Source: Henriciella sp. (GTDB lineage: Bacteria > Pseudomonadota > Alphaproteobacteria > Caulobacterales > Hyphomonadaceae). From it: a stretch of DNA of 64,000 nt. The translations under genes and the position numbers were made by a program. The DNA lies in contig NZ_JAPYRE010000004.1 in assembly GCF_029936995.1 (NCBI RefSeq), positions 372,001-436,000 of the forward strand, given 5' to 3'. The notes beneath the pieces are model-generated. The model worked only from the letters and a program-made list of their open reading frames with translations. It was not told the origin of the DNA and searched no databases. How positions within the stretch are numbered: the first letter of the stretch is position 1; each line of letters opens with the position of its first letter. Below, piece by piece: positions 1 to 64,000 of the stretch.

Positions 1-1
1 G

Positions 2-382
2 ATATGGGCGCTGCGCCGCGATCAGGATCAGCGGCAAATGACGATCAACGCGCAACTGCGCGAGCGCGGCGATCTGCAAAAGGAAATAAATGCTGCGCGC
101 ACCAAACATGCCCAAGCCTTGCGCGCCCTGCATCACGATGCTGCCAACTATCGCCTGATGCGTCGTGGTGAAGAGCCCAAGGCAAAGACCGCCTTCGAGC
201 GCCTGGACACACTGCGAGCGGAACCGAAAAAGCAGCCCGAGCGTCCACGCTTCGACAAGCTCAAAGAGCGCAAACCCGAGCGTCAAACCCGTTCCACCAC
301 GTCGGCGCAAGATCGTTTGCACAAACTCCGCGAGCAAAAAAGAGAAGGACCGTCCTATGACGGTCCTGATCTCGACCGATAG
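2..382 (+). CDS. C-terminal end of a probable relaxase (partial)
   Basis: The frame is open to the left edge of the window, so only the last 126 codons are present. The visible part is a highly charged, Lys/Arg/Glu/Gln-rich helical tail without a recognisable catalytic motif. Such tails are typical of relaxases (MobA/VirD2/TraA-like nicking enzymes) of alphaproteobacterial integrative elements, and the coupling protein at 18.2 kb would be its partner. The assignment rests on position and composition only. It converges on the leftward gene at 389-673 with six bases between stop codons. Confidence 0.4.
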   Translation: MWALRRDQDQRQMTINAQLRERGDLQKEINAARTKHAQALRALHHDAANYRLMRRGEEPKAKTAFERLDTLRAEPKKQPERPRFDKLKERKPERQTRSTTSAQDRLHKLREQKREGPSYDGPDLDR

Positions 383-388
383 AAATCA

Positions 389-673
389 CTAGAACAATGA
401 AAGCTGACGCGCGGCTTCTTCGCGCTTCTTCCATTGCGGGGTCTGCGCTTCGTGCTCAAGCCACGCGAGCACGTAGGCAACGGCCCCGCCATATTCGTCC
501 GTGACATCGCTGTGCAGATAGTGCGAGCGATAGCCTGTCTCAGTGATGGGGATTATCCCATCGCCGATGACGTTGACTTCGATGTGGTCGAACGTCGACC
601 ACTGATGCCGATGATAGCTGACGCTTATCGCGACACCGCGCCAGTCGATCTGACTGGTGACGGGGGCGCTCAT
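389..673 (-). CDS. Hypothetical protein of the integrative element (94 aa)
   Basis: The start chosen is the ATG at 673, which overlaps the stop codon of the upstream gene (670-918) as ATGA. This points to translational coupling and makes the longer upstream reading unlikely. The product is small and soluble, with a beta-rich first half and a charged C-terminus ending in QLSLF. No signal peptide or membrane segment is seen. I do not recognise the family. With its coupled neighbour it probably belongs to the accessory core of the element. Confidence 0.65.
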   Translation of the reverse strand: MSAPVTSQIDWRGVAISVSYHRHQWSTFDHIEVNVIGDGIIPITETGYRSHYLHSDVTDEYGGAVAYVLAWLEHEAQTPQWKKREEAARQLSLF

Positions 674-918
674 GAGCGCCCCGTGTCGTTTGCAGGTGAA
701 GCCGTGTCTTCCAGCGGCTCGCGCAAGACGATGCGACCGCCGACAGGCAGGGATTCGAGCTGAAGCGTGTAGCCTTTGGCGTCCTTGTGCATCCACGCTG
801 CGCCGACTTTGTTCCAGAAGGATTTGTCGCCTTTCTGGGTAACGTGCCACGCCAGAAACTCAGGGGCGCGAAACTCGCGTGTGCGCTCTTGCGCGGTTTG
901 GGTGTTGTTGCGTGCCAT
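670..918 (-). CDS. Small conserved element protein, paralogue of 19799-20047 (82 aa)
   Basis: The protein shares a block with the 82-residue protein at 19799-20047: a K-S-[FY]-[FW]-N-[KR]-V-G-x-A core, then a [YH]-T-[LI]-Q-L-[ED]-S segment with P-V-x-G-R-I-[VI]-L-R. The two are therefore members of one family present twice in the same element. No enzymatic motif is visible. It lies first in a two-gene leftward pair and its stop overlaps the next start. The function is unknown; a structural or DNA-processing accessory role in transfer is possible but unproven. Confidence 0.75.
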   Translation of the reverse strand: MARNNTQTAQERTREFRAPEFLAWHVTQKGDKSFWNKVGAAWMHKDAKGYTLQLESLPVGGRIVLREPLEDTASPANDTGRS

Positions 919-1289
919 GATTAATCTCCTTTGTTCGGGTTGGCTTGCTAACGCCCCCCGATAAGACCGAAGGCAAAGGATCGCCGTGTCATGTCCAACA
1001 CGGGTGAGGCTACCGCCGAGCTGGTGCGGGCAGGATATTGATGCGCGATCCGCGTTCGGTCAGGGGAAAGGCGAATTGCTGCAAGCCGTGCGCGGGCAAA
1101 GGTCCATTCATGCTGCGCCAACTGCCGACACCGAATGCCTGTTCACTCGTTTTTCAGCGCCACCTCCCGATAGATTTCTAGTGCATTACCCCGATCCATC
1201 AGCGCCTTCACTGGGCCATGGATGATGTGTGCGAGGGCCGAAAGGCCCTGAACGGTTCGGGGCCTCCTGGCAATCAACAGGAGGTGACG
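919..1289. other. Intergenic region with two hairpins
   Basis: No convincing gene is present. Two inverted repeats are visible: CCGTGT/ACACGG at 984-1003 and a perfect 6-bp stem with a GAAA tetraloop at 1234-1249, the latter 40 bases before the start of the small gene at 1290. The region must hold the divergent promoters for the 918 and 1290 genes, but I cannot place boxes with confidence. Confidence 0.5.
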
Positions 1290-1469
1290 ATGAGACTCAT
1301 CACACGCTTCGATGCAGCATCGCGCAGCACAGCCGAACTGCATGCCCTCTTACGCGAGGCTTTCAACGCCTTTGCTTCCGCTCCTCGCGGATCGATTGAA
1401 CGCAGCAATGCTCTTGCATCGCTGCACAATATCGAGGCCGAGCTGGCGGTCCGCCCGCCAGGTCTTTGA
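1290..1469 (+). CDS. Small hypothetical protein (59 aa)
   Basis: The ATG at 1290 is preceded by a strong ribosome binding site (CAGGAGGTGACG), so the longer frame from 1218 is not needed. The product is a short amphipathic helical protein rich in Ala, Arg and Glu, with no cysteine cluster or membrane segment. It is followed at once by a textbook terminator (1479-1512), so it is a monocistronic unit. I do not recognise it. Similar small genes beside ardC are common in alphaproteobacterial integrative elements. Confidence 0.6.
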   Translation: MRLITRFDAASRSTAELHALLREAFNAFASAPRGSIERSNALASLHNIEAELAVRPPGL

Positions 1470-1478
1470 AGCCATCAA

Positions 1479-1512
1479 CGCGGCTGGCCCGAAGGCCAGC
1501 CGCGAATTTTTT
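1479..1512 (+). terminator. Rho-independent terminator
   Basis: A perfect 11-bp GC-rich stem (arms 1479-1489 and 1494-1504) with a CGAA loop is followed by a run of six T at 1507-1512. It ends the small gene at 1290-1469. ardC reads toward it from the other side and stops at 1520. Confidence 0.9.
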
Positions 1513-1519
1513 CCGATGA

Positions 1520-2419
1520 TCACGCGACGTTGCTCACTTCTTCGACGATAGGCTGAAGCTCATGCAGAAAATCGGCGGCGCGCTGGGCATGGGCGGCGGC
1601 GCTGAAGATCGCGCGCTTGTCGTTTTGCAGGACCTTGAGCCAGCTCTGGATATACGCCGCATGATCGGCACGCGGTTCCGGCGCGAGTTCAAGGTCAGCG
1701 CACAGAAATGCTGCGCCAAGTTCGGCGACAAGCTCTTCGCGCGCATAGCCTACATCGCCCCTGCGCTTGCGACCAAATTCGCGGTCAAGCCGCTTGGGAT
1801 GTTTGGTCCAGTGCGTCAGCTCGTGCGCCAAGGTTGCGTAGTAGCTTTGCGGACTCCTGAAGGTCTCGAAGTACGGCATTTGCACATGATCACTGCCGCC
1901 GCTGTAATGGGCAGAGTTGCCGCCGTGGCGAATGTCCGCGCCCGTGCTCGCAAAAAACTCTTCAGCGTGCTGAATGCGGCGCGCGGGATCGATGATCGCT
2001 TTCGGCTTGGTGTAGTAGTGCTCGGGCAAGCCCTCGATCTGCTCGACATTAAAGACGCTGTATCCCTTCATGAAGGGGATTTTCCGCTCCTCCTCGCTGC
2101 CGTCGTCCTGTTCCTCGGTTTTGGTAATCGTGTTCGCATAGACAACCAGATTGCCGCGCTCGCCTTTGCGAACATGCGCGCCTAGTTCTTTCGCCTGTTT
2201 GAAGGTCATCCAGTACGGCGAAAGATAGCCCGCCTCGACGCTGGCTCCCCAAAGCATCAGTATATTGATGCCGCTATAAGGCACGCCGTTATGGCGTAGT
2301 GGCTTGGTGATTTTGCCTTCCATGTTGCCCGCGCTCCATGGCTTCAGCCATGTCAGCTCGCCTTGCTCAAGGTCGGCAATGATCTTGTTGGTAACCCTTT
2401 CATAAATGTCGGTTTTCAT
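1520..2419 (-). CDS. ardC: ArdC-type antirestriction protein
   Basis: The N-terminal half matches the ArdC single-stranded-DNA-binding domain (start MKTDIYERVTNKIIADLEQG, then the W-L-K-P-W and G-x-N-x-L-x-L-W features). The C-terminal half is a zincin-like domain with H199-E-L-T-H203 and a following E-E-L-V-A-E helix that would supply the third ligand. Length (299 aa) is normal. The ATG at 2419 is used because GGGG lies a few bases upstream, while the longer frame runs through a palindromic promoter zone. ArdC proteins protect incoming plasmid or ICE DNA from host restriction during entry, which suits the transfer module. Here it lies next to a restriction system carried by the same element. 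Confidence 0.9.
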   Translation of the reverse strand: MKTDIYERVTNKIIADLEQGELTWLKPWSAGNMEGKITKPLRHNGVPYSGINILMLWGASVEAGYLSPYWMTFKQAKELGAHVRKGERGNLVVYANTITKTEEQDDGSEEERKIPFMKGYSVFNVEQIEGLPEHYYTKPKAIIDPARRIQHAEEFFASTGADIRHGGNSAHYSGGSDHVQMPYFETFRSPQSYYATLAHELTHWTKHPKRLDREFGRKRRGDVGYAREELVAELGAAFLCADLELAPEPRADHAAYIQSWLKVLQNDKRAIFSAAAHAQRAADFLHELQPIVEEVSNVA

Positions 2420-2443
2420 CTTTTGTCCCCTTTCTTGGGTAGT

Positions 2444-2461
2444 CGGTTGCGCATGCAACCG
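2444..2461. promoter_or_regulatory. Palindrome upstream of ardC
   Basis: An 18-bp perfect inverted repeat, CGGTTGC-GCAT-GCAACCG, lies 25 bases before the ardC start. Its position suits an operator or an mRNA leader hairpin that controls ardC. No binding protein can be named. Confidence 0.5.
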
Positions 2462-2599
2462 GACTAGGCCCGCGCCGATGAGCGGGGGGACGGCCGTCCA
2501 GACTGAAAGCCATGGAAGAGGTGCGGGCGCAGGCGCAGCCGAGCCACGGGCCATGGCTTTCGCCCGAAGCCATAGCGAAGGGCTTGGTCTTGACGGAGG

Positions 2600-2751
2600 A
2601 CGGGGCCGCAGGCCCTTGAAACGAAAAGGAGGAGGTCAGCCCGCGAGGGCTGTCAGATGATGCGCAAGGGATCGAAGCCGAATGGCCGAGACAGCTTGCT
2701 GGCTTGGTTCACGAGAGCCTGGGCCGTCAGGATGCGCCCAATGCCATGAGA
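2600..2751. repeat. Hairpin cluster between ardC and the cargo
   Basis: No gene is present. Short perfect hairpins lie at 2603-2615 (GGGCC/GGCCC) and 2637-2652 (CAGCCC/GGGCTG), followed by GC-rich sequence up to the end of the DUF2779 gene. The style resembles the hairpin array at 14.5-15.0 kb on the other side of the cargo. It may mark the boundary of a variable cargo slot or part of a transfer origin; neither can be proven here. Confidence 0.45.
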
Positions 2752-4161
2752 CTATAGCGCTGCAAGAAACCTATAGATTTCCACCATCGCAAGCGTATCT
2801 CGCTCACAGTATCGCAGAAGCGCTTGAGCAATAGATTCTGCTTCATCGGACTCAGCAGAAACCATACGCTGCCACGCCTCCATGGCCGACGTTCCATCTT
2901 GAACGTCCAGATCGTCATACTTCAGCTCTGGACAAAGAATGGGCAACACCTTCTTGATCGAAGTCGAACCATCAAATTCGATATCAACGTAACTCGACTT
3001 GAAGACATCTTCTAAGTCGACCATTCGCGCATTTAATGTGTCTAAAAATGCTGCCTTGTGCGGAAAATCTACGGCTAGCTCTCTGTTCCTTGTCTTCTCA
3101 AATGAAGCGTGCCAGGACACAACACTTCCCTCGGGACCAATATCGTCTTGCATTCGTTCAATAAGCTCTAGCGGTAAACGCGCTTCCCGCTCCAAAAAAT
3201 CGCGATGAACTAGAACTTCATTGGCTTCAAGAACGTGAAGTGAGTACTGCACTGGGAATTGCCGATGCGGGCTAGCGCCATCAATCAGCGGTACAGCTGA
3301 GGCGTAAGTCTCAAAATCGAAGAAGTACACAGGAAATTCGATTTTACTAAGAAATGACCTTATCTCTGAGACATTGATAATCGGCTTGCCACGTTTCGCC
3401 GACTGGACGACCAAAAGCTGACCCTCCGATAGATCGCAATCATCTGGGACATCCCGAAGATCGAAAATGCCGCGTGACACAAACTCATTCCTAAGCTTGG
3501 CACTGAGTCGAGGGATACTGTAGATCGAATGACGTGGTACACGTGGGTTGAAGATACGAAATGTATCGCATTGGTTCCCCCGAGACTTATACAGACAGGG
3601 ACACCCGTCTCGATCAATAAACTCTTTCCTGGAAAGCACCAAAGCCTGATCGATTTCCAAGGCTGTCTCGCGTTCAAGATCGACAACCTGCTCGGTAACA
3701 TCAATAAACGTAAGCAACTTTTCAGGTTCGATTGGACCATCGCGCTTATAGCTCGCGTTGAGATGTACGATGAAAACCCGATCAATATTTTCTCCCGCAC
3801 GCTCAGCACAAATCTTCTGAAAACAAGCGTCCTTGAGATGGTTGGCTGACTGGTCAGTCTTGACGCTCGTGGAGGATTTGACCTCGTACAGGATTTTTTC
3901 ACCAGACGCCGAGCGTTCGATGACATCGGCGCGAGCGTATAAACCGTCGCTGGTCTCGAACACTTTCTGGAAAGTCACGTCACGTCCGCTGTTCTTGAAG
4001 AAGCTACGGACGCATTCCTCAACCTCAAAGCCCTCCCGAGTGATCTTTTGTAGAAACAGGCTAAAGTCCCCAGGTGGATACTGGTCGGGTTGTCTCTTCA
4101 GAACCCAAAATGACTTTGGGCAGTTAAGATAGTGTATGAAATCTGTCTTCGTAACACGCAT
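2752..4161 (-). CDS. DUF2779-type protein: RecB/Cas4-like nuclease fused to a DEDD exonuclease
   Basis: Residues about 1-240 form a PD-(D/E)XK (RecB/Cas4-like) nuclease, with an acidic residue in ARADVIE near residue 78 and E93-V-K95 in YEVKSS. The C-rich segment C-x-C-x(7)-C could be an iron-sulphur or structural site. Residues about 270-469 form an RNase H-fold 3'-5' exonuclease with D282-F-E284 and a final Y-x-x-x-D in YCERD, the DEDDy pattern. The ATG at 4161 begins MRVTKTDFIHYLNCPKS, a typical start for this family; an upstream reading to 4242 would cover the candidate ncRNA. It follows drt3b and that ncRNA in the same direction. It may trim or destroy DNA for the defence cargo, but it could also be independent. 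Confidence 0.8.
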   Translation of the reverse strand: MRVTKTDFIHYLNCPKSFWVLKRQPDQYPPGDFSLFLQKITREGFEVEECVRSFFKNSGRDVTFQKVFETSDGLYARADVIERSASGEKILYEVKSSTSVKTDQSANHLKDACFQKICAERAGENIDRVFIVHLNASYKRDGPIEPEKLLTFIDVTEQVVDLERETALEIDQALVLSRKEFIDRDGCPCLYKSRGNQCDTFRIFNPRVPRHSIYSIPRLSAKLRNEFVSRGIFDLRDVPDDCDLSEGQLLVVQSAKRGKPIINVSEIRSFLSKIEFPVYFFDFETYASAVPLIDGASPHRQFPVQYSLHVLEANEVLVHRDFLEREARLPLELIERMQDDIGPEGSVVSWHASFEKTRNRELAVDFPHKAAFLDTLNARMVDLEDVFKSSYVDIEFDGSTSIKKVLPILCPELKYDDLDVQDGTSAMEAWQRMVSAESDEAESIAQALLRYCERDTLAMVEIYRFLAAL

Positions 4162-4169
4162 CACTTGAT

Positions 4170-4349
4170 CCTGCTCGATTGCACCGCAGGAATAAAGCGG
4201 AGCGTGTAGCTTCCTGGTGCCTTCGAGAAATAGGGGTGGCACGCCAAGACCACCCTTTGTGCAAAGAGCCCGGTTTGAATTCAGCCTCCCCGCCGCGCAT
4301 GTGTGTGTAGCTGCATACAGCCATTAACTGTCTGACGAAGCGCGTGTGC
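4170..4349 (-). ncRNA. Candidate DRT3 non-coding RNA with an ACACACACA tract
   Basis: The 188 bases between the drt3b stop and the next start have no convincing gene but strong RNA structure, read leftwards. First comes a GCTG/CAGC hairpin (4310-4321), followed two bases later by ACACACACA (4308-4300). Next is a GGGTGG/CCACCC hairpin (4234-4255). Last is a long interrupted stem (4174-4227) built from CTCGA/TCGAG, GCACC/GGTGC and AGGAA/TTCCT. DRT3 systems are known to carry an associated ncRNA. I recall, without being able to verify it here, that an AC-repeat serves as template for GT-repeat DNA made by Drt3a. Exact ends are not determined. Confidence 0.65.
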
Positions 4350-6482
4350 TTAGTATACCTCTTGACTTCGCTTGGCGTCCAGCTCTTTGGCGAAGTCGAA
4401 CTCCAGCCAATTTGTGAACCACCGCTGAGGCTTAGAAGCATCGTCGGAGTATCCAATCATATCAGCGGCAAGTGCTGGATCAGAGACCCCAAATATCTTG
4501 AGCGCCTCCTCTTTCTTGTCGGACGGTACGTACGGGCAGGAGATCAGGTCGAACAGCAGCAAGACTAGCTCTGAGTCTTTGTGACAGGTCTCAGAACGAT
4601 CACGAATACGCTTGATTGCGGTGTCCACCACATGCTCACGCAACTCATTGTACCGCACCTTATCGCGCATATAAAAGAGCGACACAGTGATCGAAAAATA
4701 GTTTAACGAGTCCCCCGTAGCACCTCTTCCTCCAACGGAAGCCACATCGATGCCTAGGTACTCAGACAACACTCCTTGCTCCAGCCAATAATCACGGCCT
4801 AATGCGGTTAAAGCGATAAGCAAATACAAAGTCTCAACCTGAACATGCTCCGAGGACTTGTTCTTTTTCAGTATGAAGCAGATGTTGTCATAAATGAGCT
4901 TGTGAACAATTTGAACTTGCGCGCGGTCGAAATGCCCCTGCCTCAAGAATGAGTTGAATACTTCAAGAATTCGGCAAAGCCGAATAGTTGTATTAACCCT
5001 TGGCGATACAGCATATATGAAAAATAAAAACTCTACGATATTTGTAATGGCGTTTGCCATCTGCCTGGGTGAGCGATTGTCTGTGTCCACCTTCATGTAG
5101 TCTTCGACAAGACTACGGCTCTTCCTCTCAACAATCGAAAGCGTATAGTTGAGCATGTCTTTATACTCTACAGCGCAAGTCTTGATGATTGTCTTAAATG
5201 ACGTAATCAATGCATTGGAATTGACGAAAACGCTACCCTTAACCTCCTGTACTTCACCATCCTCATCGAAGACCTCATCTAGATTAAAATTTATCCTCTT
5301 TTCTAGAAGCTGGGCGATCTGCTGTTTTGCCATAGTAATTTCTGTGATGATAGGCTTCTCGTAGACAACCGCTTTCGCAGAATTCAAAGAAAGTTTGTAG
5401 CGCCGCAAAGCATGTTGGAGCTCGTCAACGATACGCGTCCTATCCTCGTCTCGGTTATAGAACACAAAATAGTCATCCACATACCGAAACACTTCATAGT
5501 CGACTTGGTGCTCTAGCCGTGAGCCTCCACTCCGTAGAGTGTGTTCAACCTCACGGTCGATGCTTTGAAGTATGATCTCAGCGAAAATTCGGGAGAACTC
5601 TGGACCAATTATGATCCCATTGGTCTCACCCATATTCATACGCTGCATCAGTCTATCGAACCGATCTGGGAAGGAACCACCGCTCTCTGCCAAGGCTTCC
5701 TTTTGAGCGTCTTTCCCAATGGTTGCCCAACCAATTGAGTGCGTATAGATGCTATCGAAGCACTTGGATACATCGAGTTTGATCAGGTTATTGTATTTCT
5801 TTTCGCATCGGTGGTAGCGGTAAGATTCGTAGAACTTATAGATATTACTGTACTCACGATACACGAAGAATGAGCGAAGACTTTCATACTCACTATCTAT
5901 CACTTCGATCTTAGATGGTTCTACTGACAATCTCTCCTTATGAAGTTTGTCGTTGTGAAATGTGAATTTAGCAACTTTTGACGGTGCCCGGATCGAAAAC
6001 GGGCTCAAGGAAGTGTAGTAGAGTATTGCCTCTTTGCATCGGTCATAGAATTCTGAGACGAGTAGCTGGCTACGGGGGTGCGGTACGCAAAGCTCTCTGA
6101 ACTCAGCTTCTTTGTGATTAATCTTGTAGCAAAAGGGAACTAGGAAGCCCTCTGGTCTCGGCATTCTATTTGGCTTTGGGATGCCGCTGTCATTTAGTTG
6201 ATATCTTCTAAAATCTAATAAGTTCTCGCCAACCAATCGTTTGACATCAGATAGTCGATGAGGATTGTTTGGAAGGCAGAAAAGCATACATACAAGGCGA
6301 TCCAATGCGGGCGTTCCTTTGAGCCAAACAATCTCCTTGTTGTCATTCTTCTGAATTCGATGGCGCAAGATGAATGCGTACAGGTGACGGTTCGAAAACG
6401 AGACCGGAATCTCATACGGTAGAACATCCGAAAGTAGGCTGCGTTCCTTTTTATATGGTAGGCGAATCTTTTTAGGAGGCAT
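4350..6482 (-). CDS. drt3b: DRT3 reverse transcriptase b (UG8-type)
   Basis: This 710-residue protein has reverse transcriptase motifs A (D237 in KLDVSKCFDS), B-like (TNGIIIGPEFSR) and C (Y334-V-D-D337), so the active site is intact. A long helical C-terminal region (about 400-710) has no recognisable motif. Size and pairing with a second reverse transcriptase match the UG3+UG8 pair that defines defence-associated reverse transcriptase type 3. The ATG at 6482 lies within the end of drt3a (11-base overlap) and has GGAGG at good spacing. The coding sequence is AT-richer than the core genome, a sign of transfer. Family knowledge: DRT3 protects against phages. The action of the two enzymes together with the downstream RNA is inferred. 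Confidence 0.88.
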   Translation of the reverse strand: MPPKKIRLPYKKERSLLSDVLPYEIPVSFSNRHLYAFILRHRIQKNDNKEIVWLKGTPALDRLVCMLFCLPNNPHRLSDVKRLVGENLLDFRRYQLNDSGIPKPNRMPRPEGFLVPFCYKINHKEAEFRELCVPHPRSQLLVSEFYDRCKEAILYYTSLSPFSIRAPSKVAKFTFHNDKLHKERLSVEPSKIEVIDSEYESLRSFFVYREYSNIYKFYESYRYHRCEKKYNNLIKLDVSKCFDSIYTHSIGWATIGKDAQKEALAESGGSFPDRFDRLMQRMNMGETNGIIIGPEFSRIFAEIILQSIDREVEHTLRSGGSRLEHQVDYEVFRYVDDYFVFYNRDEDRTRIVDELQHALRRYKLSLNSAKAVVYEKPIITEITMAKQQIAQLLEKRINFNLDEVFDEDGEVQEVKGSVFVNSNALITSFKTIIKTCAVEYKDMLNYTLSIVERKSRSLVEDYMKVDTDNRSPRQMANAITNIVEFLFFIYAVSPRVNTTIRLCRILEVFNSFLRQGHFDRAQVQIVHKLIYDNICFILKKNKSSEHVQVETLYLLIALTALGRDYWLEQGVLSEYLGIDVASVGGRGATGDSLNYFSITVSLFYMRDKVRYNELREHVVDTAIKRIRDRSETCHKDSELVLLLFDLISCPYVPSDKKEEALKIFGVSDPALAADMIGYSDDASKPQRWFTNWLEFDFAKELDAKRSQEVY

Positions 6483-7836
6483 GTTTCCAAACCTCCACAA
6501 TGTCAAAGAGGTTGCGGGCCGAGAATTTACTATACCGTTTTGTCTGATATCCGTATTTGAACGACTGACTTGCTAAGCGATTCTTCAAGCGACCAGGTGG
6601 CAATGATGCAATCTTCGTCTGAAGGTACGCATCCAGATCATCAAGATCCTCGACGGTGTTTAAAAGTGGATTCGAGAAGTAGATACCTGAAACGACGTTT
6701 TTCTTGTTGTTCACAAGCCGTGTGTTACCCGTAAGAAAGCGCACCCGACGTTCGAGTAGCCGTCTAGCGCGTGGCTCTGAAGAAGTCGCGCTCTTGGAGT
6801 AAGCATCGAATGTCAAATCCATTCTCTTCTTGTATCGAGCGATCTTCTCGACGGACATTCTCAAGTCGACCTCCACGGGGTCATTTGGAGCCTTAGGTCC
6901 AACCTCAAATCTATATCCAAGGTATGTCAGTTGATAAGGCGCTTTGGATGCCACCTTCAGTATCTGAGTCTTGGCGCGGTTCCTCTTAAGCCCCATCCGT
7001 CTGAACGAGCGCCCGACTAGCTGTCGAAAAATTCTTGTTCCCACGTTGGGCGGGGGACAAAAAATGATAACTATGTCGTCCACGTATCGTGCATAGTACA
7101 GCACCCCAGGATGGTTGCGGATACTGCTGTCGATATCGCGCATATACAGTTCTGCCAGATAAGCGCTTATACCAATGCCGCGAGGAAGTCCTGCATCCCG
7201 TCCTGTAATCTGACTATACTCGTATAGAATTCGACGAATTATCTTCTTTGATTGCAAAGTCAGAAGTGGATCATTTCGCAGTTTTCCAAGAAGGATGTCT
7301 CGCGGAATGCTTTCGTAGAATGATGATATGTCCGTACGAACAATGTACTTTGGCATCGCATCCGCGAGCAATTCCCGCAACTGGCAGATGATTTCATGCC
7401 TATTGGCCTGTTTAACCTTATAGAGACGTCTTATGTTGTGCTGAATTTGCTTGAGCGCGAAGTGTGTCTCAGCACTTCGTTCGGCCACAAAAACTTTCTT
7501 GGGCCTGCCGATGTCAACCTCCCGAATGCCAAAAGAAAAGTCATTTGCACATACGTTCGAGCTTACTTCTTCAAGCTTTGCGTGGAGCATCTCCTCACGT
7601 TCTTTTCGCAGTGTTACCAATTTATCCGAAAGACTGATGCGTGCGGTCTCATATTCTTCAGGAGTGTCATTGTCTTTTTCAGTTTTGAGAGAGCGAAGCT
7701 CGCCAATGCATGATTGCACTTCCTGGCTTTTGCCTTCAATTTCTGGAAAAAATTCACCTTCGAGATAGTTTCCCTTTCGGTTCTCGATATCAAAGATTTT
7801 TCTAAAGTTTTCTGCTGAGAATGACTGATCAAGCAT
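6472..7836 (-). CDS. drt3a: DRT3 reverse transcriptase a (UG3-type)
   Basis: The 454-residue protein contains motif A (D169 in RTDISSFYES), motif B (LPRGIGISAYLAELYM) and motif C (Y251-V-D-D254), all intact, and a thumb-like segment with LTYLGYRF. About 120 charged residues precede the catalytic core. It is the first gene of the DRT3 pair. Its ATG overlaps the end of the GIY-YIG gene by eight bases and its end overlaps drt3b, so translation of all three is probably coupled. In DRT3 this enzyme is expected to copy the ncRNA-borne repeat into DNA; that role comes from family knowledge, not from this sequence. Confidence 0.88.
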   Translation of the reverse strand: MLDQSFSAENFRKIFDIENRKGNYLEGEFFPEIEGKSQEVQSCIGELRSLKTEKDNDTPEEYETARISLSDKLVTLRKEREEMLHAKLEEVSSNVCANDFSFGIREVDIGRPKKVFVAERSAETHFALKQIQHNIRRLYKVKQANRHEIICQLRELLADAMPKYIVRTDISSFYESIPRDILLGKLRNDPLLTLQSKKIIRRILYEYSQITGRDAGLPRGIGISAYLAELYMRDIDSSIRNHPGVLYYARYVDDIVIIFCPPPNVGTRIFRQLVGRSFRRMGLKRNRAKTQILKVASKAPYQLTYLGYRFEVGPKAPNDPVEVDLRMSVEKIARYKKRMDLTFDAYSKSATSSEPRARRLLERRVRFLTGNTRLVNNKKNVVSGIYFSNPLLNTVEDLDDLDAYLQTKIASLPPGRLKNRLASQSFKYGYQTKRYSKFSARNLFDIVEVWKHAS

Positions 7837-9049
7837 CGTTGGTTTTGCTCCGCGACTTTTCTGTTCGGGGAGTCAGGCGCGCTTGCTGAGGATCGTACAC
7901 GTAGCCCTTGATGCTTCCGTCTTTGATCCGCTCGACGGCTTCATCGACCACATTGAACGGCACAAGGAACCACTCGCGCGGGACAACAGGATTTCCGAAG
8001 CGGTCCTTGATTTCAATGTCGAGTCGGGCCGGATCGAAGATGCGGTGAATCAGGTTTTCGAGCTTTGTTCGGTTAATGTTGTACAGTTCAAAGGTCGCAA
8101 CGACCTCGACATCAGCCAGCAAGAATGTGGCGTCGATCTTTGCATTGGCGATGCGCCGCTCGACCTTTCCACTTGTCACACCGATCTTGTGGAGCACGTT
8201 GCGATGCTCCTTCACTATTGGAAGGTCAGACTTGCTGCGGAGGACGTAGATCGTGCCGCTCGCCTCATCGCCATCAGCCGTATGGTCTGCGAAGAGCGGT
8301 CCTGCTGAGGAATCCGTAATCCGACGGCCTGCATCATCCTTGTGAAGCGCCCTCTGTAGGGAGCGCATAAGCATATTGCTCTCGGTTCCGTTGTCGAAGA
8401 TCACGCGCAGACGGGCATCCGTCATGCCTTGCGCCGTCAGGAAGGCTTCGTCCATCTCGGCAACATAGGCTTTTTGTCCGCCTACGATGAAAAATCGGCC
8501 TGGCGCGATCTCGGCCTTGCGTTCAAAGGGCCGTGTCGTTCGCATGCCTGTATCAATTTCGTTCTGAACCTGTTCGAACAACGGCTTGAACCGTTCGAAA
8601 TCTTCACACCTCTGGCGATTGGCGATCTCCTCCGCCGCCTTCTTTTCAGCGCTGGACCTCACATGACGTAGTTCGGTGATGTCGGAAGTTTCCGCCTCGA
8701 CGCCGAGTTCGGCCAGAAGCGCTTCGTCATCCATATCTTCTTCAATAGACGCGGCAACCGGAGCGCTGGCATCAAGCAATCCACTATGGTCAATCGGTTC
8801 GAGAAGTTGCCTGAACTCGCCAAGCTCTCTCAAGCGATCAAGGCGAACCGCGTAGAGCCGTTCGAATATGTCATTATTCTCTCCGTGCTGTGGTGGAGCC
8901 CCGTGCTCCTCGACGAAGCGCTGGATTTCTTCGAACCCTGCGATGACACGCTCTTCCTGCGGCGTTCTCGCAGCGACCTTCTTGGCCTCGACCTCGACCC
9001 CAAGTTCGGCAAGAAGCGCATCGTCTTCGTCGGTAAACTGCTTAGCCAT
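7829..9049 (-). CDS. GIY-YIG (T5orf172-type) nuclease of the restriction operon
   Basis: The C-terminal part (about 260-380) has the T5orf172/MUG113 form of the GIY-YIG fold: IYVLRS, then HKIGVTSG, an Arg in the following helix, and ELYN...KLENLIHRIF carrying the metal-binding Glu. The N-terminal 250 residues are charged and helical, with a repeated D-D-x-A-L-L-A-E-L-G-V-E segment (near residues 9 and 107). The gene overlaps the helicase gene upstream by eight bases and drt3a downstream by eight. It is likely a cleavage subunit of the methyltransferase-helicase system, although its tight link to drt3a leaves open a role in DRT3. Confidence 0.8.
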   Translation of the reverse strand: MAKQFTDEDDALLAELGVEVEAKKVAARTPQEERVIAGFEEIQRFVEEHGAPPQHGENNDIFERLYAVRLDRLRELGEFRQLLEPIDHSGLLDASAPVAASIEEDMDDEALLAELGVEAETSDITELRHVRSSAEKKAAEEIANRQRCEDFERFKPLFEQVQNEIDTGMRTTRPFERKAEIAPGRFFIVGGQKAYVAEMDEAFLTAQGMTDARLRVIFDNGTESNMLMRSLQRALHKDDAGRRITDSSAGPLFADHTADGDEASGTIYVLRSKSDLPIVKEHRNVLHKIGVTSGKVERRIANAKIDATFLLADVEVVATFELYNINRTKLENLIHRIFDPARLDIEIKDRFGNPVVPREWFLVPFNVVDEAVERIKDGSIKGYVYDPQQARLTPRTEKSRSKTNDA

Positions 9050-11087
9050 CGGCGGCCTCCGCCTTCATTCGGGCCAGATAAGCAACGCCTTCCGCCATGC
9101 GTTTTTCCCACGCATCGGGCGAGGTGATTGACGGCAGCCTGCCGCGCTCCTGCTTGAACTTTAGCGCCCGTTTGGCCAGATCACGCGCCTCTTCAGGCGT
9201 TAGCTGCACCTTCTTCGCGGAGATGATGGCCGCAACCTGTTTCAGACTTTCCTCGCTCATCGTCTTGGCGAGGATCGCGTAGGCTTCGCTGAATGGATTG
9301 ATGCGGTCGATCAGGTCGATGTCGAGTTCACGAACATCCATCGCAAACTTCCGCACACCGTCGATCAGAGCCGTATTGGCTTTGTCCTCGCCGTCGTCAT
9401 CCTTGAGCGCTGCCTCCTTGGCCTTCTGGGTCAGGTTGAGCGCGGCGATGGCGTGCTGGCGGACAGCTTCCTGATCTTCGTCATCCAGCTCAGGGTATTT
9501 GTCCTTGATGATCTTTCCCATGCGGACCTGCGTCAGCTCTTCGGGGACAAGCTCTTCGTCGAACATGCCCCGCTCCACAGTCGGCTTGTCCTGCACGAAG
9601 GCGGCGATCACCTCGTTCAGGTCCTCCTGACAGATACGCTCGGCTTCTTCGCTCTTTGGCTCAGTGAGCCCCTTGATCTCGATCTGGAACTGGCCGCTCT
9701 CTTCGTTGAAGCCGACATTGCATTCGCCTTCTTTGTATCCGCCTTCGCCGTAGTCGAAGCCCTCGACAGGACCGCTGTCAGGACGCTTCGGAGTGAAATT
9801 GAAGCGAGGCGCAAGTACCTGTTCCATCAACAGGCTTGCGGCGATGGCCTTGAGCGTATCGTTCACGGCTTCCGTTACGGCATCTTCCGATGCATCGGGT
9901 TCGGCGATCAGGTTTGTGAAGCGGGCGCGGCTCTTTCCAGGGGCGTCGCGGGTCGCTCGCCCAATGATTTGAACGATCTCGGTCAGGCTGGCGCGATACC
10001 CGACCGTCAGCGCGTGCTCGCACCAAACCCAATCGAAGCCCTCTTTGGCCATGCCAAGCGCAATGATGATGTCTATATGATCGCGGTTGTTCTTCTGGGC
10101 GGGGTCTTTCAGCGCCGCCGAAACCTTGTCTCGCTTGGCGGCTTCGTCATCGACCAGATCGGCAATCCGCAGAATGCGTCCGTCCGATGTCTTGACCAAC
10201 TGGAAGCCCGTTGTGGGGTCCGTGCCTTGCCAGTCGCCCAACTCATCGATGATGTGTTCGACTTCGCGGTGCTTGTCCTTCGTGCTTTCGCGCGAATTGA
10301 CGCTCGGGATATGGATGATGGTCTTTTCGTTCGGATCGAGAACTTTCAGTATGTCATCCGCATACGCGCCAGAGTAGAAGAAATACCCGATATCGAGCTG
10401 CTTCAGATATTTGTAGCCGTTGAGCTGCTCATAATAGGTGTAGGTAACCGTATCAAACCTGGCCTCGTCGTGCGGCATGAGCACAGGTTCGGCATCGCCT
10501 CGGAAATACGAGCCCGTCATCGCGACGACATGAACCTTGTCCCGTCCGATCAACTCGGTGAGCTGCGCGCCAAGCTTGTTCTCAGGGTTTGCGGAAACGT
10601 GGTGGAATTCATCCACGGCGACAAGGCAGTCATCGAACGCCTCAATGCCGAACTTCTCAATAGCGTTTCGGAACGTCGCATGGGGACAGACAAGCACCTG
10701 ATCCTCGCCCTTGAGAAACGACCCAACCGAGTCTGCTTTGCTGCCATCCGATCCAGGCGCGTTGCAAAGGTTCCACTTCGGTTCGACATGCCAGTCAGTC
10801 CAGAAACCGAACTTGGAAAGTGGTTCGTCGGCGAAGCTTGACCCGATGGACTTCTCGGGGACGGTGATGATGGCCTTGCGAAGTCCCTGATTGTGCAGCT
10901 TGTCCAGCGCCACGAACATCAGTGCACGGCTCTTGCCCGATGCGGGCGGGGACTTGATCAGAAGATACTGTTCACCGCGCTTCTCGTAAGCACGCTCCTG
11001 CATCGGTCGCATGCCCAGCTCATTCGATTTGGTCGAATTGCCGTTCTGGGCGTAGCTGACGGACACGGAGGGAACATTATTGGTCAT
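9042..11087 (-). CDS. DEAD/DEAH-type (SF2) helicase of the restriction operon
   Basis: Superfamily 2 motifs are in order: Walker A PPASGKSRA, Walker B VDEFHH, motif III AMTGS, and motif VI IVQIIGRATR. A C-terminal helical extension of about 250 residues follows. This is the translocase expected in a multi-gene restriction system, moving DNA to a nuclease. The ATG at 11087 lies two bases after the stop of the upstream gene, with AGGA at good spacing; a TTG two codons earlier is possible. Its end overlaps the GIY-YIG gene. Confidence 0.88.
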   Translation of the reverse strand: MTNNVPSVSVSYAQNGNSTKSNELGMRPMQERAYEKRGEQYLLIKSPPASGKSRALMFVALDKLHNQGLRKAIITVPEKSIGSSFADEPLSKFGFWTDWHVEPKWNLCNAPGSDGSKADSVGSFLKGEDQVLVCPHATFRNAIEKFGIEAFDDCLVAVDEFHHVSANPENKLGAQLTELIGRDKVHVVAMTGSYFRGDAEPVLMPHDEARFDTVTYTYYEQLNGYKYLKQLDIGYFFYSGAYADDILKVLDPNEKTIIHIPSVNSRESTKDKHREVEHIIDELGDWQGTDPTTGFQLVKTSDGRILRIADLVDDEAAKRDKVSAALKDPAQKNNRDHIDIIIALGMAKEGFDWVWCEHALTVGYRASLTEIVQIIGRATRDAPGKSRARFTNLIAEPDASEDAVTEAVNDTLKAIAASLLMEQVLAPRFNFTPKRPDSGPVEGFDYGEGGYKEGECNVGFNEESGQFQIEIKGLTEPKSEEAERICQEDLNEVIAAFVQDKPTVERGMFDEELVPEELTQVRMGKIIKDKYPELDDEDQEAVRQHAIAALNLTQKAKEAALKDDDGEDKANTALIDGVRKFAMDVRELDIDLIDRINPFSEAYAILAKTMSEESLKQVAAIISAKKVQLTPEEARDLAKRALKFKQERGRLPSITSPDAWEKRMAEGVAYLARMKAEAADG

Positions 11088-11089
11088 AG

Positions 11090-11503
11090 TCAAATCCTAA
11101 ACTCTTCTAAAAAATTGATTGCCCACACAGGCGGGGTTGGCCAGCTCCGAAAGCCCCTCTCGTGCCAGGTCACGCTGTCGTCGCCGATGAGCCCGTTGGC
11201 TTCCAGATGGGCGACAAGTCGATCGTGGTCGTAGAGATAAGCAGCATCGCCAAGAATGAAGGCAACGTGGATGCCCTTTCCCTGATACTTGCGGTCGATG
11301 ACCAACCGCCCTTTGAGCTGCACCTTCAGAAAGGTTTCACCGTCAATATGGCAGGCGATGAAATCCGCCCCCTGCCAATCATCAGTCAGCCGCAGGCAAT
11401 TAAAGCCGTAGTCAGCCATGCGCGCGGCCACCTTGTGGAAGTTATAGTTTTCCTTCTGACGCGAATTGAGCTCGGTATACGGGACGGGCGCGAACTGACT
11501 CAT
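11090..11503 (-). CDS. Small PD-(D/E)XK-like protein of the restriction operon (137 aa)
   Basis: The segment D-W-Q-G-A-D-F-I followed about 15 residues later by K-V-Q-L-K-G-R resembles the D-(X)n-(E/Q)-x-K core of PD-(D/E)XK nucleases, with Gln in place of Glu. The rest is mixed alpha/beta and soluble. The ATG overlaps the methyltransferase stop as ATGA and the gene abuts the helicase start, so it belongs to the restriction unit. A nuclease role is likely but rests on motif reading only; it could be a catalytically weak DNA-binding version. Confidence 0.6.
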   Translation of the reverse strand: MSQFAPVPYTELNSRQKENYNFHKVAARMADYGFNCLRLTDDWQGADFIACHIDGETFLKVQLKGRLVIDRKYQGKGIHVAFILGDAAYLYDHDRLVAHLEANGLIGDDSVTWHERGFRSWPTPPVWAINFLEEFRI

Positions 11504-14250
11504 GCCGCCACCTTCTTGGTCATCTTCGTGTAGAGCTCGAAGAGTTTTTCGAGGCGCTCGGTGTCATTGCGGAAACGGCGACCGATATAGATACGCTCGA
11601 GCACTTCATCGTTGCGATCATGCGCCGCACGAAGGTCGTCTGGCATTTTCTCAGGATCGTAGAGATCGGCTAAGGTTGCAGGAAAGTGTGCTTCTCTAGC
11701 GAGCAGGATGTCTTCCGCACAGCGTGTTAGGTCTATGAAGTTCTTTTCTGTTGGCTTTGGCAACGGAAAGGTGTTCCATCCCAATGTGTTCGAGTAGTTG
11801 AACCTCGTCTCAAGCTTACCGCACACCGTGTCGATCCAGACCCAGTGAAGCCTTGATGCAATCACGGATAAATTCCAGAGAGGGGCATCGAAAATACCAA
11901 AATTTCGATTTGTAATTATAGTTCCTGCCGCCAATAAACCACATGGAAGATACTCGCGCCCTTCTGACGAAACCGCCGGAACGACGATGGTCACTTCATT
12001 TCCAGACTGTCGCCGTTCATCAAATCGGTGTGGCCAATCGGCACCCGCCCTTGTCGCTGCTTTCGAACTTTCCAGCCTCATCTTTCTGACTGCCATAAGC
12101 CGTTTTCCAAGTTCTGGATGGCTCGCAGCATAGTCGGCTTCCTCGTCGGAAATCCAAACACAGTAGCGAATTTTCCCGTTAATGAATTCTTCAGATCCCA
12201 CTATGGGCGCGATGAACTTCTTTCGATCATCTTCAGAGATATCTAGATTATCCAACTCACTTTGCGACAAGAGGAGGTTTCCGCCATCGACAGGTTTGCT
12301 CCCAAATGTCATCTCTGACAGGCAGGAAACAGGTTTGGATAGCTTCTTGACAATTACATTCGCGGCGCTGACCAAGTATGCGTTTATCGCGGCTACTTCT
12401 GTTTTTTCCAATCCCTGGTCCTGAGACTCAGTAAATATTTGCTTTGTGCCGCCACCACGTCGACCAATCCCCACTATGATGACAGTTACGCCAGCGTTAT
12501 GACTAGCCAGATTTTTCCACTTGAATGATGTGTGAGCGAAATGGATCTCAAAATCGGAACCAAATATCAAAGGCCAGAGAATTGGGACATGCTGTCCTTG
12601 ACAAATTGAATTTGTTGAGACGAATGCAGCGCTACTTTTCGTATGCATACCAAAGTCTGTTGCTTTCATGAACCAACCTGCCACATAGTCGAGCGACTTC
12701 CAGCTCTTGGTTCGGTCCGAGAAGATAGCTTCAAGGTCGGATTTCTGCTCTTTCGATTGCCAAGTAGAACCGAGGTACGGAGGGTTGCCGCAAATGTAGG
12801 TTTCACCTCCCTCGTTTTCGAAGTCGATTTCAGCTTGATCAAGTGGCGAACTGAACAAGTCATCCCCCTGCAACTTCACCCCCGTTCCGGTAGGTGGGCA
12901 GATGCTCAGCCAGTCAATCCGCAGGGCGTTCCCACAAGTAATCCAGTTCATGGCGTCTAGCGGGAGGAAGTCACGCAGAGCTTCACGTTGCCCACGATAG
13001 AGCACGTCGCACTGATATTCGGCGATGATGAGCGCGAGGCGCGCGATCTCGGCAGGGAAGTCTCGCAGCTCGATACCACGAAAATTTGTCAGCGGGATTT
13101 CAGACCGTCTGTCCGACTCATTGCGTCGTTCGTTGATTTCAGCCTCTATCGCGCGCATCTCCTTGTAGGCAATAACTAGGAAGTTGCCCGATCCGCAGGC
13201 GGGATCGAAAACCCTGATCTTCGCCATTCGATTGCGTAGATTGAGGAGCTTGCGGACATTGTCACCCGCCTCTTTTAGCTTCTCACGAAGGGCATCGAGA
13301 AAGAGCGGGTTCAGCACCTTCAGGATGTTCGGTACGCTGGTGTAGTGCATACCCAACGCGCCGCGCTCTTCGTCGTCGGCGACGGCCTGGATCATCGATC
13401 CGAAGATGTCAGGATTAATCTTCTTCCAGTCGAGATTGCCGATATGCAGGAGGTAGGACCGCGCGATCTTGCTGAAGCGGGGTACGTCAACGCTCTCGGA
13501 GAAGAGCCCGCCGTTCACGTAGGGGAAACTGCTGGCCCAACGGGCAATACCTTCCGTCTCACGATCAGCAACTTTCGTGTTCATGGATCGGAACAGCTCG
13601 CTGATGATCTCATGCGTGTTCGAGCTATCCTTCTCGCTCATCCGTTCGATGGTGGCCGTGAACTGATCAGCCTCCGTGAAGATGTCGGTGTCCTCCGCAA
13701 AGAAGCAGAAGATCAGCCGCGCCATGAAGTGGTTCATGTCGTGACGGCGATCCGCTGTGCCCCAGTCAGGGTTGTCCTTCAGCAATTCGATATAGAGACG
13801 GTTCAGACGACCCGTCGCCTTGATGTCGAAGGCGCTTTCACGGATTTGTTTGACTGTGCTGATGCCCGCGAGCGGAAGGAAAAAGCCGAAGTGGTCGGGG
13901 AAGTCTGGGTAATCACAAACGATGACTTCACCGCTATTCAGGTCTTCGGCCTGAAAGTCCTTTCCATCGGTGGCGAGAATGAATTTCGCGCGGGCTTTTG
14001 TCGTCGCAGGGCTGACCTTGAGGGCCGCAAGGGCTTCAGTGACCGCGCCGTCTTCAGCGACTTTGAGGTGGATATTGTTGGTCTGAAGAACGCCGCCAAC
14101 ATCCGATTTGTTGGACGTGCCTGAACGCAGACGCTTGATCGTCGTGGCCTTGTTGCCAAACGCCTCCAAGAACGCGAAGGGGAACTCTTCGGCGTCGAAC
14201 GGCTGCTCGGCAAGCTTGGATATGGCCTCTTCGATCTCAACGGCGTTCAA
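11500..14250 (-). CDS. MmeI/YeeA-like class I DNA methyltransferase
   Basis: The 916-residue protein has the adenine-N6 methyltransferase motifs DPACGSGNF (about residue 349) and NPPY (about 487), in the gamma-type order. An LIFCFFAEDTDIF helical spacer lies before them, and a C-terminal region matches the target-recognition and C-terminal domains of MmeI/YeeA proteins. The N-terminal 150 residues do not show an obvious nuclease core, so cleavage is probably done by the separate nucleases downstream. The first in-frame start compatible with the regulator overlap is a TTG at 14250, which may limit expression. It should both protect the element-bearing genome and define the recognition site. 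Confidence 0.87.
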   Translation of the reverse strand: MNAVEIEEAISKLAEQPFDAEEFPFAFLEAFGNKATTIKRLRSGTSNKSDVGGVLQTNNIHLKVAEDGAVTEALAALKVSPATTKARAKFILATDGKDFQAEDLNSGEVIVCDYPDFPDHFGFFLPLAGISTVKQIRESAFDIKATGRLNRLYIELLKDNPDWGTADRRHDMNHFMARLIFCFFAEDTDIFTEADQFTATIERMSEKDSSNTHEIISELFRSMNTKVADRETEGIARWASSFPYVNGGLFSESVDVPRFSKIARSYLLHIGNLDWKKINPDIFGSMIQAVADDEERGALGMHYTSVPNILKVLNPLFLDALREKLKEAGDNVRKLLNLRNRMAKIRVFDPACGSGNFLVIAYKEMRAIEAEINERRNESDRRSEIPLTNFRGIELRDFPAEIARLALIIAEYQCDVLYRGQREALRDFLPLDAMNWITCGNALRIDWLSICPPTGTGVKLQGDDLFSSPLDQAEIDFENEGGETYICGNPPYLGSTWQSKEQKSDLEAIFSDRTKSWKSLDYVAGWFMKATDFGMHTKSSAAFVSTNSICQGQHVPILWPLIFGSDFEIHFAHTSFKWKNLASHNAGVTVIIVGIGRRGGGTKQIFTESQDQGLEKTEVAAINAYLVSAANVIVKKLSKPVSCLSEMTFGSKPVDGGNLLLSQSELDNLDISEDDRKKFIAPIVGSEEFINGKIRYCVWISDEEADYAASHPELGKRLMAVRKMRLESSKAATRAGADWPHRFDERRQSGNEVTIVVPAVSSEGREYLPCGLLAAGTIITNRNFGIFDAPLWNLSVIASRLHWVWIDTVCGKLETRFNYSNTLGWNTFPLPKPTEKNFIDLTRCAEDILLAREAHFPATLADLYDPEKMPDDLRAAHDRNDEVLERIYIGRRFRNDTERLEKLFELYTKMTKKVAA

Positions 14251-14422
14251 GGTTTCGTCCTTTGTTTTTATCGTTGGCTATGGTCTGCTCGTTGCGCTCG
14301 ATGTACTCACGCATGAACTCACGGATCACTTGGGATGCCGGCCTGTCCTGCTCGCGGCAAAGTTCGAGGAACTTCTCGCGGAGCTGACGCTCGACCCTGA
14401 TGCGCATTCCTGAGTCTTTCAT
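14237..14422 (-). CDS. Ribbon-helix-helix regulator of the restriction-DRT3 operon (61 aa)
   Basis: The 61-residue product, starting MKDSGMRIRVERQLREKF, fits a ribbon-helix-helix DNA-binding protein: a short basic beta strand (MRIRVE), helix 1 (LREKFLELCREQ), a turn with S-Q-V, and helix 2 (IREFMREYIE). Its stop overlaps the start of the methyltransferase by 14 bases, so it is the first gene of the operon. Such proteins usually repress their own promoter, which would hold back restriction genes during establishment after transfer. An inverted repeat just upstream (14430-14448) is a candidate operator. Confidence 0.75.
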   Translation of the reverse strand: MKDSGMRIRVERQLREKFLELCREQDRPASQVIREFMREYIERNEQTIANDKNKGRNLERR

Positions 14423-14429
14423 GCGATGA

Positions 14430-14448
14430 GTGTAGCCTTTGGATACAC
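14430..14448 (-). promoter_or_regulatory. Candidate operator for the ribbon-helix-helix regulator
   Basis: An inverted repeat GTGTA-N9-TACAC lies eight bases before the start of the regulator gene. The position fits autoregulation. The link is inferred from distance and symmetry only. Confidence 0.4.
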
Positions 14449-14496
14449 AATCTGCCAACGGTATTTCGAGGATTCCTCCACAAACCATCGCCGCAT

Positions 14497-14970
14497 CCAA
14501 GGGCGCTGCCCTTGGTCGAAGTCCAGTGGCGAAACGGTGGCGCCCATCCAACCTGCGCAAGGTTGGCCCATGTATCCAAAGAGCACGGGGAGGCTCTTGG
14601 TCGTAGGTATCGGGTCACGACAGACCTGATCGGCATCCAAACCGCGCAGGGTTGGTCTCCATGAAATGGTCATGGGGGTATCGGCGGGAGTAGGAACGCT
14701 CCCCTGATTGGCAGGTGTCGGGGGCTATTACCCTGACGAGTGGATTTCACAAGGGGCGCGATAGCCCCTTTGATCGATGGGTGCAGGGAGAGCGAAGTCT
14801 CCCGCGAGTGATGGAACGGCGAAACGTTCTGATGGCTCTGGATGGGGTCAGTACCCAGGAAGAGCCAAGGCCGGAGGGATGCAACGGGAACGCGCAGCGG
14901 GTTCCCTTGCCAAGATTGCGGTGTAGTACACCGCACATCTTGCGGGTCGGACTTATTGATATAATAAGAA
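14497..14970. repeat. Array of tandem hairpins (structured RNA or transfer-origin candidate)
   Basis: No gene is convincing in 14423-15036. Hairpins follow each other. Two perfect ones, CCAAGGGC/GCCCTTGG (14497-14515) and CCAACCT/AGGTTGG (14548-14566), and an imperfect relative (14637-14655) all sit in a CATCCAA...TTGG frame. Then come AAGGGGC/GCCCCTT (14751-14770), GGGAGA/TCTCCC (14786-14803), a two-part stem GGCTCT...GGGT/ACCC...AGAGCC (about 14834-14875), GGGAAC/GTTCCC (about 14888-14908), a long stem CAAGAT...GCGGTGT/ACACCGC...ATCTTG (about 14911-14942) and CTTATT/AATAAG (about 14952-14968). This density points to a structured RNA, an origin of transfer, or both. Confidence 0.6.
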
Positions 14971-15036
14971 AAACAGGTGATTTCGGCGTGGTGGTGATCG
15001 AAGGCAAGATTTTGACGAGGCTTTGCGGGCCGTTGC

Positions 15037-15390
15037 TCAGAGAGCGTTCTCGGGAGGTTGAAACATCGCTTCCTTAAGATATCCTGCGGTGACCTGATCA
15101 GAACGGGCATTCGCATGTTCGATGGGTCGTCGGTCCATCTCATCTCGTATCCAAGCAACTTGCGGATGAATCTCCATAGATACCCGTACGAAGTCTGCAT
15201 GGCCCAGCGCTGCCGCCACGTGCACGGGCGTCATCAAATCTGGCTCTCGCTGATGGTCTAATCGTTGTCCGCTTTGCAGAGCAAACGCCAACTCCTCTAG
15301 ATCATTGTTTTCAGCAGCACGAAATATATCTGGCGGCACATGTTCCGTGCCCGATTTATCATTCGGCATTACATCTTTTATTTTACCCAA
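15037..15390 (-). CDS. Ankyrin-repeat protein (117 aa)
   Basis: Residues 20-105 read as two to three ankyrin repeats (A-A-E-N-N-D-L-E-E-L, then T-P-V-H-V-A-A-A-L-G-H-A-D-F-V, then R-P-I-E-H-A). The protein is short, soluble and has no signal peptide. The start at 15390 overlaps the end of the upstream gene by eight bases, so the two are co-translated. Ankyrin repeats bind other proteins; the partner may be the 389-residue protein encoded upstream. An immunity or adaptor role is possible, but nothing in the sequence proves it. Confidence 0.7.
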   Translation of the reverse strand: MGKIKDVMPNDKSGTEHVPPDIFRAAENNDLEELAFALQSGQRLDHQREPDLMTPVHVAAALGHADFVRVSMEIHPQVAWIRDEMDRRPIEHANARSDQVTAGYLKEAMFQPPENAL

Positions 15391-16552
15391 AACTGTATCC
15401 CCTTACAAACTTTGCTATCTCAGAGGGGTCGATATCTGTGCGTATTATCGAGTGCTCTTCGTTCTGGATTTGGTGATGGTTGAACATACCAATTTCGCCA
15501 TGAGACATCCTAGGCGTCTCGCTGTCCCGAAAATTTTGCGACCAAAGGGTGAGATAGATTCCCTTTAGCGGCTGATTAAAGACGAGTGGCAAGGACTCGC
15601 GGACGGTACGATGATCTCGGCGAGCCACCATACTGAATGACCAATTCATCACAGCCAGTTCGTCATCGACATCTTCGATGAAACAGGATGTCTGGAATGC
15701 ATACCCAGTGACGAACGTACTCAGCTTGTCGCTTCGCCAATCATATCGCTTCAATAATTCGGCAGGCAGAGTTTCCTCGCTGGCAAGCTCATGATTGATG
15801 ATTTGATCGGCGTAAGCCCTACTGCCGAAGGCGAGCGTGACGGGCGCAACCCCTTGCCTGAATTCCTCGATCAAAAGAAGGAAATGATAGCCTAGAGCTG
15901 GATCATCCTGGCTTGTGTGAAACCCATCTCTGATGCAAAGCCAAACAGTGTTTGAGAGTTCGGCCCGCTGCCATGCGGTATCCGTGGTTTGGCTATGACT
16001 GCTGAAGTCGCGAAACGCTTGAAGCTGATATTGACGCTTCGAATCCCTGATCGAAGCATCAAGTGACTGGCGCTGCTCCACAGGGATCTTGGTCTCAATG
16101 AACCGATCTACAAAGTAAAACTTGTCATCGCCTAACTGGTGCGTTGCGTTCTCCCCGAGCCAGTTCTTTAGATCGGCACGAGAAAGCAAACGATCCTCGC
16201 GTGGGGGAGCGGCATTCTTTCGTTGTGGCACCCAGCCTGACGCCTCTATTAACGCAGCATCTTCGCGCTCCATAATTTCATCGCGCAGCGCCTGTGGAGA
16301 AAGCGCCTTCTCTGACATCAAGCGTCGGAGCAAGTTGCGGGCGTATTCCTTCTGGGCATCCGGATAGTACCTGATCGTGCGCATCTCAAAGCCTTTATCA
16401 GGTTCTGAATGCGCATCTGCGGCAAATCCTTTGCCGTTGTTTTTGAACGCTTCTCTTGGAAACAGCGGCAACACATTGCCCTGCAAGTTCTGATCTTTCG
16501 TTTCACTATCGTCGCACATACCGAGTCTGCCGGAGATTTCGCCTGAATGCAT
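15383..16552 (-). CDS. Hypothetical protein (389 aa)
   Basis: I do not recognise this family. The protein is soluble, charged in its N-terminal 100 residues and mixed alpha/beta in the rest, with several Trp-rich stretches and no transmembrane segment or signal peptide. The ATG at 16552 follows GGGAG at short distance; an ATG at 16519 is an alternative. It is translationally coupled to the ankyrin protein, so the two probably form a pair. Position between the hairpin array and the transfer module suggests element core or accessory function. Confidence 0.65.
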   Translation of the reverse strand: MHSGEISGRLGMCDDSETKDQNLQGNVLPLFPREAFKNNGKGFAADAHSEPDKGFEMRTIRYYPDAQKEYARNLLRRLMSEKALSPQALRDEIMEREDAALIEASGWVPQRKNAAPPREDRLLSRADLKNWLGENATHQLGDDKFYFVDRFIETKIPVEQRQSLDASIRDSKRQYQLQAFRDFSSHSQTTDTAWQRAELSNTVWLCIRDGFHTSQDDPALGYHFLLLIEEFRQGVAPVTLAFGSRAYADQIINHELASEETLPAELLKRYDWRSDKLSTFVTGYAFQTSCFIEDVDDELAVMNWSFSMVARRDHRTVRESLPLVFNQPLKGIYLTLWSQNFRDSETPRMSHGEIGMFNHHQIQNEEHSIIRTDIDPSEIAKFVRGYSFG

Positions 16553-16637
16553 TCTCCCGACAGTCTCGGCGCAACCAGTCCCGTCGTCAATCGAACGCAG
16601 GGTTGGTCAACGGACTGAAGTGATAGGAGCCAAGACT

Positions 16638-17078
16638 ATGAACTATTCCCTTTGCGCACGCTGCCTTAGCTTGGGTTACTGCAAGAACAGCACACGCCAG
16701 CTCGTTCGAGATGCGCAACTGGAAGACCCCGAGTATCTCCGCGATCTTCGCAACTTTGCTGCCAGCTTGGGGATCAGCGCCGATCACTGGCTCGACCATC
16801 TGATGGACATGTATCGGGATTTTTCGGGGCGGATCGTCTCAGACGGGCAAGATGTCTTTCTGGACACTGAGGTGTTCGAAACTGACAGCATTCGGGAATG
16901 GCTGCGGGACTGGGCCTGCGCTTCGATTCCAGATCATGTTCGGCCTCGCCTGCGTGAGGAAAGCCGTGAACGCATCAGAGTGTTGGCGACGATACTTTCC
17001 ACCCGCTTCCCGTTCGAAGCAGGACTTTGGGGATTGCGTCCAGCTAACGATAACAGACCTCCGTCTGCGGAGCGCTGA
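16638..17078 (+). CDS. Hypothetical protein with an N-terminal Cys cluster (146 aa)
   Basis: The ATG at 16638 has AGGAG eight bases upstream and is preferred to the one at 16620. The product begins MNYSLCARCLSLGYC, with C-x2-C-x5-C, which could bind a metal. The remainder is helical, Arg/Asp/Glu-rich and ends in a flexible Asn/Pro tail. I do not recognise a family. It is the first rightward gene before the block of small membrane proteins and the coupling protein, and it diverges from 15383-16552. Confidence 0.6.
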   Translation: MNYSLCARCLSLGYCKNSTRQLVRDAQLEDPEYLRDLRNFAASLGISADHWLDHLMDMYRDFSGRIVSDGQDVFLDTEVFETDSIREWLRDWACASIPDHVRPRLREESRERIRVLATILSTRFPFEAGLWGLRPANDNRPPSAER

Positions 17079-17198
17079 GTCAACAATGATTTATCGCTGC
17101 ATCAGAAAACATCCGCTTATTCCCCCTGATCGGCATTCGGACTTTGGCAAGGTGCAATCGTCGGCAATCAAGTTCGACGGCAACATCAAGGTCTACGC

Positions 17199-17495
17199 AT
17201 GTCATTTATGAAAAAGCATCAAGATGCAGGCCGGTCGATCTTCATGTCGTCCATCCAAGGTCTCGCGAACACTTTGGCGCTGCTCATCACGTTCTTGGGT
17301 GCGCCGCCTCTCTACAGCAACACTATTGGCTGGGTGCAGGTCTTCGTCGTCCGTCACTACGGATACGGCGTGGAAAGCGTGACCGTCATCGTCTGGGGCG
17401 GCGTCTGCGCCGCCCTGGTCTTCTTCATCTCCCGCGCATCAATCTCGACGGCGCTGGTGATGGGTGGGATCGCACTCGCGACCCGCTTTCTGTGA
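17199..17495 (+). CDS. Small membrane protein of the transfer module (98 aa)
   Basis: Three hydrophobic segments are visible (about residues 20-40, 58-78 and 80-97) with a short basic N-terminus. It is the first of several small membrane proteins leading to the coupling protein gene, all in the same direction. Such proteins often accompany VirD4/TraG proteins and may anchor them or link them to the mating pore. No family is assigned. Lys and His at the start favour a cytoplasmic N-terminus. Confidence 0.6.
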   Translation: MSFMKKHQDAGRSIFMSSIQGLANTLALLITFLGAPPLYSNTIGWVQVFVVRHYGYGVESVTVIVWGGVCAALVFFISRASISTALVMGGIALATRFL

Positions 17496-17516
17496 ACCAT
17501 GAAAAGGAGTTCGACA

Positions 17517-17639
17517 ATGTTCACGAAACATCGCCGCGTCGGCGGCATCTACAAAAAGGAAACCGACTGGGGTGCCGTCTTCGGTGTCGCGTTCTGGGTC
17601 TTCGTGATCCTTGCGATCCTCGGTTCGCTCGGCGGCTGA
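17517..17639 (+). CDS. Very small single-pass membrane protein (40 aa)
   Basis: The frame starts MFTKHRRVGGIYKKETDWG and then has one hydrophobic helix (VFGVAFWVFVILAILGSLGG). AAAAGGAG lies eight bases before the ATG at 17517; an in-frame ATG at 17499 is less likely because the ribosome binding site lies between them. It sits between two other small membrane-protein genes, which supports it as real. The function is unknown, presumably membrane-associated in transfer. Confidence 0.6.
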   Translation: MFTKHRRVGGIYKKETDWGAVFGVAFWVFVILAILGSLGG

Positions 17640-17661
17640 GCGAGCACCTCATTTGGATCAA

Positions 17662-17691
17662 TGCCTGAGCTTTGGAAACAAAGCTCAGGCA
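17662..17691 (+). terminator. Perfect 13-bp hairpin with GAAA loop
   Basis: Arms 17662-17674 and 17679-17691 pair without mismatch around a GAAA tetraloop. No T run follows, and the ribosome binding site of the next gene begins within a few bases. It may therefore act as an attenuator, a processing site or an mRNA stabiliser rather than a full terminator. Confidence 0.6.
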
Positions 17692-17706
17692 ACGAGGAGA
17701 AGTCTT

Positions 17707-17886
17707 ATGCAAGATGATCTGATCACGCGAGTTTTCCGCGCTTACGAGGAGTTCCAGAGCACCAAGAAGGCGCTGCTGGATGAACTCGAAAGAAAGCTCC
17801 ATCCGTTTCTGGAAGTGCTGGGTGCAATCATCATGCTTGCACCGCTTCTGTGGATTTTTTCACTCCTGCTCGGCGCAAGTGAATAA
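17707..17886 (+). CDS. Small single-pass membrane protein (59 aa)
   Basis: The ATG at 17707 follows GAGGAG. An amphipathic charged helix (residues 1-30) is followed by one hydrophobic helix (about 36-56). The next gene begins three bases after its stop. It belongs to the chain of small proteins before the coupling protein. No family is recognised. Confidence 0.65.
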   Translation: MQDDLITRVFRAYEEFQSTKKALLDELERKLHPFLEVLGAIIMLAPLLWIFSLLLGASE

Positions 17887-17888
17887 AG

Positions 17889-18173
17889 ATGAGCACTATT
17901 CAGATTGAATTCGTTGAGCCTGAAATGAAGCCGATTTTCGAGCGCTTCAAACTCTTTTTCGAGCCAAGCTCGGCCAAATCAGACATTCCCTCCGACGTAA
18001 AGGTTTGTGTCTGGATACGGATGATCAATGCCTTTCATCCGACCGTGAAGCCCCGCGAAATACGCTCGCATTTTATTAAATGCTTCCACCCTGATGCGGG
18101 CACGCACGTCCTGACAATTCCCGAAAAGACGAAGGTTATGGCCACGCATAACCGCATATTCAAAGGACAGTAG
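17889..18173 (+). CDS. Small protein with a J-domain-like end (94 aa)
   Basis: The C-terminal 35 residues carry an H-P-D motif (KCFHPDAGT) followed by a helix ending in A-T-H-N-R-I-F, the arrangement of helix II, HPD loop and helix III of a DnaJ domain. The N-terminal 55 residues are less typical. If the reading is right, it may call a DnaK-type chaperone to the transfer machinery. It lies two bases before the coupling protein gene and is surely co-transcribed with it. Confidence 0.6.
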   Translation: MSTIQIEFVEPEMKPIFERFKLFFEPSSAKSDIPSDVKVCVWIRMINAFHPTVKPREIRSHFIKCFHPDAGTHVLTIPEKTKVMATHNRIFKGQ

Positions 18174-18175
18174 AC

Positions 18176-19783
18176 ATGATGAGCAATGAGGAATTTCGCT
18201 TCGGTTCTGCCTCGTGGTCGGACGAGCGTGATCTTAGACGCGCTGGCCTTCTAAGCGGACATGGACTTCAGGTTGGCTACCTAGCAGGCAAGCCCGTCTG
18301 TCTTGAGACCGATGCCCCAATCCTCACAGTGGCAGGCGCAGGTTCAGGTAAGATGCGTGACTTGCTTGCTCTGGCTGTGGCTCGCAATGCAGGCAAGAAC
18401 AATTTCATCCTTGATCCGCGCGGTGAAATCGCGTCCGTGACGATGGTCAACTTCGCCCTTCAAAAGAGCTTCCTCTATTGCTGGAATCCGACAGGGATGC
18501 GCGGGCTGCCGCAGCATCGGATGAACCCGCTCGATATACTCAAACTGAACGATCCGCACTTTCATGCCGACTGCAAATTCATCGCCGAAAGCCTGATCCC
18601 GACAAGCGGCGCATCTAACGGGCGTTACTTTGAGCTGCGTGCGCGGGAATGGATCGAAAACATGATCAAGATGCTGGTGGAGGTGAACGGAAAGGTCAGC
18701 TTTCCCTCCCTGTACCGTGTCATCAACTGGATTGAGTCCGATACGAGCCTCTGGGCTGATTGCCTGGAAAACATGCTCTCCTCGTCCATGGACAGTGTGC
18801 GCCGTACTGCCGGAGAAATGCTGGCCAAGCAGCAAGAGAGCGAGAAGGAATTCGGGAGCATCCTCGGGGAGATTTATGCACATCTGAACTTCCTTGACGA
18901 TCCGATGCTGCTGGCCTCCCTCGATCACGCGGACGCTTCTCTTGCCGATACTTGTAACGTAGGTCAGCCGACGAGCTGGGCTATCAACGTGCCCATCGAA
19001 TATGTCGGGCTCTGGTCGCCGATCCTGCGCACGATGTTTACAGTTCAGATGCTCTACAAATCGCGTGCGCCATCAGCGCCGCGCGTCACTATGATCATCG
19101 ACGAGGCGGGCCAGCTTGGAAACTTTGAGGCCCTGCTGCGCGCGTTCACATTCGGACGCGGTGCTGGTGTGCAGGTCTGGGCGCTATTTCAGGATGTCGG
19201 CCAGATTGTGCGCAACTTCGGCGCGCCAGCCTTGCAAGGCTTTATGGGGTCATCGGCCCTTCGGCAGTTCTTCGGTGTGCGCGACTATCAAACTGCACAA
19301 ATGGTCTCCTCGATGCTCGGCACCGAAACTCTCGAATATGACGATGGCCTTCGTCAGGCGGATGCGAAGCGGCAGAAAATGAATGCTGCGATGAGCATAA
19401 TGAATGGCGGCGATCCGTTCTCGGCCTATGCAGATATGAAATACCATGCGTTCGCCGAGGATCATCGAACCAAACAAGCTCGCGCGCTGATGATGCCTGA
19501 AGAATTACTGGCTATGCCCGAGGACAGGCAGCTGTTGTTTGTATCAGGGAAGAACCTCAAACCCATTCTGGCGGAGAAGCATCCCTACTTCACGAGGCAG
19601 GACTTTGCTGGCCGCTTCCTGCCCAATCCCTTCCACCCGCCTCATGACTCGGTGCCTATTCCCTCAAGATGGAGCGTGCGCCGTGCAAGAGTGATCATGC
19701 AAGCCGTACCGCAGCAATTTGCGCACTACCCGCAATATGCGGACGGTCTCTGGTCCTATGTCGAAGGCTATCAACCCACTTAG
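18176..19783 (+). CDS. Type IV coupling protein (VirD4/TraG/TraD family)
   Basis: The protein has a Walker A at residues 54-59 (GAGSGK) and a Walker B at about 305-312 (MIIDEAGQLG), followed by the GRGAGVQVWALFQDVGQI segment typical of VirD4/TraG ATPases. No N-terminal membrane helices are seen; the adjacent small membrane proteins could supply the anchor. At 535 aa it is short but complete for the soluble domain. It would hand the relaxase-DNA complex to a type IV secretion channel. It begins two bases after the J-like gene and is followed by two small element proteins. Confidence 0.88.
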   Translation: MMSNEEFRFGSASWSDERDLRRAGLLSGHGLQVGYLAGKPVCLETDAPILTVAGAGSGKMRDLLALAVARNAGKNNFILDPRGEIASVTMVNFALQKSFLYCWNPTGMRGLPQHRMNPLDILKLNDPHFHADCKFIAESLIPTSGASNGRYFELRAREWIENMIKMLVEVNGKVSFPSLYRVINWIESDTSLWADCLENMLSSSMDSVRRTAGEMLAKQQESEKEFGSILGEIYAHLNFLDDPMLLASLDHADASLADTCNVGQPTSWAINVPIEYVGLWSPILRTMFTVQMLYKSRAPSAPRVTMIIDEAGQLGNFEALLRAFTFGRGAGVQVWALFQDVGQIVRNFGAPALQGFMGSSALRQFFGVRDYQTAQMVSSMLGTETLEYDDGLRQADAKRQKMNAAMSIMNGGDPFSAYADMKYHAFAEDHRTKQARALMMPEELLAMPEDRQLLFVSGKNLKPILAEKHPYFTRQDFAGRFLPNPFHPPHDSVPIPSRWSVRRARVIMQAVPQQFAHYPQYADGLWSYVEGYQPT

Positions 19784-19798
19784 CAGCAGGAGAAGAAA

Positions 19799-20047
19799 AT
19801 GAGCGATAGATCGGATAAGAAACGTCCGAGTTTCGATGCGTTTCATGTGAAGGAAGGCGCGGACGACAAATCATACTTCAACCGCGTCGGTGTAGCCTTC
19901 GCTCACAGGGACGGCGAAGGACACACGATTCAGCTCGACTCCGTTCCGGTCGATGGCCGCATCATTTTGCGAACGCCCAAGGAGCGGTTGGAAGATGCGC
20001 GTGAGGAGAAACCGCGCCGTCGCAATCGCGATCAGCGCGACCGCTGA
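19799..20047 (+). CDS. Small conserved element protein, paralogue of 670-918 (82 aa)
   Basis: The protein shares the same core block with the 670-918 product ([YF]-N-R-V-G-V-A, H-T-I-Q-L-D-S-V-P-V-D-G-R-I-I-L-R) and has a basic C-terminal tail. AGGAG lies upstream of its ATG. It follows the coupling protein gene in the same operon. The family function is unknown; presence at both ends of the element suggests a conserved role in its biology. Confidence 0.75.
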   Translation: MSDRSDKKRPSFDAFHVKEGADDKSYFNRVGVAFAHRDGEGHTIQLDSVPVDGRIILRTPKERLEDAREEKPRRRNRDQRDR

Positions 20048-20049
20048 CC

Positions 20050-20322
20050 ATGGATCATAGAGATAACGCCTATCCGGCAATCACGACGAAAGAAGAATTG
20101 TTGCGGCTGCTGCGAGAGCAACGCGCGCCCCTCAGTGCAGCCAAGCTGGAACCTGGGCGGGGGCTGGCGATAGATGCCAGACGGCAAGTCGATGAAGAGA
20201 ACCGCAAGCGGATTGCAACCCTTCGCGACAGGCTTGAAAAAGCAGCTACTGAATTTGAAGCCCAACAAGTGTTTGCGCGCCTTGGCGGTTACGCGAAGTC
20301 AGGCTTCTCACAAAGTCGATAG
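20050..20322 (+). CDS. Hypothetical helical protein (90 aa)
   Basis: The ATG lies two bases after the stop of the upstream gene. The product is hydrophilic and mostly helical, with a probable coiled coil at about 50-80. No motif is recognised. It is the last gene of the coupling-protein operon, since a terminator follows at 20439. Confidence 0.65.
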   Translation: MDHRDNAYPAITTKEELLRLLREQRAPLSAAKLEPGRGLAIDARRQVDEENRKRIATLRDRLEKAATEFEAQQVFARLGGYAKSGFSQSR

Positions 20323-20438
20323 AGGCAATAAAAATTTGAGGTTCAGCTCAATTTTTGGCACTATAGTCTTTGGGTTTATATCCTAAGACTACCCTGTTGA
20401 ACGGATAAACTCCTTTCCAAAAGAGTTTGGTCTCTTGT

Positions 20439-20482
20439 GAGGGTTTCAATCTAATGCAGCATGATTGAAGCCCTCATTTTTA
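20439..20482 (+). terminator. Rho-independent terminator of the coupling-protein operon
   Basis: A 13-bp stem (arms 20439-20451 and 20463-20475, with one G-T pair) is followed by ATTTTTATT. It lies 117 bases after the last gene of the operon. Confidence 0.85.
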
Positions 20483-20603
20483 TTCAATAAAAAGTTGAAA
20501 CGGTACGTATAATGAACAATAATCCATCTGTTTCGATCCGCTCTCCAATCTCCCCAGATTAAAGAGGGTCGAAATTCCTCGTTAAAAGAGAATTTCTCTT
20601 TTG

Positions 20604-20645
20604 AAAGCCCTGATCTCTCGTAACAAGATCGGGGCTTTGCTTTTC
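20604..20645 (+). terminator. Second terminator-like hairpin
   Basis: Arms AAAGCCCTGATCT (20604-20616) and AGATCGGGGCTTT (20626-20638) form a stem with one G-T pair, followed by GCTTTTCT. An AAAAGAGA/TCTCTTTT hairpin lies just upstream. With the 20439 terminator this gives a well insulated 500-base gap before the recombinase operon. Confidence 0.7.
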
Positions 20646-20735
20646 TCTGAAACCCTTGCTGAGTTTGCGTTTCAGCCGATTGCTGCGGTATAATAAAACT
20701 ATATATGCAGCATCTGCGCAGCAATATCTGCGCTT

Positions 20736-20754
20736 ATCACCCTGCACGGGTGAT
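20736..20754. promoter_or_regulatory. Inverted repeat before the recombinase operon
   Basis: ATCACCC-N5-GGGTGAT lies 76 bases before the gene at 20830. It may be an operator controlling the recombinase operon. The rest of 20646-20829 shows no gene. Confidence 0.4.
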
Positions 20755-20829
20755 ATGCTGCTCTATTGTCCGAAAAGGAAATGAAACTGGTCAGCATGCG
20801 GTGCATTGCTGAAAAGGAGGGGTCTTGTC

Positions 20830-21171
20830 ATGACCACATCCGATAAAGATTGGACATTGCCCGACGTAGGCGAAGCACTGTCGCGTGAACATGATCGAAC
20901 TGTAAGGCACAGTCTTCAGTTAGATGTCGAGTTCTACAAAGAGCTGCTCGAAGATGCTGACATAGACGACGCTCAGAAGGAGCAAGTCATCGGCGCGCTT
21001 TGGAAGATCATAGTAGCGTTTGTAGAGCTTGGCTTTGACGTGCATCCGACACAGCAGGTCTGTGGAAAAGGCGGAACAAAGCACGATCATGCGAGCATTT
21101 TGTGCGAAGATGGGCTAGAATCCAACCTACCCAGTACAGAACACGAAGACGTCGTTGCGCCGGAACCTTGA
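20830..21171 (+). CDS. Hypothetical protein upstream of the recombinase (113 aa)
   Basis: AAAAGGAGGGG precedes the ATG at 20830, which is preferred to 20806. The product is acidic and mostly helical, with a flexible C-terminal tail. The recombinase gene starts 25 bases later, so they form an operon. It could be a recombination directionality factor or a regulator, but no DNA-binding motif is evident. Confidence 0.65.
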   Translation: MTTSDKDWTLPDVGEALSREHDRTVRHSLQLDVEFYKELLEDADIDDAQKEQVIGALWKIIVAFVELGFDVHPTQQVCGKGGTKHDHASILCEDGLESNLPSTEHEDVVAPEP

Positions 21172-21196
21172 GGCGGCGCAGAAAGGTTAAGGATTC

Positions 21197-22864
21197 ATGG
21201 CCTCAGAAAAGAACAACAAGAACCAAAAAAGCACGCCAATCCGTGCACTTATCTATTGCCGTGTATCCACGACGCGCCAAAAGACAGAGGGTGCTGGCCT
21301 CGTCAGTCAAGAGCATCGGTGCCGACAGTACGCCGAGATGAAAGGTTATACCGTAGAGGCGGTATTCCCTGATGACGCTTCGGGCGGTGGTGACTTCATG
21401 AAGCGCCCAGGCATGTGCGCCATGCTGGCCTATCTCGATGCCCAGAAGGACGGCAAATTCGTCGTCATCTTCGATGATCTCAAGCGCTTCGCTCGTGACA
21501 CAGAATTTCACTTTAAGCTACGTCACGCATTCGCCGAACGCGGCGCGACGGTTGAATGCCTCAACTTCAATTTCGAAGATACACCTGAAGGCAAATTCAT
21601 TGAAACCATTGTTGCCGCGCACGGTGAGTTAGAACGTGAGCAAAACCGCCGCCAGGTTCGGCAGAAGATGGTTGCCCGTATCGAGAAAGGCTATTGGGTC
21701 TTTCATGCGCCAGTAGGCTATAAATACATAACCGATAAGGTACACGGAAAGCTTTTGGCTCCCGATGGCGTGCTTGCCGAATATGTACAAGAAGCACTCG
21801 AAGGGTATGCGAACGGTCGTTTCGCGTCCCAAGCCGAAGTGCAGCGTTTTTTAGAAACCAAGCCTGAGTTCCCGAAGGATTTGCCAAATGGGAAAATCCG
21901 AGCGTGGAAGATTACCAAGCTGCTCAGAAACCCGCTCTACGCAGGGTACGTCCATTCTGAGACATGGGAAGTGAGCCTGCGCAAAGGCCACCATGAAGCG
22001 CTGATTAGCTTCGGGACGCATGAAAGGATTCTGAACAATCTGGAAAATGGCGGTCGTCCTGCTGCTCGGCGTGACTTCAGCCCAGATTTTCCGCTTCGCG
22101 GCTTCGTGCACTGTGATGATTGCGACAAGCCCATGACCGCAGCTTGGTCTAAGGGGTGCCGCAAGCACTATCCGTATTATCTGTGCGACACGCCAGGTTG
22201 TCCGTCCAAGCGCAAATCGATCCCGCGTGCGAAGATCGAGGAAGGCTTCGCGGAAATTCTCAAATCCATGCAGCCAACGAAGAAGCTCTTCGGTGTCATG
22301 CGCACCATGTTTGAGCGCGCATGGGATGCGCGGTTGGACGAAGCTAAACGATCAAAAAAAGCGGTGCTCGCGCAACTCGCTGACGTTGAGGACCAGATCA
22401 ACAAGCTGCTCGACAGGATCGTCGAGTCGTCGAGCGCATCCGTGATCTCTGCGCTTGAAAAGCGGGTCGAGAAATTGGAGCGGGAGAAGTTTCTGCTGAC
22501 TGAGAAAGTCGAGAATATGATTCCGGCGAAGGGGAGGTTTGGAGAGTCTATTGAACTCGCGCTAAAGTTTCTCTCAAGCCCTTGGAATATATACGAAAAT
22601 GGGTCTCTACCCCTGCGCCAAACCGTACTGCGGTTGGCCTTTGTGGAGCCTCTTCGATACTCCCGCGAAAACGGTTATCGAACTATAGAAACTGCCATAC
22701 CTTTCAAGGTCTTAGCGGGCTTGCAGGGTCAAGATTGTAAAATGGTGCCGCGGGGGAGGATTGAACTCCCGACCTCGTCATTACCAATGACGCGCTCTAC
22801 CACTGAGCTACCGCGGCATTTGAAGCCAGTGAGGCTCGCCCTTAGCTTAAGCGGGCAACGATGA
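21197..22864 (+). CDS. Large serine recombinase (integrase of the element)
   Basis: The catalytic domain starts I-Y-C-R-V-S-T (nucleophile Ser) and contains D-D-L-K-R-F-A-R-D; the recombinase domain follows (PVGYKY...), and then a zinc ribbon (C-x2-C in HCDDCDKPM and C-x4-C in CDTPGC) and a C-terminal coiled coil. Length of 555 aa is typical of large serine integrases. About residues 516-540 are translated from the antisense strand of the tRNA-Thr gene (PRGRIELPTSSLPMTRSTT), so the end of the gene crosses the integration junction. In the excised circle the C-terminus would differ. It should integrate and excise the element. Confidence 0.92.
   Translation: MASEKNNKNQKSTPIRALIYCRVSTTRQKTEGAGLVSQEHRCRQYAEMKGYTVEAVFPDDASGGGDFMKRPGMCAMLAYLDAQKDGKFVVIFDDLKRFARDTEFHFKLRHAFAERGATVECLNFNFEDTPEGKFIETIVAAHGELEREQNRRQVRQKMVARIEKGYWVFHAPVGYKYITDKVHGKLLAPDGVLAEYVQEALEGYANGRFASQAEVQRFLETKPEFPKDLPNGKIRAWKITKLLRNPLYAGYVHSETWEVSLRKGHHEALISFGTHERILNNLENGGRPAARRDFSPDFPLRGFVHCDDCDKPMTAAWSKGCRKHYPYYLCDTPGCPSKRKSIPRAKIEEGFAEILKSMQPTKKLFGVMRTMFERAWDARLDEAKRSKKAVLAQLADVEDQINKLLDRIVESSSASVISALEKRVEKLEREKFLLTEKVENMIPAKGRFGESIELALKFLSSPWNIYENGSLPLRQTVLRLAFVEPLRYSRENGYRTIETAIPFKVLAGLQGQDCKMVPRGRIELPTSSLPMTRSTTELPRHLKPVRLALSLSGQR
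22743..22817 (-). tRNA. tRNA-Thr(GGU), integration site
   Basis: A full cloverleaf with CCA encoded: acceptor GCCGCGG/CCGCGGC, anticodon loop TTGGTAA (anticodon GGT). The 3' end faces the integrative element on the left. The recombinase frame runs through the gene on the other strand. Confidence 0.95.
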
Positions 22865-22894
22865 AAAGACCGTTTCAGGAGGATGACTGAACAA

Positions 22895-23044
22895 ATGACT
22901 GCGAAAGACGATGGCGGTGAGCGCGACAAGCGCCTCAAGGCGGCCCTCAGGGACAATCTGAAACGCCGCAAGCAGGCGGCCCGGCGTTCGCGTGAGGACG
23001 AGCGGGAAAGCCGGGAAGAATCACCCGATAAAACCAGCACATAG
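22895..23044 (+). CDS. Small basic protein upstream of murA (49 aa)
   Basis: A short frame with a high content of Arg, Lys, Asp and Glu (DKRLKAALRDNLKRRKQAA). AGGAGG lies 12 bases before the ATG at 22895 and directly before an in-frame ATG at 22883, so the start is uncertain. Small basic proteins of this type are often found just before murA in alphaproteobacteria. The function is unknown. Confidence 0.6.
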   Translation: MTAKDDGGERDKRLKAALRDNLKRRKQAARRSREDERESREESPDKTST

Positions 23045-23122
23045 ACAGCATTCCCGGTCTTTGCGCGAGATGGCCGCATTCCTGCCTTTTCCCTGCCGGC
23101 AAGACCACTATAAGGAGCCGCC

Positions 23123-24403
23123 ATGGACAAACTGAAGATCACTGGCGGCAAACCGCTTTCCGGCACGATTCCCATCTCTGGGGCGAAGAATTCCGCGCTG
23201 AAGCTGATGGCGGCTGCGTTGCTCACACCTGAACCGGTCACGCTGACGAACATGCCGCAGCTGGCAGATACGCGCTTCCTTTCGCAGCTCCTCCAGACAC
23301 TGGGTGTCGAGGTCTACTGGCCGAAGGGCGTTTCTGAGTGCCGGATGAATGCCGAAGCGCTGACATCGACGATCGCGCCGTATGAGCAGGTGCGCAAGAT
23401 GCGCGCGAGCTTCAACGTGCTTGGCCCGCTGCTGGCGCGCTATGGCCATGCGACAGTGTCGCTGCCGGGCGGGTGCGCCATCGGGGCGCGGCCGGTCGAC
23501 CTGCACCTGAAGGCGTTTGAAGCCATGGGCGCCGATCTCAAGGTCGAGGAAGGCTATGTGAAGGCCGCCGCCATTCATGGGCTGAAGGGCGCACAGATCG
23601 TATTTCCCTTTGCCTCTGTCGGCGCGACTGAGCACGCCATGCTGGCCGCCACGCTGGCGGAAGGCGAGACCGTGCTGGAGAACGCGGCCCGCGAGCCTGA
23701 GATTGGTGATCTGGCCGATTGCCTGAACGCCATGGGTGCAAAGATCACCGGCGGCGGTACGTCGACGGTGACGATCCAGGGCGTGAAGGCCCTGCGTGGT
23801 ACGACCCATCCCGTCATGCCGGACCGGATCGAGGCGGGTACATATGCGATGGCGGGGGCTGCGGCTGGCGGCGACGTTACGCTGACCAATGCGCCAGTTA
23901 CCGCGCTGAGCGCTCTCAACAATGCCCTGCGGGATGCCGGTGTGGAGGTTGAGACCGACAAGACGGCGGGGACCATAAGGATCTGCCGCAACGGATCACG
24001 GCTCAGAGCTGTCAGTGTGGATACAGCGCCGCATCCGGGTTTCCCGACCGATCTCCAGGCGCAGTTCATGGCACTGATGGCGCTGGCGGATGGCACCTCC
24101 ATCATCCGCGAGAACATCTTCGAGAACCGTTTCATGCACGCGCCAGAGTTGTCGCGTCTCGGGGCGAAGATTGCCGTGCGCGGTCATGAGGCGATCGTGA
24201 CCGGCGTAGAGACCCTGAAAGGGGCACCTGTGATGGCAACCGACCTGCGGGCCTCGGTCTCTCTTGTCATTGCCGCGCTGGCTGCCCAAGGTGAAACAGA
24301 GGTCAGCCGTATCTATCATCTCGATCGCGGGTTCGAGCGGCTGGAAGACAAACTGAGCGCTGTCGGTGCGGACATTCGCCGGCTGAGCGATAGCGAGGAA
24401 TAG
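23123..24403 (+). CDS. murA: UDP-N-acetylglucosamine 1-carboxyvinyltransferase
   Basis: The first committed step of peptidoglycan synthesis: transfer of enolpyruvate from PEP to UDP-GlcNAc in the cytoplasm. The N-terminus ([17 protein letters not shown]) with its catalytic Lys-Asn pair and the active-site loop [13 protein letters not shown] with the Cys (about residue 117, fosfomycin target) are present. The length (426 aa) is normal. The gene begins a rightward group with the DUF2948, hisD and UPF0262 genes, an order common in alphaproteobacteria. AAGGAG precedes the ATG. Confidence 0.97.
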
Positions 24404-24417
24404 GGGCGCGGATACAC

Positions 24418-24873
24418 ATGGCTGAGACCAAACCGCTGCGGCTTATCGCCGAGGACACCGATGACCTGACCGTGATTTCGGCCAGCGTGCAGGATGCCGT
24501 CACCAAGGCGGAAAACCTTGCCTATGAAGCCCGCAGGCACAGGTTTTCCATAGAGCTGAACCGTTTTCGCTGGGAGGCCACGAGAGGCAAGAAGAAAGGC
24601 CCGCAGACGCGCGTGCGCTCACTGCTCGCCTTCGATGGCGTCCTCTCGGTCAAGACGCTCGGCATTTCCAAGACCGACCCGGAAATGGTCTATTCGCTGC
24701 TCAAGATCGATTTCGAGCCGGATGAGGATCCGCCGGGCGGGGTGGTGAGACTCTTGTTTGCCGGCGATGGCGAACTGGCACTCAGGGTCGAGGCGCTGGA
24801 TGTCACATTGCTGGATAGCGATTATGAGTGGACAACACGCCATACGCCGAGCCACGAACGGAGAAAACGCTGA
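24418..24873 (+). CDS. DUF2948 family protein
   Basis: The 151-residue protein fits the alphaproteobacterial DUF2948 family by position between murA and hisD and by its start, with L-R-L-I-A-E-D-T-D-D-L-T-V-I-S-A-x-V-Q-D. It is soluble and beta-rich. Its stop overlaps the hisD start (TGATG). The function is unknown. Confidence 0.88.
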   Translation: MAETKPLRLIAEDTDDLTVISASVQDAVTKAENLAYEARRHRFSIELNRFRWEATRGKKKGPQTRVRSLLAFDGVLSVKTLGISKTDPEMVYSLLKIDFEPDEDPPGGVVRLLFAGDGELALRVEALDVTLLDSDYEWTTRHTPSHERRKR

Positions 24874-26180
24874 TGGCGCGCTGGATCGACGCCACCCATT
24901 CAGATTTCCAGACGGTCTTCGCCGCGTTTCTTGATGAGCCGCGCGGAGAGGTCGAGGATGTCGCCACGACGGTGCGCGATGTCATTGCTGACGTGCGCAA
25001 GCATGGTGCAGCCGCAGTGGCGCGCTATACAGCCAAGTTCGACAGGGTGACGCTCGATCCGGAGACCCTGCAATCGGAGGCTGTGGACCTCGACGCTCTG
25101 GCGAAAGAGTGCCCCGGTGCTCTCAAGGATGCGATCGATTTCGCGGCCGAACGCATTGCGGCCTATCACGAGAAACAGCGCCCGGCAGACCATGTATTCA
25201 AGGATGCGACGGGCATCGAGCTTGGCTGGAAATGGTCCTCGCTCGACAGTGTCGGCGTCTATGTGCCGGGTGGGCTCGCCTCGTATCCAAGTTCCGTCCT
25301 GATGAACACGGTCCCGGCCAAAATCGCTGGGGTGGGTCGTATCGTGATGACCGCGCCCGCACCTGATGGCAAGCTATCGCCAGCCGTGGCCTATGCCGCA
25401 CGCCAGGCCGGTGTCGACGAGTTCTACCCGGTCGGCGGGGCGCAGGCAGTCGCCGCACTCGCCTATGGGGCCGGGCCGCTGAAAGCTGTCGACAAGATCG
25501 TCGGGCCGGGCAATGCCTATGTCGCCGAAGCCAAGCGTCAGGTGTTCGGCACGGTCGGGATCGACACGATTGCGGGGCCGTCGGAAATACTGGTGGTTGC
25601 TGACGACAGTGCCAATCCGGACTGGGTCGCCGCCGACCTCCTTAGCCAGTCAGAGCATGACACCTCATCCCAGTCGATCCTGATTACTGTGGATCAGGCT
25701 GTGGGCAGGGCTGTGGAAGAGGCTGTGGAAAAGCAGTTGAAAACCCTCTCCACTGAAGAACGCGCGCAGCAGGCATGGACCAATCACGGGGCGATCATCC
25801 TGGCCGGGTCTCTCGACCAGGCAGCTGACATCGCCAATGAGATCGCGGCCGAGCACCTTGAACTCGCCATACATGACCCGGACCTGCTGTTGCCACAGAT
25901 CCGTCATGCCGGTGCGGTCTTCCTTGGCCACCATACGCCGGAAGCGCTGGGCGATTATGTGACCGGCTCCAACCATGTTCTGCCGACAAGCCGGGCGGCG
26001 CGCTTCAGCTCTGGCCTCGGCCTTCAGGATTTCATGAAGCGGATGAGCATCCAGCGTGCCAGCGTGGATGGCTTCAATGCGCTCGCGCCGGCTGCGCTGA
26101 AACTGGCCGAGGCGGAAGGCCTGCCAGCCCATGCGCGCTCGGTCTCCATACGGTCAAACAGTGGCGGACATGATGGCTGA
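24873..26180 (+). CDS. hisD: Histidinol dehydrogenase
   Basis: Catalyses the last two steps of histidine synthesis, from histidinol to histidine with two NAD+. The zinc enzyme signature is seen in [11 protein letters not shown] and LLSQSEHD (Gln/His ligands), and [10 protein letters not shown] is typical. The 435-aa length from the ATG at 24873 is normal and overlaps the upstream stop, so the longer frame from 24828 is rejected. It is coupled to the UPF0262 gene downstream. Confidence 0.96.
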
Positions 26181-26661
26181 AGATCGTCTCATCGCCGTGG
26201 AGATTGACGAGGAGACGCTGACTTCCAGCGGCCCGGACGCCGAACATGAGCGGCGTGTGGCGATCTTCGACCTGATCGAGGAAAACTCCTTCGGTGTGCT
26301 CGATCATGAGGGCGGGCCATATCTGCTTTACCTGTCCATGGTCGAGCGCAAGCTGGTCTTCGATATCCGTCTCGAGGACGGCACGAAGGTGCATACATTC
26401 ATCCTCTCGATTTCGCCGTTCAGGGGAATTATCCGGGACTATTTCATGATCTGCGAGAGTTATTATTCCGCGATCAAGTCCCAGACACCGCACCAGATCG
26501 AGGCAATCGACATGGCCCGGCGGGGCATTCATAATGAAGGCTCGACGCTGCTGGCCGAACGTCTTGAGGGCAAGATCGAAACCGATTTCGATACAGCGCG
26601 GCGGTTGTTCACGTTAATCTGCGCCCTGCATGCCGGCCAGATGCGTGGGCCAGGCGGCTGA
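26170..26661 (+). CDS. UPF0262 family protein
   Basis: Starts [17 protein letters not shown] and contains the family block F-H[19 protein letters not shown] segment (here [15 protein letters not shown]) and the [16 protein letters not shown] motif. The start lies within the end of hisD. The function is unknown, but the family is conserved next to hisD in alphaproteobacteria. It converges on the histidine kinase gene, with four bases between stops. Confidence 0.9.
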
Positions 26662-26665
26662 GGGC

Positions 26666-27679
26666 TCAGCTGTCGCCCAGTACCGAACGGGGCAAACTGA
26701 TACGGACCTCAAGCCCGGTGTCATGATAGGTGCGCTGAACTTCCATGTCCGGAATGAAGTCGCCGAGCTGGGTGCCAAATCCTGCATGATCCGGCGCGCT
26801 CACACCTTGCAGTCCTGTCTCCTGCCACACGATTTCCAGCCGCTCAGTGGCTGTATCCAGCGCCCAGCTGACGGCCAGCTGCCCGCCTGGCTGGCTGAAG
26901 CAGCCATATTTTGCGGCATTGGTGGCAAGCTCGTGGATGAAGAGGGAGCAGTCCTGGCTGGTGCGTGCATTGAGCTGTATGCGAGGCCCGCCAGTCGAGA
27001 TGCGTGACGAGCCTGGCCCGCCATATTGCTGGAGCTCGCTTTCAAGGATGCTGTGCAAGGAAAGCCCGGCCCAGCTGACATTCTGGAGAGCCGCGTGTGT
27101 GCGGTCCATGGACATGATGCGCGCACAGAACTCCTCCCGGAAGGTCTGGACATCTTCGGCGCCGTGACTGGCGAGATTGGCGACCGCCATGACCACTGAG
27201 AACATGTTTTTCACGCGATGGTCGAGTTCACGCGAGATCAACTCGTTCTTGCTGCGAAGCATGCTGGCTTCAGTGATGTCGTCAGCATGCTGAACGATAT
27301 AAATCACACGTCCATCAGGACCGTAATATGGTGTCTGGACGCATTGCCAGGTCTTGGTCGAGACCCGTCCATCGGCATGGACATGCTGGTAGTTCTGAAC
27401 ATCGAGATGGGTTGTGCGCCCGTTCAGAACGTTCAGAAATTTCTCGCGAACGCCTTTAATGCGTTCCTCGGTGTCGGGGAAAGCATCGAAGATATAACGC
27501 CCTACAATATCTTCTAACGCGCGCTCGACACTATCGAGATACGCCAAATTGGCGTAAACAATGACAAGCCTTGCATCCATCACCATATACGGTGTTGGCA
27601 TACCATCGACGAGCGTGCGGAAGTTCAGGAAGGCGGCTTCCTCAGGTAGATACTGGTGCGTCGGCAAGCGGTGTGGCAT
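26666..27679 (-). CDS. PAS-domain sensor histidine kinase (HWE/HisKA_2 type)
   Basis: Residues about 20-135 form a PAS domain. The phospho-accepting His is H154 in [11 protein letters not shown], followed by an ATPase domain with [11 protein letters not shown] and the W-x-E of HWE kinases in IVWQE. There is no membrane segment, so the signal is cytoplasmic (ligand, redox or light). HWE kinases are frequent in alphaproteobacteria and often feed the general stress response, but no partner response regulator lies nearby. Confidence 0.92.
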
Positions 27680-27859
27680 CGCAGATGCAGCCCTCCTTTA
27701 TGGAACCATCAAGGTGTGCAGAAGTATCAATTCCGTTACCTGAACTGTATGGAACTGTTCTTGCAGGCATCTTTTGGGTTGCGTGATAGAGGTGACGAAA
27801 GTACCGAACCGCACCATATTGCTTGTGGACATGATTCCGCGGCCAAGACTGGAGTGCCA

Positions 27860-28078
27860 ATGGCAAAAGAAGAACTGATCGAATTCAACGGAACGATCAT
27901 GGAACTGCTTCCCAACGCGACGTTCCGCGTGAAGCTGGAAAACGACCATGAGATTATCGGCTATACGGCCGGCAAGATGCGCAAGAACCGCATCCGTATC
28001 CTGACCGGCGACAAGGTGCTCGTCGAGATGACGCCCTATGATCTGAGCAAGGGCCGGATCACTTATCGCTTCAAGTAG
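27860..28078 (+). CDS. infA: Translation initiation factor IF-1
   Basis: 72 residues with the S1/OB-fold sequence of IF-1 ([20 protein letters not shown], then [10 protein letters not shown] and [12 protein letters not shown]). It binds the ribosomal A site of the 30S subunit during initiation. The ATG at 27860 gives the standard length. The stop overlaps or abuts the maf start, so the two are co-transcribed. The 180 bases upstream, between this gene and the divergent kinase gene, must hold the promoter. Confidence 0.97.
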
Positions 28079-28654
28079 ATGACAGCGGCGCGCGCGCCCC
28101 TTGTGCTGGCGAGCGCGAGTCCGCGGCGCCTCGACCTGCTCGCACAGGCCGGTATCCGGCCTGACGAGGTCAGCCCCGCCGACATCGACGAAACACCCCT
28201 CAAACAGGAAACGCCCCGGCAGCTGGCCGCGCGGCTTGCCCGTGAGAAGGCCCATGCCGTCCATGCGCCGGGCCAGTACACGCTGGCGGGCGATACGGTC
28301 GTCGCCATGGGCCGTCGTATTCTGCCCAAGGCAGGCGATGCGCAGGACGTGCGGGACTGTCTCGCGCTGATGTCGGGCCGGGCGCATCAGGTCCTGAGCG
28401 GCATTGCGGCCTGCACACCGGATGGACGCCAGTCTGTTCGAGTCGTTACCTCACGCGTGCTGTTCAAGCGTCTGACACCTGAAGAGATCGAGCACTACGC
28501 CCATGAAGGCGACGGTGTGGGTAAGGCCGGAGGTTATGCCATTCAGGGGCAGGCAGCGCCCTTTGTGCGCCGGATCAATGGTTCCTATACCGCAATCGTC
28601 GGCCTGCCGCTCTACGAGGCGGTGACGATGCTCGAAGGGTTGGGCTACCGCTAG
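28079..28654 (+). CDS. Maf-like nucleoside triphosphate pyrophosphatase
   Basis: The N-terminal signature LASASPRRLDLL and the conserved D-E-T-P, A-R-E-K-A and A-G-D-T-V segments identify a Maf/Ham1-like pyrophosphatase that removes modified or non-canonical nucleotides. 191 aa is normal. It starts directly after infA, an order widely kept in alphaproteobacteria, and its end overlaps the convergent chaperone gene by four bases. Confidence 0.94.
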   Translation: MTAARAPLVLASASPRRLDLLAQAGIRPDEVSPADIDETPLKQETPRQLAARLAREKAHAVHAPGQYTLAGDTVVAMGRRILPKAGDAQDVRDCLALMSGRAHQVLSGIAACTPDGRQSVRVVTSRVLFKRLTPEEIEHYAHEGDGVGKAGGYAIQGQAAPFVRRINGSYTAIVGLPLYEAVTMLEGLGYR

Positions 28655-29466
28655 GGCGTGCCCGGGGCGGAAAGAGGCGAAGAGAATTCGCGCAGCGGGG
28701 CGACGCCACTGCCGGCTTGTGGTGCGAAGATGTTGTCCAGTGTCACAGTGACCCGCGCATCCTGCGGTATGTCCTGTTTTACCGGGACCGAGAAGCGCCG
28801 CTGCTGGCTCTCCAGCACGACAAGGTTCGAGACGGGCAGGACGATGCGCTCACCCGTTTTGCCGGTAATGACGATTTCGCCGTCGAGGCGGGCATGCGCG
28901 TTGCCGGAATTGCTGAGGTCGACTTCCAGCACGGGAGAACCGCCGCTGCGGCGCTGTAGCCGTATATCTGTGACGACAGGGTCACTGACCGCAGGGCTGG
29001 CGGTAAGGTAGAACAGGCTGGAAAGTTCGGTCTTCTCCATCAGGCCCGTCCGCGCATCCGGTTCGATGGCGGAAGCGAGAACGGCGAAGCGGTAATCTCC
29101 TGCATGTGGCAGGTCTTCAGGTATGGCGACGTCAACGATAACCCTGCGGCGCTCGCCGGGCGGTATGGTGACATAGGCCGGTGTGAAACGGACCCACTCC
29201 GTGACCGGGCTGGCGGCAGGGGCAGGCGGGCTGAGCCGCAGGGCTCCATCCCGGCTGAGCGTCCAGTCTGCCAGTCCGATGGTAAGGGCCTGCTCTTGCT
29301 CGCCTGTGTTTGTCAGCGTGAGAACCTGTCGCCGGGTTTCGCCCGGCTGTGCTGTCAGCTCAACCGAGGTTGGCTGTATCTCAGGGCCGGGCTGGGCATG
29401 GATTGCAGGCGTGAGCGCGAAAGACGCGAGTGCGCACAGGGCATGGCGGATTGCAATAAGCTTCAT
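28651..29466 (-). CDS. Periplasmic fimbrial-type (PapD-like) chaperone
   Basis: A signal peptide (MKLIAIRHALCALASFA...AIHA) precedes a first immunoglobulin-like domain with the pattern V-x-L-x-x-x-P-G-E-T-R-R-Q-V-L-T-L-T-N-T and P-P-G-E-R-R-R-V-I-V-D typical of chaperones for surface fibres, and a second beta domain. The start at 29466 is preferred to 29478. No usher or fibre gene is adjacent, so its substrate may lie elsewhere. Confidence 0.75.
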   Translation of the reverse strand: MKLIAIRHALCALASFALTPAIHAQPGPEIQPTSVELTAQPGETRRQVLTLTNTGEQEQALTIGLADWTLSRDGALRLSPPAPAASPVTEWVRFTPAYVTIPPGERRRVIVDVAIPEDLPHAGDYRFAVLASAIEPDARTGLMEKTELSSLFYLTASPAVSDPVVTDIRLQRRSGGSPVLEVDLSNSGNAHARLDGEIVITGKTGERIVLPVSNLVVLESQQRRFSVPVKQDIPQDARVTVTLDNIFAPQAGSGVAPLREFSSPLSAPGTP

Positions 29467-29600
29467 TCTGGCTTCCATCCTGTGGCGCAAGGAACCGGGC
29501 AGGGGAAATCTTAAGCTTCCTGTCTTACCGGGCATTTAAGCAAGTCAGGCGCATCTGCCAGCTTGCGCGTCAGGCGAGGCTTGGATAGGCGGCAGGCGTC

Positions 29601-30320
29601 ATGAGTGAAAACAAGCAGACCCGGAAACAGAAGAAGCGCAAGAAGAGGCCGCCGCATGTCGCGGCCGACCTCTCCACGCGGGAAGGGCGCCAGCGTGCCG
29701 AGCGCGAGCTTGTCATGGGCGATCATGGCTTCCTGCGTGAGAGCTTCCAGAACCTCCACCAGATCAGCCCGGAAATGTGGCGTTCCAACCAGCCCAATCC
29801 GCGACAGGTTGCAGAACATGCCGCGCGAAGGGGTGTGCGCACGATCATCAACCTGCGCGGGGAAAGCACGAAAGGCTATTACCTGCTGGAGAAGGAAGCG
29901 TGCGAGGCGCACGGGCTGACCCTCGTCGATTTCCAGGTCTTTTCCCGCGATACGCCGAAGGTCGACAGGATCCTGGCCGCACGTGATCTGTTCGAAACCA
30001 TCGAATACCCCGCCCTCATGCACTGCAAGTCCGGCGCAGACCGGGCCGGGCTGATGAGTGCGCTCTACATGATCTTCCGGCGCGGGATGCCGGTGAAGAA
30101 AGCGCTGGAACAGCTTTCGGGAAAGTATCTCCACGTCAAATCCGGCAAGACAGGGATGCTGGACGCCTTTTTTCAGGCCTATCTCGATGACACGGCAGGC
30201 ACGGGCAAGGCTTTCATCGACTGGGTTCAGGAAGATTACGATCCGGCGCAGGTGAAAACGGACTTCCTCGAGACCCGGCGGAAGCGGATTTCCTGGGACA
30301 GGCTGCTCGGCCGGGAGTGA
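29601..30320 (+). CDS. Tyrosine/dual-specificity protein phosphatase
   Basis: The catalytic P-loop is H-C142-K-S-G-A-D-R148, the C-x5-R motif of protein tyrosine phosphatases. An upstream Asp (F-S-R-D-T-P, about residue 117) could be the general acid. The N-terminal 20 residues are strongly basic, which may bind nucleic acid or membranes. The substrate could be a phosphotyrosine or a phosphoinositide-type molecule. It is a single gene between the chaperone and a small lipoprotein. Confidence 0.88.
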   Translation: MSENKQTRKQKKRKKRPPHVAADLSTREGRQRAERELVMGDHGFLRESFQNLHQISPEMWRSNQPNPRQVAEHAARRGVRTIINLRGESTKGYYLLEKEACEAHGLTLVDFQVFSRDTPKVDRILAARDLFETIEYPALMHCKSGADRAGLMSALYMIFRRGMPVKKALEQLSGKYLHVKSGKTGMLDAFFQAYLDDTAGTGKAFIDWVQEDYDPAQVKTDFLETRRKRISWDRLLGRE

Positions 30321-30405
30321 GCGGCTTTTTCCCGGCTTTTGTCTGGCCAGCGCCCGAAAATCATGAAACCTTGCACCTGCAACCAAGAATGAGGGGATTT
30401 GCACG

Positions 30406-30714
30406 ATGAAGAAAGTTTACCTGGCAGGTCTGGGACTGTTTGCACTGGCCGCCTGCGGTGGCGGCGGAGGGGACCGCGCAGCGATCGTGAATGCCTGTGT
30501 CGAAGATGGCAGCAGCAATCAGGAAACCTGCGAGTGCATGGCCGACGCGGCGAAGGAAAACCTCGACGACGAGCTTTACTCGATGCTGGCGGATGCCGCC
30601 CGCGAAGGCGCGGATGGTGCCGAAGAGATCATGAGCGATCTCGATTCCGAGCAACAGAGCCAGTTCATGAAGTTTGCCATGCAGGCCGGAACGACCTGCA
30701 GCATGGGCCAGTAA
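30406..30714 (+). CDS. Small acidic lipoprotein (102 aa)
   Basis: The signal peptide ends in a lipobox L-A-A-C at residue 17. The mature part contains four more Cys (including C-x-C in ETCECM) and many Asp/Glu. A ribosome binding site (GAGGGG) lies upstream. The function is unknown; it probably sits in the outer or inner membrane facing the periplasm. Confidence 0.8.
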   Translation: MKKVYLAGLGLFALAACGGGGGDRAAIVNACVEDGSSNQETCECMADAAKENLDDELYSMLADAAREGADGAEEIMSDLDSEQQSQFMKFAMQAGTTCSMGQ

Positions 30715-30778
30715 CCGCCTCTCGCGGTTTCCAGCCATGTGTGACGCCGCCTGGACGGCGGACACGATGGGGTCATGG

Positions 30779-30796
30779 GGCGGGAACATTCCCGCC
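30779..30796 (+). terminator. Terminator-like hairpin
   Basis: GGCGGGAA-CA-TTCCCGCC forms a perfect 8-bp stem 65 bases after the lipoprotein gene. Only a short T-containing stretch follows, so termination may be partial. Confidence 0.5.
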
Positions 30797-30854
30797 TCAT
30801 TCGTATGCGCCGGCTTGATGCCATATTCGTGTCGATGGGATAGGTCATAGCCAT

Positions 30855-31751
30855 ATGACGGTCTCTACACTCAGTCCCTCTTCCATGGTGCGCGATACGT
30901 TCGCGAACGTGAAATCCATTGCCTGGCCAACAGCGCCGGGGCTTTTGCTGTTTGCAACCGCGGTTGCCGGGCAGAGCTGGTTCAACCGGCTTGCCGCAGC
31001 GGGCGGGCAGCTGACACTGCTCTGGATGGCGGTGGGGCTTGTCACGATCTTTGTCGGCTGCTGCTGGTCAGCGGATATGTACAGGAAGCTCCTGCCTGAA
31101 GCCGGCCGGAACGGCCTGTTTGTGGATGCCGGACGGCTCTTCCTGGCCAATCTTGCCGTCTATGGCCTGTACTTCATTCTGATATTTCTTCTGACCCTGT
31201 TCTTCTCGATCTTTGCGGGCATCCTGATCGGAACGACTGGTTATGATCCTTCAGAAACACCCGAGTCGTCACAGGCGGTCTGGGAGTCGATGCGCGCGCT
31301 ATCGGATTCCGGCGGCGCAGCGGTGCTTTACCTGCTCCTGTTCGTGGCACTTGCCGGGCTGGTCTGGCTGGGGCTGCGGCTTTTCGTGTTCGGGGTCGCG
31401 ACGGTCGCAGAAAACCGGATGACGATTTTCCGCAGCTGGTCCTGGACGTCGCGCCATGCGTCGCGGATCGCGCTTCTGTGGGTGATGTTGCAGCTTCTGC
31501 CGTGGATCGTGCTGACCTTGCTGGCGTCCGGGCTCTTGCAGTTAAGCGGTGTGGAGACGGTCTTTTCCTTTTATGCCGTGGGCGAACTGCCCTCTGAAGC
31601 GCAGGGGCTTGCGCCCTGGCAGGTTGCGGCACTGACCGGCGTGGCCACGCTTGTGCTCGCACCATTCTACTGGCTGGGTCACGGGCTTGCCGTCGCGCTC
31701 TATCAGCGGCTTGCACCGACCCGTGTCGACGCGGAGACGACATTTGGCTGA
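30855..31751 (+). CDS. Multi-pass membrane protein (298 aa)
   Basis: Six hydrophobic segments are visible, spaced over the whole length. The pattern R-S-W-S-W-T-S-R-H-A-S-R before the fourth or fifth segment recalls that in the next gene (F-G-A-W-G-A-T-R-G-R-F), so they may be distant paralogues. No catalytic motif is present. It is followed at 22 bases by 31774. Confidence 0.7.
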   Translation: MTVSTLSPSSMVRDTFANVKSIAWPTAPGLLLFATAVAGQSWFNRLAAAGGQLTLLWMAVGLVTIFVGCCWSADMYRKLLPEAGRNGLFVDAGRLFLANLAVYGLYFILIFLLTLFFSIFAGILIGTTGYDPSETPESSQAVWESMRALSDSGGAAVLYLLLFVALAGLVWLGLRLFVFGVATVAENRMTIFRSWSWTSRHASRIALLWVMLQLLPWIVLTLLASGLLQLSGVETVFSFYAVGELPSEAQGLAPWQVAALTGVATLVLAPFYWLGHGLAVALYQRLAPTRVDAETTFG

Positions 31752-31773
31752 TCCGGGCTAGAGCAGACAGGCG

Positions 31774-32736
31774 ATGGCGCAGAAATTCACATTCGCAAAC
31801 GCCTGCCTGCATGCCGTGCGGACGGAAGGGCCGGGGAGCTTCATCTGGAAATATGTGGCTTGCTATGCCCTCGGGGCGATCTGCCTTGTGGCTATTGGCT
31901 ATATGATGTTTCGCCCGCTTATCGGGCTCTGGTTCGATGCCTTCATCGATTTTGCCAGTTCGCTGAGTGAAGCAGAGCGTGAAGTTATCTTCTGGCAGCG
32001 CCTTACAGAAATTGTCTGGAGGATCGTGGCGGGCATCCTGTCAATGATCGCTCTGGCAGTGATGTTCTGGGCAGTGTTCGAGGCAGCCGCCCAGCGCCGC
32101 TATGTACGTGAAGAAGGCTTCAGCCTCCGGCTTGGTGGGGATGAGTTCAGGCTCATGCTGATCGGCCTGATCTGGCTGGTCTTCCTGGCCGTCGCCTTCA
32201 TCTTCAGCGCCATCGCAATCGCTCTCGGTACCGCGTCACTGGTCATGATACTCGACAATCCGGCTGGCGGGGCCATCGTGATCCTGTCCGCGATCGGCGG
32301 TGTTGGCATGTTCTGGGCATGGCTTGCCATACGGCTTGCGCCAGCTGCAGCGATGACGGTGCGGGATGGCCAACTGGTCTTCTTCGGGGCATGGGGCGCG
32401 ACGCGCGGGCGCTTCTGGGCCCTGCTGGGTGTATATGCAGTGCTGCTGCTCGTCAGTTTCCTGACAATCTCCGCGGCGGTTTATCTTGTTGGTTCAGGCA
32501 TTGCCGCGGCGATAGAGGCGAATGTCGAACGCTTCATGGAGGCTGAGGGCGACCCGCTCGCGCTATTCATGGCGGTCATGCGTTTCGATATACTGGGGTC
32601 TGTACTGACGGGCTGGATCCTGCTCGTCATGCTGCACGGGATGATTGCCCTTGTATGGGCCGGCCCGGCGGCGCTGGCGGCCAAGACCGATCCGCGAGGT
32701 GGCGGCGTCGCGCAGGCGCCGGATGTGTTTGCTTGA
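31774..32736 (+). CDS. Multi-pass membrane protein (320 aa)
   Basis: Six predicted membrane helices and the W-G-A-T-R-G-R-F-W-A-L-L segment resemble the upstream neighbour in build. No family is recognised. The stop abuts the end of the convergent gene at 32737 with no space for a terminator. Confidence 0.7.
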   Translation: MAQKFTFANACLHAVRTEGPGSFIWKYVACYALGAICLVAIGYMMFRPLIGLWFDAFIDFASSLSEAEREVIFWQRLTEIVWRIVAGILSMIALAVMFWAVFEAAAQRRYVREEGFSLRLGGDEFRLMLIGLIWLVFLAVAFIFSAIAIALGTASLVMILDNPAGGAIVILSAIGGVGMFWAWLAIRLAPAAAMTVRDGQLVFFGAWGATRGRFWALLGVYAVLLLVSFLTISAAVYLVGSGIAAAIEANVERFMEAEGDPLALFMAVMRFDILGSVLTGWILLVMLHGMIALVWAGPAALAAKTDPRGGGVAQAPDVFA

Positions 32737-33153
32737 TTATCGACCGTAATGGTCAGGCAAGGGCTCGTCGTTTTCGTCAACCGGATGAGACGGTATTCCA
32801 CGCTCTTGGGCTTCACTCGGTTTAAGCATCGAGAATCCGATAAAGAGGCTGGGCAGGGCCATTATGTAAAGGGCGACAAAGCCACCCATTAGCGCGGGTA
32901 TTGCAAGGGCAATATAGGCAGCGCCAGCGCCGAAATTTACGTCTGAGATTGCTGCCCAGATAAGTAACGCTAGACTGCCCAGGATAATCGCGCCGATAAC
33001 AAAATAGGAAAATGAGCTCGCGATTACCGTCCATGCGCCCGGTGGCTTCGGATCTGGCTTTTGTGCCTCTGCGGCATTGTAAGTTGCGCGGCAAGCGAGA
33101 CCGACTAGAAAACCGAAAACTTGAAAGCCGGCAATAGCAAGAACCCAACCCAT
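32737..33153 (-). CDS. Small membrane protein (138 aa)
   Basis: Three to four hydrophobic helices; a conserved-looking C-terminal tail rich in Pro, Asp and Glu (PVDENDEPLPDHYGR) is cytoplasmic or periplasmic. No family is recognised. Confidence 0.6.
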   Translation of the reverse strand: MGWVLAIAGFQVFGFLVGLACRATYNAAEAQKPDPKPPGAWTVIASSFSYFVIGAIILGSLALLIWAAISDVNFGAGAAYIALAIPALMGGFVALYIMALPSLFIGFSMLKPSEAQERGIPSHPVDENDEPLPDHYGR

Positions 33154-33294
33154 ATCATCTGCCTTTGCGTCTTAGTTCATACCTATGGTCCGGATGAGGT
33201 TAGAGTTCAAGCATAAGCTTAAAGGCTCTTAGTTTTTGATTTCGTTATAGTTATTGGCAAACAGTTCTCTAATCGCGGGTGCTTTTACTGTGAG

Positions 33295-33921
33295 CTAGTG
33301 GCCATCACGCGCCTGTTTGGCGAGCCAGCCGGGTGTTCCACGCAAACGCCATCCGAAGACCATGCCCAGCACAAGCGGAAGAAGGCTCGAGAGGTAAAAG
33401 CCATAAGCGAAAAGAAAATGAGCCATCACGAAAAACAGGGCATAGCCAGCAACACCGGCACCCGGTTGACTAAGCGCATCGGTGACGGGTGGGAAAACCA
33501 CACCTACTCCTGTCCAAAGTCCTAGAGCCATATGCAGGAAAACCATGCCGAACACGCCGGCGAGATTCAGCCGGGGCGTGTCAGCGCCTGAAGTGAAATT
33601 GCATCTGAAAAGTATGCTCCAGACTAGTCCAAGGACGAGGCTGGCTCCCCACCAAATTGCAATCACGGCAAGAAAGATCAGTGGTCCTTCTGCGCGCGCC
33701 TGCTCGTAATCGAAGCCGAGGCTCCAGCCTAGGCTTACCAGGACCACGAAAACAAAGGGGGTTACTATCAGAAGTAGCATGTGCAGAGCCGCAAAGGGCG
33801 ATTGCCGTATGCTGTCTTCAGGATGGCTATCCCCGGTTCGCTGACGACGGATCACCTGCTCGTTGCGCCAGACATAGAAGAGAAGAAGCAGCCCCAGAAT
33901 AATGGAGACAGTAACAATCAT
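33295..33921 (-). CDS. Membrane protein (208 aa)
   Basis: Five to six hydrophobic helices with an initial segment (IVTVSIILGLLLLFYVW) and a short charged loop. The function is unknown. Between this gene and 33153 lie 140 bases with no other feature. It reads in the same direction as uvrA, 100 bases upstream of it in coordinate order. Confidence 0.65.
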   Translation of the reverse strand: MIVTVSIILGLLLLFYVWRNEQVIRRQRTGDSHPEDSIRQSPFAALHMLLLIVTPFVFVVLVSLGWSLGFDYEQARAEGPLIFLAVIAIWWGASLVLGLVWSILFRCNFTSGADTPRLNLAGVFGMVFLHMALGLWTGVGVVFPPVTDALSQPGAGVAGYALFFVMAHFLFAYGFYLSSLLPLVLGMVFGWRLRGTPGWLAKQARDGH

Positions 33922-34012
33922 TGGCTAAACACGCCCTAGCTTGGAGCGTCGACTAGCACTTTGTCGTTGTCATGCTCTTAATTTATGATGGATTTATGAG
34001 GCTGTTTGGCGC

Positions 34013-36940
34013 CTACTCCGCCGCCTGTGTCTGCTTCGCCTTTCTGCTCTTCACCTGGTTACGCGCCGCGCGGCGTTCATCTTGGCGGCGGAAGGTTTCG
34101 GCGAGGAAGCGGCCTGTCCAGCTGGCATCGCTCTGCGCGACCTCTTCCGGCGTGCCAGTGATGACGATCTCGCCGCCGCCATCGCCGCCCTCAGGACCGA
34201 TATCGATGAGATGGTCGGCAGTCTTGATGACGTCGAGATTGTGTTCGATCACCAGCACCGTGTTGCCCGCATCGACCAGCTCGTGGAGCACTTCTAGCAG
34301 CTTGCGCACATCGTCGAAGTGAAGCCCGGTCGTCGGCTCGTCCAGGATATAGAGCGTACGGCCTGTGGCGCGCTTGGACAGCTCCTTGGCGAGCTTGACC
34401 CGCTGGGCCTCACCACCTGACAGCGTGGTGGCCTGCTGGCCGACCTTGATATAGGTCAGGCCGACCCGGTTCAGCGTTTCCATCTTGGACTGGATCGAGG
34501 GCACGGCGGAGAAGAATTTCTCGGCTTCCTCGACTGTCATGTCGAGCACGTCGGCGATGGACTTGCCCTTGTAGGTGACTTCCAGCGTCTCGCGGTTATA
34601 GCGCTTGCCGTCGCAGGTCTCGCAGGTGACGTAGACGTCCGGGAGGAAGTGCATCTCGATCTTGATGACACCGTCGCCCTGACAGGCTTCACAACGCCCG
34701 CCCTTCACATTGAAGGAGAAGCGGCCGGGCTTGTAGCCGCGCGCCTTGGATTCCGGCAGGCCGGCAAACCAGTCCCGGATCGGGCCGAAGGCGCCGGTAT
34801 AGGTTGCCGGGTTGGAGCGCGGGGTGCGTCCGATGGGCGACTGGTCGATGTCGATCACCTTGTCGAGATGGTTCAGCCCTTCAATGCTCTCATAGGGGGC
34901 AGGGGCTTCGGAGGCACGGTTCAGCTTGCGGGCGAGTGCCTTGTAGAGCGTCTCGATGATCAGGGTGGATTTGCCGCCGCCGGAGACCCCAGTGATGCCG
35001 GTAAAGGTGCCGAGCGGTATCGTGGCGTCGACATTCTTGAGGTTGTTGCCGCTGGCTCCCTTGATTGTGAGGGAGCGGGCCTTCTTGAGCGGGCGGCGAT
35101 TGCGCGGAATGGCGATCTCTTCCTTGCCGGAAAGATAGGCGCCCGTGAGGCTGTTCTCGTCGGCGACGATGTCCCCGGGTTTGCCCTGCGAAATGATCTC
35201 GCCGCCATGGATGCCGGCGCGCGGCCCCATGTCGATGACATGGTCGGCGGTGAGGATGGCGTCCTCGTCATGCTCGACCACAAGGACGGAATTGCCGAGG
35301 TCACGCAGCTGCTTGAGCGTGGTCAGCAGGCGCTCATTGTCACGCTGGTGGAGGCCGATTGAGGGCTCGTCGAGGACGTACAGCACGCCCTGGAGCCCTG
35401 ACCCGATCTGGCTGGCGAGCCGGATACGCTGGCTCTCCCCGCCAGACAGCGTGCCGGAAGCACGGGACAGGGAGAGATATTCCAGGCCGACGGCATTGAG
35501 GAAGATCAGCCGGTCATTGATCTCTTTCAGGATGCGCGTGGCGATCTCGTTCTGCTGGCCTGTCAGCGTCTCGGCGACGGTGCCGAACCATTTGCCCGCA
35601 TGTTTGATCGAGAATTCCGACGCATCGGCAATGTCGAGGCCGTCGATCTTGACGGCGAGCGCTTCCGGCGTGAGGCGCTTGCCGCCACAGGACGGGCAGG
35701 GCGCGGTGGACTGGAACTTGGCGATCTCGTCACGTGCCCACTGGCTGTCTGTCTCGCGGTAGCGCCGGTTGAGATTGGGGATGACGCCCTCGAACGTCTT
35801 GGTGACTTCGTAGCGGCGCAGACCATCATCATAGACGAACTGGATTTCCTCGTCGCCCGTGCCGTTGAGGATGACGTCGCGCACATTTTGCGGCAACTTG
35901 TTCCACGGCTTGTCGAGGTCGAAATCATAGTGGTCGGCAAGCGCCTGGAGCGTCTGTGTCTGGTAGGGTGAGGCAGCCCGCGCCCAAGGGGCGATGGCGC
36001 CCTTGGAGAGGGTCAGGTCCTTGTCAGGTACGATGAGCTCCGGATCGACCTTGAGCTGTTCGCCGAGGCCATCACAGGCCGGACACGCCCCGAATGGGCT
36101 ATTGAAGGAGAACAGGCGTGGCTCGATTTCAGGAATGGTGAAGCCGGAGACCGGGCAGGCGAAATTGGCCGAATAGAGGATGCGTTCAGGCTCGGTCTCG
36201 CCTTCCTTCAGGTCGGCGTATTCGAGCACGGCAATCCCGTCAGCAAGGCCAAGCGCGGTCTCGAAACTTTCGGCGAGGCGTTGTTCCATACCTTCGCGTA
36301 TGACGATCCGGTCAACGACCACATCAATGTCATGCTTGAACTTCTTGTCCAGCGTCGGCGGATCTTCGAGCTGGTGGAACTCGCCATCGACCTTCACGCG
36401 CTGGAAGCCGTTCTTCAGGAGCTCAGCGAACTCCTTCTTGTACTCGCCTTTGCGCTGGCGAACCATCGGGGCGAGCATGTAAGCCCGCGTCTTTTCGGGC
36501 AGGGCCATGGTCCGGTCGACCATTTCCGAGACGGTCTGCGACTGGATCGGCAGGCCGGTGGCGGGCGAATAGGGGATGCCGACGCGCGCCCAGAGGAGGC
36601 GCATATAGTCATAGATCTCTGTGACCGTGCCGACGGTCGAGCGCGGATTCTTGGAGGTCGTCTTCTGCTCGATGGAGATGGCGGGCGAGAGACCCTCGAT
36701 GCTCTCGACATCCGGTTTCTGCATCAGCTCGAGGAATTGCCGGGCATAGGCCGACAGGCTTTCGACATAGCGCCGCTGGCCCTCGGCATAGATCGTGTCG
36801 AAGGCGAGCGACGACTTGCCGGACCCCGACAGCCCGGTCAGCACGACAAGCTGCTCGCGGGGAATATCGACGTCGACATTCTTGAGATTGTGTTCTTTCG
36901 CGCCGCGAACGCGGATCGTGCGAAGGTCTGGAGCACTCAT
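34013..36940 (-). CDS. uvrA: Excinuclease ABC subunit A
   Basis: Damage recognition ATPase of nucleotide excision repair. Two ABC modules are visible: Walker [10 protein letters not shown] near residue 35 and GVSGGGKS in the second half, with [12 protein letters not shown] and [12 protein letters not shown] signatures, and zinc-binding C-x2-C pairs in CPACDGLG and CEACQGDG. 975 aa is the usual length. The gene is divergent from ssb, and a LexA box lies in the shared promoter (37011-37025), so both should be induced by DNA damage. Confidence 0.97.
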
Positions 36941-37010
36941 CGGCTAAGCCTCTGGGACAGGTCTTGTGTGTTCAATCCATATGTGTGCCCGGAGTCCAGC
37001 TTGACGACAA

Positions 37011-37025
37011 GAACAAAATGTGAAC
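37011..37025 (-). promoter_or_regulatory. LexA (SOS) box between uvrA and ssb
   Basis: GTTC-N7-GTTC, the alphaproteobacterial LexA direct repeat, is present on the minus strand in the 210-base gap between the two divergent genes. A second short inverted repeat GAAC-N5-GTTC follows at 37022-37034. Confidence 0.85.
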
Positions 37026-37150
37026 ATCATGTTCTTGGCTGGTGTTTGGGCGGTGGCTTGTGGAAATATGGGGCGCGAGGGCGACATCCGCCAAGTCTCG
37101 TATTACATCGAAAAGCAGATGATTCGAATCCGAAATGAATGGAGCGCGAC

Positions 37151-37642
37151 ATGGCAGGCTCGGTCAACAAGGTTATCCTCGTCGGCAATCTGGGCGCAGA
37201 CCCGGAAGTAAAGCAGTTCCAGAATGGCGGGCAGGTCTGCAACCTGTCAGTGGCCACCTCCGAGAGCTGGAAGGACCGTAATACGGGCGAGCGCCAGGAG
37301 CGCACCGAATGGCATCGTGTCTCGATCTTCAGCGAAGGGCTGGTGCGCGTGGCGCAGAGCTATCTGAAGAAGGGCTCCAAGGTTTACATTGAGGGCCAAC
37401 TGCAGACCCGCAAATGGCAGGACCAGCAGGGCCAGGACCGCTATACGACAGAGGTCGTCCTGCGCGGCTTCAACTCGACGCTGACCATGCTGGACGGCCC
37501 CGGCGGCGGCCAGAGCGCTGGCGGCGGTGGTGGCAACCGCATGGGCGGCGGATACGGTGGCGGTGGCCAGGGCGGCCCGCGCCAGCTCGATGGCCCGCCG
37601 CAGGACTTCAACCAGGATTTCGACGACGAAATCCCGTTCTAG
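37151..37642 (+). CDS. ssb: Single-stranded DNA-binding protein
   Basis: OB-fold N-terminus ([20 protein letters not shown]), a Gly-rich linker (about residues 115-145) and the acidic tip DFDDEIPF that recruits replication and repair proteins. 163 aa is normal. The ATG at 37151 is used rather than 37139. It is divergent from uvrA and shares the SOS box. Confidence 0.97.
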
Positions 37643-37681
37643 AACCCCTGTCGCGTTTCAGGTCTGCTGGAGAGGGACGTG

Positions 37682-38542
37682 ATGAGTGACGCGCGTCCAG
37701 TGAAGGGGCTGACCAGACATCTCCCGGTACTGGTCGCCACTCTGGCCTGTGCCATTTCAGCCTGCATGGCTCCTTCCGCTGCTGAGGGGCCGCAATCATC
37801 TTCGCTTGTGGGGGCCGTGGAAGCCAAGGGGGTGAACCCGGAGCGTGCGGCCCTGTTGATCTCGCGGCTGGAAGACGGCGCGGAGTGGCAAAGTGGCGGC
37901 GGGCGCCTTTCGACACAGTTCAGCCCGGCCTCGACGTCCAAGATTCCGCATACGCTGATCGCGCTTGAGACCGGAGCTGTTGCCAGCCCCGACGAGATGT
38001 TCGAGTGGGATGGCCGGAAGCGTTTCGTCGATAGCTGGAACGAGGACCAGGATTTCGCGACGGCTTTCAGGCGGAGCACGGTATGGATATATCAGACCGT
38101 GACGCAGCGCATCGGTTCGCAAGTCCTCGCAGACTGGCTGTCACGGTTCGGCTATGGCAACGCCGATACGGGCACGCCGGAACAGGTCACGAGTTACTGG
38201 CTGGAAGGTCCGCTCGCAATATCGGCGCGTGAACAGGTTGATTTCCTATCGCGCCTCGCCCGGCAGGCATTGCCGCTTTCTGACGAAACCTATGCACAGG
38301 CCCTGCCTGTGATGCTTGAGCGTGAAGGCAAAGACTGGAAGCTCCATGCCAAGACAGGCTGGTACAGCAGCGCGTCCGATCAGGATATCGGGTGGTATGT
38401 CGGCTGGCTGGAGCAGGCCGGCGGCGATCACCCCGGCACCTATGTTTTCGCGTTCAACATGGATATGGATGATCCGGGCACCGACATTGCCAGGCGCAAA
38501 TCGGTTGTCATGTCCGCCCTGGAGGAGATCGGCGCGCTATAA
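37682..38542 (+). CDS. Class D (OXA-type) beta-lactamase, lipoprotein-like
   Basis: All class D motifs are seen: S84-x-x-K87 (STSK), S132-x-V134, Y158-G-N160 and K224-T-G-W227, as well as the family segments F-E-W-D-G and Y-W-L-E-G-P-L-x-I-S around the Trp that shelters the carbamylated Lys. The signal sequence ends in A-I-S-A-C, a probable lipobox, so the enzyme may be membrane-anchored in the periplasm. It would hydrolyse penicillins, and perhaps more. It starts 39 bases after ssb and is part of the core region, not of a mobile element. Confidence 0.92.
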   Translation: MSDARPVKGLTRHLPVLVATLACAISACMAPSAAEGPQSSSLVGAVEAKGVNPERAALLISRLEDGAEWQSGGGRLSTQFSPASTSKIPHTLIALETGAVASPDEMFEWDGRKRFVDSWNEDQDFATAFRRSTVWIYQTVTQRIGSQVLADWLSRFGYGNADTGTPEQVTSYWLEGPLAISAREQVDFLSRLARQALPLSDETYAQALPVMLEREGKDWKLHAKTGWYSSASDQDIGWYVGWLEQAGGDHPGTYVFAFNMDMDDPGTDIARRKSVVMSALEEIGAL

Positions 38543-38557
38543 GCGGCAGCCCGTGGC

Positions 38558-39184
38558 TCAGCTCATGCCGCGGTAGCGTCCGGGGCGGTGATTGATGGCG
38601 ACCGTCAGGTTGAGCACGAACGCGCCGACAATCGACAGGATCACCAGCTTCAGTGGCAGCATGAACAGCGCGACCACGAGGATGGCGAGGTCGACGATGA
38701 GCTGGAAGATGCCGGCCCGGATGATGCCCTTGTCCTGGAGGAACTGCGACAGGATGGTGATGCCGCCAATCCCGGCGCGGTGGCGCAGCAGCATGACAAG
38801 GCCGACGCCCATCATCGCCGCGCCCATGACGGCGGCGAAAGCCGGGGCGAGGAAGGAAAAGTCGATCCAGAGCGGGATCAGCCGGGTCATTCCCGAGATC
38901 AGCGCGATGGCGATCAGCGTCCGGATGGAAAAGCCCCAGCCCATGCGCATGATGGACAGCGCGAAGAAAGGCAGGTTGAGCACGAAGAAGACCGGCCCAA
39001 AAGTCAGGCTCGTCCCGAATTCGACAAGCAGGCTTGTCCCAGCCACGCCGCCCGTGATGAGCATCGCCTCGCTGTAGAGACTGACGCCGAAGGAGAGCAT
39101 CAGCGTGCCGAGCAGCAGGGCCTGCACATCCTCATACCATTTATGGTGCTGGGTGGTGTCGTTCGGGGTCTGTGTCTCTGACAT
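38558..39184 (-). CDS. YitT family membrane protein
   Basis: Five to six membrane helices with the typical starts L-L-L-G-T-L-M-L-S-F-G-V-S-L-Y-S-E-A and G-G-V-A-G-T-S-L-L, plus the G-I-G-G-I-T-I-L-S motif. The biochemical role of the family is not known. It converges on the beta-lactamase gene, with 15 bases between the stops. Confidence 0.85.
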   Translation of the reverse strand: MSETQTPNDTTQHHKWYEDVQALLLGTLMLSFGVSLYSEAMLITGGVAGTSLLVEFGTSLTFGPVFFVLNLPFFALSIMRMGWGFSIRTLIAIALISGMTRLIPLWIDFSFLAPAFAAVMGAAMMGVGLVMLLRHRAGIGGITILSQFLQDKGIIRAGIFQLIVDLAILVVALFMLPLKLVILSIVGAFVLNLTVAINHRPGRYRGMS

Positions 39185-39270
39185 GGCGGTGGCTATTGGC
39201 GCGGCGCGGTCATCCGGTCAAGATATACAAGTCTGTTGTTCTGACTGACGAAGCAGAGACATAAATAATG

Positions 39271-39735
39271 CTACGGGTTTATCGTACAGGAGATCACTTT
39301 GTCTCCAATCTCATCGAGATTGAATATGAAGGTGCATAGACGTTCATCCCATGGGAAGTTTTCAAGCGGGTAGTGCAATGACCAGCTGCGCACATCTGTA
39401 GAATATCCATTTGTAATTGGAACACCGCTCCGGGTCAGTCTCAAAATGATCCGGGAAAGCGTGGCTTCCTGCTCAGCTTTTGTCGTATCCAATATTATCG
39501 CAATTTCCCGGAATGCTCGCCTATTGGTGAGCTTTTCTACGTCAACATAAAGGGGTGCTTGGTCAGCATCACCTGCAAAAAGCCATGCAGAGTGGCATTG
39601 GCTCGTTTTGTCTGGAGTGGCCCCCGCAATGTTAGTCCGATGAGGCAGAGGCGACCTTAAAGGTACGGCTTGCGCACATTCGGGATAAGAGTCCCGCGAA
39701 AAATAGCTGAAGCCGTTTGGGGTCCATTCACACAC
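39271..39735 (-). CDS. Hypothetical protein, possibly with a frameshifted 5' end
   Basis: The frame opens with GTG at 39735, but in-frame codons continue upstream for about 45 residues (with C-L-Y-S-F-K-F-E-N-G) without any start codon, up to a stop near 39875. An ATG at 39889 begins another frame that ends after ten codons. This pattern suggests one original gene from about 39889 to 39271 with a small frameshift near 39860. I do not recognise the product; the mature sequence has several Cys and may be secreted. Confidence 0.5.
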   Translation of the reverse strand: MCEWTPNGFSYFSRDSYPECAQAVPLRSPLPHRTNIAGATPDKTSQCHSAWLFAGDADQAPLYVDVEKLTNRRAFREIAIILDTTKAEQEATLSRIILRLTRSGVPITNGYSTDVRSWSLHYPLENFPWDERLCTFIFNLDEIGDKVISCTINP

Positions 39736-39965
39736 GGTGGCATTTCGCGGGAGTGTGAAAAAAGGAAAGTCCTCTGAGGCCAGCTTGGATCCGTTCTCGA
39801 ATTTGAAACTGTACAGACAGAATTGATGTGAATCGACAACGCTTCGACGTGGTTGTTCATCTTCTGTCGAACTGGTCTAAAATCCGCATGAAACGATGAC
39901 GATCGAGGCCATGCCTATGGCCGCTGTTTTAAGGCTTTGCCCAACACGCGAGATATGTATCGCGG

Positions 39966-40991
39966 TCAAGGCGTGTAGATCTCCACGGCTGCGCTTGTCC
40001 GGCTGCCGCCGCGCTCTCGCGCCCCGCCGATGAGATAGATATCGCGGCCAACCGTGACGCCGCCAAGCCCATGGCGGGGCTTTGGCATGTCAGTCACGGA
40101 AGTCCATCTGTCGCGGCGGGCATCGTAGACCCAGGCATCCGGATAGACGCCGCCGCCATTCTCGAACCACTCCCCGCCAAAGGCGTAGAGCTTTTCCCCG
40201 ATGATGCCAGCGGCAAGCCCGGCCTGCGCCTGCGGCATGGGGGCGAGCGTCTCCCAGCGGTCGGTGCCGGGATCATAGACTTCGTGAACCGGCGTGTTCC
40301 CGCCGCCCACCGTGCGTCCGCCAACGACATGCAGGCGCCCGTCGATCACACCGCCCGTGGCGCTGTTGCGCGCTGTCGGCATCGCTGCAACCTTGCGCCA
40401 GCGCTCACCATCGAAACGCCAGCAGGCGGCGGTGTCGATGTGATCATCCCAGACGATATTTCGTTGGCTCGTCGGGATGCGCCCGCCTGCAATGTACAGG
40501 TGGCGACCGATCACACCGGCGACGCTTTCCGCATTCGGCACCGGCAGGCCGGGTGTCCACTCCCAGTCATCGGTGGCCTGGTTGTAGCGCCACACGGTTT
40601 TCTGCATCTGCCAGGCACCTGTCGTGTCGGATTCAAAACCGCCCACCGCGAACAGGCTGCCCATGAAGCTGACGAGCTGGGGGTGATGGCGCGCAACAGG
40701 CAGCGGCGCACGCGGGTGCCAGATGCCGGTGGCCGGATCGAGCGCATGGTGGGCATCCGTCGGCCCGGTGATCTGTCCATCCTCTGCGATGAAACCGCCG
40801 GCAAGATGGATCATGCCGTCATGCAGGCAGGGATAGATTTCCTGTACGGGGAAGGGCAGGGCCGGGCCATCATGCCAGCCGCGCCGGGCCGGGCGCGCCT
40901 GTGCCCAGGCAGCAGGCGCTGCGCCAGCCGTCGCCGTCCCGGCCAGTGTCATCAGGAGGGCGGAACGTCTTGTCAGTTTTGGAGCGTGCAT
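39966..40991 (-). CDS. Kelch-repeat beta-propeller protein with Tat signal
   Basis: Starts MHAPKLTRRSALLMTLAG, a twin-arginine (R-R-S-A-L-L) signal peptide, and then carries about five to six Kelch repeats (G-G-x-x-x-x-x... with L-Y-A-F-G-G, L-Y-I-A-G-G, L-H-V-V-G-G and W-E-T-L-A-P-M-P units). It probably folds as a periplasmic beta-propeller. The start at 40991 gives the signal; the longer frame is rejected. Possible roles are sugar or sialic-acid metabolism, as in some Kelch proteins, but no neighbours support this. Confidence 0.85.
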   Translation of the reverse strand: MHAPKLTRRSALLMTLAGTATAGAAPAAWAQARPARRGWHDGPALPFPVQEIYPCLHDGMIHLAGGFIAEDGQITGPTDAHHALDPATGIWHPRAPLPVARHHPQLVSFMGSLFAVGGFESDTTGAWQMQKTVWRYNQATDDWEWTPGLPVPNAESVAGVIGRHLYIAGGRIPTSQRNIVWDDHIDTAACWRFDGERWRKVAAMPTARNSATGGVIDGRLHVVGGRTVGGGNTPVHEVYDPGTDRWETLAPMPQAQAGLAAGIIGEKLYAFGGEWFENGGGVYPDAWVYDARRDRWTSVTDMPKPRHGLGGVTVGRDIYLIGGARERGGSRTSAAVEIYTP

Positions 40992-41167
40992 CTGTGATTC
41001 CCTTGGGCTGGCCTTTGAACAGGGTAGCGTTCCGCCCACGCGCATCAATCCTGTTGCTGTCTCACCGGTTCGCCGCATGACCTCGCGTCATTCCGCCGTG
41101 AAAGCGCTGTGCAAGGCCCTGGATGGCCATTAGCCTGAGGAAAAAGAACCTTCAGGGAGGAAGTGCC

Positions 41168-42403
41168 ATGTCGATTGATTTCACCATTCCGGACGAAGCC
41201 AAGAAGGTGCGCGAACGTGTGCGCCAGTGGGTGCAGGACGAGTGCATCCCGGCCGAAAAGCGCCTCGAAAAGGGCGAGGATTACAAGACCGTTCTGGGCG
41301 AGCTGCGTGAGAAGGCGCGTGCGCAGGGCCTGTGGCTGCCCTTCATTCCGGAAGAGCATGGCGGCATGGGGCTTGGGCCGCTCGCCAATGCGCTGGTGCA
41401 GATGGAGCTCGGCCAGAGCCATCTCGGCGCATTGTCGATGAACTCGCAGGGGCCCGATGATGCCACCATGCTGACCCTGCTGGCGCATGGCACCGATTAT
41501 CAGAAGGAGAAGTTCCTCAAGCCCATCCTGAATGGTGAGAAACGTGTCTGCTATTCCATGACGGAGAAAGCGGCCGGCGCGGACGCGACAGGGATGCAGA
41601 CCAGGGCCGAGAAGGATGGTAACAGCCACTATGTGCTGAATGGCGAGAAATGGTTCTCGTCTGCCGCGTCTGTCGCTGACATCGCGGTGGTCATGGCCAA
41701 GACCAATCCGGATGCTCCGCGCCGCGAGCAATTCTCGACCTTCATCGTCGAGCTGCCGGACCCCGGCTACAATATCAAGCGTGACATCGAGACCATGGCG
41801 GTTCACGGGCCGCTCTACGAAATCATGGGCGGTGGCCACGCCGAGGTCGAGATCAAGGACCTGCGCGTTCCGGCCGAGAACCTGCTTGGCGGGGAAGGCC
41901 AAGGCTTCAATATGGGCCAGCATCGCCTCGCCTATGGGCGGCTGCGTCACGGGATGCACAATGTCGCCATGGCCCAGCGCGCGCTCGACCTCGCCACGGA
42001 GCGGGTGACGAGCCGGACGACGTTCGGCAAGGGGCTGGAGGACCGTCAGGGCGTCCAGTTCATGCTAGCCGAGTGTGCAAGCGAGCTTTACATCGCGCGC
42101 CTGATGCTCATGCACATTGCCTACAAGGCGGAAAACGGCCTCGACCTGCGCCAGGAGAATGGCATCGCCAAGGTCTTCCTCGCCAACATGGTTCACAAGG
42201 TGGTCGATACCGCGATCCAGCTGCACGGCGCGCTCGGCTACTCGCTCGATACACCGCTGGCGGCCTGGTATACCCATATCCGCTCACAGCGCCTCGTGGA
42301 CGGGCCGGACGAGGTCCATAAATGGATCACGGGCAAGAACGTCATCCGCGCTTTCAAGAGCGACGGCACGACGGCGGCCGCCGCCGGGGGCGACCTGCTC
42401 TAA
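41168..42403 (+). CDS. Acyl-CoA dehydrogenase (ACAD10/11-like)
   Basis: The flavin-dependent dehydrogenase fold is shown by YSMTEKAAGADATGM (FAD/substrate loop) and the C-terminal R-L-V-D-G-P-D-E-V-H-K-W segment of the ACAD10/11-like group. It oxidises an acyl-CoA to the enoyl-CoA in fatty acid or branched-chain breakdown. AGGGAGG precedes the ATG. 411 aa is normal. It is a single gene; the REP-like element follows. Confidence 0.93.
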   Translation: MSIDFTIPDEAKKVRERVRQWVQDECIPAEKRLEKGEDYKTVLGELREKARAQGLWLPFIPEEHGGMGLGPLANALVQMELGQSHLGALSMNSQGPDDATMLTLLAHGTDYQKEKFLKPILNGEKRVCYSMTEKAAGADATGMQTRAEKDGNSHYVLNGEKWFSSAASVADIAVVMAKTNPDAPRREQFSTFIVELPDPGYNIKRDIETMAVHGPLYEIMGGGHAEVEIKDLRVPAENLLGGEGQGFNMGQHRLAYGRLRHGMHNVAMAQRALDLATERVTSRTTFGKGLEDRQGVQFMLAECASELYIARLMLMHIAYKAENGLDLRQENGIAKVFLANMVHKVVDTAIQLHGALGYSLDTPLAAWYTHIRSQRLVDGPDEVHKWITGKNVIRAFKSDGTTAAAAGGDLL

Positions 42404-42419
42404 GCCAACCGGCCTCTTG

Positions 42420-42519
42420 TCGTCATCCCGGCCGACCAGCGGGAGAGCCGGGACCCAGGATCGTGTATACAGCTACCTGTGATTCTGGGTCCCGGATCGC
42501 TTCGCGTCCGGGATGACGA
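42420..42519. repeat. Palindromic intergenic (REP-like) element
   Basis: TCGTCATCCCGG at 42420-42431 matches CCGGGATGACGA at 42508-42519, with a nested GGGACCCAG...CTGGGTCCC repeat inside. The whole 100-base element can form a long cruciform or RNA stem. Such elements are dispersed in many alphaproteobacterial genomes; only one copy is visible here. Confidence 0.75.
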
Positions 42520-42673
42520 TCTTGAAGCTTGAAAATCAAGACTGGCGGCGCTGTGGAAACCGTGCCGCCAGCCGCCTTGAAGGTTTGAATACGGAGGACC
42601 CGCCTGCTAGGCTGAAATGCAGATGTCGCGGGCGATTCGACGCCCGCCTGAAACAGCAAAAGGCCAGTCTTCC

Positions 42674-45457
42674 GTGAGCGACGAAAACACTCCGCCAGAA
42701 GAGCCGGAAAATCCCACCCCGCCACATCAGGACGGGGTCGATCCAGTCGATATCGAGGATGAGCTGAAGCGCTCCTATCTCGATTATGCCATGAGCGTCA
42801 TCGTCTCGCGCGCCCTGCCGGATGTGCGCGACGGTCTGAAGCCGGTTCACCGCCGGATTCTGTACGCCATGCAGGTCAACGGCAACACACCGGACAAGTC
42901 TCACCGCAAGTCTGCCAATATCGTCGGTGCTGTGATGGGGGCGTATCACCCGCACGGCGACAGCGCCATCTATGACGCACTCGTGCGTATGGCGCAGCCC
43001 TTCTCGATGGGGCTGACGCTCGTCGACGGGCAGGGCAATTTTGGCTCGATCGATAACGACCCGCCAGCGGCCATGCGTTACACCGAATCGCGCATGACGA
43101 AGGCGGCGCAGTACCTGCTGGCCGACATCGACAAGGACACGGTGCCCTTCCAGGACACTTATGACCAGGAAAACAAGGAACCGATGGTGCTGCCTGCGCA
43201 GTATCCGAACCTCCTTGTGAATGGCGGTGGCGGGATCGCGGTCGGCATGGCGACCAATATTCCGCCGCACAATCTCGGTGAAGTCGTCGATGCCACGCTG
43301 GCAATGATCGACGACCCGGCGATTGATGACGAGGCGCTGCTCGAGATCGTGCCCGGCCCGGACTTCCCGACCGGCGGCCTGATCATGGGATATGCCGGCT
43401 CCCGCAAGGCGCTGATGGAAGGGCGCGGTTCCGTGCTTATGCGCGCACGCACCGAGATAGAGGACGTGAAGTCCGGCCGGCAGGCCATCGTGGTTTCCGA
43501 GATTCCCTACCAGGTGAACAAGTCCGCCATGGTGCAGAAGATTGCCGAACTCGTCCGCGACAAGCGGATCGAGGGCATCGCCGACCTGCGCGACGAGTCC
43601 GACCGGCACGGCATCCGTGTCGTCGTCGAGATCAAGAAGGATGCGAGCCCGGAAGTGGTGTTGAACCAGCTTTTCCGCTTCTCGCCGCTGCAAAGCTCTT
43701 TCCCGGTGAACATGCTGGCGCTGAATGGCGGACGGCCCGAGCAGCTGAACCTGCGCGGTGTGTTGCAGGCGTTCATCCAGTTCCGCGAGGAGGTCGTCGC
43801 AAGGCGCACCAAGTTCGAGCTGAACAAGGCGCGTGACCGGGCACACGTCCTGGTCGGCCTTGCGCTCGCCGTCGCGAACATTGACGAGGTTATCCGTATC
43901 ATCCGCAATGCGCCGGACCCGGCGACCGCGCGTGAGCAGCTACTCGCGAAGGCCTGGAAGGTCATGGATATGGGGCCGCTGATCGACCTCATCGCCGACA
44001 AGCGCACCCGCCGGGCCGATGAGAACACGATCTACCTTTCCGACGAGCAGGCCCGCGCCATTCTCGACCTGCGCCTGCACCGCCTGACCGGGCTTGGCCA
44101 GGATGAGATCGGTAATGAGGCCAAGGGGCTGTCTGACAAGATTGCCGACTATCTCGACATCCTGCGCTCACGCGTACGCATCCAGGACATTGTCCGCGGC
44201 GAGCTGCGTGATGTGAAAGAGAAGTTCGCCGTCCCGCGGCGCTCGGAGTTCACTTTCGCCGATGCCGACATGGACGACGAGGACCTGATCGAGCGCGAGG
44301 ACATGGTCGTTACCGTCACGCATGGCGGTTATGTGAAGCGCGTCCCCCTCTCGACCTACCGGACCCAGCATCGCGGCGGCAAGGGCCGCTCCGGTGTCTC
44401 GATGAAGGACGAGGATTTCGTCACGCGGCTGTTCACGGCCAATACGCATACCGAGATTCTGTTCTTCAGCTCAGAGGGCATGGTCTACAAGGAGAAGGTC
44501 TGGCGCCTGCCGGTTGGCTCGCCGCAATCGCGCGGCAAGGCGCTGGTCAACATCTTCCCGCTGTCGAAGGATGAGCGCATCACCTCCGTGATGCCGCTGC
44601 CGGACGACGAAGAGAGCCGTAACGAACTGGATGTGATGTTCGCGACGCGCTCGGGCACGGTGCGGCGCAATAAGCTTTCGGACTTCATTCGTGTGAACCG
44701 CAACGGCAAGATCGCGATGAAGCTCGATGAGGGTGATGGCATTGTCTCGGTGAAGATCTGCACCGAGGCGAATGACGTCATGCTGACCACGGCGCTCGGC
44801 AAGTGTATCCGGTTCAGGGTCGATGATGTGCGCGTTTTCGCCGGCCGTAACTCAACCGGTGTGCGCGGTATCCGTCTCGACAAGGAGGATGAAGTGATCG
44901 CGATGGGCATCATGCACCATGTCGAGGTCACGTCAGCCGAAGCCCGTGCCTACCTCAAGCATGCTGCGGCCATGCGCCGCGCAGCGAGTGGTGAGGACGA
45001 AGGCGAAGAGACCGATGCGGCTGTAGATGACGATGCGGAAGACACTGACGAGGATGCCGCGCTCAGCACGGAGCGCATCGCGGAGCTCGGTGCACGCGAG
45101 GAGTTTATACTGACGCTTGCTGATGACGGGATGGGCAAACGTGCCTCTTCATACGACTACCGGGTGACCGGGCGGGGCGGTAAAGGCCTCGTGGCGCACA
45201 ATATCTGGGGCGGCAACAAGAAGACCGGTCCAGTCAAGCAGATCGCGCAGTCCTTCGCGGTTGATGACAATGACCAGATCATGCTTGTCACGAATGGTGG
45301 ACAGCTCATCCGTACACGTGTCGACCAGATCCGTATTGCGGGCCGGGCGACATCAGGGGTATGGGTGCTGCGTACCAATGAGGGCGAACGTGTTGTCTCC
45401 GTTGCACGTCTTGTAGAAGACAGCGAAGACGATACAGAAGACGGCACAGACGAGTAG
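42674..45457 (+). CDS. gyrA: DNA gyrase subunit A
   Basis: Cuts and religates DNA during supercoiling. Catalytic Tyr in A-A-M-R-Y-T-E (about residue 135) and the quinolone-region segment [10 protein letters not shown] are present; Ser and Asp at the positions equivalent to E. coli 83 and 87 are unchanged. The C-terminal beta-pinwheel has a Q-R-G-G-K-G-like box ([10 protein letters not shown]) and an acidic insertion of about 35 residues near 770-800. The GTG at 42674 ([10 protein letters not shown]) is the likely start. 927 aa. Confidence 0.95.
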
Positions 45458-45502
45458 CGGGCCGCCCGGCCCGGCATCACAGACGGGCAGGGAGGATCTC
45501 CA

Positions 45503-45997
45503 ATGGAACGAGTCGGGCTTTACCCCGGTACATTCGACCCCATCACGATGGGCCATCTCGATATTATCGGGCGCGGCATGAAGCTGGTGGACCGGCTGAT
45601 TATCGGCGTGGCCGTGAACGAGGCAAAAAAGCCGCTCTTTTCGCTCGATGAGCGCACGGAAATCGTGGCGAAGGATGTCGGAGACCTGCCAAATCCGCGC
45701 AATGTGAAGATCGAGGTCAAGCCGTTCGATAACCTGCTCATGCATTTCGCCGAGAGCTGCAATGCGCATGTCATCATCCGAGGCCTGCGGGCGGTTTCGG
45801 ACTTTGAGTACGAGTTCCAGATGACGGCGATGAACGAGCAGCTGAACCGCGAGATTGAAACCGTCTTTCTGATGGCAGATGTTCAGCATCAGGCTGTTGC
45901 GTCTCGCCTGGTCAAGGAGATTGCGCGCTTCGGGGGCGACATCACTTCCTTCGTCACGCCGCGCGTGCGGGAGAAACTTCTGGAGAAATACAAGTGA
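45503..45997 (+). CDS. coaD: Phosphopantetheine adenylyltransferase
   Basis: Fourth step of coenzyme A synthesis. The nucleotidyltransferase signature G-T-F-D-P-I-T-x-G-H and the R-G-L-R and M-T-A-M-N motifs are present; 164 aa is standard. It lies 45 bases after gyrA, with GGGAGG before the ATG, and is followed closely by the peptidyl-prolyl isomerase gene, so gyrA-coaD-ppi-queA-tgt read in one direction. Confidence 0.97.
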   Translation: MERVGLYPGTFDPITMGHLDIIGRGMKLVDRLIIGVAVNEAKKPLFSLDERTEIVAKDVGDLPNPRNVKIEVKPFDNLLMHFAESCNAHVIIRGLRAVSDFEYEFQMTAMNEQLNREIETVFLMADVQHQAVASRLVKEIARFGGDITSFVTPRVREKLLEKYK

Positions 45998-46002
45998 CAA
46001 TC

Positions 46003-46917
46003 ATGCGTGTTGCGTCCACCGCTCTTGCTTCTGCCGTTCTTGTGGCCGCTGCGGCCTGTGCCCAGGAAAATGGCCCTGAATCTGCTGCTGGAACTGAAGC
46101 ATCAGGTGAACCGGCTTCCGAGTTCACGATGGAGGATGTCAACGCAGCGCCTGACAGCTGGCGTAAGGTCGAGGCTGACAACATGCTTGTCTTCGATACG
46201 ACCAAGGGCCGCATCCTTATCGAGATGCTGCCACCGGTTGCGCCCAACCATGCAGAACAGTTCCGCATGATCGCCAGGTCCGGTGACTTCGACGGGACAA
46301 ATTTTCACCGTGTGATCGACGATTTCATGGCGCAGGGGGGCGATATACAGGCTGCCAAGGGGCGTAGCTCGGGCCTGCCGAACCTGAAAGGTGAGTTCAT
46401 GTTCCGGCGCAACCCGTCAGAGATGACGATTACGCCGATTGGCCGGAAGAATGAAGCCACCCAGGGGCTCTACAAGGGCTTCCCGATTGCGACGCAGAGT
46501 GCGTATCTCGCCGAAATGACAAAGGACGCAAGCGTCGACAGCTGGATTCCGCATTGTCCGGGCGTGGTTTCTACAGCGCGGACCAATGACCCGAATTCCG
46601 CCAACAGCCAGTTCTTCCTGATGCGCTATCAGGCGGCCCATCTGGACAAGCAGTACACCGCCTGGGGCCGGGTCATTGACGGTTTCGAGGCTGTGCGTGC
46701 GATCAAGGCGGGTGAAGGCCAGAACGGCACACCGATCGAGAACCCGGATACCCTGAAAGAAGCCTATATGGTGAGCGAGCTTCCAGAGGATGAAAGGCCG
46801 GTCGCATATGTCCAGCGCACGGATACGCCAGTCTGGGCGGAGAAGCTGCAGGCTGCTGCCGAGAGCGACACCGACATCTGCGATGTCGAGCGTGTTCCAG
46901 CCGTGATCGCGGAGTAG
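46003..46917 (+). CDS. Cyclophilin-type peptidyl-prolyl isomerase, lipoprotein
   Basis: The cyclophilin core (F-H-R-V-I-D-D-F-M-A-Q-G-G-D, N-S-Q-F-F, W-G-R-V-I-D-G) is present with an insertion of about 60 residues between the first two blocks. The N-terminal signal ends in A-A-A-A-C, a probable lipobox, so it should act in the periplasm as a folding helper. The ATG at 46003 is chosen. The Arg in F-H-R and the Phe/Gln residues of the active site are kept. Confidence 0.9.
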   Translation: MRVASTALASAVLVAAAACAQENGPESAAGTEASGEPASEFTMEDVNAAPDSWRKVEADNMLVFDTTKGRILIEMLPPVAPNHAEQFRMIARSGDFDGTNFHRVIDDFMAQGGDIQAAKGRSSGLPNLKGEFMFRRNPSEMTITPIGRKNEATQGLYKGFPIATQSAYLAEMTKDASVDSWIPHCPGVVSTARTNDPNSANSQFFLMRYQAAHLDKQYTAWGRVIDGFEAVRAIKAGEGQNGTPIENPDTLKEAYMVSELPEDERPVAYVQRTDTPVWAEKLQAAAESDTDICDVERVPAVIAE

Positions 46918-46930
46918 GACGCGTTCCGGC

Positions 46931-47986
46931 GTGGACCTTTCAGATTTTGCATTCGACCTTCCAGAAGACCTGATTGCGCTGCGCCCGGCGGAGCCGCAGG
47001 ATTCTGCCCGCCTGCTTGTTGTGCATGGGGATGGCCGGCTGGAAGATGCCTCCGTGCGGGAACTGTCGCACTTTCTCGAAGCCGGGGATACACTGGTCTT
47101 TAATGATACGCGCGTCGTACCGGCCGCACTGAAAGGCGTGCGCGGTGCGCGCGATGCTGCTGGCAGTGATGTGACGGTGGACGCGAATCTTGTCGAGCGC
47201 ACGGGCCCGGCGAACTGGCGCGCACTGGCCCGGCCGGGCAAGCGGCTGAAGCCCGGTGACCGGATCGTGTTCGCCGATGAGTTTGCCGCCGAAATCACAA
47301 CCAAGAGCGATTCAGGCGAGATCGAGCTGGTCTTCAATCTGTCCGGTCCTGCGCTTGATGAAGCCCTTGATGCGCACGGGGCCATGCCGCTGCCGCCTTA
47401 TATCGCGCGGCGCCGTGCTGCCGATGCGCAGGACAGGCAGACCTATCAGACCAGCTTTGCAGGGAATGAGGCGCAGTCGGTCGCTGCGCCGACAGCCGGC
47501 TTGCACTTCACACCACGTCTGCGCGGCGAAGTGCAGGCGGCGGGCATTGGCAGCGAGATCGTGCGCCTGCATGTCGGCCTGGGTACATTCGCGCCGCTGA
47601 AGGAAAGCCAGCTGGCAAGCGGTCGGCTGCACGAGGAATGGCGCCATGTCAGCCCGGAAGTTGCCGAACGCCTGAACGCGGTGCGCACGGCGGGAAAGCG
47701 CGTCGTGCCTGTCGGTACGACGGCGCTGCGCACGCTCGAAAGTTCCCTGGCGCCGGACGGCAGGCTGACAGCGACGATGGGGCCGACGGACATTTTCCTG
47801 AAACCGGGAGACCGGTTGCATGTCACTGATGCGCTGGTGACAAACTTCCACCTGCCGGAAAGTTCGCTTTTCATGCTCGTCTGCGCGCTGATGGGGACCG
47901 ATGTGATGCAGGCGGCGTATGCACACGCGGTCAAGGAGAAGTATCGCTTCTATTCCTATGGCGATGCGTGCCTGCTGCTGCCGTGA
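46931..47986 (+). CDS. queA: S-adenosylmethionine:tRNA ribosyltransferase-isomerase
   Basis: Makes epoxyqueuosine in tRNA by moving the ribosyl part of SAM to the preQ1 base. The family segments F-D-L-P-E-D-L-I-A, D-T-L-V-F-N-D-T-R-V and A-A-P-T-A-G-L-H-F-T are present. Starts with GTG 13 bases after the isomerase gene; 351 aa. Together with tgt it forms the queuosine pair. Confidence 0.96.
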   Translation: MDLSDFAFDLPEDLIALRPAEPQDSARLLVVHGDGRLEDASVRELSHFLEAGDTLVFNDTRVVPAALKGVRGARDAAGSDVTVDANLVERTGPANWRALARPGKRLKPGDRIVFADEFAAEITTKSDSGEIELVFNLSGPALDEALDAHGAMPLPPYIARRRAADAQDRQTYQTSFAGNEAQSVAAPTAGLHFTPRLRGEVQAAGIGSEIVRLHVGLGTFAPLKESQLASGRLHEEWRHVSPEVAERLNAVRTAGKRVVPVGTTALRTLESSLAPDGRLTATMGPTDIFLKPGDRLHVTDALVTNFHLPESSLFMLVCALMGTDVMQAAYAHAVKEKYRFYSYGDACLLLP

Positions 47987-48035
47987 TCCGCATCCGTCTG
48001 GTTGAACGCTTCAGAAAAACGGCTAAAGCGCGCCC

Positions 48036-49169
48036 ATGACAACGTTTCCCTTCAAGATCAGCGCACGTGAAGGCGCGGCACGCACTGGCACGCTGCAGAC
48101 GCCGCGCGGGGATATCCGCACGCCTGCCTTCATGCCGGTGGGCACAGCCGGAACGGTGAAGGCGCTCTACATGGACCAGGTGGAGCAGGCCGGGGCCGAC
48201 ATCATTCTCGGCAATACCTATCACCTGATGCTGCGGCCCGGCGCCGAGCGGGTGAAGCGGCTGGGCGGACTGCACGCCTTCTCCGGCTGGTCCGGGCCGA
48301 TGCTGACAGACAGTGGCGGCTTCCAGGTCTGGTCGCTGTCGCAGCTGCGCAAGATGGATGCTGAGGGCGTAACCTTCCGCAGCCACATTGACGGCTCCGA
48401 ACACAGGCTGACGCCAGCACGCAGTATCGAAATACAGGCCGACCTGCTGGGGGCAGATATCTCCATGCAGCTCGATGAGTGCACGGATTTTCCATGCAGC
48501 CACGAAGAGGCACTACGCAGTCTCGAACTGTCTCTGGACTGGGGCGGCAAGAGCCTCGAGGCGTTCGGCCATCGTGAGAAGCAGACCCTCTTCGGCATCG
48601 TGCAGGGCTCGAATTTCGAGGATTTGCGGGAACGTTCTGCCAAAGGTGTGGTGTCGCAGGGCTTTGGCGGCATCGCGCTTGGCGGGCTGGCTGTTGGTGA
48701 GGGCCATGAACAGATGTGCGCGACCATCGACATGACCGTGCCGCACCTGCCGGACGCGCTGCCGCGCTATGTCATGGGCGTTGGAAAGCCGATTGATCTG
48801 GTCGAAAGCGTCGCGCGCGGCATCGACATGTTCGACTGCGTCCTGCCGACCCGCGCCGGCCGGCATGGGCAGGCCTGGACCTGGGACGGTCCGATTAATC
48901 TCAAGAATGCGCGGTTCAACGAAGACCTCTCGCCGCTGGATGCGGCAGTCGAGTGTCCGGCAAGCCGTGATTATTCAAAGGCTTACCTGCATCATCTCAT
49001 AAAGTCCGGCGAGTATCTCGGCTCCATGATCCTGTCCTGGCACAACACCGCCTTCTTCCAGGCGTTGATGTCTGAAATGCGCAACGCCATTGCCGAAGGC
49101 AGATTCGAAAGCCTGCGTGCAGAACTCAGTCAGCGGTGGGAGGCAACGAAGTCGTCTCCAAAAGGCTAA
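48036..49169 (+). CDS. tgt: Queuine/preQ1 tRNA-guanine transglycosylase
   Basis: Exchanges guanine 34 for preQ1 in tRNAs with GUN anticodons. The catalytic Asp in D-S-G-G-F-Q and the nucleophile in F-D-C-V-L-P-T-R-A-G-R-H-G are seen. The zinc-binding segment normally has C-x-C-x2-C; here a C-P-A-S-R-D-Y-S-K-A-Y-L-H-H block is found, with Cys in V-E-C-P and His at the end, so part of the usual zinc set looks changed. 377 aa, 49 bases after queA. Confidence 0.95.
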   Translation: MTTFPFKISAREGAARTGTLQTPRGDIRTPAFMPVGTAGTVKALYMDQVEQAGADIILGNTYHLMLRPGAERVKRLGGLHAFSGWSGPMLTDSGGFQVWSLSQLRKMDAEGVTFRSHIDGSEHRLTPARSIEIQADLLGADISMQLDECTDFPCSHEEALRSLELSLDWGGKSLEAFGHREKQTLFGIVQGSNFEDLRERSAKGVVSQGFGGIALGGLAVGEGHEQMCATIDMTVPHLPDALPRYVMGVGKPIDLVESVARGIDMFDCVLPTRAGRHGQAWTWDGPINLKNARFNEDLSPLDAAVECPASRDYSKAYLHHLIKSGEYLGSMILSWHNTAFFQALMSEMRNAIAEGRFESLRAELSQRWEATKSSPKG

Positions 49170-49178
49170 AGCCTGTCT

Positions 49179-49826
49179 TTACCTGCTCGAGGCGCTCGCT
49201 GTTGCGGGCCTGAAAGGCTCTACGGGACGGTGGAGTGTCGGCCTGAGATCAAGCGGCACATGAGGTCTGCCATCAGCGGTCTTTGCCTGCTGACCGGGCT
49301 CAGCGGGCGCGTCGCACTTTTTCACCACATTGAGGGCCTTGAGATAGGTACGCCTGTGGGCGCCTCGCTCCTTGGCGTTCTTGACCCTTTTCTCGTGCGC
49401 CTTGGCCCCGCTCAATCGCCTGACCCAGCTCCTGTAAGGAATAATTCCACCGGCTTCATCGGCAATCATGGCGAGCAGCCGTTCCGAGCTTTCTTCGGCA
49501 GCACGTTCACTCAGGCTTGAACTGCCATCTTCCTGCGGGCTGGCATCCCAGTCCGGGCCGAGAATTTCGTTCAGGGCTGCGATCTGGCTTTTGATCTCCG
49601 TGCAGCTCATGTCGACGGAGATGTCATAGGGGTTGCTGATTTCTTCGAGCGCCTGTGGAATTTCGTCGCGCCTCAGGTTCAGGTCTTCAAGCGGTGTGAG
49701 CGCTGCATCGGTGATGCCGGAGCGTGTCTGCTGGACAGCATTTCCTGCTGCTGCGCCGACAGTCTTGCTGGCACAGGCCGTAATAAGGGCAAGGCCTACC
49801 AGTGAGGAAAGCACCGTCTTTTTCAT
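49179..49826 (-). CDS. Lipoprotein of unknown function (215 aa)
   Basis: The ATG at 49826 gives a signal peptide ending in the lipobox I-T-A-C (Cys18). The longer frame upstream would run through the tRNA gene and is rejected. The mature protein is charged, with likely helices and two more Cys. It converges on tgt. Function unknown. Confidence 0.75.
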   Translation of the reverse strand: MKKTVLSSLVGLALITACASKTVGAAAGNAVQQTRSGITDAALTPLEDLNLRRDEIPQALEEISNPYDISVDMSCTEIKSQIAALNEILGPDWDASPQEDGSSSLSERAAEESSERLLAMIADEAGGIIPYRSWVRRLSGAKAHEKRVKNAKERGAHRRTYLKALNVVKKCDAPAEPGQQAKTADGRPHVPLDLRPTLHRPVEPFRPATASASSR

Positions 49827-49940
49827 GCCTGGTATTTGAACCGAACATGCGGGCAAAAAAATGACGTCAGCTGACCTGCAATTCACCGCTTCAGGCGCGT
49901 TGACGTTGCAGGCGCACCCGGCTAGGTAAGCCGCTTCGGC

Positions 49941-50016
49941 GCGCCCATAGCTCAGTTGGTAGAGCAACTGACTTTTAATCAGTAGGTCACAGGTTCGAAT
50001 CCTGTTGGGCGTACCA
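49941..50016 (+). tRNA. tRNA-Lys(UUU), integration site of the satellite
   Basis: Full cloverleaf with encoded CCA: anticodon loop CTTTTAA (anticodon TTT), acceptor GCGCCCA/TGGGCGT with a G1-U72 pair. Its 3' 46 bases are repeated at 60209-60254. Confidence 0.95.
49971..50016 (+). repeat. Attachment repeat (left) within tRNA-Lys(UUU)
   Basis: A 46-bp segment from the anticodon loop to the CCA end is identical to 60209-60254. The match breaks directly on both sides. It is the crossover region of the satellite's integrase. Confidence 0.95.
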
Positions 50017-50258
50017 AAATATTTCGATAAATCAAGGAAATGGAAATCGCCCATTATGGGGCGATTGGAGCAAACCGAGTCGGGGACACGCTCGGGGACA
50101 CGGGAATCAGGTTCCCGAGCTTATAGAAATCTTGGTCTGAGAAATTTCTAGGCGTTTGCCGATTTGGCGGCTGTCGGCTCAAGTGGGATCAGGAGCACCA
50201 CTCGGCTGGGTTCTGTTTCTGCCGCCGGACGGATGCTCAGCGGAAGGGAGCTTTCATA

Positions 50259-50768
50259 TTAGTCTGATCTCACCCAGTCGGCAGGAACGATTGTCGTCTT
50301 GCAGGCTGATACGAACACTCTGGCCGATGTTAGGAGGCCATTCTTCGACGTTGTGCAAAGCGCTTTCGGATCATCTTCCAGAACCTCGGCAAACGTGCAG
50401 ACCTCAACAACATCCCCATCGTTGAAAAGCGTGACTATCTGCCAGGAGAAGTCTTCCTTATCCAGGGAAACCAGAATCGGCTCTGTGCCTTCGGCTTCAG
50501 CGCTGTGCCAGCTGCCCGAAAAGTGTTTCCAACGATAGGCTATATCCCCGGTGTCCGTATCTAATTCAAAGATACTCATGCCATTTGGAATGCCATCTTT
50601 GCCCCAGCCTGCAACCTCCGGGTTATCCGCATACAAGCCTTCTGGCGCGGTGTAGACATGGCCGCTGGACATGCCGCATTCCATCTGAAGAATGTCAGCA
50701 TGGGCTTTCCCGAATATGCTGAAAAGCAGTGCAGAAGCTACAACAATCGCGCCGGAGTGCATTCCCAT
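50259..50768 (-). CDS. Secreted protein of unknown function (169 aa)
   Basis: A clear signal peptide (SGAIVVASALLFSIFGKAHA) is followed by a beta-rich mature part with four Cys (two likely pairs). No family is recognised. It is satellite cargo. It may act at the cell surface or periplasm; superinfection control is one possibility without direct support. Confidence 0.65.
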   Translation of the reverse strand: MGMHSGAIVVASALLFSIFGKAHADILQMECGMSSGHVYTAPEGLYADNPEVAGWGKDGIPNGMSIFELDTDTGDIAYRWKHFSGSWHSAEAEGTEPILVSLDKEDFSWQIVTLFNDGDVVEVCTFAEVLEDDPKALCTTSKNGLLTSARVFVSACKTTIVPADWVRSD

Positions 50769-50806
50769 GGGATTTCCTCAGTGGACGTTTGAACGGAGCG
50801 TGAGTG

Positions 50807-51619
50807 TCACCGGTTTGATCTGAGATACGAAACCCGTTCAGGAATGGACATCGCATCGACGCGCCGCTTTTCGTGCGGGGACAGTGACGCATACACCTGT
50901 TCAATCGACCGCTCGTCTGTGGTGGGCGAAGCGCGCTTGGCGGGTTTGTTCGAGATGCTTGAAGGTGTATTCATAGCTGAATGTGCTTGGCGGGCAGATG
51001 CGGACGCAACAGACGCGGGCGTAATTCGCGCAGCCAGCTGCTCTGCGTTAAGCCCAGCGGCTTTGCCGTACCGCGTCATGATCTGACGCACACTCAGAGC
51101 GTTCGACGCTTCGGGAGTCCCTTCCGAGACGAATTTCACGACAAGGTCGGTGCGGGGCTTTTCAGTTTCATACGTCTGGCCGGGATTGATGGTCGTTCTG
51201 GACGTGGAATTACCGGAGACGTTTGTGCGTGCATTGCCGCTGCACCATGTGGAGCCGCTGCCATAGCCGTAGCCGAAGGAATTACAATTTGCGGACCCGC
51301 TGGTATAGCCGGACCCGGAATAGCTGGTATCTGTCGTAACAGTCGCGGGTGTCGTATGGTACGACGTGTCCGCCCATTCATCATAGTCTAGGATCATGAA
51401 AAGGCTGTAGCCATTCATCCTGGCCAGATCAGCGGCGCGCACCATAGCGATAGCATTCGTTTTCTGTCGCGAGGTTAATCCATTGCCGTAAGCTTGGATG
51501 CGATAGGTGTCGCGGGCGAGGGGCGTTTCATTAAAGCCGCCAAACGCGCCCCCTTCGGTGTAGGTGGCGCAGCCCGTCGTCAGCGTGAGCGCGATTATGC
51601 TAATGATAGCGTTTTTCAT
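50807..51619 (-). CDS. CC0125/CC1285-family lipoprotein
   Basis: The signal ends in the lipobox L-T-T-G-C. The next 60 residues match the CC0125/CC1285 pattern (GGFNETPLARDTYRI, then G-N-G-L-T-S-R-Q-K, then A-A-D-L-A...G-Y-S-L-F-M-I), followed by a low-complexity Ser/Gly/Tyr stretch and a charged C-terminus. Homologues are chromosomal in Caulobacter relatives; here the gene is satellite cargo, perhaps captured from a host. Confidence 0.75.
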   Translation of the reverse strand: MKNAIISIIALTLTTGCATYTEGGAFGGFNETPLARDTYRIQAYGNGLTSRQKTNAIAMVRAADLARMNGYSLFMILDYDEWADTSYHTTPATVTTDTSYSGSGYTSGSANCNSFGYGYGSGSTWCSGNARTNVSGNSTSRTTINPGQTYETEKPRTDLVVKFVSEGTPEASNALSVRQIMTRYGKAAGLNAEQLAARITPASVASASARQAHSAMNTPSSISNKPAKRASPTTDERSIEQVYASLSPHEKRRVDAMSIPERVSYLRSNR

Positions 51620-52044
51620 GTCCAGCCTCCCGATTGGTAGACCAAACCTACCATACTAACGTTAAGGTTATATGTGGCAGGAGCTCCGAATTGTTGGCGT
51701 TTGACTAACCCTTCGTGGCGTAAAGAATGAGAAACGTGGCCTGTGCGTGTCCCCGCAGTGTTTTGAGCGAGAGTGAGGGCCCGCAGGCACTGGGTCATCG
51801 ACGCGCGATTCGCTGTTTTTAAATCAGTGCACAGCCATAGAAAGTCTGACTTGCCGGTAGAACCTTCAATTGGGTCACAATCGCAAGAGCAACTACGGCC
51901 GTACTTAAGTAAGATACTGGTCTCCCAAGCAGCCTATTAGCCCGCTCTGCTCTCGGCACAACGAAATCAGACATAGGGGTTTACGCTAGTATCGATACAG
52001 CAGAATACTGCTCTAGCCTTTATCGGTAGGGAGAATGAAAATTC
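51620..52044. other. Intergenic region before the graspetide operon
   Basis: No credible gene is seen in 425 bases. An inverted repeat AGCAG-AATA-CTGCT lies at 51999-52012, 33 bases before the graspetide precursor start, and could be an operator. The region must contain divergent promoters. Confidence 0.5.
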
Positions 52045-52410
52045 ATGACGATGGTAAAGACTGCTGAACCTTATCTTTTCCGATTTGCGACGAATCGAAA
52101 ATGCGAGGGGCCGGAAATGGAGGGGCGCTACTGCAAGAATAGGCAGCTCTGGGTCATCGACACCGCTGAAGGTGCGCGGCCGATTATAGAGGCCGCTTCC
52201 GAAGCTATCGCGGCGACCCAAACCAAAACTATGACTCAGGTAGAAGCTGACGATGACGATCAAAGCCGCGGTGCGATGATGGAGACCTCGACTTTCACTA
52301 GGGTCCGACAGGAAAGTGACGATAATGACGCTTCACTTGGTTTGCCCGAAATCCAAACAAAGACGGACGTTCAGCAGGAAACTGACGATCAGATCGGTAG
52401 CGTTGTTTGA
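52045..52410 (+). CDS. Putative graspetide (omega-ester peptide) precursor
   Basis: The 121-residue peptide has an N-terminal leader with P-Y-L-F-R-F-A (residues 9-15), like the P-F-x-L-R-F-type leader element of ATP-grasp-modified peptides. The C-terminal half has three repeated cores: T60-K-T-M-T-Q-V-E-A-D-D, T81-S-T-F-T-R-V-R-Q-E-S-D-D and T105-K-T-D-V-Q-Q-E-T-D-D. Thr/Ser donors followed by Glu/Asp acceptors are what ATP-grasp enzymes join into ester rings. An ATP-grasp gene follows after 18 bases. No protease or export gene is adjacent. An alternative is that it is a modified signalling or toxin peptide. Confidence 0.8.
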   Translation: MTMVKTAEPYLFRFATNRKCEGPEMEGRYCKNRQLWVIDTAEGARPIIEAASEAIAATQTKTMTQVEADDDDQSRGAMMETSTFTRVRQESDDNDASLGLPEIQTKTDVQQETDDQIGSVV

Positions 52411-52428
52411 GTTGACGCAGAAGCTCCT

Positions 52429-53367
52429 ATGATTTTGCTCGCTACGAACAAGAGAGACGTGACAACCGACTTTATCGTTCGGGAGATGGAGCGCCAGAGG
52501 TTAGAATTCTTTCGGCTGAACGCGGAAGATATTGCGTGTTATCGAGTTGTGATACCGGATGGCGACCCAGCAAACCTACGACTTGAGTTTGAAGACAGGA
52601 AACTTGAGCTAAGCACGGTCCGATCCGCTTACTATCGTCGCCCACAAGCCCCCACCTTCGATGAGTATCGTCGTTCAACCGCAGAATATCTACAAGCTGA
52701 GTGGTCGGCTATTCTGCGTACTATCTGGAATGCGCTAGAGGGGCGTTGGTTGAACAGTCCCTTCTCTATTCTGAGGGCTGAGGATAAGCCGCGACAACTA
52801 TCCCTTGCAAAGCGCTCAGGTTTTAAGGTTCCTGAAACGCTCGTTACCAATCATTTCGGCAGCGCCACGGCCTTTGGTGAGCAAAGTTCTGTAGTGGCTA
52901 AGCCTTTACGTCACGCCCTCATCAACGATGGTGAAGCTGGAAGAGTGATCTTTACATCACGTATCGACACTTTGGACAAAGCAAACAGTACCGGCATCGA
53001 AATGGCTCCCATTATCTTTCAACAAGAGATTCCAAAGAAGCATGACGTCCGAGTTATCGTCGTTGACAAACAAGTTTTTGCGGCAGCAATACACTCACAA
53101 GAGCGGGAAGAAACAAGTACTGATTGGCGAAAGGGTGTCAGAATGGATCTTGAGCACCGGTCTATTGGTTTGCCACAAAATGTGGCACAGGCCTGTGTGT
53201 CCATCACGAAGTCACTAGGGCTACGTTATTCGGCAATCGACCTAGTAGAAGCGTCTGACGGCGAGTTCTGGTTTCTTGAGGCCAACCCGAACGGTCAATG
53301 GGCGTGGATTGAGCAAAGAACTGGCGCCCCAATAAGCGCGGCTTTAGTCCAGGCTTTTTTGAGATGA
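52429..53367 (+). CDS. ATP-grasp ligase (graspetide macrocyclase)
   Basis: The fold is of the MvdC/MvdD type: an N-terminal domain with S-A-Y-Y-R-R-P near residue 65, then the ATP-binding V-V-A-K-P-L, Q-E-I-P-K-K-H-D-V-R-V, and the final F-L-E-A-N-P-N-G-Q-W that binds magnesium and ATP. 312 aa matches the family. It should activate Asp/Glu side chains of the precursor and form ester (or amide) links with Thr. The stop overlaps the next start as ATGA. Confidence 0.87.
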   Translation: MILLATNKRDVTTDFIVREMERQRLEFFRLNAEDIACYRVVIPDGDPANLRLEFEDRKLELSTVRSAYYRRPQAPTFDEYRRSTAEYLQAEWSAILRTIWNALEGRWLNSPFSILRAEDKPRQLSLAKRSGFKVPETLVTNHFGSATAFGEQSSVVAKPLRHALINDGEAGRVIFTSRIDTLDKANSTGIEMAPIIFQQEIPKKHDVRVIVVDKQVFAAAIHSQEREETSTDWRKGVRMDLEHRSIGLPQNVAQACVSITKSLGLRYSAIDLVEASDGEFWFLEANPNGQWAWIEQRTGAPISAALVQAFLR

Positions 53368-54260
53368 GCTGGGCGAAGTGGCTGGATGCCGTATTTCCGT
53401 ACATCGAGCCTCTAACTGCGGAGCAGAAAAAAACGCAGAATGACCTTTTGGAAAAGGACATCGAGGCGATACGCTCGGCCAAGTTCATGGATGATGGAGG
53501 GCAAGCGCTAACTCAAGCCCAATACGTTGCTGCCGCGGAGATTGAAAGGGTTAGGGTCTCGGAGAGCAAGGCAACGACCTATTTGGCGGTTCTTGCAGCT
53601 TTGGTGCCGCTCGTCATTACTATCCAGGGAGCGACATGGGATAACAAGATCGGCCCAGCACCCGAAGCTTTCAAGTTAGCAATCTTGGCGGTTGCGACGC
53701 TCTATGTGGCGGCAGCCGGCTATCATGCCTTTAAGACATTGCAGGTGTCTGGCTTCCAGCGCGTTGGTGAGAGTGAAGTAACAGATGCTTGGCAATCGTC
53801 TGAGCCGTTGCCGCGCTTGACGCGCAGCACGTTGCTGGCATCTCGGAGATCACGAAACGCAGTCAACGCAAAAATCACGCGGATTAAAGTTACACATCAA
53901 CACCTTCTTAGGGCCTTCGGTGCGTTCATTCTTCTTTTGCTTCTCGATCCAATTTTCTACGCTTCGGGTTTTCAGAACAAGAGTGTGAGGACCTCAACGT
54001 CAGTAGAAGCCGAAGAAAGTCAGGCCATTCGATCCACAGTGGTACCAGATGTCTCCAATAGGGAGCCTTCTCTGGATGAGAATTCTTCGACTAATAAGTC
54101 TTCAAATCGACGCCCCAGCTGTTCAGAGCGGTCAATGCTACCCTCTCTCGAAGAGTTGGATGCAGAACCCGATTCTAGCGATCCGAATCTGGATTGTGAT
54201 GATGACGGTCACTGCGCCAATCAACTTAACCAAGAAAGCAACGTCCAAACAGACGACTAA
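53364..54260 (+). CDS. Membrane protein coupled to the graspetide ligase (298 aa)
   Basis: Three hydrophobic helices are visible (about 70-88, 105-122 and 185-205). A charged N-terminal region with possible coiled coil comes first, and a disordered, Ser/Asp/Glu-rich C-terminal tail comes last (with D-C-D-D-D-G-H-C). The start overlaps the ligase stop by four bases, so they are made together. It has no transporter or protease motif. It may be the target, receptor or effector of the modified peptide; in defence systems such coupled membrane proteins often act as membrane-damaging effectors. Confidence 0.7.
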   Translation: MSWAKWLDAVFPYIEPLTAEQKKTQNDLLEKDIEAIRSAKFMDDGGQALTQAQYVAAAEIERVRVSESKATTYLAVLAALVPLVITIQGATWDNKIGPAPEAFKLAILAVATLYVAAAGYHAFKTLQVSGFQRVGESEVTDAWQSSEPLPRLTRSTLLASRRSRNAVNAKITRIKVTHQHLLRAFGAFILLLLLDPIFYASGFQNKSVRTSTSVEAEESQAIRSTVVPDVSNREPSLDENSSTNKSSNRRPSCSERSMLPSLEELDAEPDSSDPNLDCDDDGHCANQLNQESNVQTDD

Positions 54261-54408
54261 GTTCGGAGCTGGCTGAGCACCGATATGGCGAAGCTGTTGT
54301 CGCAAATTTTCTGAAATTTTCGATTTTTATCTGCATCGCCAATCGGCCCCCTACAAACCACACCACTGATCGCCACGAAGGGTGCCCCCCCCGGCCCCTG
54401 GGTTCGGT

Positions 54409-54894
54409 TCAGTCTGTCAGGGAAAACTCTGCATCGATAACGCGCTCGTCCTCTGCATCAGAGATATCCAGTTCGGAAATAACGTCCTCAATCGTGCGTA
54501 CAGTGTGATCAACCTTCCAGCGCGATGCAATCGGTCCGTGGCCCCGATCAATCAAGTCCTTAGCGGCTGACAGTCGGGTTGCGGCAGGCGTTTTCTTGTC
54601 GGCGGCGAGGTCCACGAGCACAGCCACGCCAAGCGTTGCCGCCGCATTCAGCCGCCGTGTCAGCTCATTCCGCAGAGCTTCCAGCACCTTAGGATTTCGT
54701 AGCAGCTCATGACCGCGAACACGCGCCGCTGCGCGGCTGGTCTGCGCATAGCCCGCTGCCTGGGCAGCCGTGGCCGCTGCGCCCGGCCCGCCGCCGCTCT
54801 CAGCGTATGCGATCACAAACGCCGATTGCCGCTCTGTCAGGCCATCAAACGTTACGCGTGTCTCTTCCTTCGGTTCGGGCAAATTCCTAGACAT
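54409..54894 (-). CDS. Terminase small subunit
   Basis: The N-terminal part has an L-T-E-R-Q-S-A-F-V...A-Y-A-E-S-G-G-G motif and a helix-turn-helix (A-A-A-Q-A-A-G-Y...R-V-R-G-H-E-L-L-R-N-P-K-V) as in Terminase_2 small subunits; the start at 54894 (MSRNLPEPKEE) is chosen. It has no large subunit partner here. In satellites a lone small subunit redirects the helper phage's packaging to satellite DNA. Confidence 0.8.
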   Translation of the reverse strand: MSRNLPEPKEETRVTFDGLTERQSAFVIAYAESGGGPGAAATAAQAAGYAQTSRAAARVRGHELLRNPKVLEALRNELTRRLNAAATLGVAVLVDLAADKKTPAATRLSAAKDLIDRGHGPIASRWKVDHTVRTIEDVISELDISDAEDERVIDAEFSLTD

Positions 54895-55044
54895 AATGGG
54901 CCTCTCTTCCCCGATGGCGGGGTGTATTGGTGCTACGGCGGAAGGCAGGACGGGAATGACGGGTGCAGTGGGCAAACCTTTGCCGTCTTGGGTTGGTGGC
55001 CACACCAAAAAATTCTTCTTGTTGAAAATCTCCCGTCATTGCCG

Positions 55045-57150
55045 TCATGCGATCCGCCTTTTCAGCGATTGTGTTAGCGGTTTGAGTTGCAGGCCAGTGA
55101 GAGCCCTGTGCCCATCGGCTCTGACAGCTTCTACCTTTCCCTGGCTTGCAGCGATAACCCGCTTGCTGAAAGCGGCGGCTTTCGGTGTTGTCCGCTCATT
55201 GTATCCGTTGAGACTTGCCCATCGCTGGAAGTCCTCGTGCAAGTGCGCTGTCGCAATGGGTGGTCCTTGAACGTAAGAGCATCTTTCCGCGAGCCATGCC
55301 TGCACGATATCGGATGTGTGCGCCCACTCCCGCACGGCGGCGCGGCTGGAATCAAGCGGCGTCAACCCGCCGCGCTGAATGACGCGGCTGGCCCCCTCAA
55401 CCGCCCAAGCAATGAGATTGTCGCCTTCTTCGGCGCCAATGCGCTGCCCAATCCTCGCAATCCGCTCTTCTTCGGGAATGGTCCTGTTGAATTCGAGAAT
55501 GGCGAGACGCCTGATGACCCCTTCGTCCATGCCGCCTGAAAAGCCGGGCAGGGTGTTCGTTGCAAAGAGGTGCATGGCCTGTGGCTTGAAGCTCAAAGCG
55601 GGCGCATAGACTTCGCGGCCTGTCACCACATCTCCCGTGATGACCGCCTTGAACACGTCGCTTGTTATCGCCCTGCCTGTCCCGAGTTCGGAACAGACGT
55701 TCAGGGCTTTGCCATTTAGCTCGATCAGCTTGCGGTCGTCCCCAAAATCACCAGGCGGAATGCTGGAGACTGCATGTGCCGGGAATAGGGCGCGGAAGAG
55801 TTCAAGGACTTCGCTTTTGCCGTTTGCAGCTGTAACGCCGTGCAAGACAATCGCCTGCGGCGCTGTCTGCTCCGTCATCTGTCCAAGCATGGCGAGGCCA
55901 AGGCATTCCTGAAGGAACAGCTTCTTGTCTTCGTCGGCTGCGAAGCAGCCATCCAGCAAAGTCGTCAGAAGCTTGCTCTTTTGGACCGGGCCGGGCGTCC
56001 AGGATGCTCCAAGCACGAAGCGCTGACGCTGTTCAGGTGTGTGGGCTGCAATCGATGCTTCGCCGTCCTTATCGAAAGAGACAAATCCGTTCTCGCAGTT
56101 CACACCTGCGGGTGGGCAGTCAAAAAAGCCGTCCTTGTGCGCCTGGTCCTTCAGGATGGACATGATGCTGTCGGCCTTGGGGGCAGATAGCTTGAGCGTG
56201 CCTTTCTGTCCGAATGCTGCACCGTCGAACTCATAGATGGCTTTGCGAATGCTGACCTTTGCAATCGTCTCCCAGACTTTGCCATTGAACGCGTAGAAAT
56301 ATCCTTCGGTGTAGACGATTTCGGATGTATACCGCTCGCAGAGCTTGAGGTGGAGCGCACTGGCCACTTCGACATCGCTGCCGGTCATGATCCGCGAAAG
56401 GAAGGGGTTCACCGGGGAGGCGTGTTCCAGCAGCGCTTCCAGCGCGTCTGCGCCGTTACGAACGAGGAAGTCATCAAGCCCCTGTTTTGAGCCGTCGTCG
56501 CAGTTCGGAAGATCGACAATCCTGACTTCAGCCCCGCGTTCAACGAGCAGTTTGGCAAGCGCACGCTGAGCATGGCCGATGTGCGGGTTTGTGGCGGCGT
56601 CGCTGTCAAATACGATCCAGATTGATCGGCCTTCCCACTCAAACTGCTCAAGTTCGCGCAAGAGCTGGCCATCGCGTTTAAAGCACCATACGCCGCTGAG
56701 CCCGATTGTTGGGAAGCCGTCCAGGCAAGCCTTTAAAGCCTTCTTTTCGCCCTCGGTAATGAGCACCGGTTCCTTAGGGCTTGTCGCAATATCAGCCCAA
56801 CGGAACATGCGGGTCATAGGGAAGTAGGCGTGAACGCCGCTGCCTCCTGCCTGAACGTATCGCGGTAGGGGCTTGCGCACAAAGCCACGCTGAGCGCTGT
56901 CAGCAAGATACCTCAGTCGATAGAATGGGCGTGTCCCATGTCGGTGCTCAAACTGCACGGGATCGCCATTGATGTCGTGGTAAGCGAAAGCGAGCGCTGG
57001 CGCGTTGGCAAATCCCGCGTCAAGCGATCGAGCATTCGCGCAGGGGAAAATGCCCGCATGTGCTGCGTCAGCTTCCGTGATGCCGCTGTCCTTTAAATGT
57101 GCACGCGCTCGCTCGAATAGGGCGCTAGCGTCGTTGTCGTTTCTAGGCAT
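55045..57150 (-). CDS. Satellite primase-helicase (DUF3854/TOPRIM + D5-like helicase)
   Basis: Residues about 100-260 form a TOPRIM-like DUF3854 domain (L-I-T-E-G-E-K-K-A and W-I-V-F-D-S-D). The second half is a D5/SF3-type helicase with Walker A T-A-A-N-G-K-S and the following N-V-C-S-E-L and L-F-A-T-N-T-L-P blocks. It drives replication of the excised element. The start overlaps the end of the 57143-57658 gene by eight bases. Confidence 0.88.
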   Translation of the reverse strand: MPRNDNDASALFERARAHLKDSGITEADAAHAGIFPCANARSLDAGFANAPALAFAYHDINGDPVQFEHRHGTRPFYRLRYLADSAQRGFVRKPLPRYVQAGGSGVHAYFPMTRMFRWADIATSPKEPVLITEGEKKALKACLDGFPTIGLSGVWCFKRDGQLLRELEQFEWEGRSIWIVFDSDAATNPHIGHAQRALAKLLVERGAEVRIVDLPNCDDGSKQGLDDFLVRNGADALEALLEHASPVNPFLSRIMTGSDVEVASALHLKLCERYTSEIVYTEGYFYAFNGKVWETIAKVSIRKAIYEFDGAAFGQKGTLKLSAPKADSIMSILKDQAHKDGFFDCPPAGVNCENGFVSFDKDGEASIAAHTPEQRQRFVLGASWTPGPVQKSKLLTTLLDGCFAADEDKKLFLQECLGLAMLGQMTEQTAPQAIVLHGVTAANGKSEVLELFRALFPAHAVSSIPPGDFGDDRKLIELNGKALNVCSELGTGRAITSDVFKAVITGDVVTGREVYAPALSFKPQAMHLFATNTLPGFSGGMDEGVIRRLAILEFNRTIPEEERIARIGQRIGAEEGDNLIAWAVEGASRVIQRGGLTPLDSSRAAVREWAHTSDIVQAWLAERCSYVQGPPIATAHLHEDFQRWASLNGYNERTTPKAAAFSKRVIAASQGKVEAVRADGHRALTGLQLKPLTQSLKRRIA

Positions 57151-57658
57151 AGTCCCTCGCAGTCTTGGAGCGCGCAGCCAGATGACGCATCAACGCACCA
57201 TAGCGGATATCGAAATCATCAAGCGCGCGTGCTGCGGCTTCTTCGCCAAACAGTTCAGGCACCACGGTTGTGGCCTCATAGAGCGCGCTGGTGATGTCGC
57301 AGGCGTCGCGGTAAACTTTCTCGATCATGTATTGCTGAGCGGATCGAGAAATCAGATTTGGTTCCTGTTCAGCCCCCGACATCGCATTCCAGTATCTGCT
57401 GCACGCAATTTCGCGGCATAGTTCGATGAGTGCGTGGGAGGCCCCCTCTGCCGAAATTTCCGATAAGCGCCAGCGGGATTCGTGCTCTGAGTAGGCTAGC
57501 AAGCCCACAGGTTCGTCGTTTTCGACTGCCCAGACGAGCCTCTCTGCCGTCGTTGAAAAGATGCCAACGGCTAGGCTTTCAGGCAGGTCTCTGACGGGCT
57601 TTCCCGCCTTGAGCCTGGCCGCGATAAATGAGGGGAGTTGATACCGGCTGAGAGTCAC
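57143..57658 (-). CDS. Hypothetical satellite protein (171 aa)
   Basis: Starts with GTG at 57658, overlapping the AlpA gene stop. Mostly helical with no motif I recognise. It lies between the AlpA regulator and the primase, both overlapping it, so it is part of the replication operon. Confidence 0.65.
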   Translation of the reverse strand: MTLSRYQLPSFIAARLKAGKPVRDLPESLAVGIFSTTAERLVWAVENDEPVGLLAYSEHESRWRLSEISAEGASHALIELCREIACSRYWNAMSGAEQEPNLISRSAQQYMIEKVYRDACDITSALYEATTVVPELFGEEAAARALDDFDIRYGALMRHLAARSKTARDYA

Positions 57659-57855
57659 GACGCACCCCCAGCATGGGCAGCGCGCTCTTCGATCCAGTCA
57701 TTGATGTCCTGCTCGCGCCAGCGGACGGCTGAACCAATGTCTCCTGTGCGGAGCGGTTGTGGGAACCGGCCTTGACGGACAAGTCGCATGACTGAGCCGG
57801 GATGCAGATCGAGAAATTCTGCAACGGCAGCTTTGGACAGTAGTTTCTGTTGCAT
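57655..57855 (-). CDS. AlpA-type regulator/excisionase (66 aa)
   Basis: A short winged-helix DNA-binding protein: L-S-K-A-A-V-A-E-F-L-D-L-H-P-G-S-V-M-R-L-V-R recognition region and the final R-W-R-E-Q-D-I-N-D-W-I motif. AAGGAGG lies upstream of the ATG. AlpA proteins control excision and expression in P4-like satellites and prophages. Confidence 0.88.
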   Translation of the reverse strand: MQQKLLSKAAVAEFLDLHPGSVMRLVRQGRFPQPLRTGDIGSAVRWREQDINDWIEERAAHAGGAS

Positions 57856-57915
57856 ATTGGCCTCCTTTTCAGAACCAAGGAGGCGAATATTGCACGTTAG
57901 ATAGCGCGAAACTTC

Positions 57916-58752
57916 TTACTTAATCTGCCGCGTTCTTTTGCTCTGTCTCGACTTTCGAACAGAATAAGAGTTTGCATTTGCCCGCAGCGCCTCTGGCGCA
58001 GCAGCGTTTTTAAGATACTGCTTAATATCGGGGCTGCGTTTCAATTCGGGGTCATCCACCCACTTCTGCATGAGCATGCGAGCCACGGCTTCCCAGCCCC
58101 GTTTTCCTTGCCCGCTACCAATGAAGGTTGCGATAAATTCGTCAGCGAGCCGGTCTGCATCGGCTTCGATGTTTTTCGCGATGATTGCTATACGATCATC
58201 ATGGCCGAGTTCCGAGAGTCCGGAGCGCTCGCAGAATTCCGCATTTTCTGCCGGACCTGTTGCGAGGTCTTTGGCGCGGGCTCGTATGTCAGCTGAGATG
58301 CACGTCCGAACACACCTTGGCGCGAAATCAACAGCAGCCGCATAGACGTGGGCACCGATTGTGACCGGGCCGGGACGCCGACCCGGATTAGCATTGTGCG
58401 GTGAATTCAATGCGGCTCGGATCATCAAATCCGCAATCCGAAGTTCGTCCATGCCGAAATCGTCGTACTTCTCACCGCTTAGAAGAGCGTCCCAGAGACT
58501 GCGAAGTCTTTTTTCGCGTCGATCCCAGCGAAGGCTGCATGCGTCCTCCAGTTCTTGCACAAATTCAGAGCCCGATGCGCCCAAGTGCTGCGCGGCATCA
58601 GAAGCTGCGACATAGGCCAACACAGTATCATCTCCATTCGGATCGGTATCGCTCCAGCGTTTCGGATCGTCCCAAGCGTCAGCGCACTCCGCAAGCAAAT
58701 CAGCGGGCTCGGGCCACAGGTCCGCAAAGTCCTTTCCCTGATTGTCAGTCAC
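57916..58752 (-). CDS. Hypothetical satellite protein (278 aa)
   Basis: Starts with GTG at 58752, overlapping the integrase stop by four bases. Helical and charged, with a basic tail (SVRKSRQSKRTRQIK). I do not recognise it. It might bind DNA, and it is translated with the integrase. Confidence 0.6.
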   Translation of the reverse strand: MTDNQGKDFADLWPEPADLLAECADAWDDPKRWSDTDPNGDDTVLAYVAASDAAQHLGASGSEFVQELEDACSLRWDRREKRLRSLWDALLSGEKYDDFGMDELRIADLMIRAALNSPHNANPGRRPGPVTIGAHVYAAAVDFAPRCVRTCISADIRARAKDLATGPAENAEFCERSGLSELGHDDRIAIIAKNIEADADRLADEFIATFIGSGQGKRGWEAVARMLMQKWVDDPELKRSPDIKQYLKNAAAPEALRANANSYSVRKSRQSKRTRQIK

Positions 58753-60026
58753 TCAACTGCCCTCCTGCTTATTGGAACAACATTGGCCGGTTTCGGTTGG
58801 ATAATCCGGTTGAGCAGTGCAGCCAGTGCTTCAAGTGCCTCGCGCTTTTCCTCGACATAGGCGTGCCGGTCATAAACACCGGCAACACCGGGAATAGCGT
58901 GGCCAAGCACTCGCTCAGATATGTCGGGACTCACCCTGGCGCGTGACATGAGCGTGCGACATGTGCGGCGTATGTCATGCACGGTCCAGTGGGGTAGGGG
59001 CTCGCCGTCGCGGGACTCGGTGATAGCCGCATCGAGAGCCGCTTTCAGCGCCGACCAATTGGCCATTTGCTTGGACGGGTCTCTCTGGGCAGGGAAGACG
59101 AGGCTGGACCCGTCAATTTCTGGCTGGGCGTCCACAACTGCCTTAGCCTCCGGCGTAAGCGGCACAAATTGCGGGCGCTTACCTTTGTAGACGGCGGCGG
59201 GGATTTCCCAGACGCCATCTGCTCCAATCTGCCCGCACTGCATTTGCGCGACTTCTCCGAGCCGTTGTGCGGTGTAAAACAGTGTCTTGAGCACCGCCCC
59301 ATAGGTGCCGGTCAGGTGTGGCCAGATGAGCCGGATTTCTTCGTCACTGAGAACGCGGGTTCTTGCCCGGTCCTTCGGCTTTGTCCGGGCCATCCCCTTC
59401 ACGATGGGAGAGACAAAATCAGGATCGCGCGTGGCATGCCAGTTCATCAACTTGCGAAGCTGAGCGAGAACGCGGTCTGCCATAACCGGTCCACCATAGG
59501 TCTTGCCATCCCGGCCCTTGAAGGCACCCGCCTCGATCTGATCAAGCCGTTCCACAATTTCCGGGCGTCGTATCTCATCAATCTGTCGGTCCTCCCAGCC
59601 GGGGCGAAGGTAGAAATCGACAATGCGCTTGTTTTCCGCATAGCTCCGGTTCCGAGCGGCGTGCTTTTCAAGAAACAGGTCCGCCACAGCGCCGAAGCGG
59701 TCACGCGCCTGCTTCTCGGCTGCGGCCTGAGCGGCAGCTTCATCGCTGGACCTGTCGCGCCGAGGGTCCACGCCACGTCTGCATGAGCCAACAGTTTCCA
59801 CCGCCCATGTGCGGGCCTCGGCCAACACGCTGATATGGGCGGGGCTCTCATAAGTCAGCCGGATGGGCTGCTTCTGACCTTTGATCCGCGCGCGCACGAT
59901 AAAGCTGCGATTGCCCCGCGCTGTGATCCTGAGGACCAGCGGAGACAACGAGTCACGTATCTCGACGCGCCCCGATTTCGGCGGACGCTGTTCAAGAACG
60001 GCCGGGGTCAAAAGTTTCCGGTGCAT
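58749..60026 (-). CDS. int: Tyrosine integrase of the satellite
   Basis: The N-terminal arm-binding domain (DUF4102-type, L-V-L-R-I-T-A-R-G-N-R-S-F-I-V-R) is followed by the core-binding and catalytic domains: Arg in T-A-Q-R-L-G-E-V, H-D-I-R-R-T (H-x-x-R) and the C-terminal H-A...Y-D-R-H-A-Y with the nucleophilic Tyr. The ATG at 60026 has a GGGGCAGG upstream; the longer frame to 60077 is less likely. It lies next to the right attachment repeat, in the usual position. Confidence 0.93.
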   Translation of the reverse strand: MHRKLLTPAVLEQRPPKSGRVEIRDSLSPLVLRITARGNRSFIVRARIKGQKQPIRLTYESPAHISVLAEARTWAVETVGSCRRGVDPRRDRSSDEAAAQAAAEKQARDRFGAVADLFLEKHAARNRSYAENKRIVDFYLRPGWEDRQIDEIRRPEIVERLDQIEAGAFKGRDGKTYGGPVMADRVLAQLRKLMNWHATRDPDFVSPIVKGMARTKPKDRARTRVLSDEEIRLIWPHLTGTYGAVLKTLFYTAQRLGEVAQMQCGQIGADGVWEIPAAVYKGKRPQFVPLTPEAKAVVDAQPEIDGSSLVFPAQRDPSKQMANWSALKAALDAAITESRDGEPLPHWTVHDIRRTCRTLMSRARVSPDISERVLGHAIPGVAGVYDRHAYVEEKREALEALAALLNRIIQPKPANVVPISRRAVE

Positions 60027-60149
60027 TTTCGCCTGCCCCCTACTACGGGGACACGCACGATGCACGAATTGTGCCACTCAAAGGTGTGTCCACCTGAGCA
60101 GAAAAGTTGGCTAGTATTTAGAAAAAAGCAAGCTATTACAGAGAACTAT

Positions 60150-60195
60150 TTATCATCACTGTTCAGTTGTGTTCAACGATGAGAAATAATGATAA
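60150..60195. promoter_or_regulatory. Inverted repeat between the integrase and the right attachment site
   Basis: TTATCAT at 60150-60156 is mirrored by ATGATAA at 60189-60195. Such repeats next to attachment sites often bind the integrase arm or excisionase. Only position supports this. Confidence 0.4.
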
Positions 60196-60208
60196 GGATG
60201 CTGACGTA

Positions 60209-60254
60209 ACTTTTAATCAGTAGGTCACAGGTTCGAATCCTGTTGGGCGTACCA
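60209..60254 (+). repeat. Attachment repeat (right)
   Basis: Identical 46-bp copy of 49971-50016, without the 5' half of the tRNA, so it is not a functional tRNA gene. Confidence 0.95.
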
Positions 60255-60333
60255 TCTACCTCCCGGACGATCCGGTTTCCCGAAATCAGATAACACCCTT
60301 TCTGGGGGTGCAGCAGGGCGCTAGGCTCGCCGC

Positions 60334-61317
60334 ATGAGCCACGCCATTGTCACGCCTGAACAGATGTATGCAGCCGAGCAGCGTGTGTTCGATGCAGGCA
60401 CACCGAGTTTTGACGTGATGAGAGTGGCGGGTGAAGCGGTCGCAGACCGTCTGCATGAGGCATTTCCCGCAGGGCGTATTCGCGTTCTGTGTGGGCCGGG
60501 CGGCAATGGCGGGGACGGTTTTATTGCCGCACACCGGCTGCGTGAGCTGGGCCGCGATGTTGATGTCTATCTGCTGGGCAGCCCAGACAAGCTGAAAGGC
60601 GACAGTGCGCGTGCCTGCTCGCTGTGGAATGGCCCGGTCCACGGGCTTGATGATGCGGTCGGCATGGCAGCGGACATCACACTGGATGCATTGTTCGGGG
60701 GCGGCCTGTCACGTCCCTTGAAAGGGGCTGCTGCCAGCCTGGCCGAAGAGCCGGGCACGGTGGTATCTGTTGACGTGCCCTCCGGCATAGACGGTCTGAC
60801 GGCTAAACCCATTGGTCCATGCTTCACCGCAGACCTTACCGTCACATTCGCGGCATTCCGGCCAGCCCATGTGCTTTCACCGGGGCGGGGCCATTGCGGG
60901 AAAGTGCATGTTGAGGACATTGGCGTGCCAGTCAGCCAGCAGGTCCGGATCAACCATCCGTCTATCTGGCTGGATGATGAAAAGGCGAGTGACACCGGGC
61001 CGGGAGCATCTGCCCCGGAAATGAGATTCTATGGAGAGGATGCGTTCGACCAAACCTTTCCGGGGAACATGCAGGACGCGGACAACCGGATAGACGCTGT
61101 CATGCGCGCTGCCAAGGTGGCGGGTGGCCTGATCGTGTTAGCGGCAAAAGAGACCCTGATTGCAGAGCCTGATGGCAGATGCGTTGTCGATCTCAGTCTC
61201 ACTGGTGGTTCAGTGAGCAAAACCTCATTCAGAACAGCGTTTCAGGAAGCCATGCTGACGGGGCTCCCGCCGTTTGAAGCAGCCTGCAAGGCGGCTCAGG
61301 CCAGTTTGCGGTCATAA
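60334..61317 (+). CDS. NAD(P)H-hydrate epimerase-like protein with a shortened second domain
   Basis: Residues about 1-210 form a YjeF N-terminal (NnrE) epimerase: G-P-G-G-N-G-G-D-G-F-I-A-A-H-R-L and V-D-V-P-S-G-I-D-G. It repairs hydrated NAD(P)H. The C-terminal part (about 215-327) looks like a remnant of the ADP-dependent dehydratase domain, but it lacks the usual G-S-G-D-V-L motif. Full two-domain proteins are nearer 500 aa. Its end overlaps the convergent glycosyltransferase by 22 bases. Confidence 0.8.
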   Translation: MSHAIVTPEQMYAAEQRVFDAGTPSFDVMRVAGEAVADRLHEAFPAGRIRVLCGPGGNGGDGFIAAHRLRELGRDVDVYLLGSPDKLKGDSARACSLWNGPVHGLDDAVGMAADITLDALFGGGLSRPLKGAAASLAEEPGTVVSVDVPSGIDGLTAKPIGPCFTADLTVTFAAFRPAHVLSPGRGHCGKVHVEDIGVPVSQQVRINHPSIWLDDEKASDTGPGASAPEMRFYGEDAFDQTFPGNMQDADNRIDAVMRAAKVAGGLIVLAAKETLIAEPDGRCVVDLSLTGGSVSKTSFRTAFQEAMLTGLPPFEAACKAAQASLRS

Positions 61318-62618
61318 GCACGGCTACCGGCCGGTTGCAGACCGGGCAGCTCGATCTCGCCGAGATTCATGGCCCGGCGATAGACCTGCACCGTGCGAGC
61401 GCCAAGGCCCTCGCGGGTCCAGTTCGCGGCAAGTTCATGCCCTTTACGACGGCAGGCCAGTTGACGCGGCCTGTCGGCCTGAAGTTCCAGCACGGCCTCT
61501 GCGATGTCTTCGGGCGAGCAGCTATCTGCAAGTATGCCACAGCCGCTGCGTTCAATGTATTCGCGTGCTGCCGGGTCATCTGCGCTAGCGACAAGTGGGC
61601 GGCCAAAGGCTGCAGCTTCGTGATAGACCGAGCCGAAGGATTTATAGTGCGATGGTGCGAGAATGCACTGACAACGGGCAAGGACATGCCCCATCGCCCG
61701 GTCCGGCAGCCGGCCGTAATCGTAGATCTGGTCACGGGCAGCCTTGCTGAGTTCAAGCTCGGCGACGGCAGTTTCCAGATCACCTTTCTCAAGGCCGACC
61801 AGATGAAGTTCCGGCGCTGGCTTGCTCTGACGGGCCAGCCCATCGACGATCCGGTCGAAAGCAAGCAGCGTATCGTGAAAACCCGAACGGCCACTGGCAT
61901 CACCTATCCGGGCCAGGCGCAACCGGGCATGCGCAGGCGGGAATGGAGAATTATCGCCAATGCGCGAAAGCTGTGGGTCAACCGAAAGGGGGGTCACAGA
62001 GTGAATGTGACCTGGCTTGATATCATACCAGTCCCGGATCATGCTCGCATGTGCGCGGCTGTTGGAAATGACAGCATCTGACCTGGCGATGCAGCGAGCC
62101 TCCATGCCACTTGCAACATAGGCCGATAGCCTGGCGCGCCAGCCCTGTTCCTCGGCATTGTCCAGCGCATATGGCGTCGTATTGCGGATGACGATGGGCA
62201 GACCACAATCCATCAGCATGGCTGCAGGGGCGCCATGGTTGGTCGATTCAATGATATCGAACGGGCGGCGGGCATGCTCTTCATGTACACGTTCGCGGAA
62301 AGCTGCGGCCGCGGCGACGTGATCAAGGCCTGGTACCTTGCGCATGAGACGCCTGAGCCCTGTAATACGTCCGGCGCAACCGATAACTTCAATACGCTCA
62401 CTATCCGTGCCGACGCGGTCCTGCCTGTCCATGGTAAAAACGCGGACATTCGCGCCATGCTGGGCCAGGCTGTGGGCGACTTCGCAGGCAACGCGGCCCT
62501 TGGCCGTCGGGATCGGCGGATATTCCCAGGTCAGCAAGGCGACTTCGAGAGGCGGTTGCTCCTGCAGTCCGTCAATCGGGGCCTTTGCGGCGGAGTCGAT
62601 ATATTGCAGCTCTGTCAT
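61296..62618 (-). CDS. Glycosyltransferase, GT4 type
   Basis: GT-B fold: N-terminal L-L-T-W-E-Y-P-P and G-x-x-V-R-V-F-T-M, then the C-terminal H-L-V-G, G-R-L-P-D and E-A-A-A-F-G-R-P-L-V-A blocks with the E-x7-E motif. It transfers a sugar from a nucleotide donor, probably to a surface polysaccharide or lipid. No other polysaccharide genes are visible. 440 aa. Confidence 0.87.
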   Translation of the reverse strand: MTELQYIDSAAKAPIDGLQEQPPLEVALLTWEYPPIPTAKGRVACEVAHSLAQHGANVRVFTMDRQDRVGTDSERIEVIGCAGRITGLRRLMRKVPGLDHVAAAAAFRERVHEEHARRPFDIIESTNHGAPAAMLMDCGLPIVIRNTTPYALDNAEEQGWRARLSAYVASGMEARCIARSDAVISNSRAHASMIRDWYDIKPGHIHSVTPLSVDPQLSRIGDNSPFPPAHARLRLARIGDASGRSGFHDTLLAFDRIVDGLARQSKPAPELHLVGLEKGDLETAVAELELSKAARDQIYDYGRLPDRAMGHVLARCQCILAPSHYKSFGSVYHEAAAFGRPLVASADDPAAREYIERSGCGILADSCSPEDIAEAVLELQADRPRQLACRRKGHELAANWTREGLGARTVQVYRRAMNLGEIELPGLQPAGSRAYDRKLA

Positions 62619-62967
62619 GATTACCCAAACGCAAGGAAGAGCTAAACGGTTGCATGGGGTGACCGCATTGCGCCTGGATCATGTTGCTCAGGGAACACAC
62701 CTGCGATCAGCGGCGTCGGCTCGCGCTGCTGACAGCGTCAGGATAAATGCTTGTATAATGGATGTTTTATCCCGCTGAAGTCCGGTCCGCTGTGCCGGGC
62801 TGCGTCTTGCGCGCTGATCGGGTAACCCTTCCGTGAGCAAAGTCGGGAGCGCGCGAATGGGGGTGGTCCGTAGTATCTGAGCTGGCCTGCCTTGGTGGAT
62901 TGCGCGTCCAGATCCGGTTTGCCTTTTACGGACGGAGCGACTAAATCGCTTATCCCGTACAGACGGC
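62619..62967. other. Intergenic region before tRNA-Lys(CUU)
   Basis: About 350 bases with no convincing gene; small frames here lack ribosome binding sites. The promoters of the glycosyltransferase and of the tRNA must lie here. Confidence 0.5.
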
Positions 62968-63043
<76 letters not shown>

Positions 63044-64000
63044 CCGTCACTATTACAGATCACGGCTTTCGGCCTCTGGTCCATTCCCACTTCCATTCCC
63101 ACCTTCATTCCCACTTTTGTCACCCTGATGTTCTACGAGCGCGGTATTTCCGTCTCGCCATTTCGAGTATCAGCTCGTCTTCATCGTGCAGGTAATGGTC
63201 CAGAGACTTACTGTCCTTGTGGCGGCTGATGAGCTGTAGCTCCCGGTCCTGAAAGCCGTACTTCCGGAGCGCGGTCAGCCCGCCATGCCGGAACGCGGCG
63301 AAGGTAACATAGCCCGGTAGCTCTGCCGCTTCCCTGACGGCTCTAGCCTGGACGGCCTGATTGTTGATCGGGTACAGGCCCTTCGTGCGCTCAAGGGTCA
63401 CGGTGTCGATGTGCTGGCGGCGGAAGACAAGATCATCCGGCTCGCCTTTCGGGCAGTGATTAATCAGCGCGACCAGTTCGGGAAAGAACAGCTCTCCCGT
63501 CTCCGGGTCCGCTATCGGTATCCATGCGCCGTTCTTCCGCTTGCCTGCATGGACGAAACAGTGATGCGGGTGGTCATCCGGTCGCCAGTCTTTCCAGCGG
63601 AAGTCACGGAACGCCTCTGTGGGCCTGACGTGCAGATCCCAGACGAGTTGCGCGGCAGCGGCCACCGCTGGCTCGCCCATAGCGATTGCCTTGGACGTGA
63701 AACTGGTAAGCTGGCCATAGGTGGCGTGCTTCGTCTCCTGAGCGGTGTGTGAGAGCTTCATGTCCGCGAAGGGGTTTTCCAGCGGGATTATATCGTCATG
63801 CTGGCGGTAGGCCGCAGCCCAGCACGTCTTCATGATGGTCATGGCCTTCTGTGCCTGCCGGGAGCCGCTTTTCATCATTTCGCGGTAGAGCTTGTCAGCG
63901 TGGCGAGGGCGCACCTTTTCGCACGGCATATCCTTGATCGGCTTGCCGTTCGTCGTGATCGACATGGCGGCGATCTTCTTCAGCACCCGGTCATAGTCCC
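63044..64000. mobile_element. Start of a third integrated element
   Basis: An integrase gene directly beside the 3' end of tRNA-Lys(CUU) marks the junction. The rest lies to the right of the window, so its size and type are not known. Confidence 0.75.
63120..64000 (-). CDS. Tyrosine-type integrase (partial, 5' end outside the window)
   Basis: The frame is open to the right edge (D-Y-D-R precedes the first visible start codon). Catalytic residues are visible: Arg in H-V-R-P-T-E, F-R-H-G-G-L-T-A-L-R (H-x-x-R-like) and H-K-D-S-K-S-L-D-H-Y with the nucleophilic Tyr. The C-terminal domain is complete. It should integrate its element at tRNA-Lys(CUU). Confidence 0.87.
   Translation of the reverse strand, partial: DYDRVLKKIAAMSITTNGKPIKDMPCEKVRPRHADKLYREMMKSGSRQAQKAMTIMKTCWAAAYRQHDDIIPLENPFADMKLSHTAQETKHATYGQLTSFTSKAIAMGEPAVAAAAQLVWDLHVRPTEAFRDFRWKDWRPDDHPHHCFVHAGKRKNGAWIPIADPETGELFFPELVALINHCPKGEPDDLVFRRQHIDTVTLERTKGLYPINNQAVQARAVREAAELPGYVTFAAFRHGGLTALRKYGFQDRELQLISRHKDSKSLDHYLHDEDELILEMARRKYRARRTSG

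What the first reader, a model, noticed from the sequence alone, without database searches (positions are those of the whole stretch)
52045..54260. Graspetide operon with a translationally coupled membrane protein on a phage satellite
A precursor with three TxT...ExDD cores and a P-Y-L-F-R-F-A leader element is followed by an MvdD-like ATP-grasp ligase and, by an ATGA overlap, a three-helix membrane protein. There is no transporter or protease as in ordinary graspetide clusters. Lying in the cargo zone of a satellite, where defence genes are common, it could be an anti-phage or competition system in which the esterified peptide controls the membrane protein, or the reverse. I know of no described system with this set.
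Basis: partly seen in the sequence, partly recalled or inferred. Interest (0 to 1): 0.85.

Follow-up and report, generated by a model that had tools for sequence, protein, structure and literature searches.

The report
Graspetide operon with Pycsar-like membrane effector
A small mobile element in a bacterium carries three linked genes for a cross-linked peptide, the enzyme that makes it, and a membrane protein related to a known anti-phage killer protein, which suggests that this family of peptides works in bacterial defence against viruses.

Summary
Window 52045-54260 encodes a graspetide precursor with three exact TxTxxxxExDD cores, an ATP-grasp ligase and, by an ATGA overlap, a three-TM protein, inside a 10.2-kb element bounded by a perfect 46-bp tRNA-Lys repeat, with integrase, AlpA, P4-type primase and small terminase. 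The set is neither confined to satellites nor unreported: the membrane gene accompanies the ligase in 85 of 86 related loci from several phyla, and Makarova et al. 2022 list what is probably the same membrane family ('cluster 18' of thuringinin loci), suggesting peptide transport. What appears new: the family is homologous to PycTM, the pore-forming effector of the Pycsar anti-phage system (profile-profile probability 94.8%; controls 3.9% or less; 36 of 71 members hit the PADLOC PycTM model at E up to 0.1). Its neighbours hit defence models (Gabija, type I-III restriction, Thoeris-like) far more than ORFs of arbitrary genomic stretches. ABC exporters and C39 peptidases are not common nearby. 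Best reading: a defence or abortive-infection module in which an unexported, cross-linked peptide controls a PycTM-like membrane effector, more likely as guard than as activator. Peptide modification, toxicity and phage protection are untested.

The parts
49971..50016 (+). left attachment repeat, 3' end of tRNA-Lys(TTT) gene 49941-50016
   Evidence: perfect 46-nt direct repeat with 60209-60254; tRNA
52045..52410 (+). graspetide precursor, 121 aa, folded leader plus three cores
   Evidence: ORF; aligned with 49 homologues; leader predicted as a small beta meander, cores disordered
52069..52089 (+). leader box 1, PYLFRFA (aa 9-15)
   Evidence: sequence; P9 and the following R18 at least 90% conserved in A5
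52123..52188 (+). leader box 2, GxY(x6)W(x9)PII (aa 27-48)
   Evidence: Y29 invariant, G27 and P46 at least 90% conserved in A5; a stricter pattern for this box fits 42 of 63 precursors; strands E28-30, E35-40, E43-46 in the model
52222..52254 (+). core 1, TxTxxxxExDD
52291..52323 (+). core 2, TxTxxxxExDD
52357..52389 (+). core 3, TxTxxxxExDD
52429..53367 (+). ATP-grasp graspetide ligase, 312 aa
   Evidence: TIGR04187 E 6e-77, below cut-off; RimK E 2e-11, above cut-off
53364..54260 (+). three-TM membrane protein, PycTM-like, with low-confidence acidic C-terminal tail; overlaps ligase stop by ATGA
54409..55008 (-). small terminase subunit of the element
   Evidence: Terminase_2 E 1.6e-7; phrog_51 E 5e-12
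55045..57150 (-). P4-type primase/helicase
   Evidence: TIGR01613 E 3e-37, above cut-off
57655..57855 (-). AlpA-like excisionase/regulator
58749..60077 (-). tyrosine integrase
   Evidence: PF00589 E 7e-11; phrog_1 E 8e-50
60209..60254 (+). right attachment repeat

Best explanation
The operon is a defence or abortive-infection module. The ATP-grasp ligase cross-links Thr and Glu/Asp side chains in each core of the precursor. The multicore product is not exported but stays in the cytosol and binds the cytosolic face of the PycTM-like membrane protein. Because the graspetide ligases I know of (recalled) need no trigger beyond leader and ATP, I take the modified peptide to be the resting state: a guard that keeps the membrane effector closed. 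Phage attack (shut-off of host synthesis, energy loss, or loss of the ester-linked peptide) would free the effector to permeabilise the membrane and stop the infection. Translational coupling behind the ligase would keep the effector from being made without its guard. Shown by computation: gene set, its conservation, PycTM homology, defence-rich neighbourhood of relatives, mobile element. Inferred: cross-linking, cytosolic location, binding, sign of control, killing and phage protection. The confidence given is for the module with either sign of control (guard about 0.35, activator about 0.2).
For: The membrane gene accompanies the ligase in 85 of 86 related loci, in 79 of the 85 starting before the ligase stop. 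The membrane family is homologous to PycTM: 36 of 71 members hit PADLOC PycTM at E up to 0.1, best E 1.8e-7, the most of any of 5,027 models; hhalign 94.8%, P 5e-8 over 152 columns that span all three TM helices; reversed, ExbB and COX4 controls 0.1-3.9%. PycTM is described as disrupting the membrane by a pore on phage infection (PMC11224242, passages). Neighbouring ORFs hit PADLOC far more than control ORFs (against 69); singly checked neighbours include type I restriction, two Gabija pairs, TIR plus caspase, and a type II restriction enzyme. The operon is in the Leptospira phage record KF114876 and in the window's satellite. Near-invariant residues E59, R62, K69, N168, K170 lie just before TM1 and TM3, which the charge pattern puts in the cytosol (inference). 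ABC transporter and C39 peptidase families did not reach two members in either neighbour set.
Against: No experiment. The window's own membrane protein matches PADLOC PycTM only at E 0.02, has no Pfam hit at E up to 1, and Pfam PycTM is not among the 25 of 74 Pfam families shown for the 71 members. No nucleotide cyclase showed among the ten element genes scanned. A 2022 paper says all graspetides characterised so far are protease inhibitors (PMC8939145 passage), which hints at other roles. L014-L016 carry some 170-200 residues after TM3, predicted outside the cytosol, that my model does not use. PADLOC family counts are inflated, since one GajA protein hits 92 or 128 models; the control genomes are all of the window's phylum and no Pfam control was run. 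Defence islands also hold non-defence cargo. L119, L121 and L122, weak relatives of the membrane protein, show no ligase on the fetched stretches.
Confidence: 0.57

Rival explanations
1. The membrane protein is a dedicated exporter or export adaptor for a secreted graspetide (protease inhibitor or bacteriocin), as Makarova et al. proposed for cluster 18.
For: Strict pairing with loci in which known transporters are not common (PMC8939145). 20 of 63 precursors have a G[GAS] pair within 15 residues before the first core.
Against: Three TM helices and no ATPase; homology to an effector; defence-rich context; 43 of 63 precursors lack such a pair. Fold searches were uninformative either way.
Confidence: 0.17
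2. Toxic exported or released peptide with the membrane protein as its immunity protein (bacteriocin-type locus).
For: Small peptide plus small membrane protein on mobile elements; immunity proteins are often small membrane proteins (general knowledge, recalled).
Against: No exporter or lysis gene seen among the element genes scanned; the pairing persists though cores vary greatly.
Confidence: 0.08
3. The membrane protein is a biosynthetic partner that scaffolds or activates the ligase at the membrane.
For: Partner-protein-dependent graspetide synthesis exists (rosaritide MirC, PMC13097080, passages); strict pairing and overlap.
Against: MirC is described as a PPIase/SurA-like protein; this does not explain PycTM homology or defence context. 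I recall that thuringinin was made by ligase and precursor alone (not checked in a call).
Confidence: 0.1
4. Same module, opposite sign (included in the best explanation's confidence): the cross-linked multicore peptide is an infection signal that clusters and opens the PycTM-like effector, as a peptide analogue of cyclic UMP.
For: PycTM is activated by a small messenger (PMC11224242); repeated cores, two or more in 72 of 87 loci, could cluster an oligomer.
Against: Needs a ligase that is silent until infection, and the operon has no further gene that could do this; single-core precursors exist (L078, L079, L086).
Confidence: 0.2

Closest known systems
Thuringinin-type graspetide loci and 'cluster 18' membrane proteins (Makarova et al. 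2022)
   Same: Multicore Thr/Glu/Asp precursors, single ATP-grasp ligase, uncharacterised membrane protein, mostly no known transporter
   Different: That paper suggests peptide transport, and its main text holds no 'phage' or 'immunity'; that cluster 18 is this family is probable but not checked (supplements not readable here)
PycTM of Pycsar (Pfam PF18967, PADLOC PDLC02363-02365)
   Same: Helix, hairpin and third TM helix in the same order, (D/E)xKA motif before TM1, conserved Lys in the helix before TM3; homologous by profile comparison
   Different: No pyrimidine cyclase partner seen; partner is a peptide ligase; further near-invariant residues E59, R62 and N168
P4-like phage satellites
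   Same: Integrase, AlpA, P4-type primase, tRNA att site, variable cargo
   Different: Carries a Terminase_2 small terminase gene; helper phage unknown; cargo is the graspetide operon

Membership tests
Graspetide (RiPP) | Precursor with Phhx(1,2)h leader and Thr...Glu/Asp cores | tested here: met
   PYLFRFA and three TxTxxxxExDD cores
Graspetide (RiPP) | Adjacent ATP-grasp peptide ligase | tested here: met
   TIGR04187 E 6e-77 but below its curated cut-off; RimK above cut-off
Graspetide (RiPP) | Ester or amide cross-links, loss of 18 Da each | not testable with these tools
   needs mass spectrometry
Thuringinin-type group with cluster 18 membrane protein | Multicore precursor plus single ligase plus membrane protein | tested here: met
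   a Bacillaceae locus, L059, is included; cluster numbers themselves not checkable here
PycTM | Homology to the PycTM family | tested here: met
   family level: 36 of 71 at E up to 0.1, hhalign 94.8%; the window protein alone only E 0.02
PycTM | Curated Pfam PF18967 match of the window protein | tested here: not met
   no Pfam family at E up to 1
Pycsar system | Pyrimidine cyclase next to the effector | tested here: not met
   no cyclase family among the ten element genes scanned
P4-like satellite | Integrase, AlpA, P4-type primase between att repeats | tested here: met
P4-like satellite | Mobilised by a helper phage | not testable with these tools
   no helper known
Anti-phage defence system | Located among defence genes | tested here: met
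   neighbour sets of related loci against control, single checks; in the window itself the neighbours are satellite genes
Anti-phage defence system | Reduces phage infection | not testable with these tools
   needs plaque assays

The most novel reading that the evidence does not exclude
A new class of bacterial immunity: a ribosomal, side-chain cross-linked multicore peptide, made by an ATP-grasp ligase and never exported, directly gates a Pycsar-type membrane-breaking effector. This would give thuringinin-type graspetides an intracellular immune role and make a RiPP a guard or messenger of an abortive-infection system.
Probability: 0.5. Interest if true: 0.92.

Novelty: new variant of a known kind. 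Interest (0 to 1): 0.74.

Why it matters
As of 2022 all characterised graspetides were called protease inhibitors (PMC8939145 passage), and their role in the producing cell is mostly unknown to me. Linking a widespread graspetide group to a PycTM-like effector and to defence-rich loci turns 'what are these peptides for' into a direct test in E. coli: toxicity of the membrane protein alone, rescue by ligase and precursor, and phage challenge. If true, cross-linked peptides join cyclic nucleotides as controllers of membrane effectors in bacterial immunity.

Tried and rejected

Rows left out: the tool kept the best 80 of 167 ligase loci. The membrane profile was iterated on ORFs of the same loci that it then counts. 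A1 uses 71 of 73 non-redundant membrane proteins (L069, L071 left out). Of 28 loci with PycTM-like matches (L088-L115), L094, L113 and L114 were not used, and 6 of the remaining 25 (L090, L091, L096, L100, L104, L107) were dropped as duplicate or long frames, leaving 19. Neighbours come from 72 of 86 loci, up to two ORFs per side; A3 has 128 of 129 (the second half of the broken L071 membrane gene left out). Control: 127 of 147 ORFs. A5: window plus 49 of 63 precursors.

Full report
OBSERVATION. Searches confirm the three genes at the stated coordinates and the ATGA overlap. In 20,000 shuffles of the precursor 30 had at least one match and none had two.

ELEMENT. A perfect 46-nt direct repeat of the tRNA-Lys 3' end lies at 49971-50016 and 60209-60254. 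Between them are integrase, AlpA, a P4-type primase and a small terminase gene. That genome has no match to the ligase, so the operon is variable cargo; the cargo zone of L174 is cut off by a transposase and the contig end. Of 101 genomes searched (own plus 100 relatives) only the own genome has a close ligase; 21 others have weak matches at E 1e-8 or worse.

RELATED LOCI. The ligase scan of genome contigs found 167 loci and kept the best 80; viral contigs gave 6. In these 86 loci an iterated profile started from the window's membrane protein finds a member with the ligase in 85. The profile was iterated on ORFs of these same loci. In 84 the gene follows the ligase, in L064 it precedes the precursor. 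In 79 of 85 the frame starts before the ligase stop, taking the first start codon of each frame. The one locus without it, L087, has the lowest identity in the two lists (32%). Record titles include Alpha-, Beta- and Gammaproteobacteria, Bacteroidota, Bacillota, Nitrospirae, Chlamydiae and Spirochaetia. Strict TxTxxxxExDD cores occur in 76 of the 86 (77 of 87 with the window), two or more in 72 of 87. Of the ten without, six have TxTxTxxxExSDxD-like cores (L071, L073, L074, L075, L077, L080), three have SKTxxxPGDDDPD (L078, L079, L086) and L087 has neither, by eye. Thus the core varies while the membrane partner stays. A weaker relative, L120, has yet another core with ligase and overlapping membrane gene.

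MEMBRANE PROTEIN. Alone it matches PADLOC PycTM only at E 0.02, but 36 of 71 family members, window included, match that model at E up to 0.1, best 1.8e-7, more than any other of 5,027 models. Against this, Pfam PycTM is not among the 25 of 74 Pfam families shown for the same members; the most frequent there is DUF2207_C with 8. Profile-profile comparison with 19 PycTM proteins gives probability 94.8%, P 5.1e-8 over 152 columns, covering the (D/E)xKA motif, both hairpin helices and the helix that leads into TM3. Controls: reversed profiles 0.6% and 0.4%, ExbB 3.9%, COX4 0.1% with a single sequence. The AlphaFold model is confident over most of residues 1-200, but PDB fold searches were uninformative. 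Searching 398 genomes of the phylum with the family profile gave matches in 7. The 3 strong ones (window, L116, L117) are all in the operon. Of 4 weak ones, L120 is beside a ligase and L119, L121, L122 show none on the fetched stretches. Near-invariant residues are R62 (71 of 71), E59 (68), K69 (64, Arg in 7), N168 (66), K170 (67). The TM1-TM2 loop has one basic residue and the TM2-TM3 region nine, so I infer N-in and C-out, with the conserved residues in the cytosol.

NEIGHBOURS. Up to two ORFs on each side were taken from 72 non-redundant loci: 135 and 128 proteins hit 438 and 247 PADLOC families at E 1e-5, with up to 6 and 4 proteins per family. Family counts are inflated, since one GajA protein alone hits 92 or 128 models, so protein counts are the better guide: GajB 6 and GajA 5 of 135, type III methyltransferase 4 of 128; by Pfam, OLD-like TOPRIM 4, SduA 2, Methylase_S 2 and integrase 3 of 135, GmrSD 2, nSTAND3 2 and integrase 3 of 128. 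No Pfam control was run. Ten proteins were checked singly: in L002, the closest relative, a type I restriction operon (M and R; S) ends just before the precursor frame; L020 and L026 have a Gabija pair just downstream; L019 has a ThsB-like TIR (E 7e-6) and a caspase upstream; L016 has a type II restriction enzyme; the L036 protein gave only weak hits. The operon is also in Leptospira phage record KF114876: precursor, ligase and an overlapping gene whose product begins like the L085 membrane protein. Five of the 6 viral-contig loci have the membrane gene.

PRECURSOR. Fifty aligned precursors share a two-box leader, P-[FYLI]-hydrophobic...R and G-x-Y...W-V...P-I-I; a stricter pattern for the second box fits 42 of 63. 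AlphaFold predicts the second box as a small beta meander with disordered cores behind it (block pLDDT 82-93 for residues 21-50; whole model only 63). 20 of 63 precursors have a G[GAS] pair shortly before the first core. No ABC transporter or C39 peptidase family reached two members in either neighbour set at E 1e-5; the lists are cut at 25 families, so single cases cannot be excluded.

LITERATURE. Makarova et al. 2022 (PMC8939145; sections 5 and 7, part of 6, and passages) describe cluster 18, an uncharacterised membrane family with 198 occurrences specific to thuringinin loci, and suggest peptide transport. 'Phage' and 'immunity' do not occur in its main text. Carter et al. 2026 (PMC13097080; abstract, section 7 and passages) describe partner-dependent graspetides; the parts I saw do not mention this family. 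PMC11224242 (passages) states that PycTM breaks the membrane by a pore on phage infection. PMC11118758, on RiPPs and phages, names graspetides five times; the passages seen do not tie them to defence. Searches for graspetide (31 of 37 papers listed), PycTM, thuringinin, ATP-grasp with SLATT, and combinations with phage-defence terms (the last kinds list only the top 10-15) showed no title or abstract start that joins graspetides to PycTM or to phage defence. That covers openly licensed papers only.

MECHANISM. Shown: three-gene coupling, PycTM homology, defence-rich context of relatives, mobile carriage. Inferred: the cross-linked peptide stays inside and controls the effector. I lean to a guard role because graspetide ligases are, as far as I recall, active without a trigger; an activator would then kill the host at rest. 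In two of 85 loci (L008, L071) the membrane frame is split while the ligase frame is open, and in L062 the ligase frame is split while the membrane frame is open; this could be decay or sequence error and favours neither sign. On checking I lowered the main confidence from 0.58 to 0.57 for the last point and for the Pfam result.

Noticed in passing
window 62968-63986: A second tRNA-Lys gene (CTT) is followed by a further integrase-like frame at 63120-63986 (-; by eye, not scanned), perhaps the edge of another integrated element beyond the window.
   Followed up: no
window 50807-51619: A CC0125/CC1285-family lipoprotein gene (NCBIfam above cut-off) lies inside the element beside the operon.
   Followed up: no
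L008 6867-7837; L071 6906-7632; L062 574-1516: The membrane-protein gene is split into two frames in L008 and L071 with the ligase frame open; in L062 the ligase frame is split instead.
   Followed up: partly
L014, L015, L016 C-termini of the membrane proteins: About 170-200 extra residues after TM3 with a similar Trp- and Cys-containing pattern, predicted to lie outside the cytosol.
   Followed up: no
L071, L074, L079 upstream of the ligase: Two precursor frames in tandem.
   Followed up: no
L120 153-2235: A different graspetide operon with TxTSExxDQSE-like repeats, ligase and a weakly related overlapping membrane gene.
   Followed up: partly
L089 1307-3251: A PycTM homologue next to two cyclase-like genes, as in a Pycsar locus (cyclase reading is by eye).
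   Followed up: no
MT835913.1: Record named Bacteriophage sp. carries the same operon and type II restriction genes as Sphingomonas locus L016; probably a bacterial island rather than a phage.
   Followed up: partly
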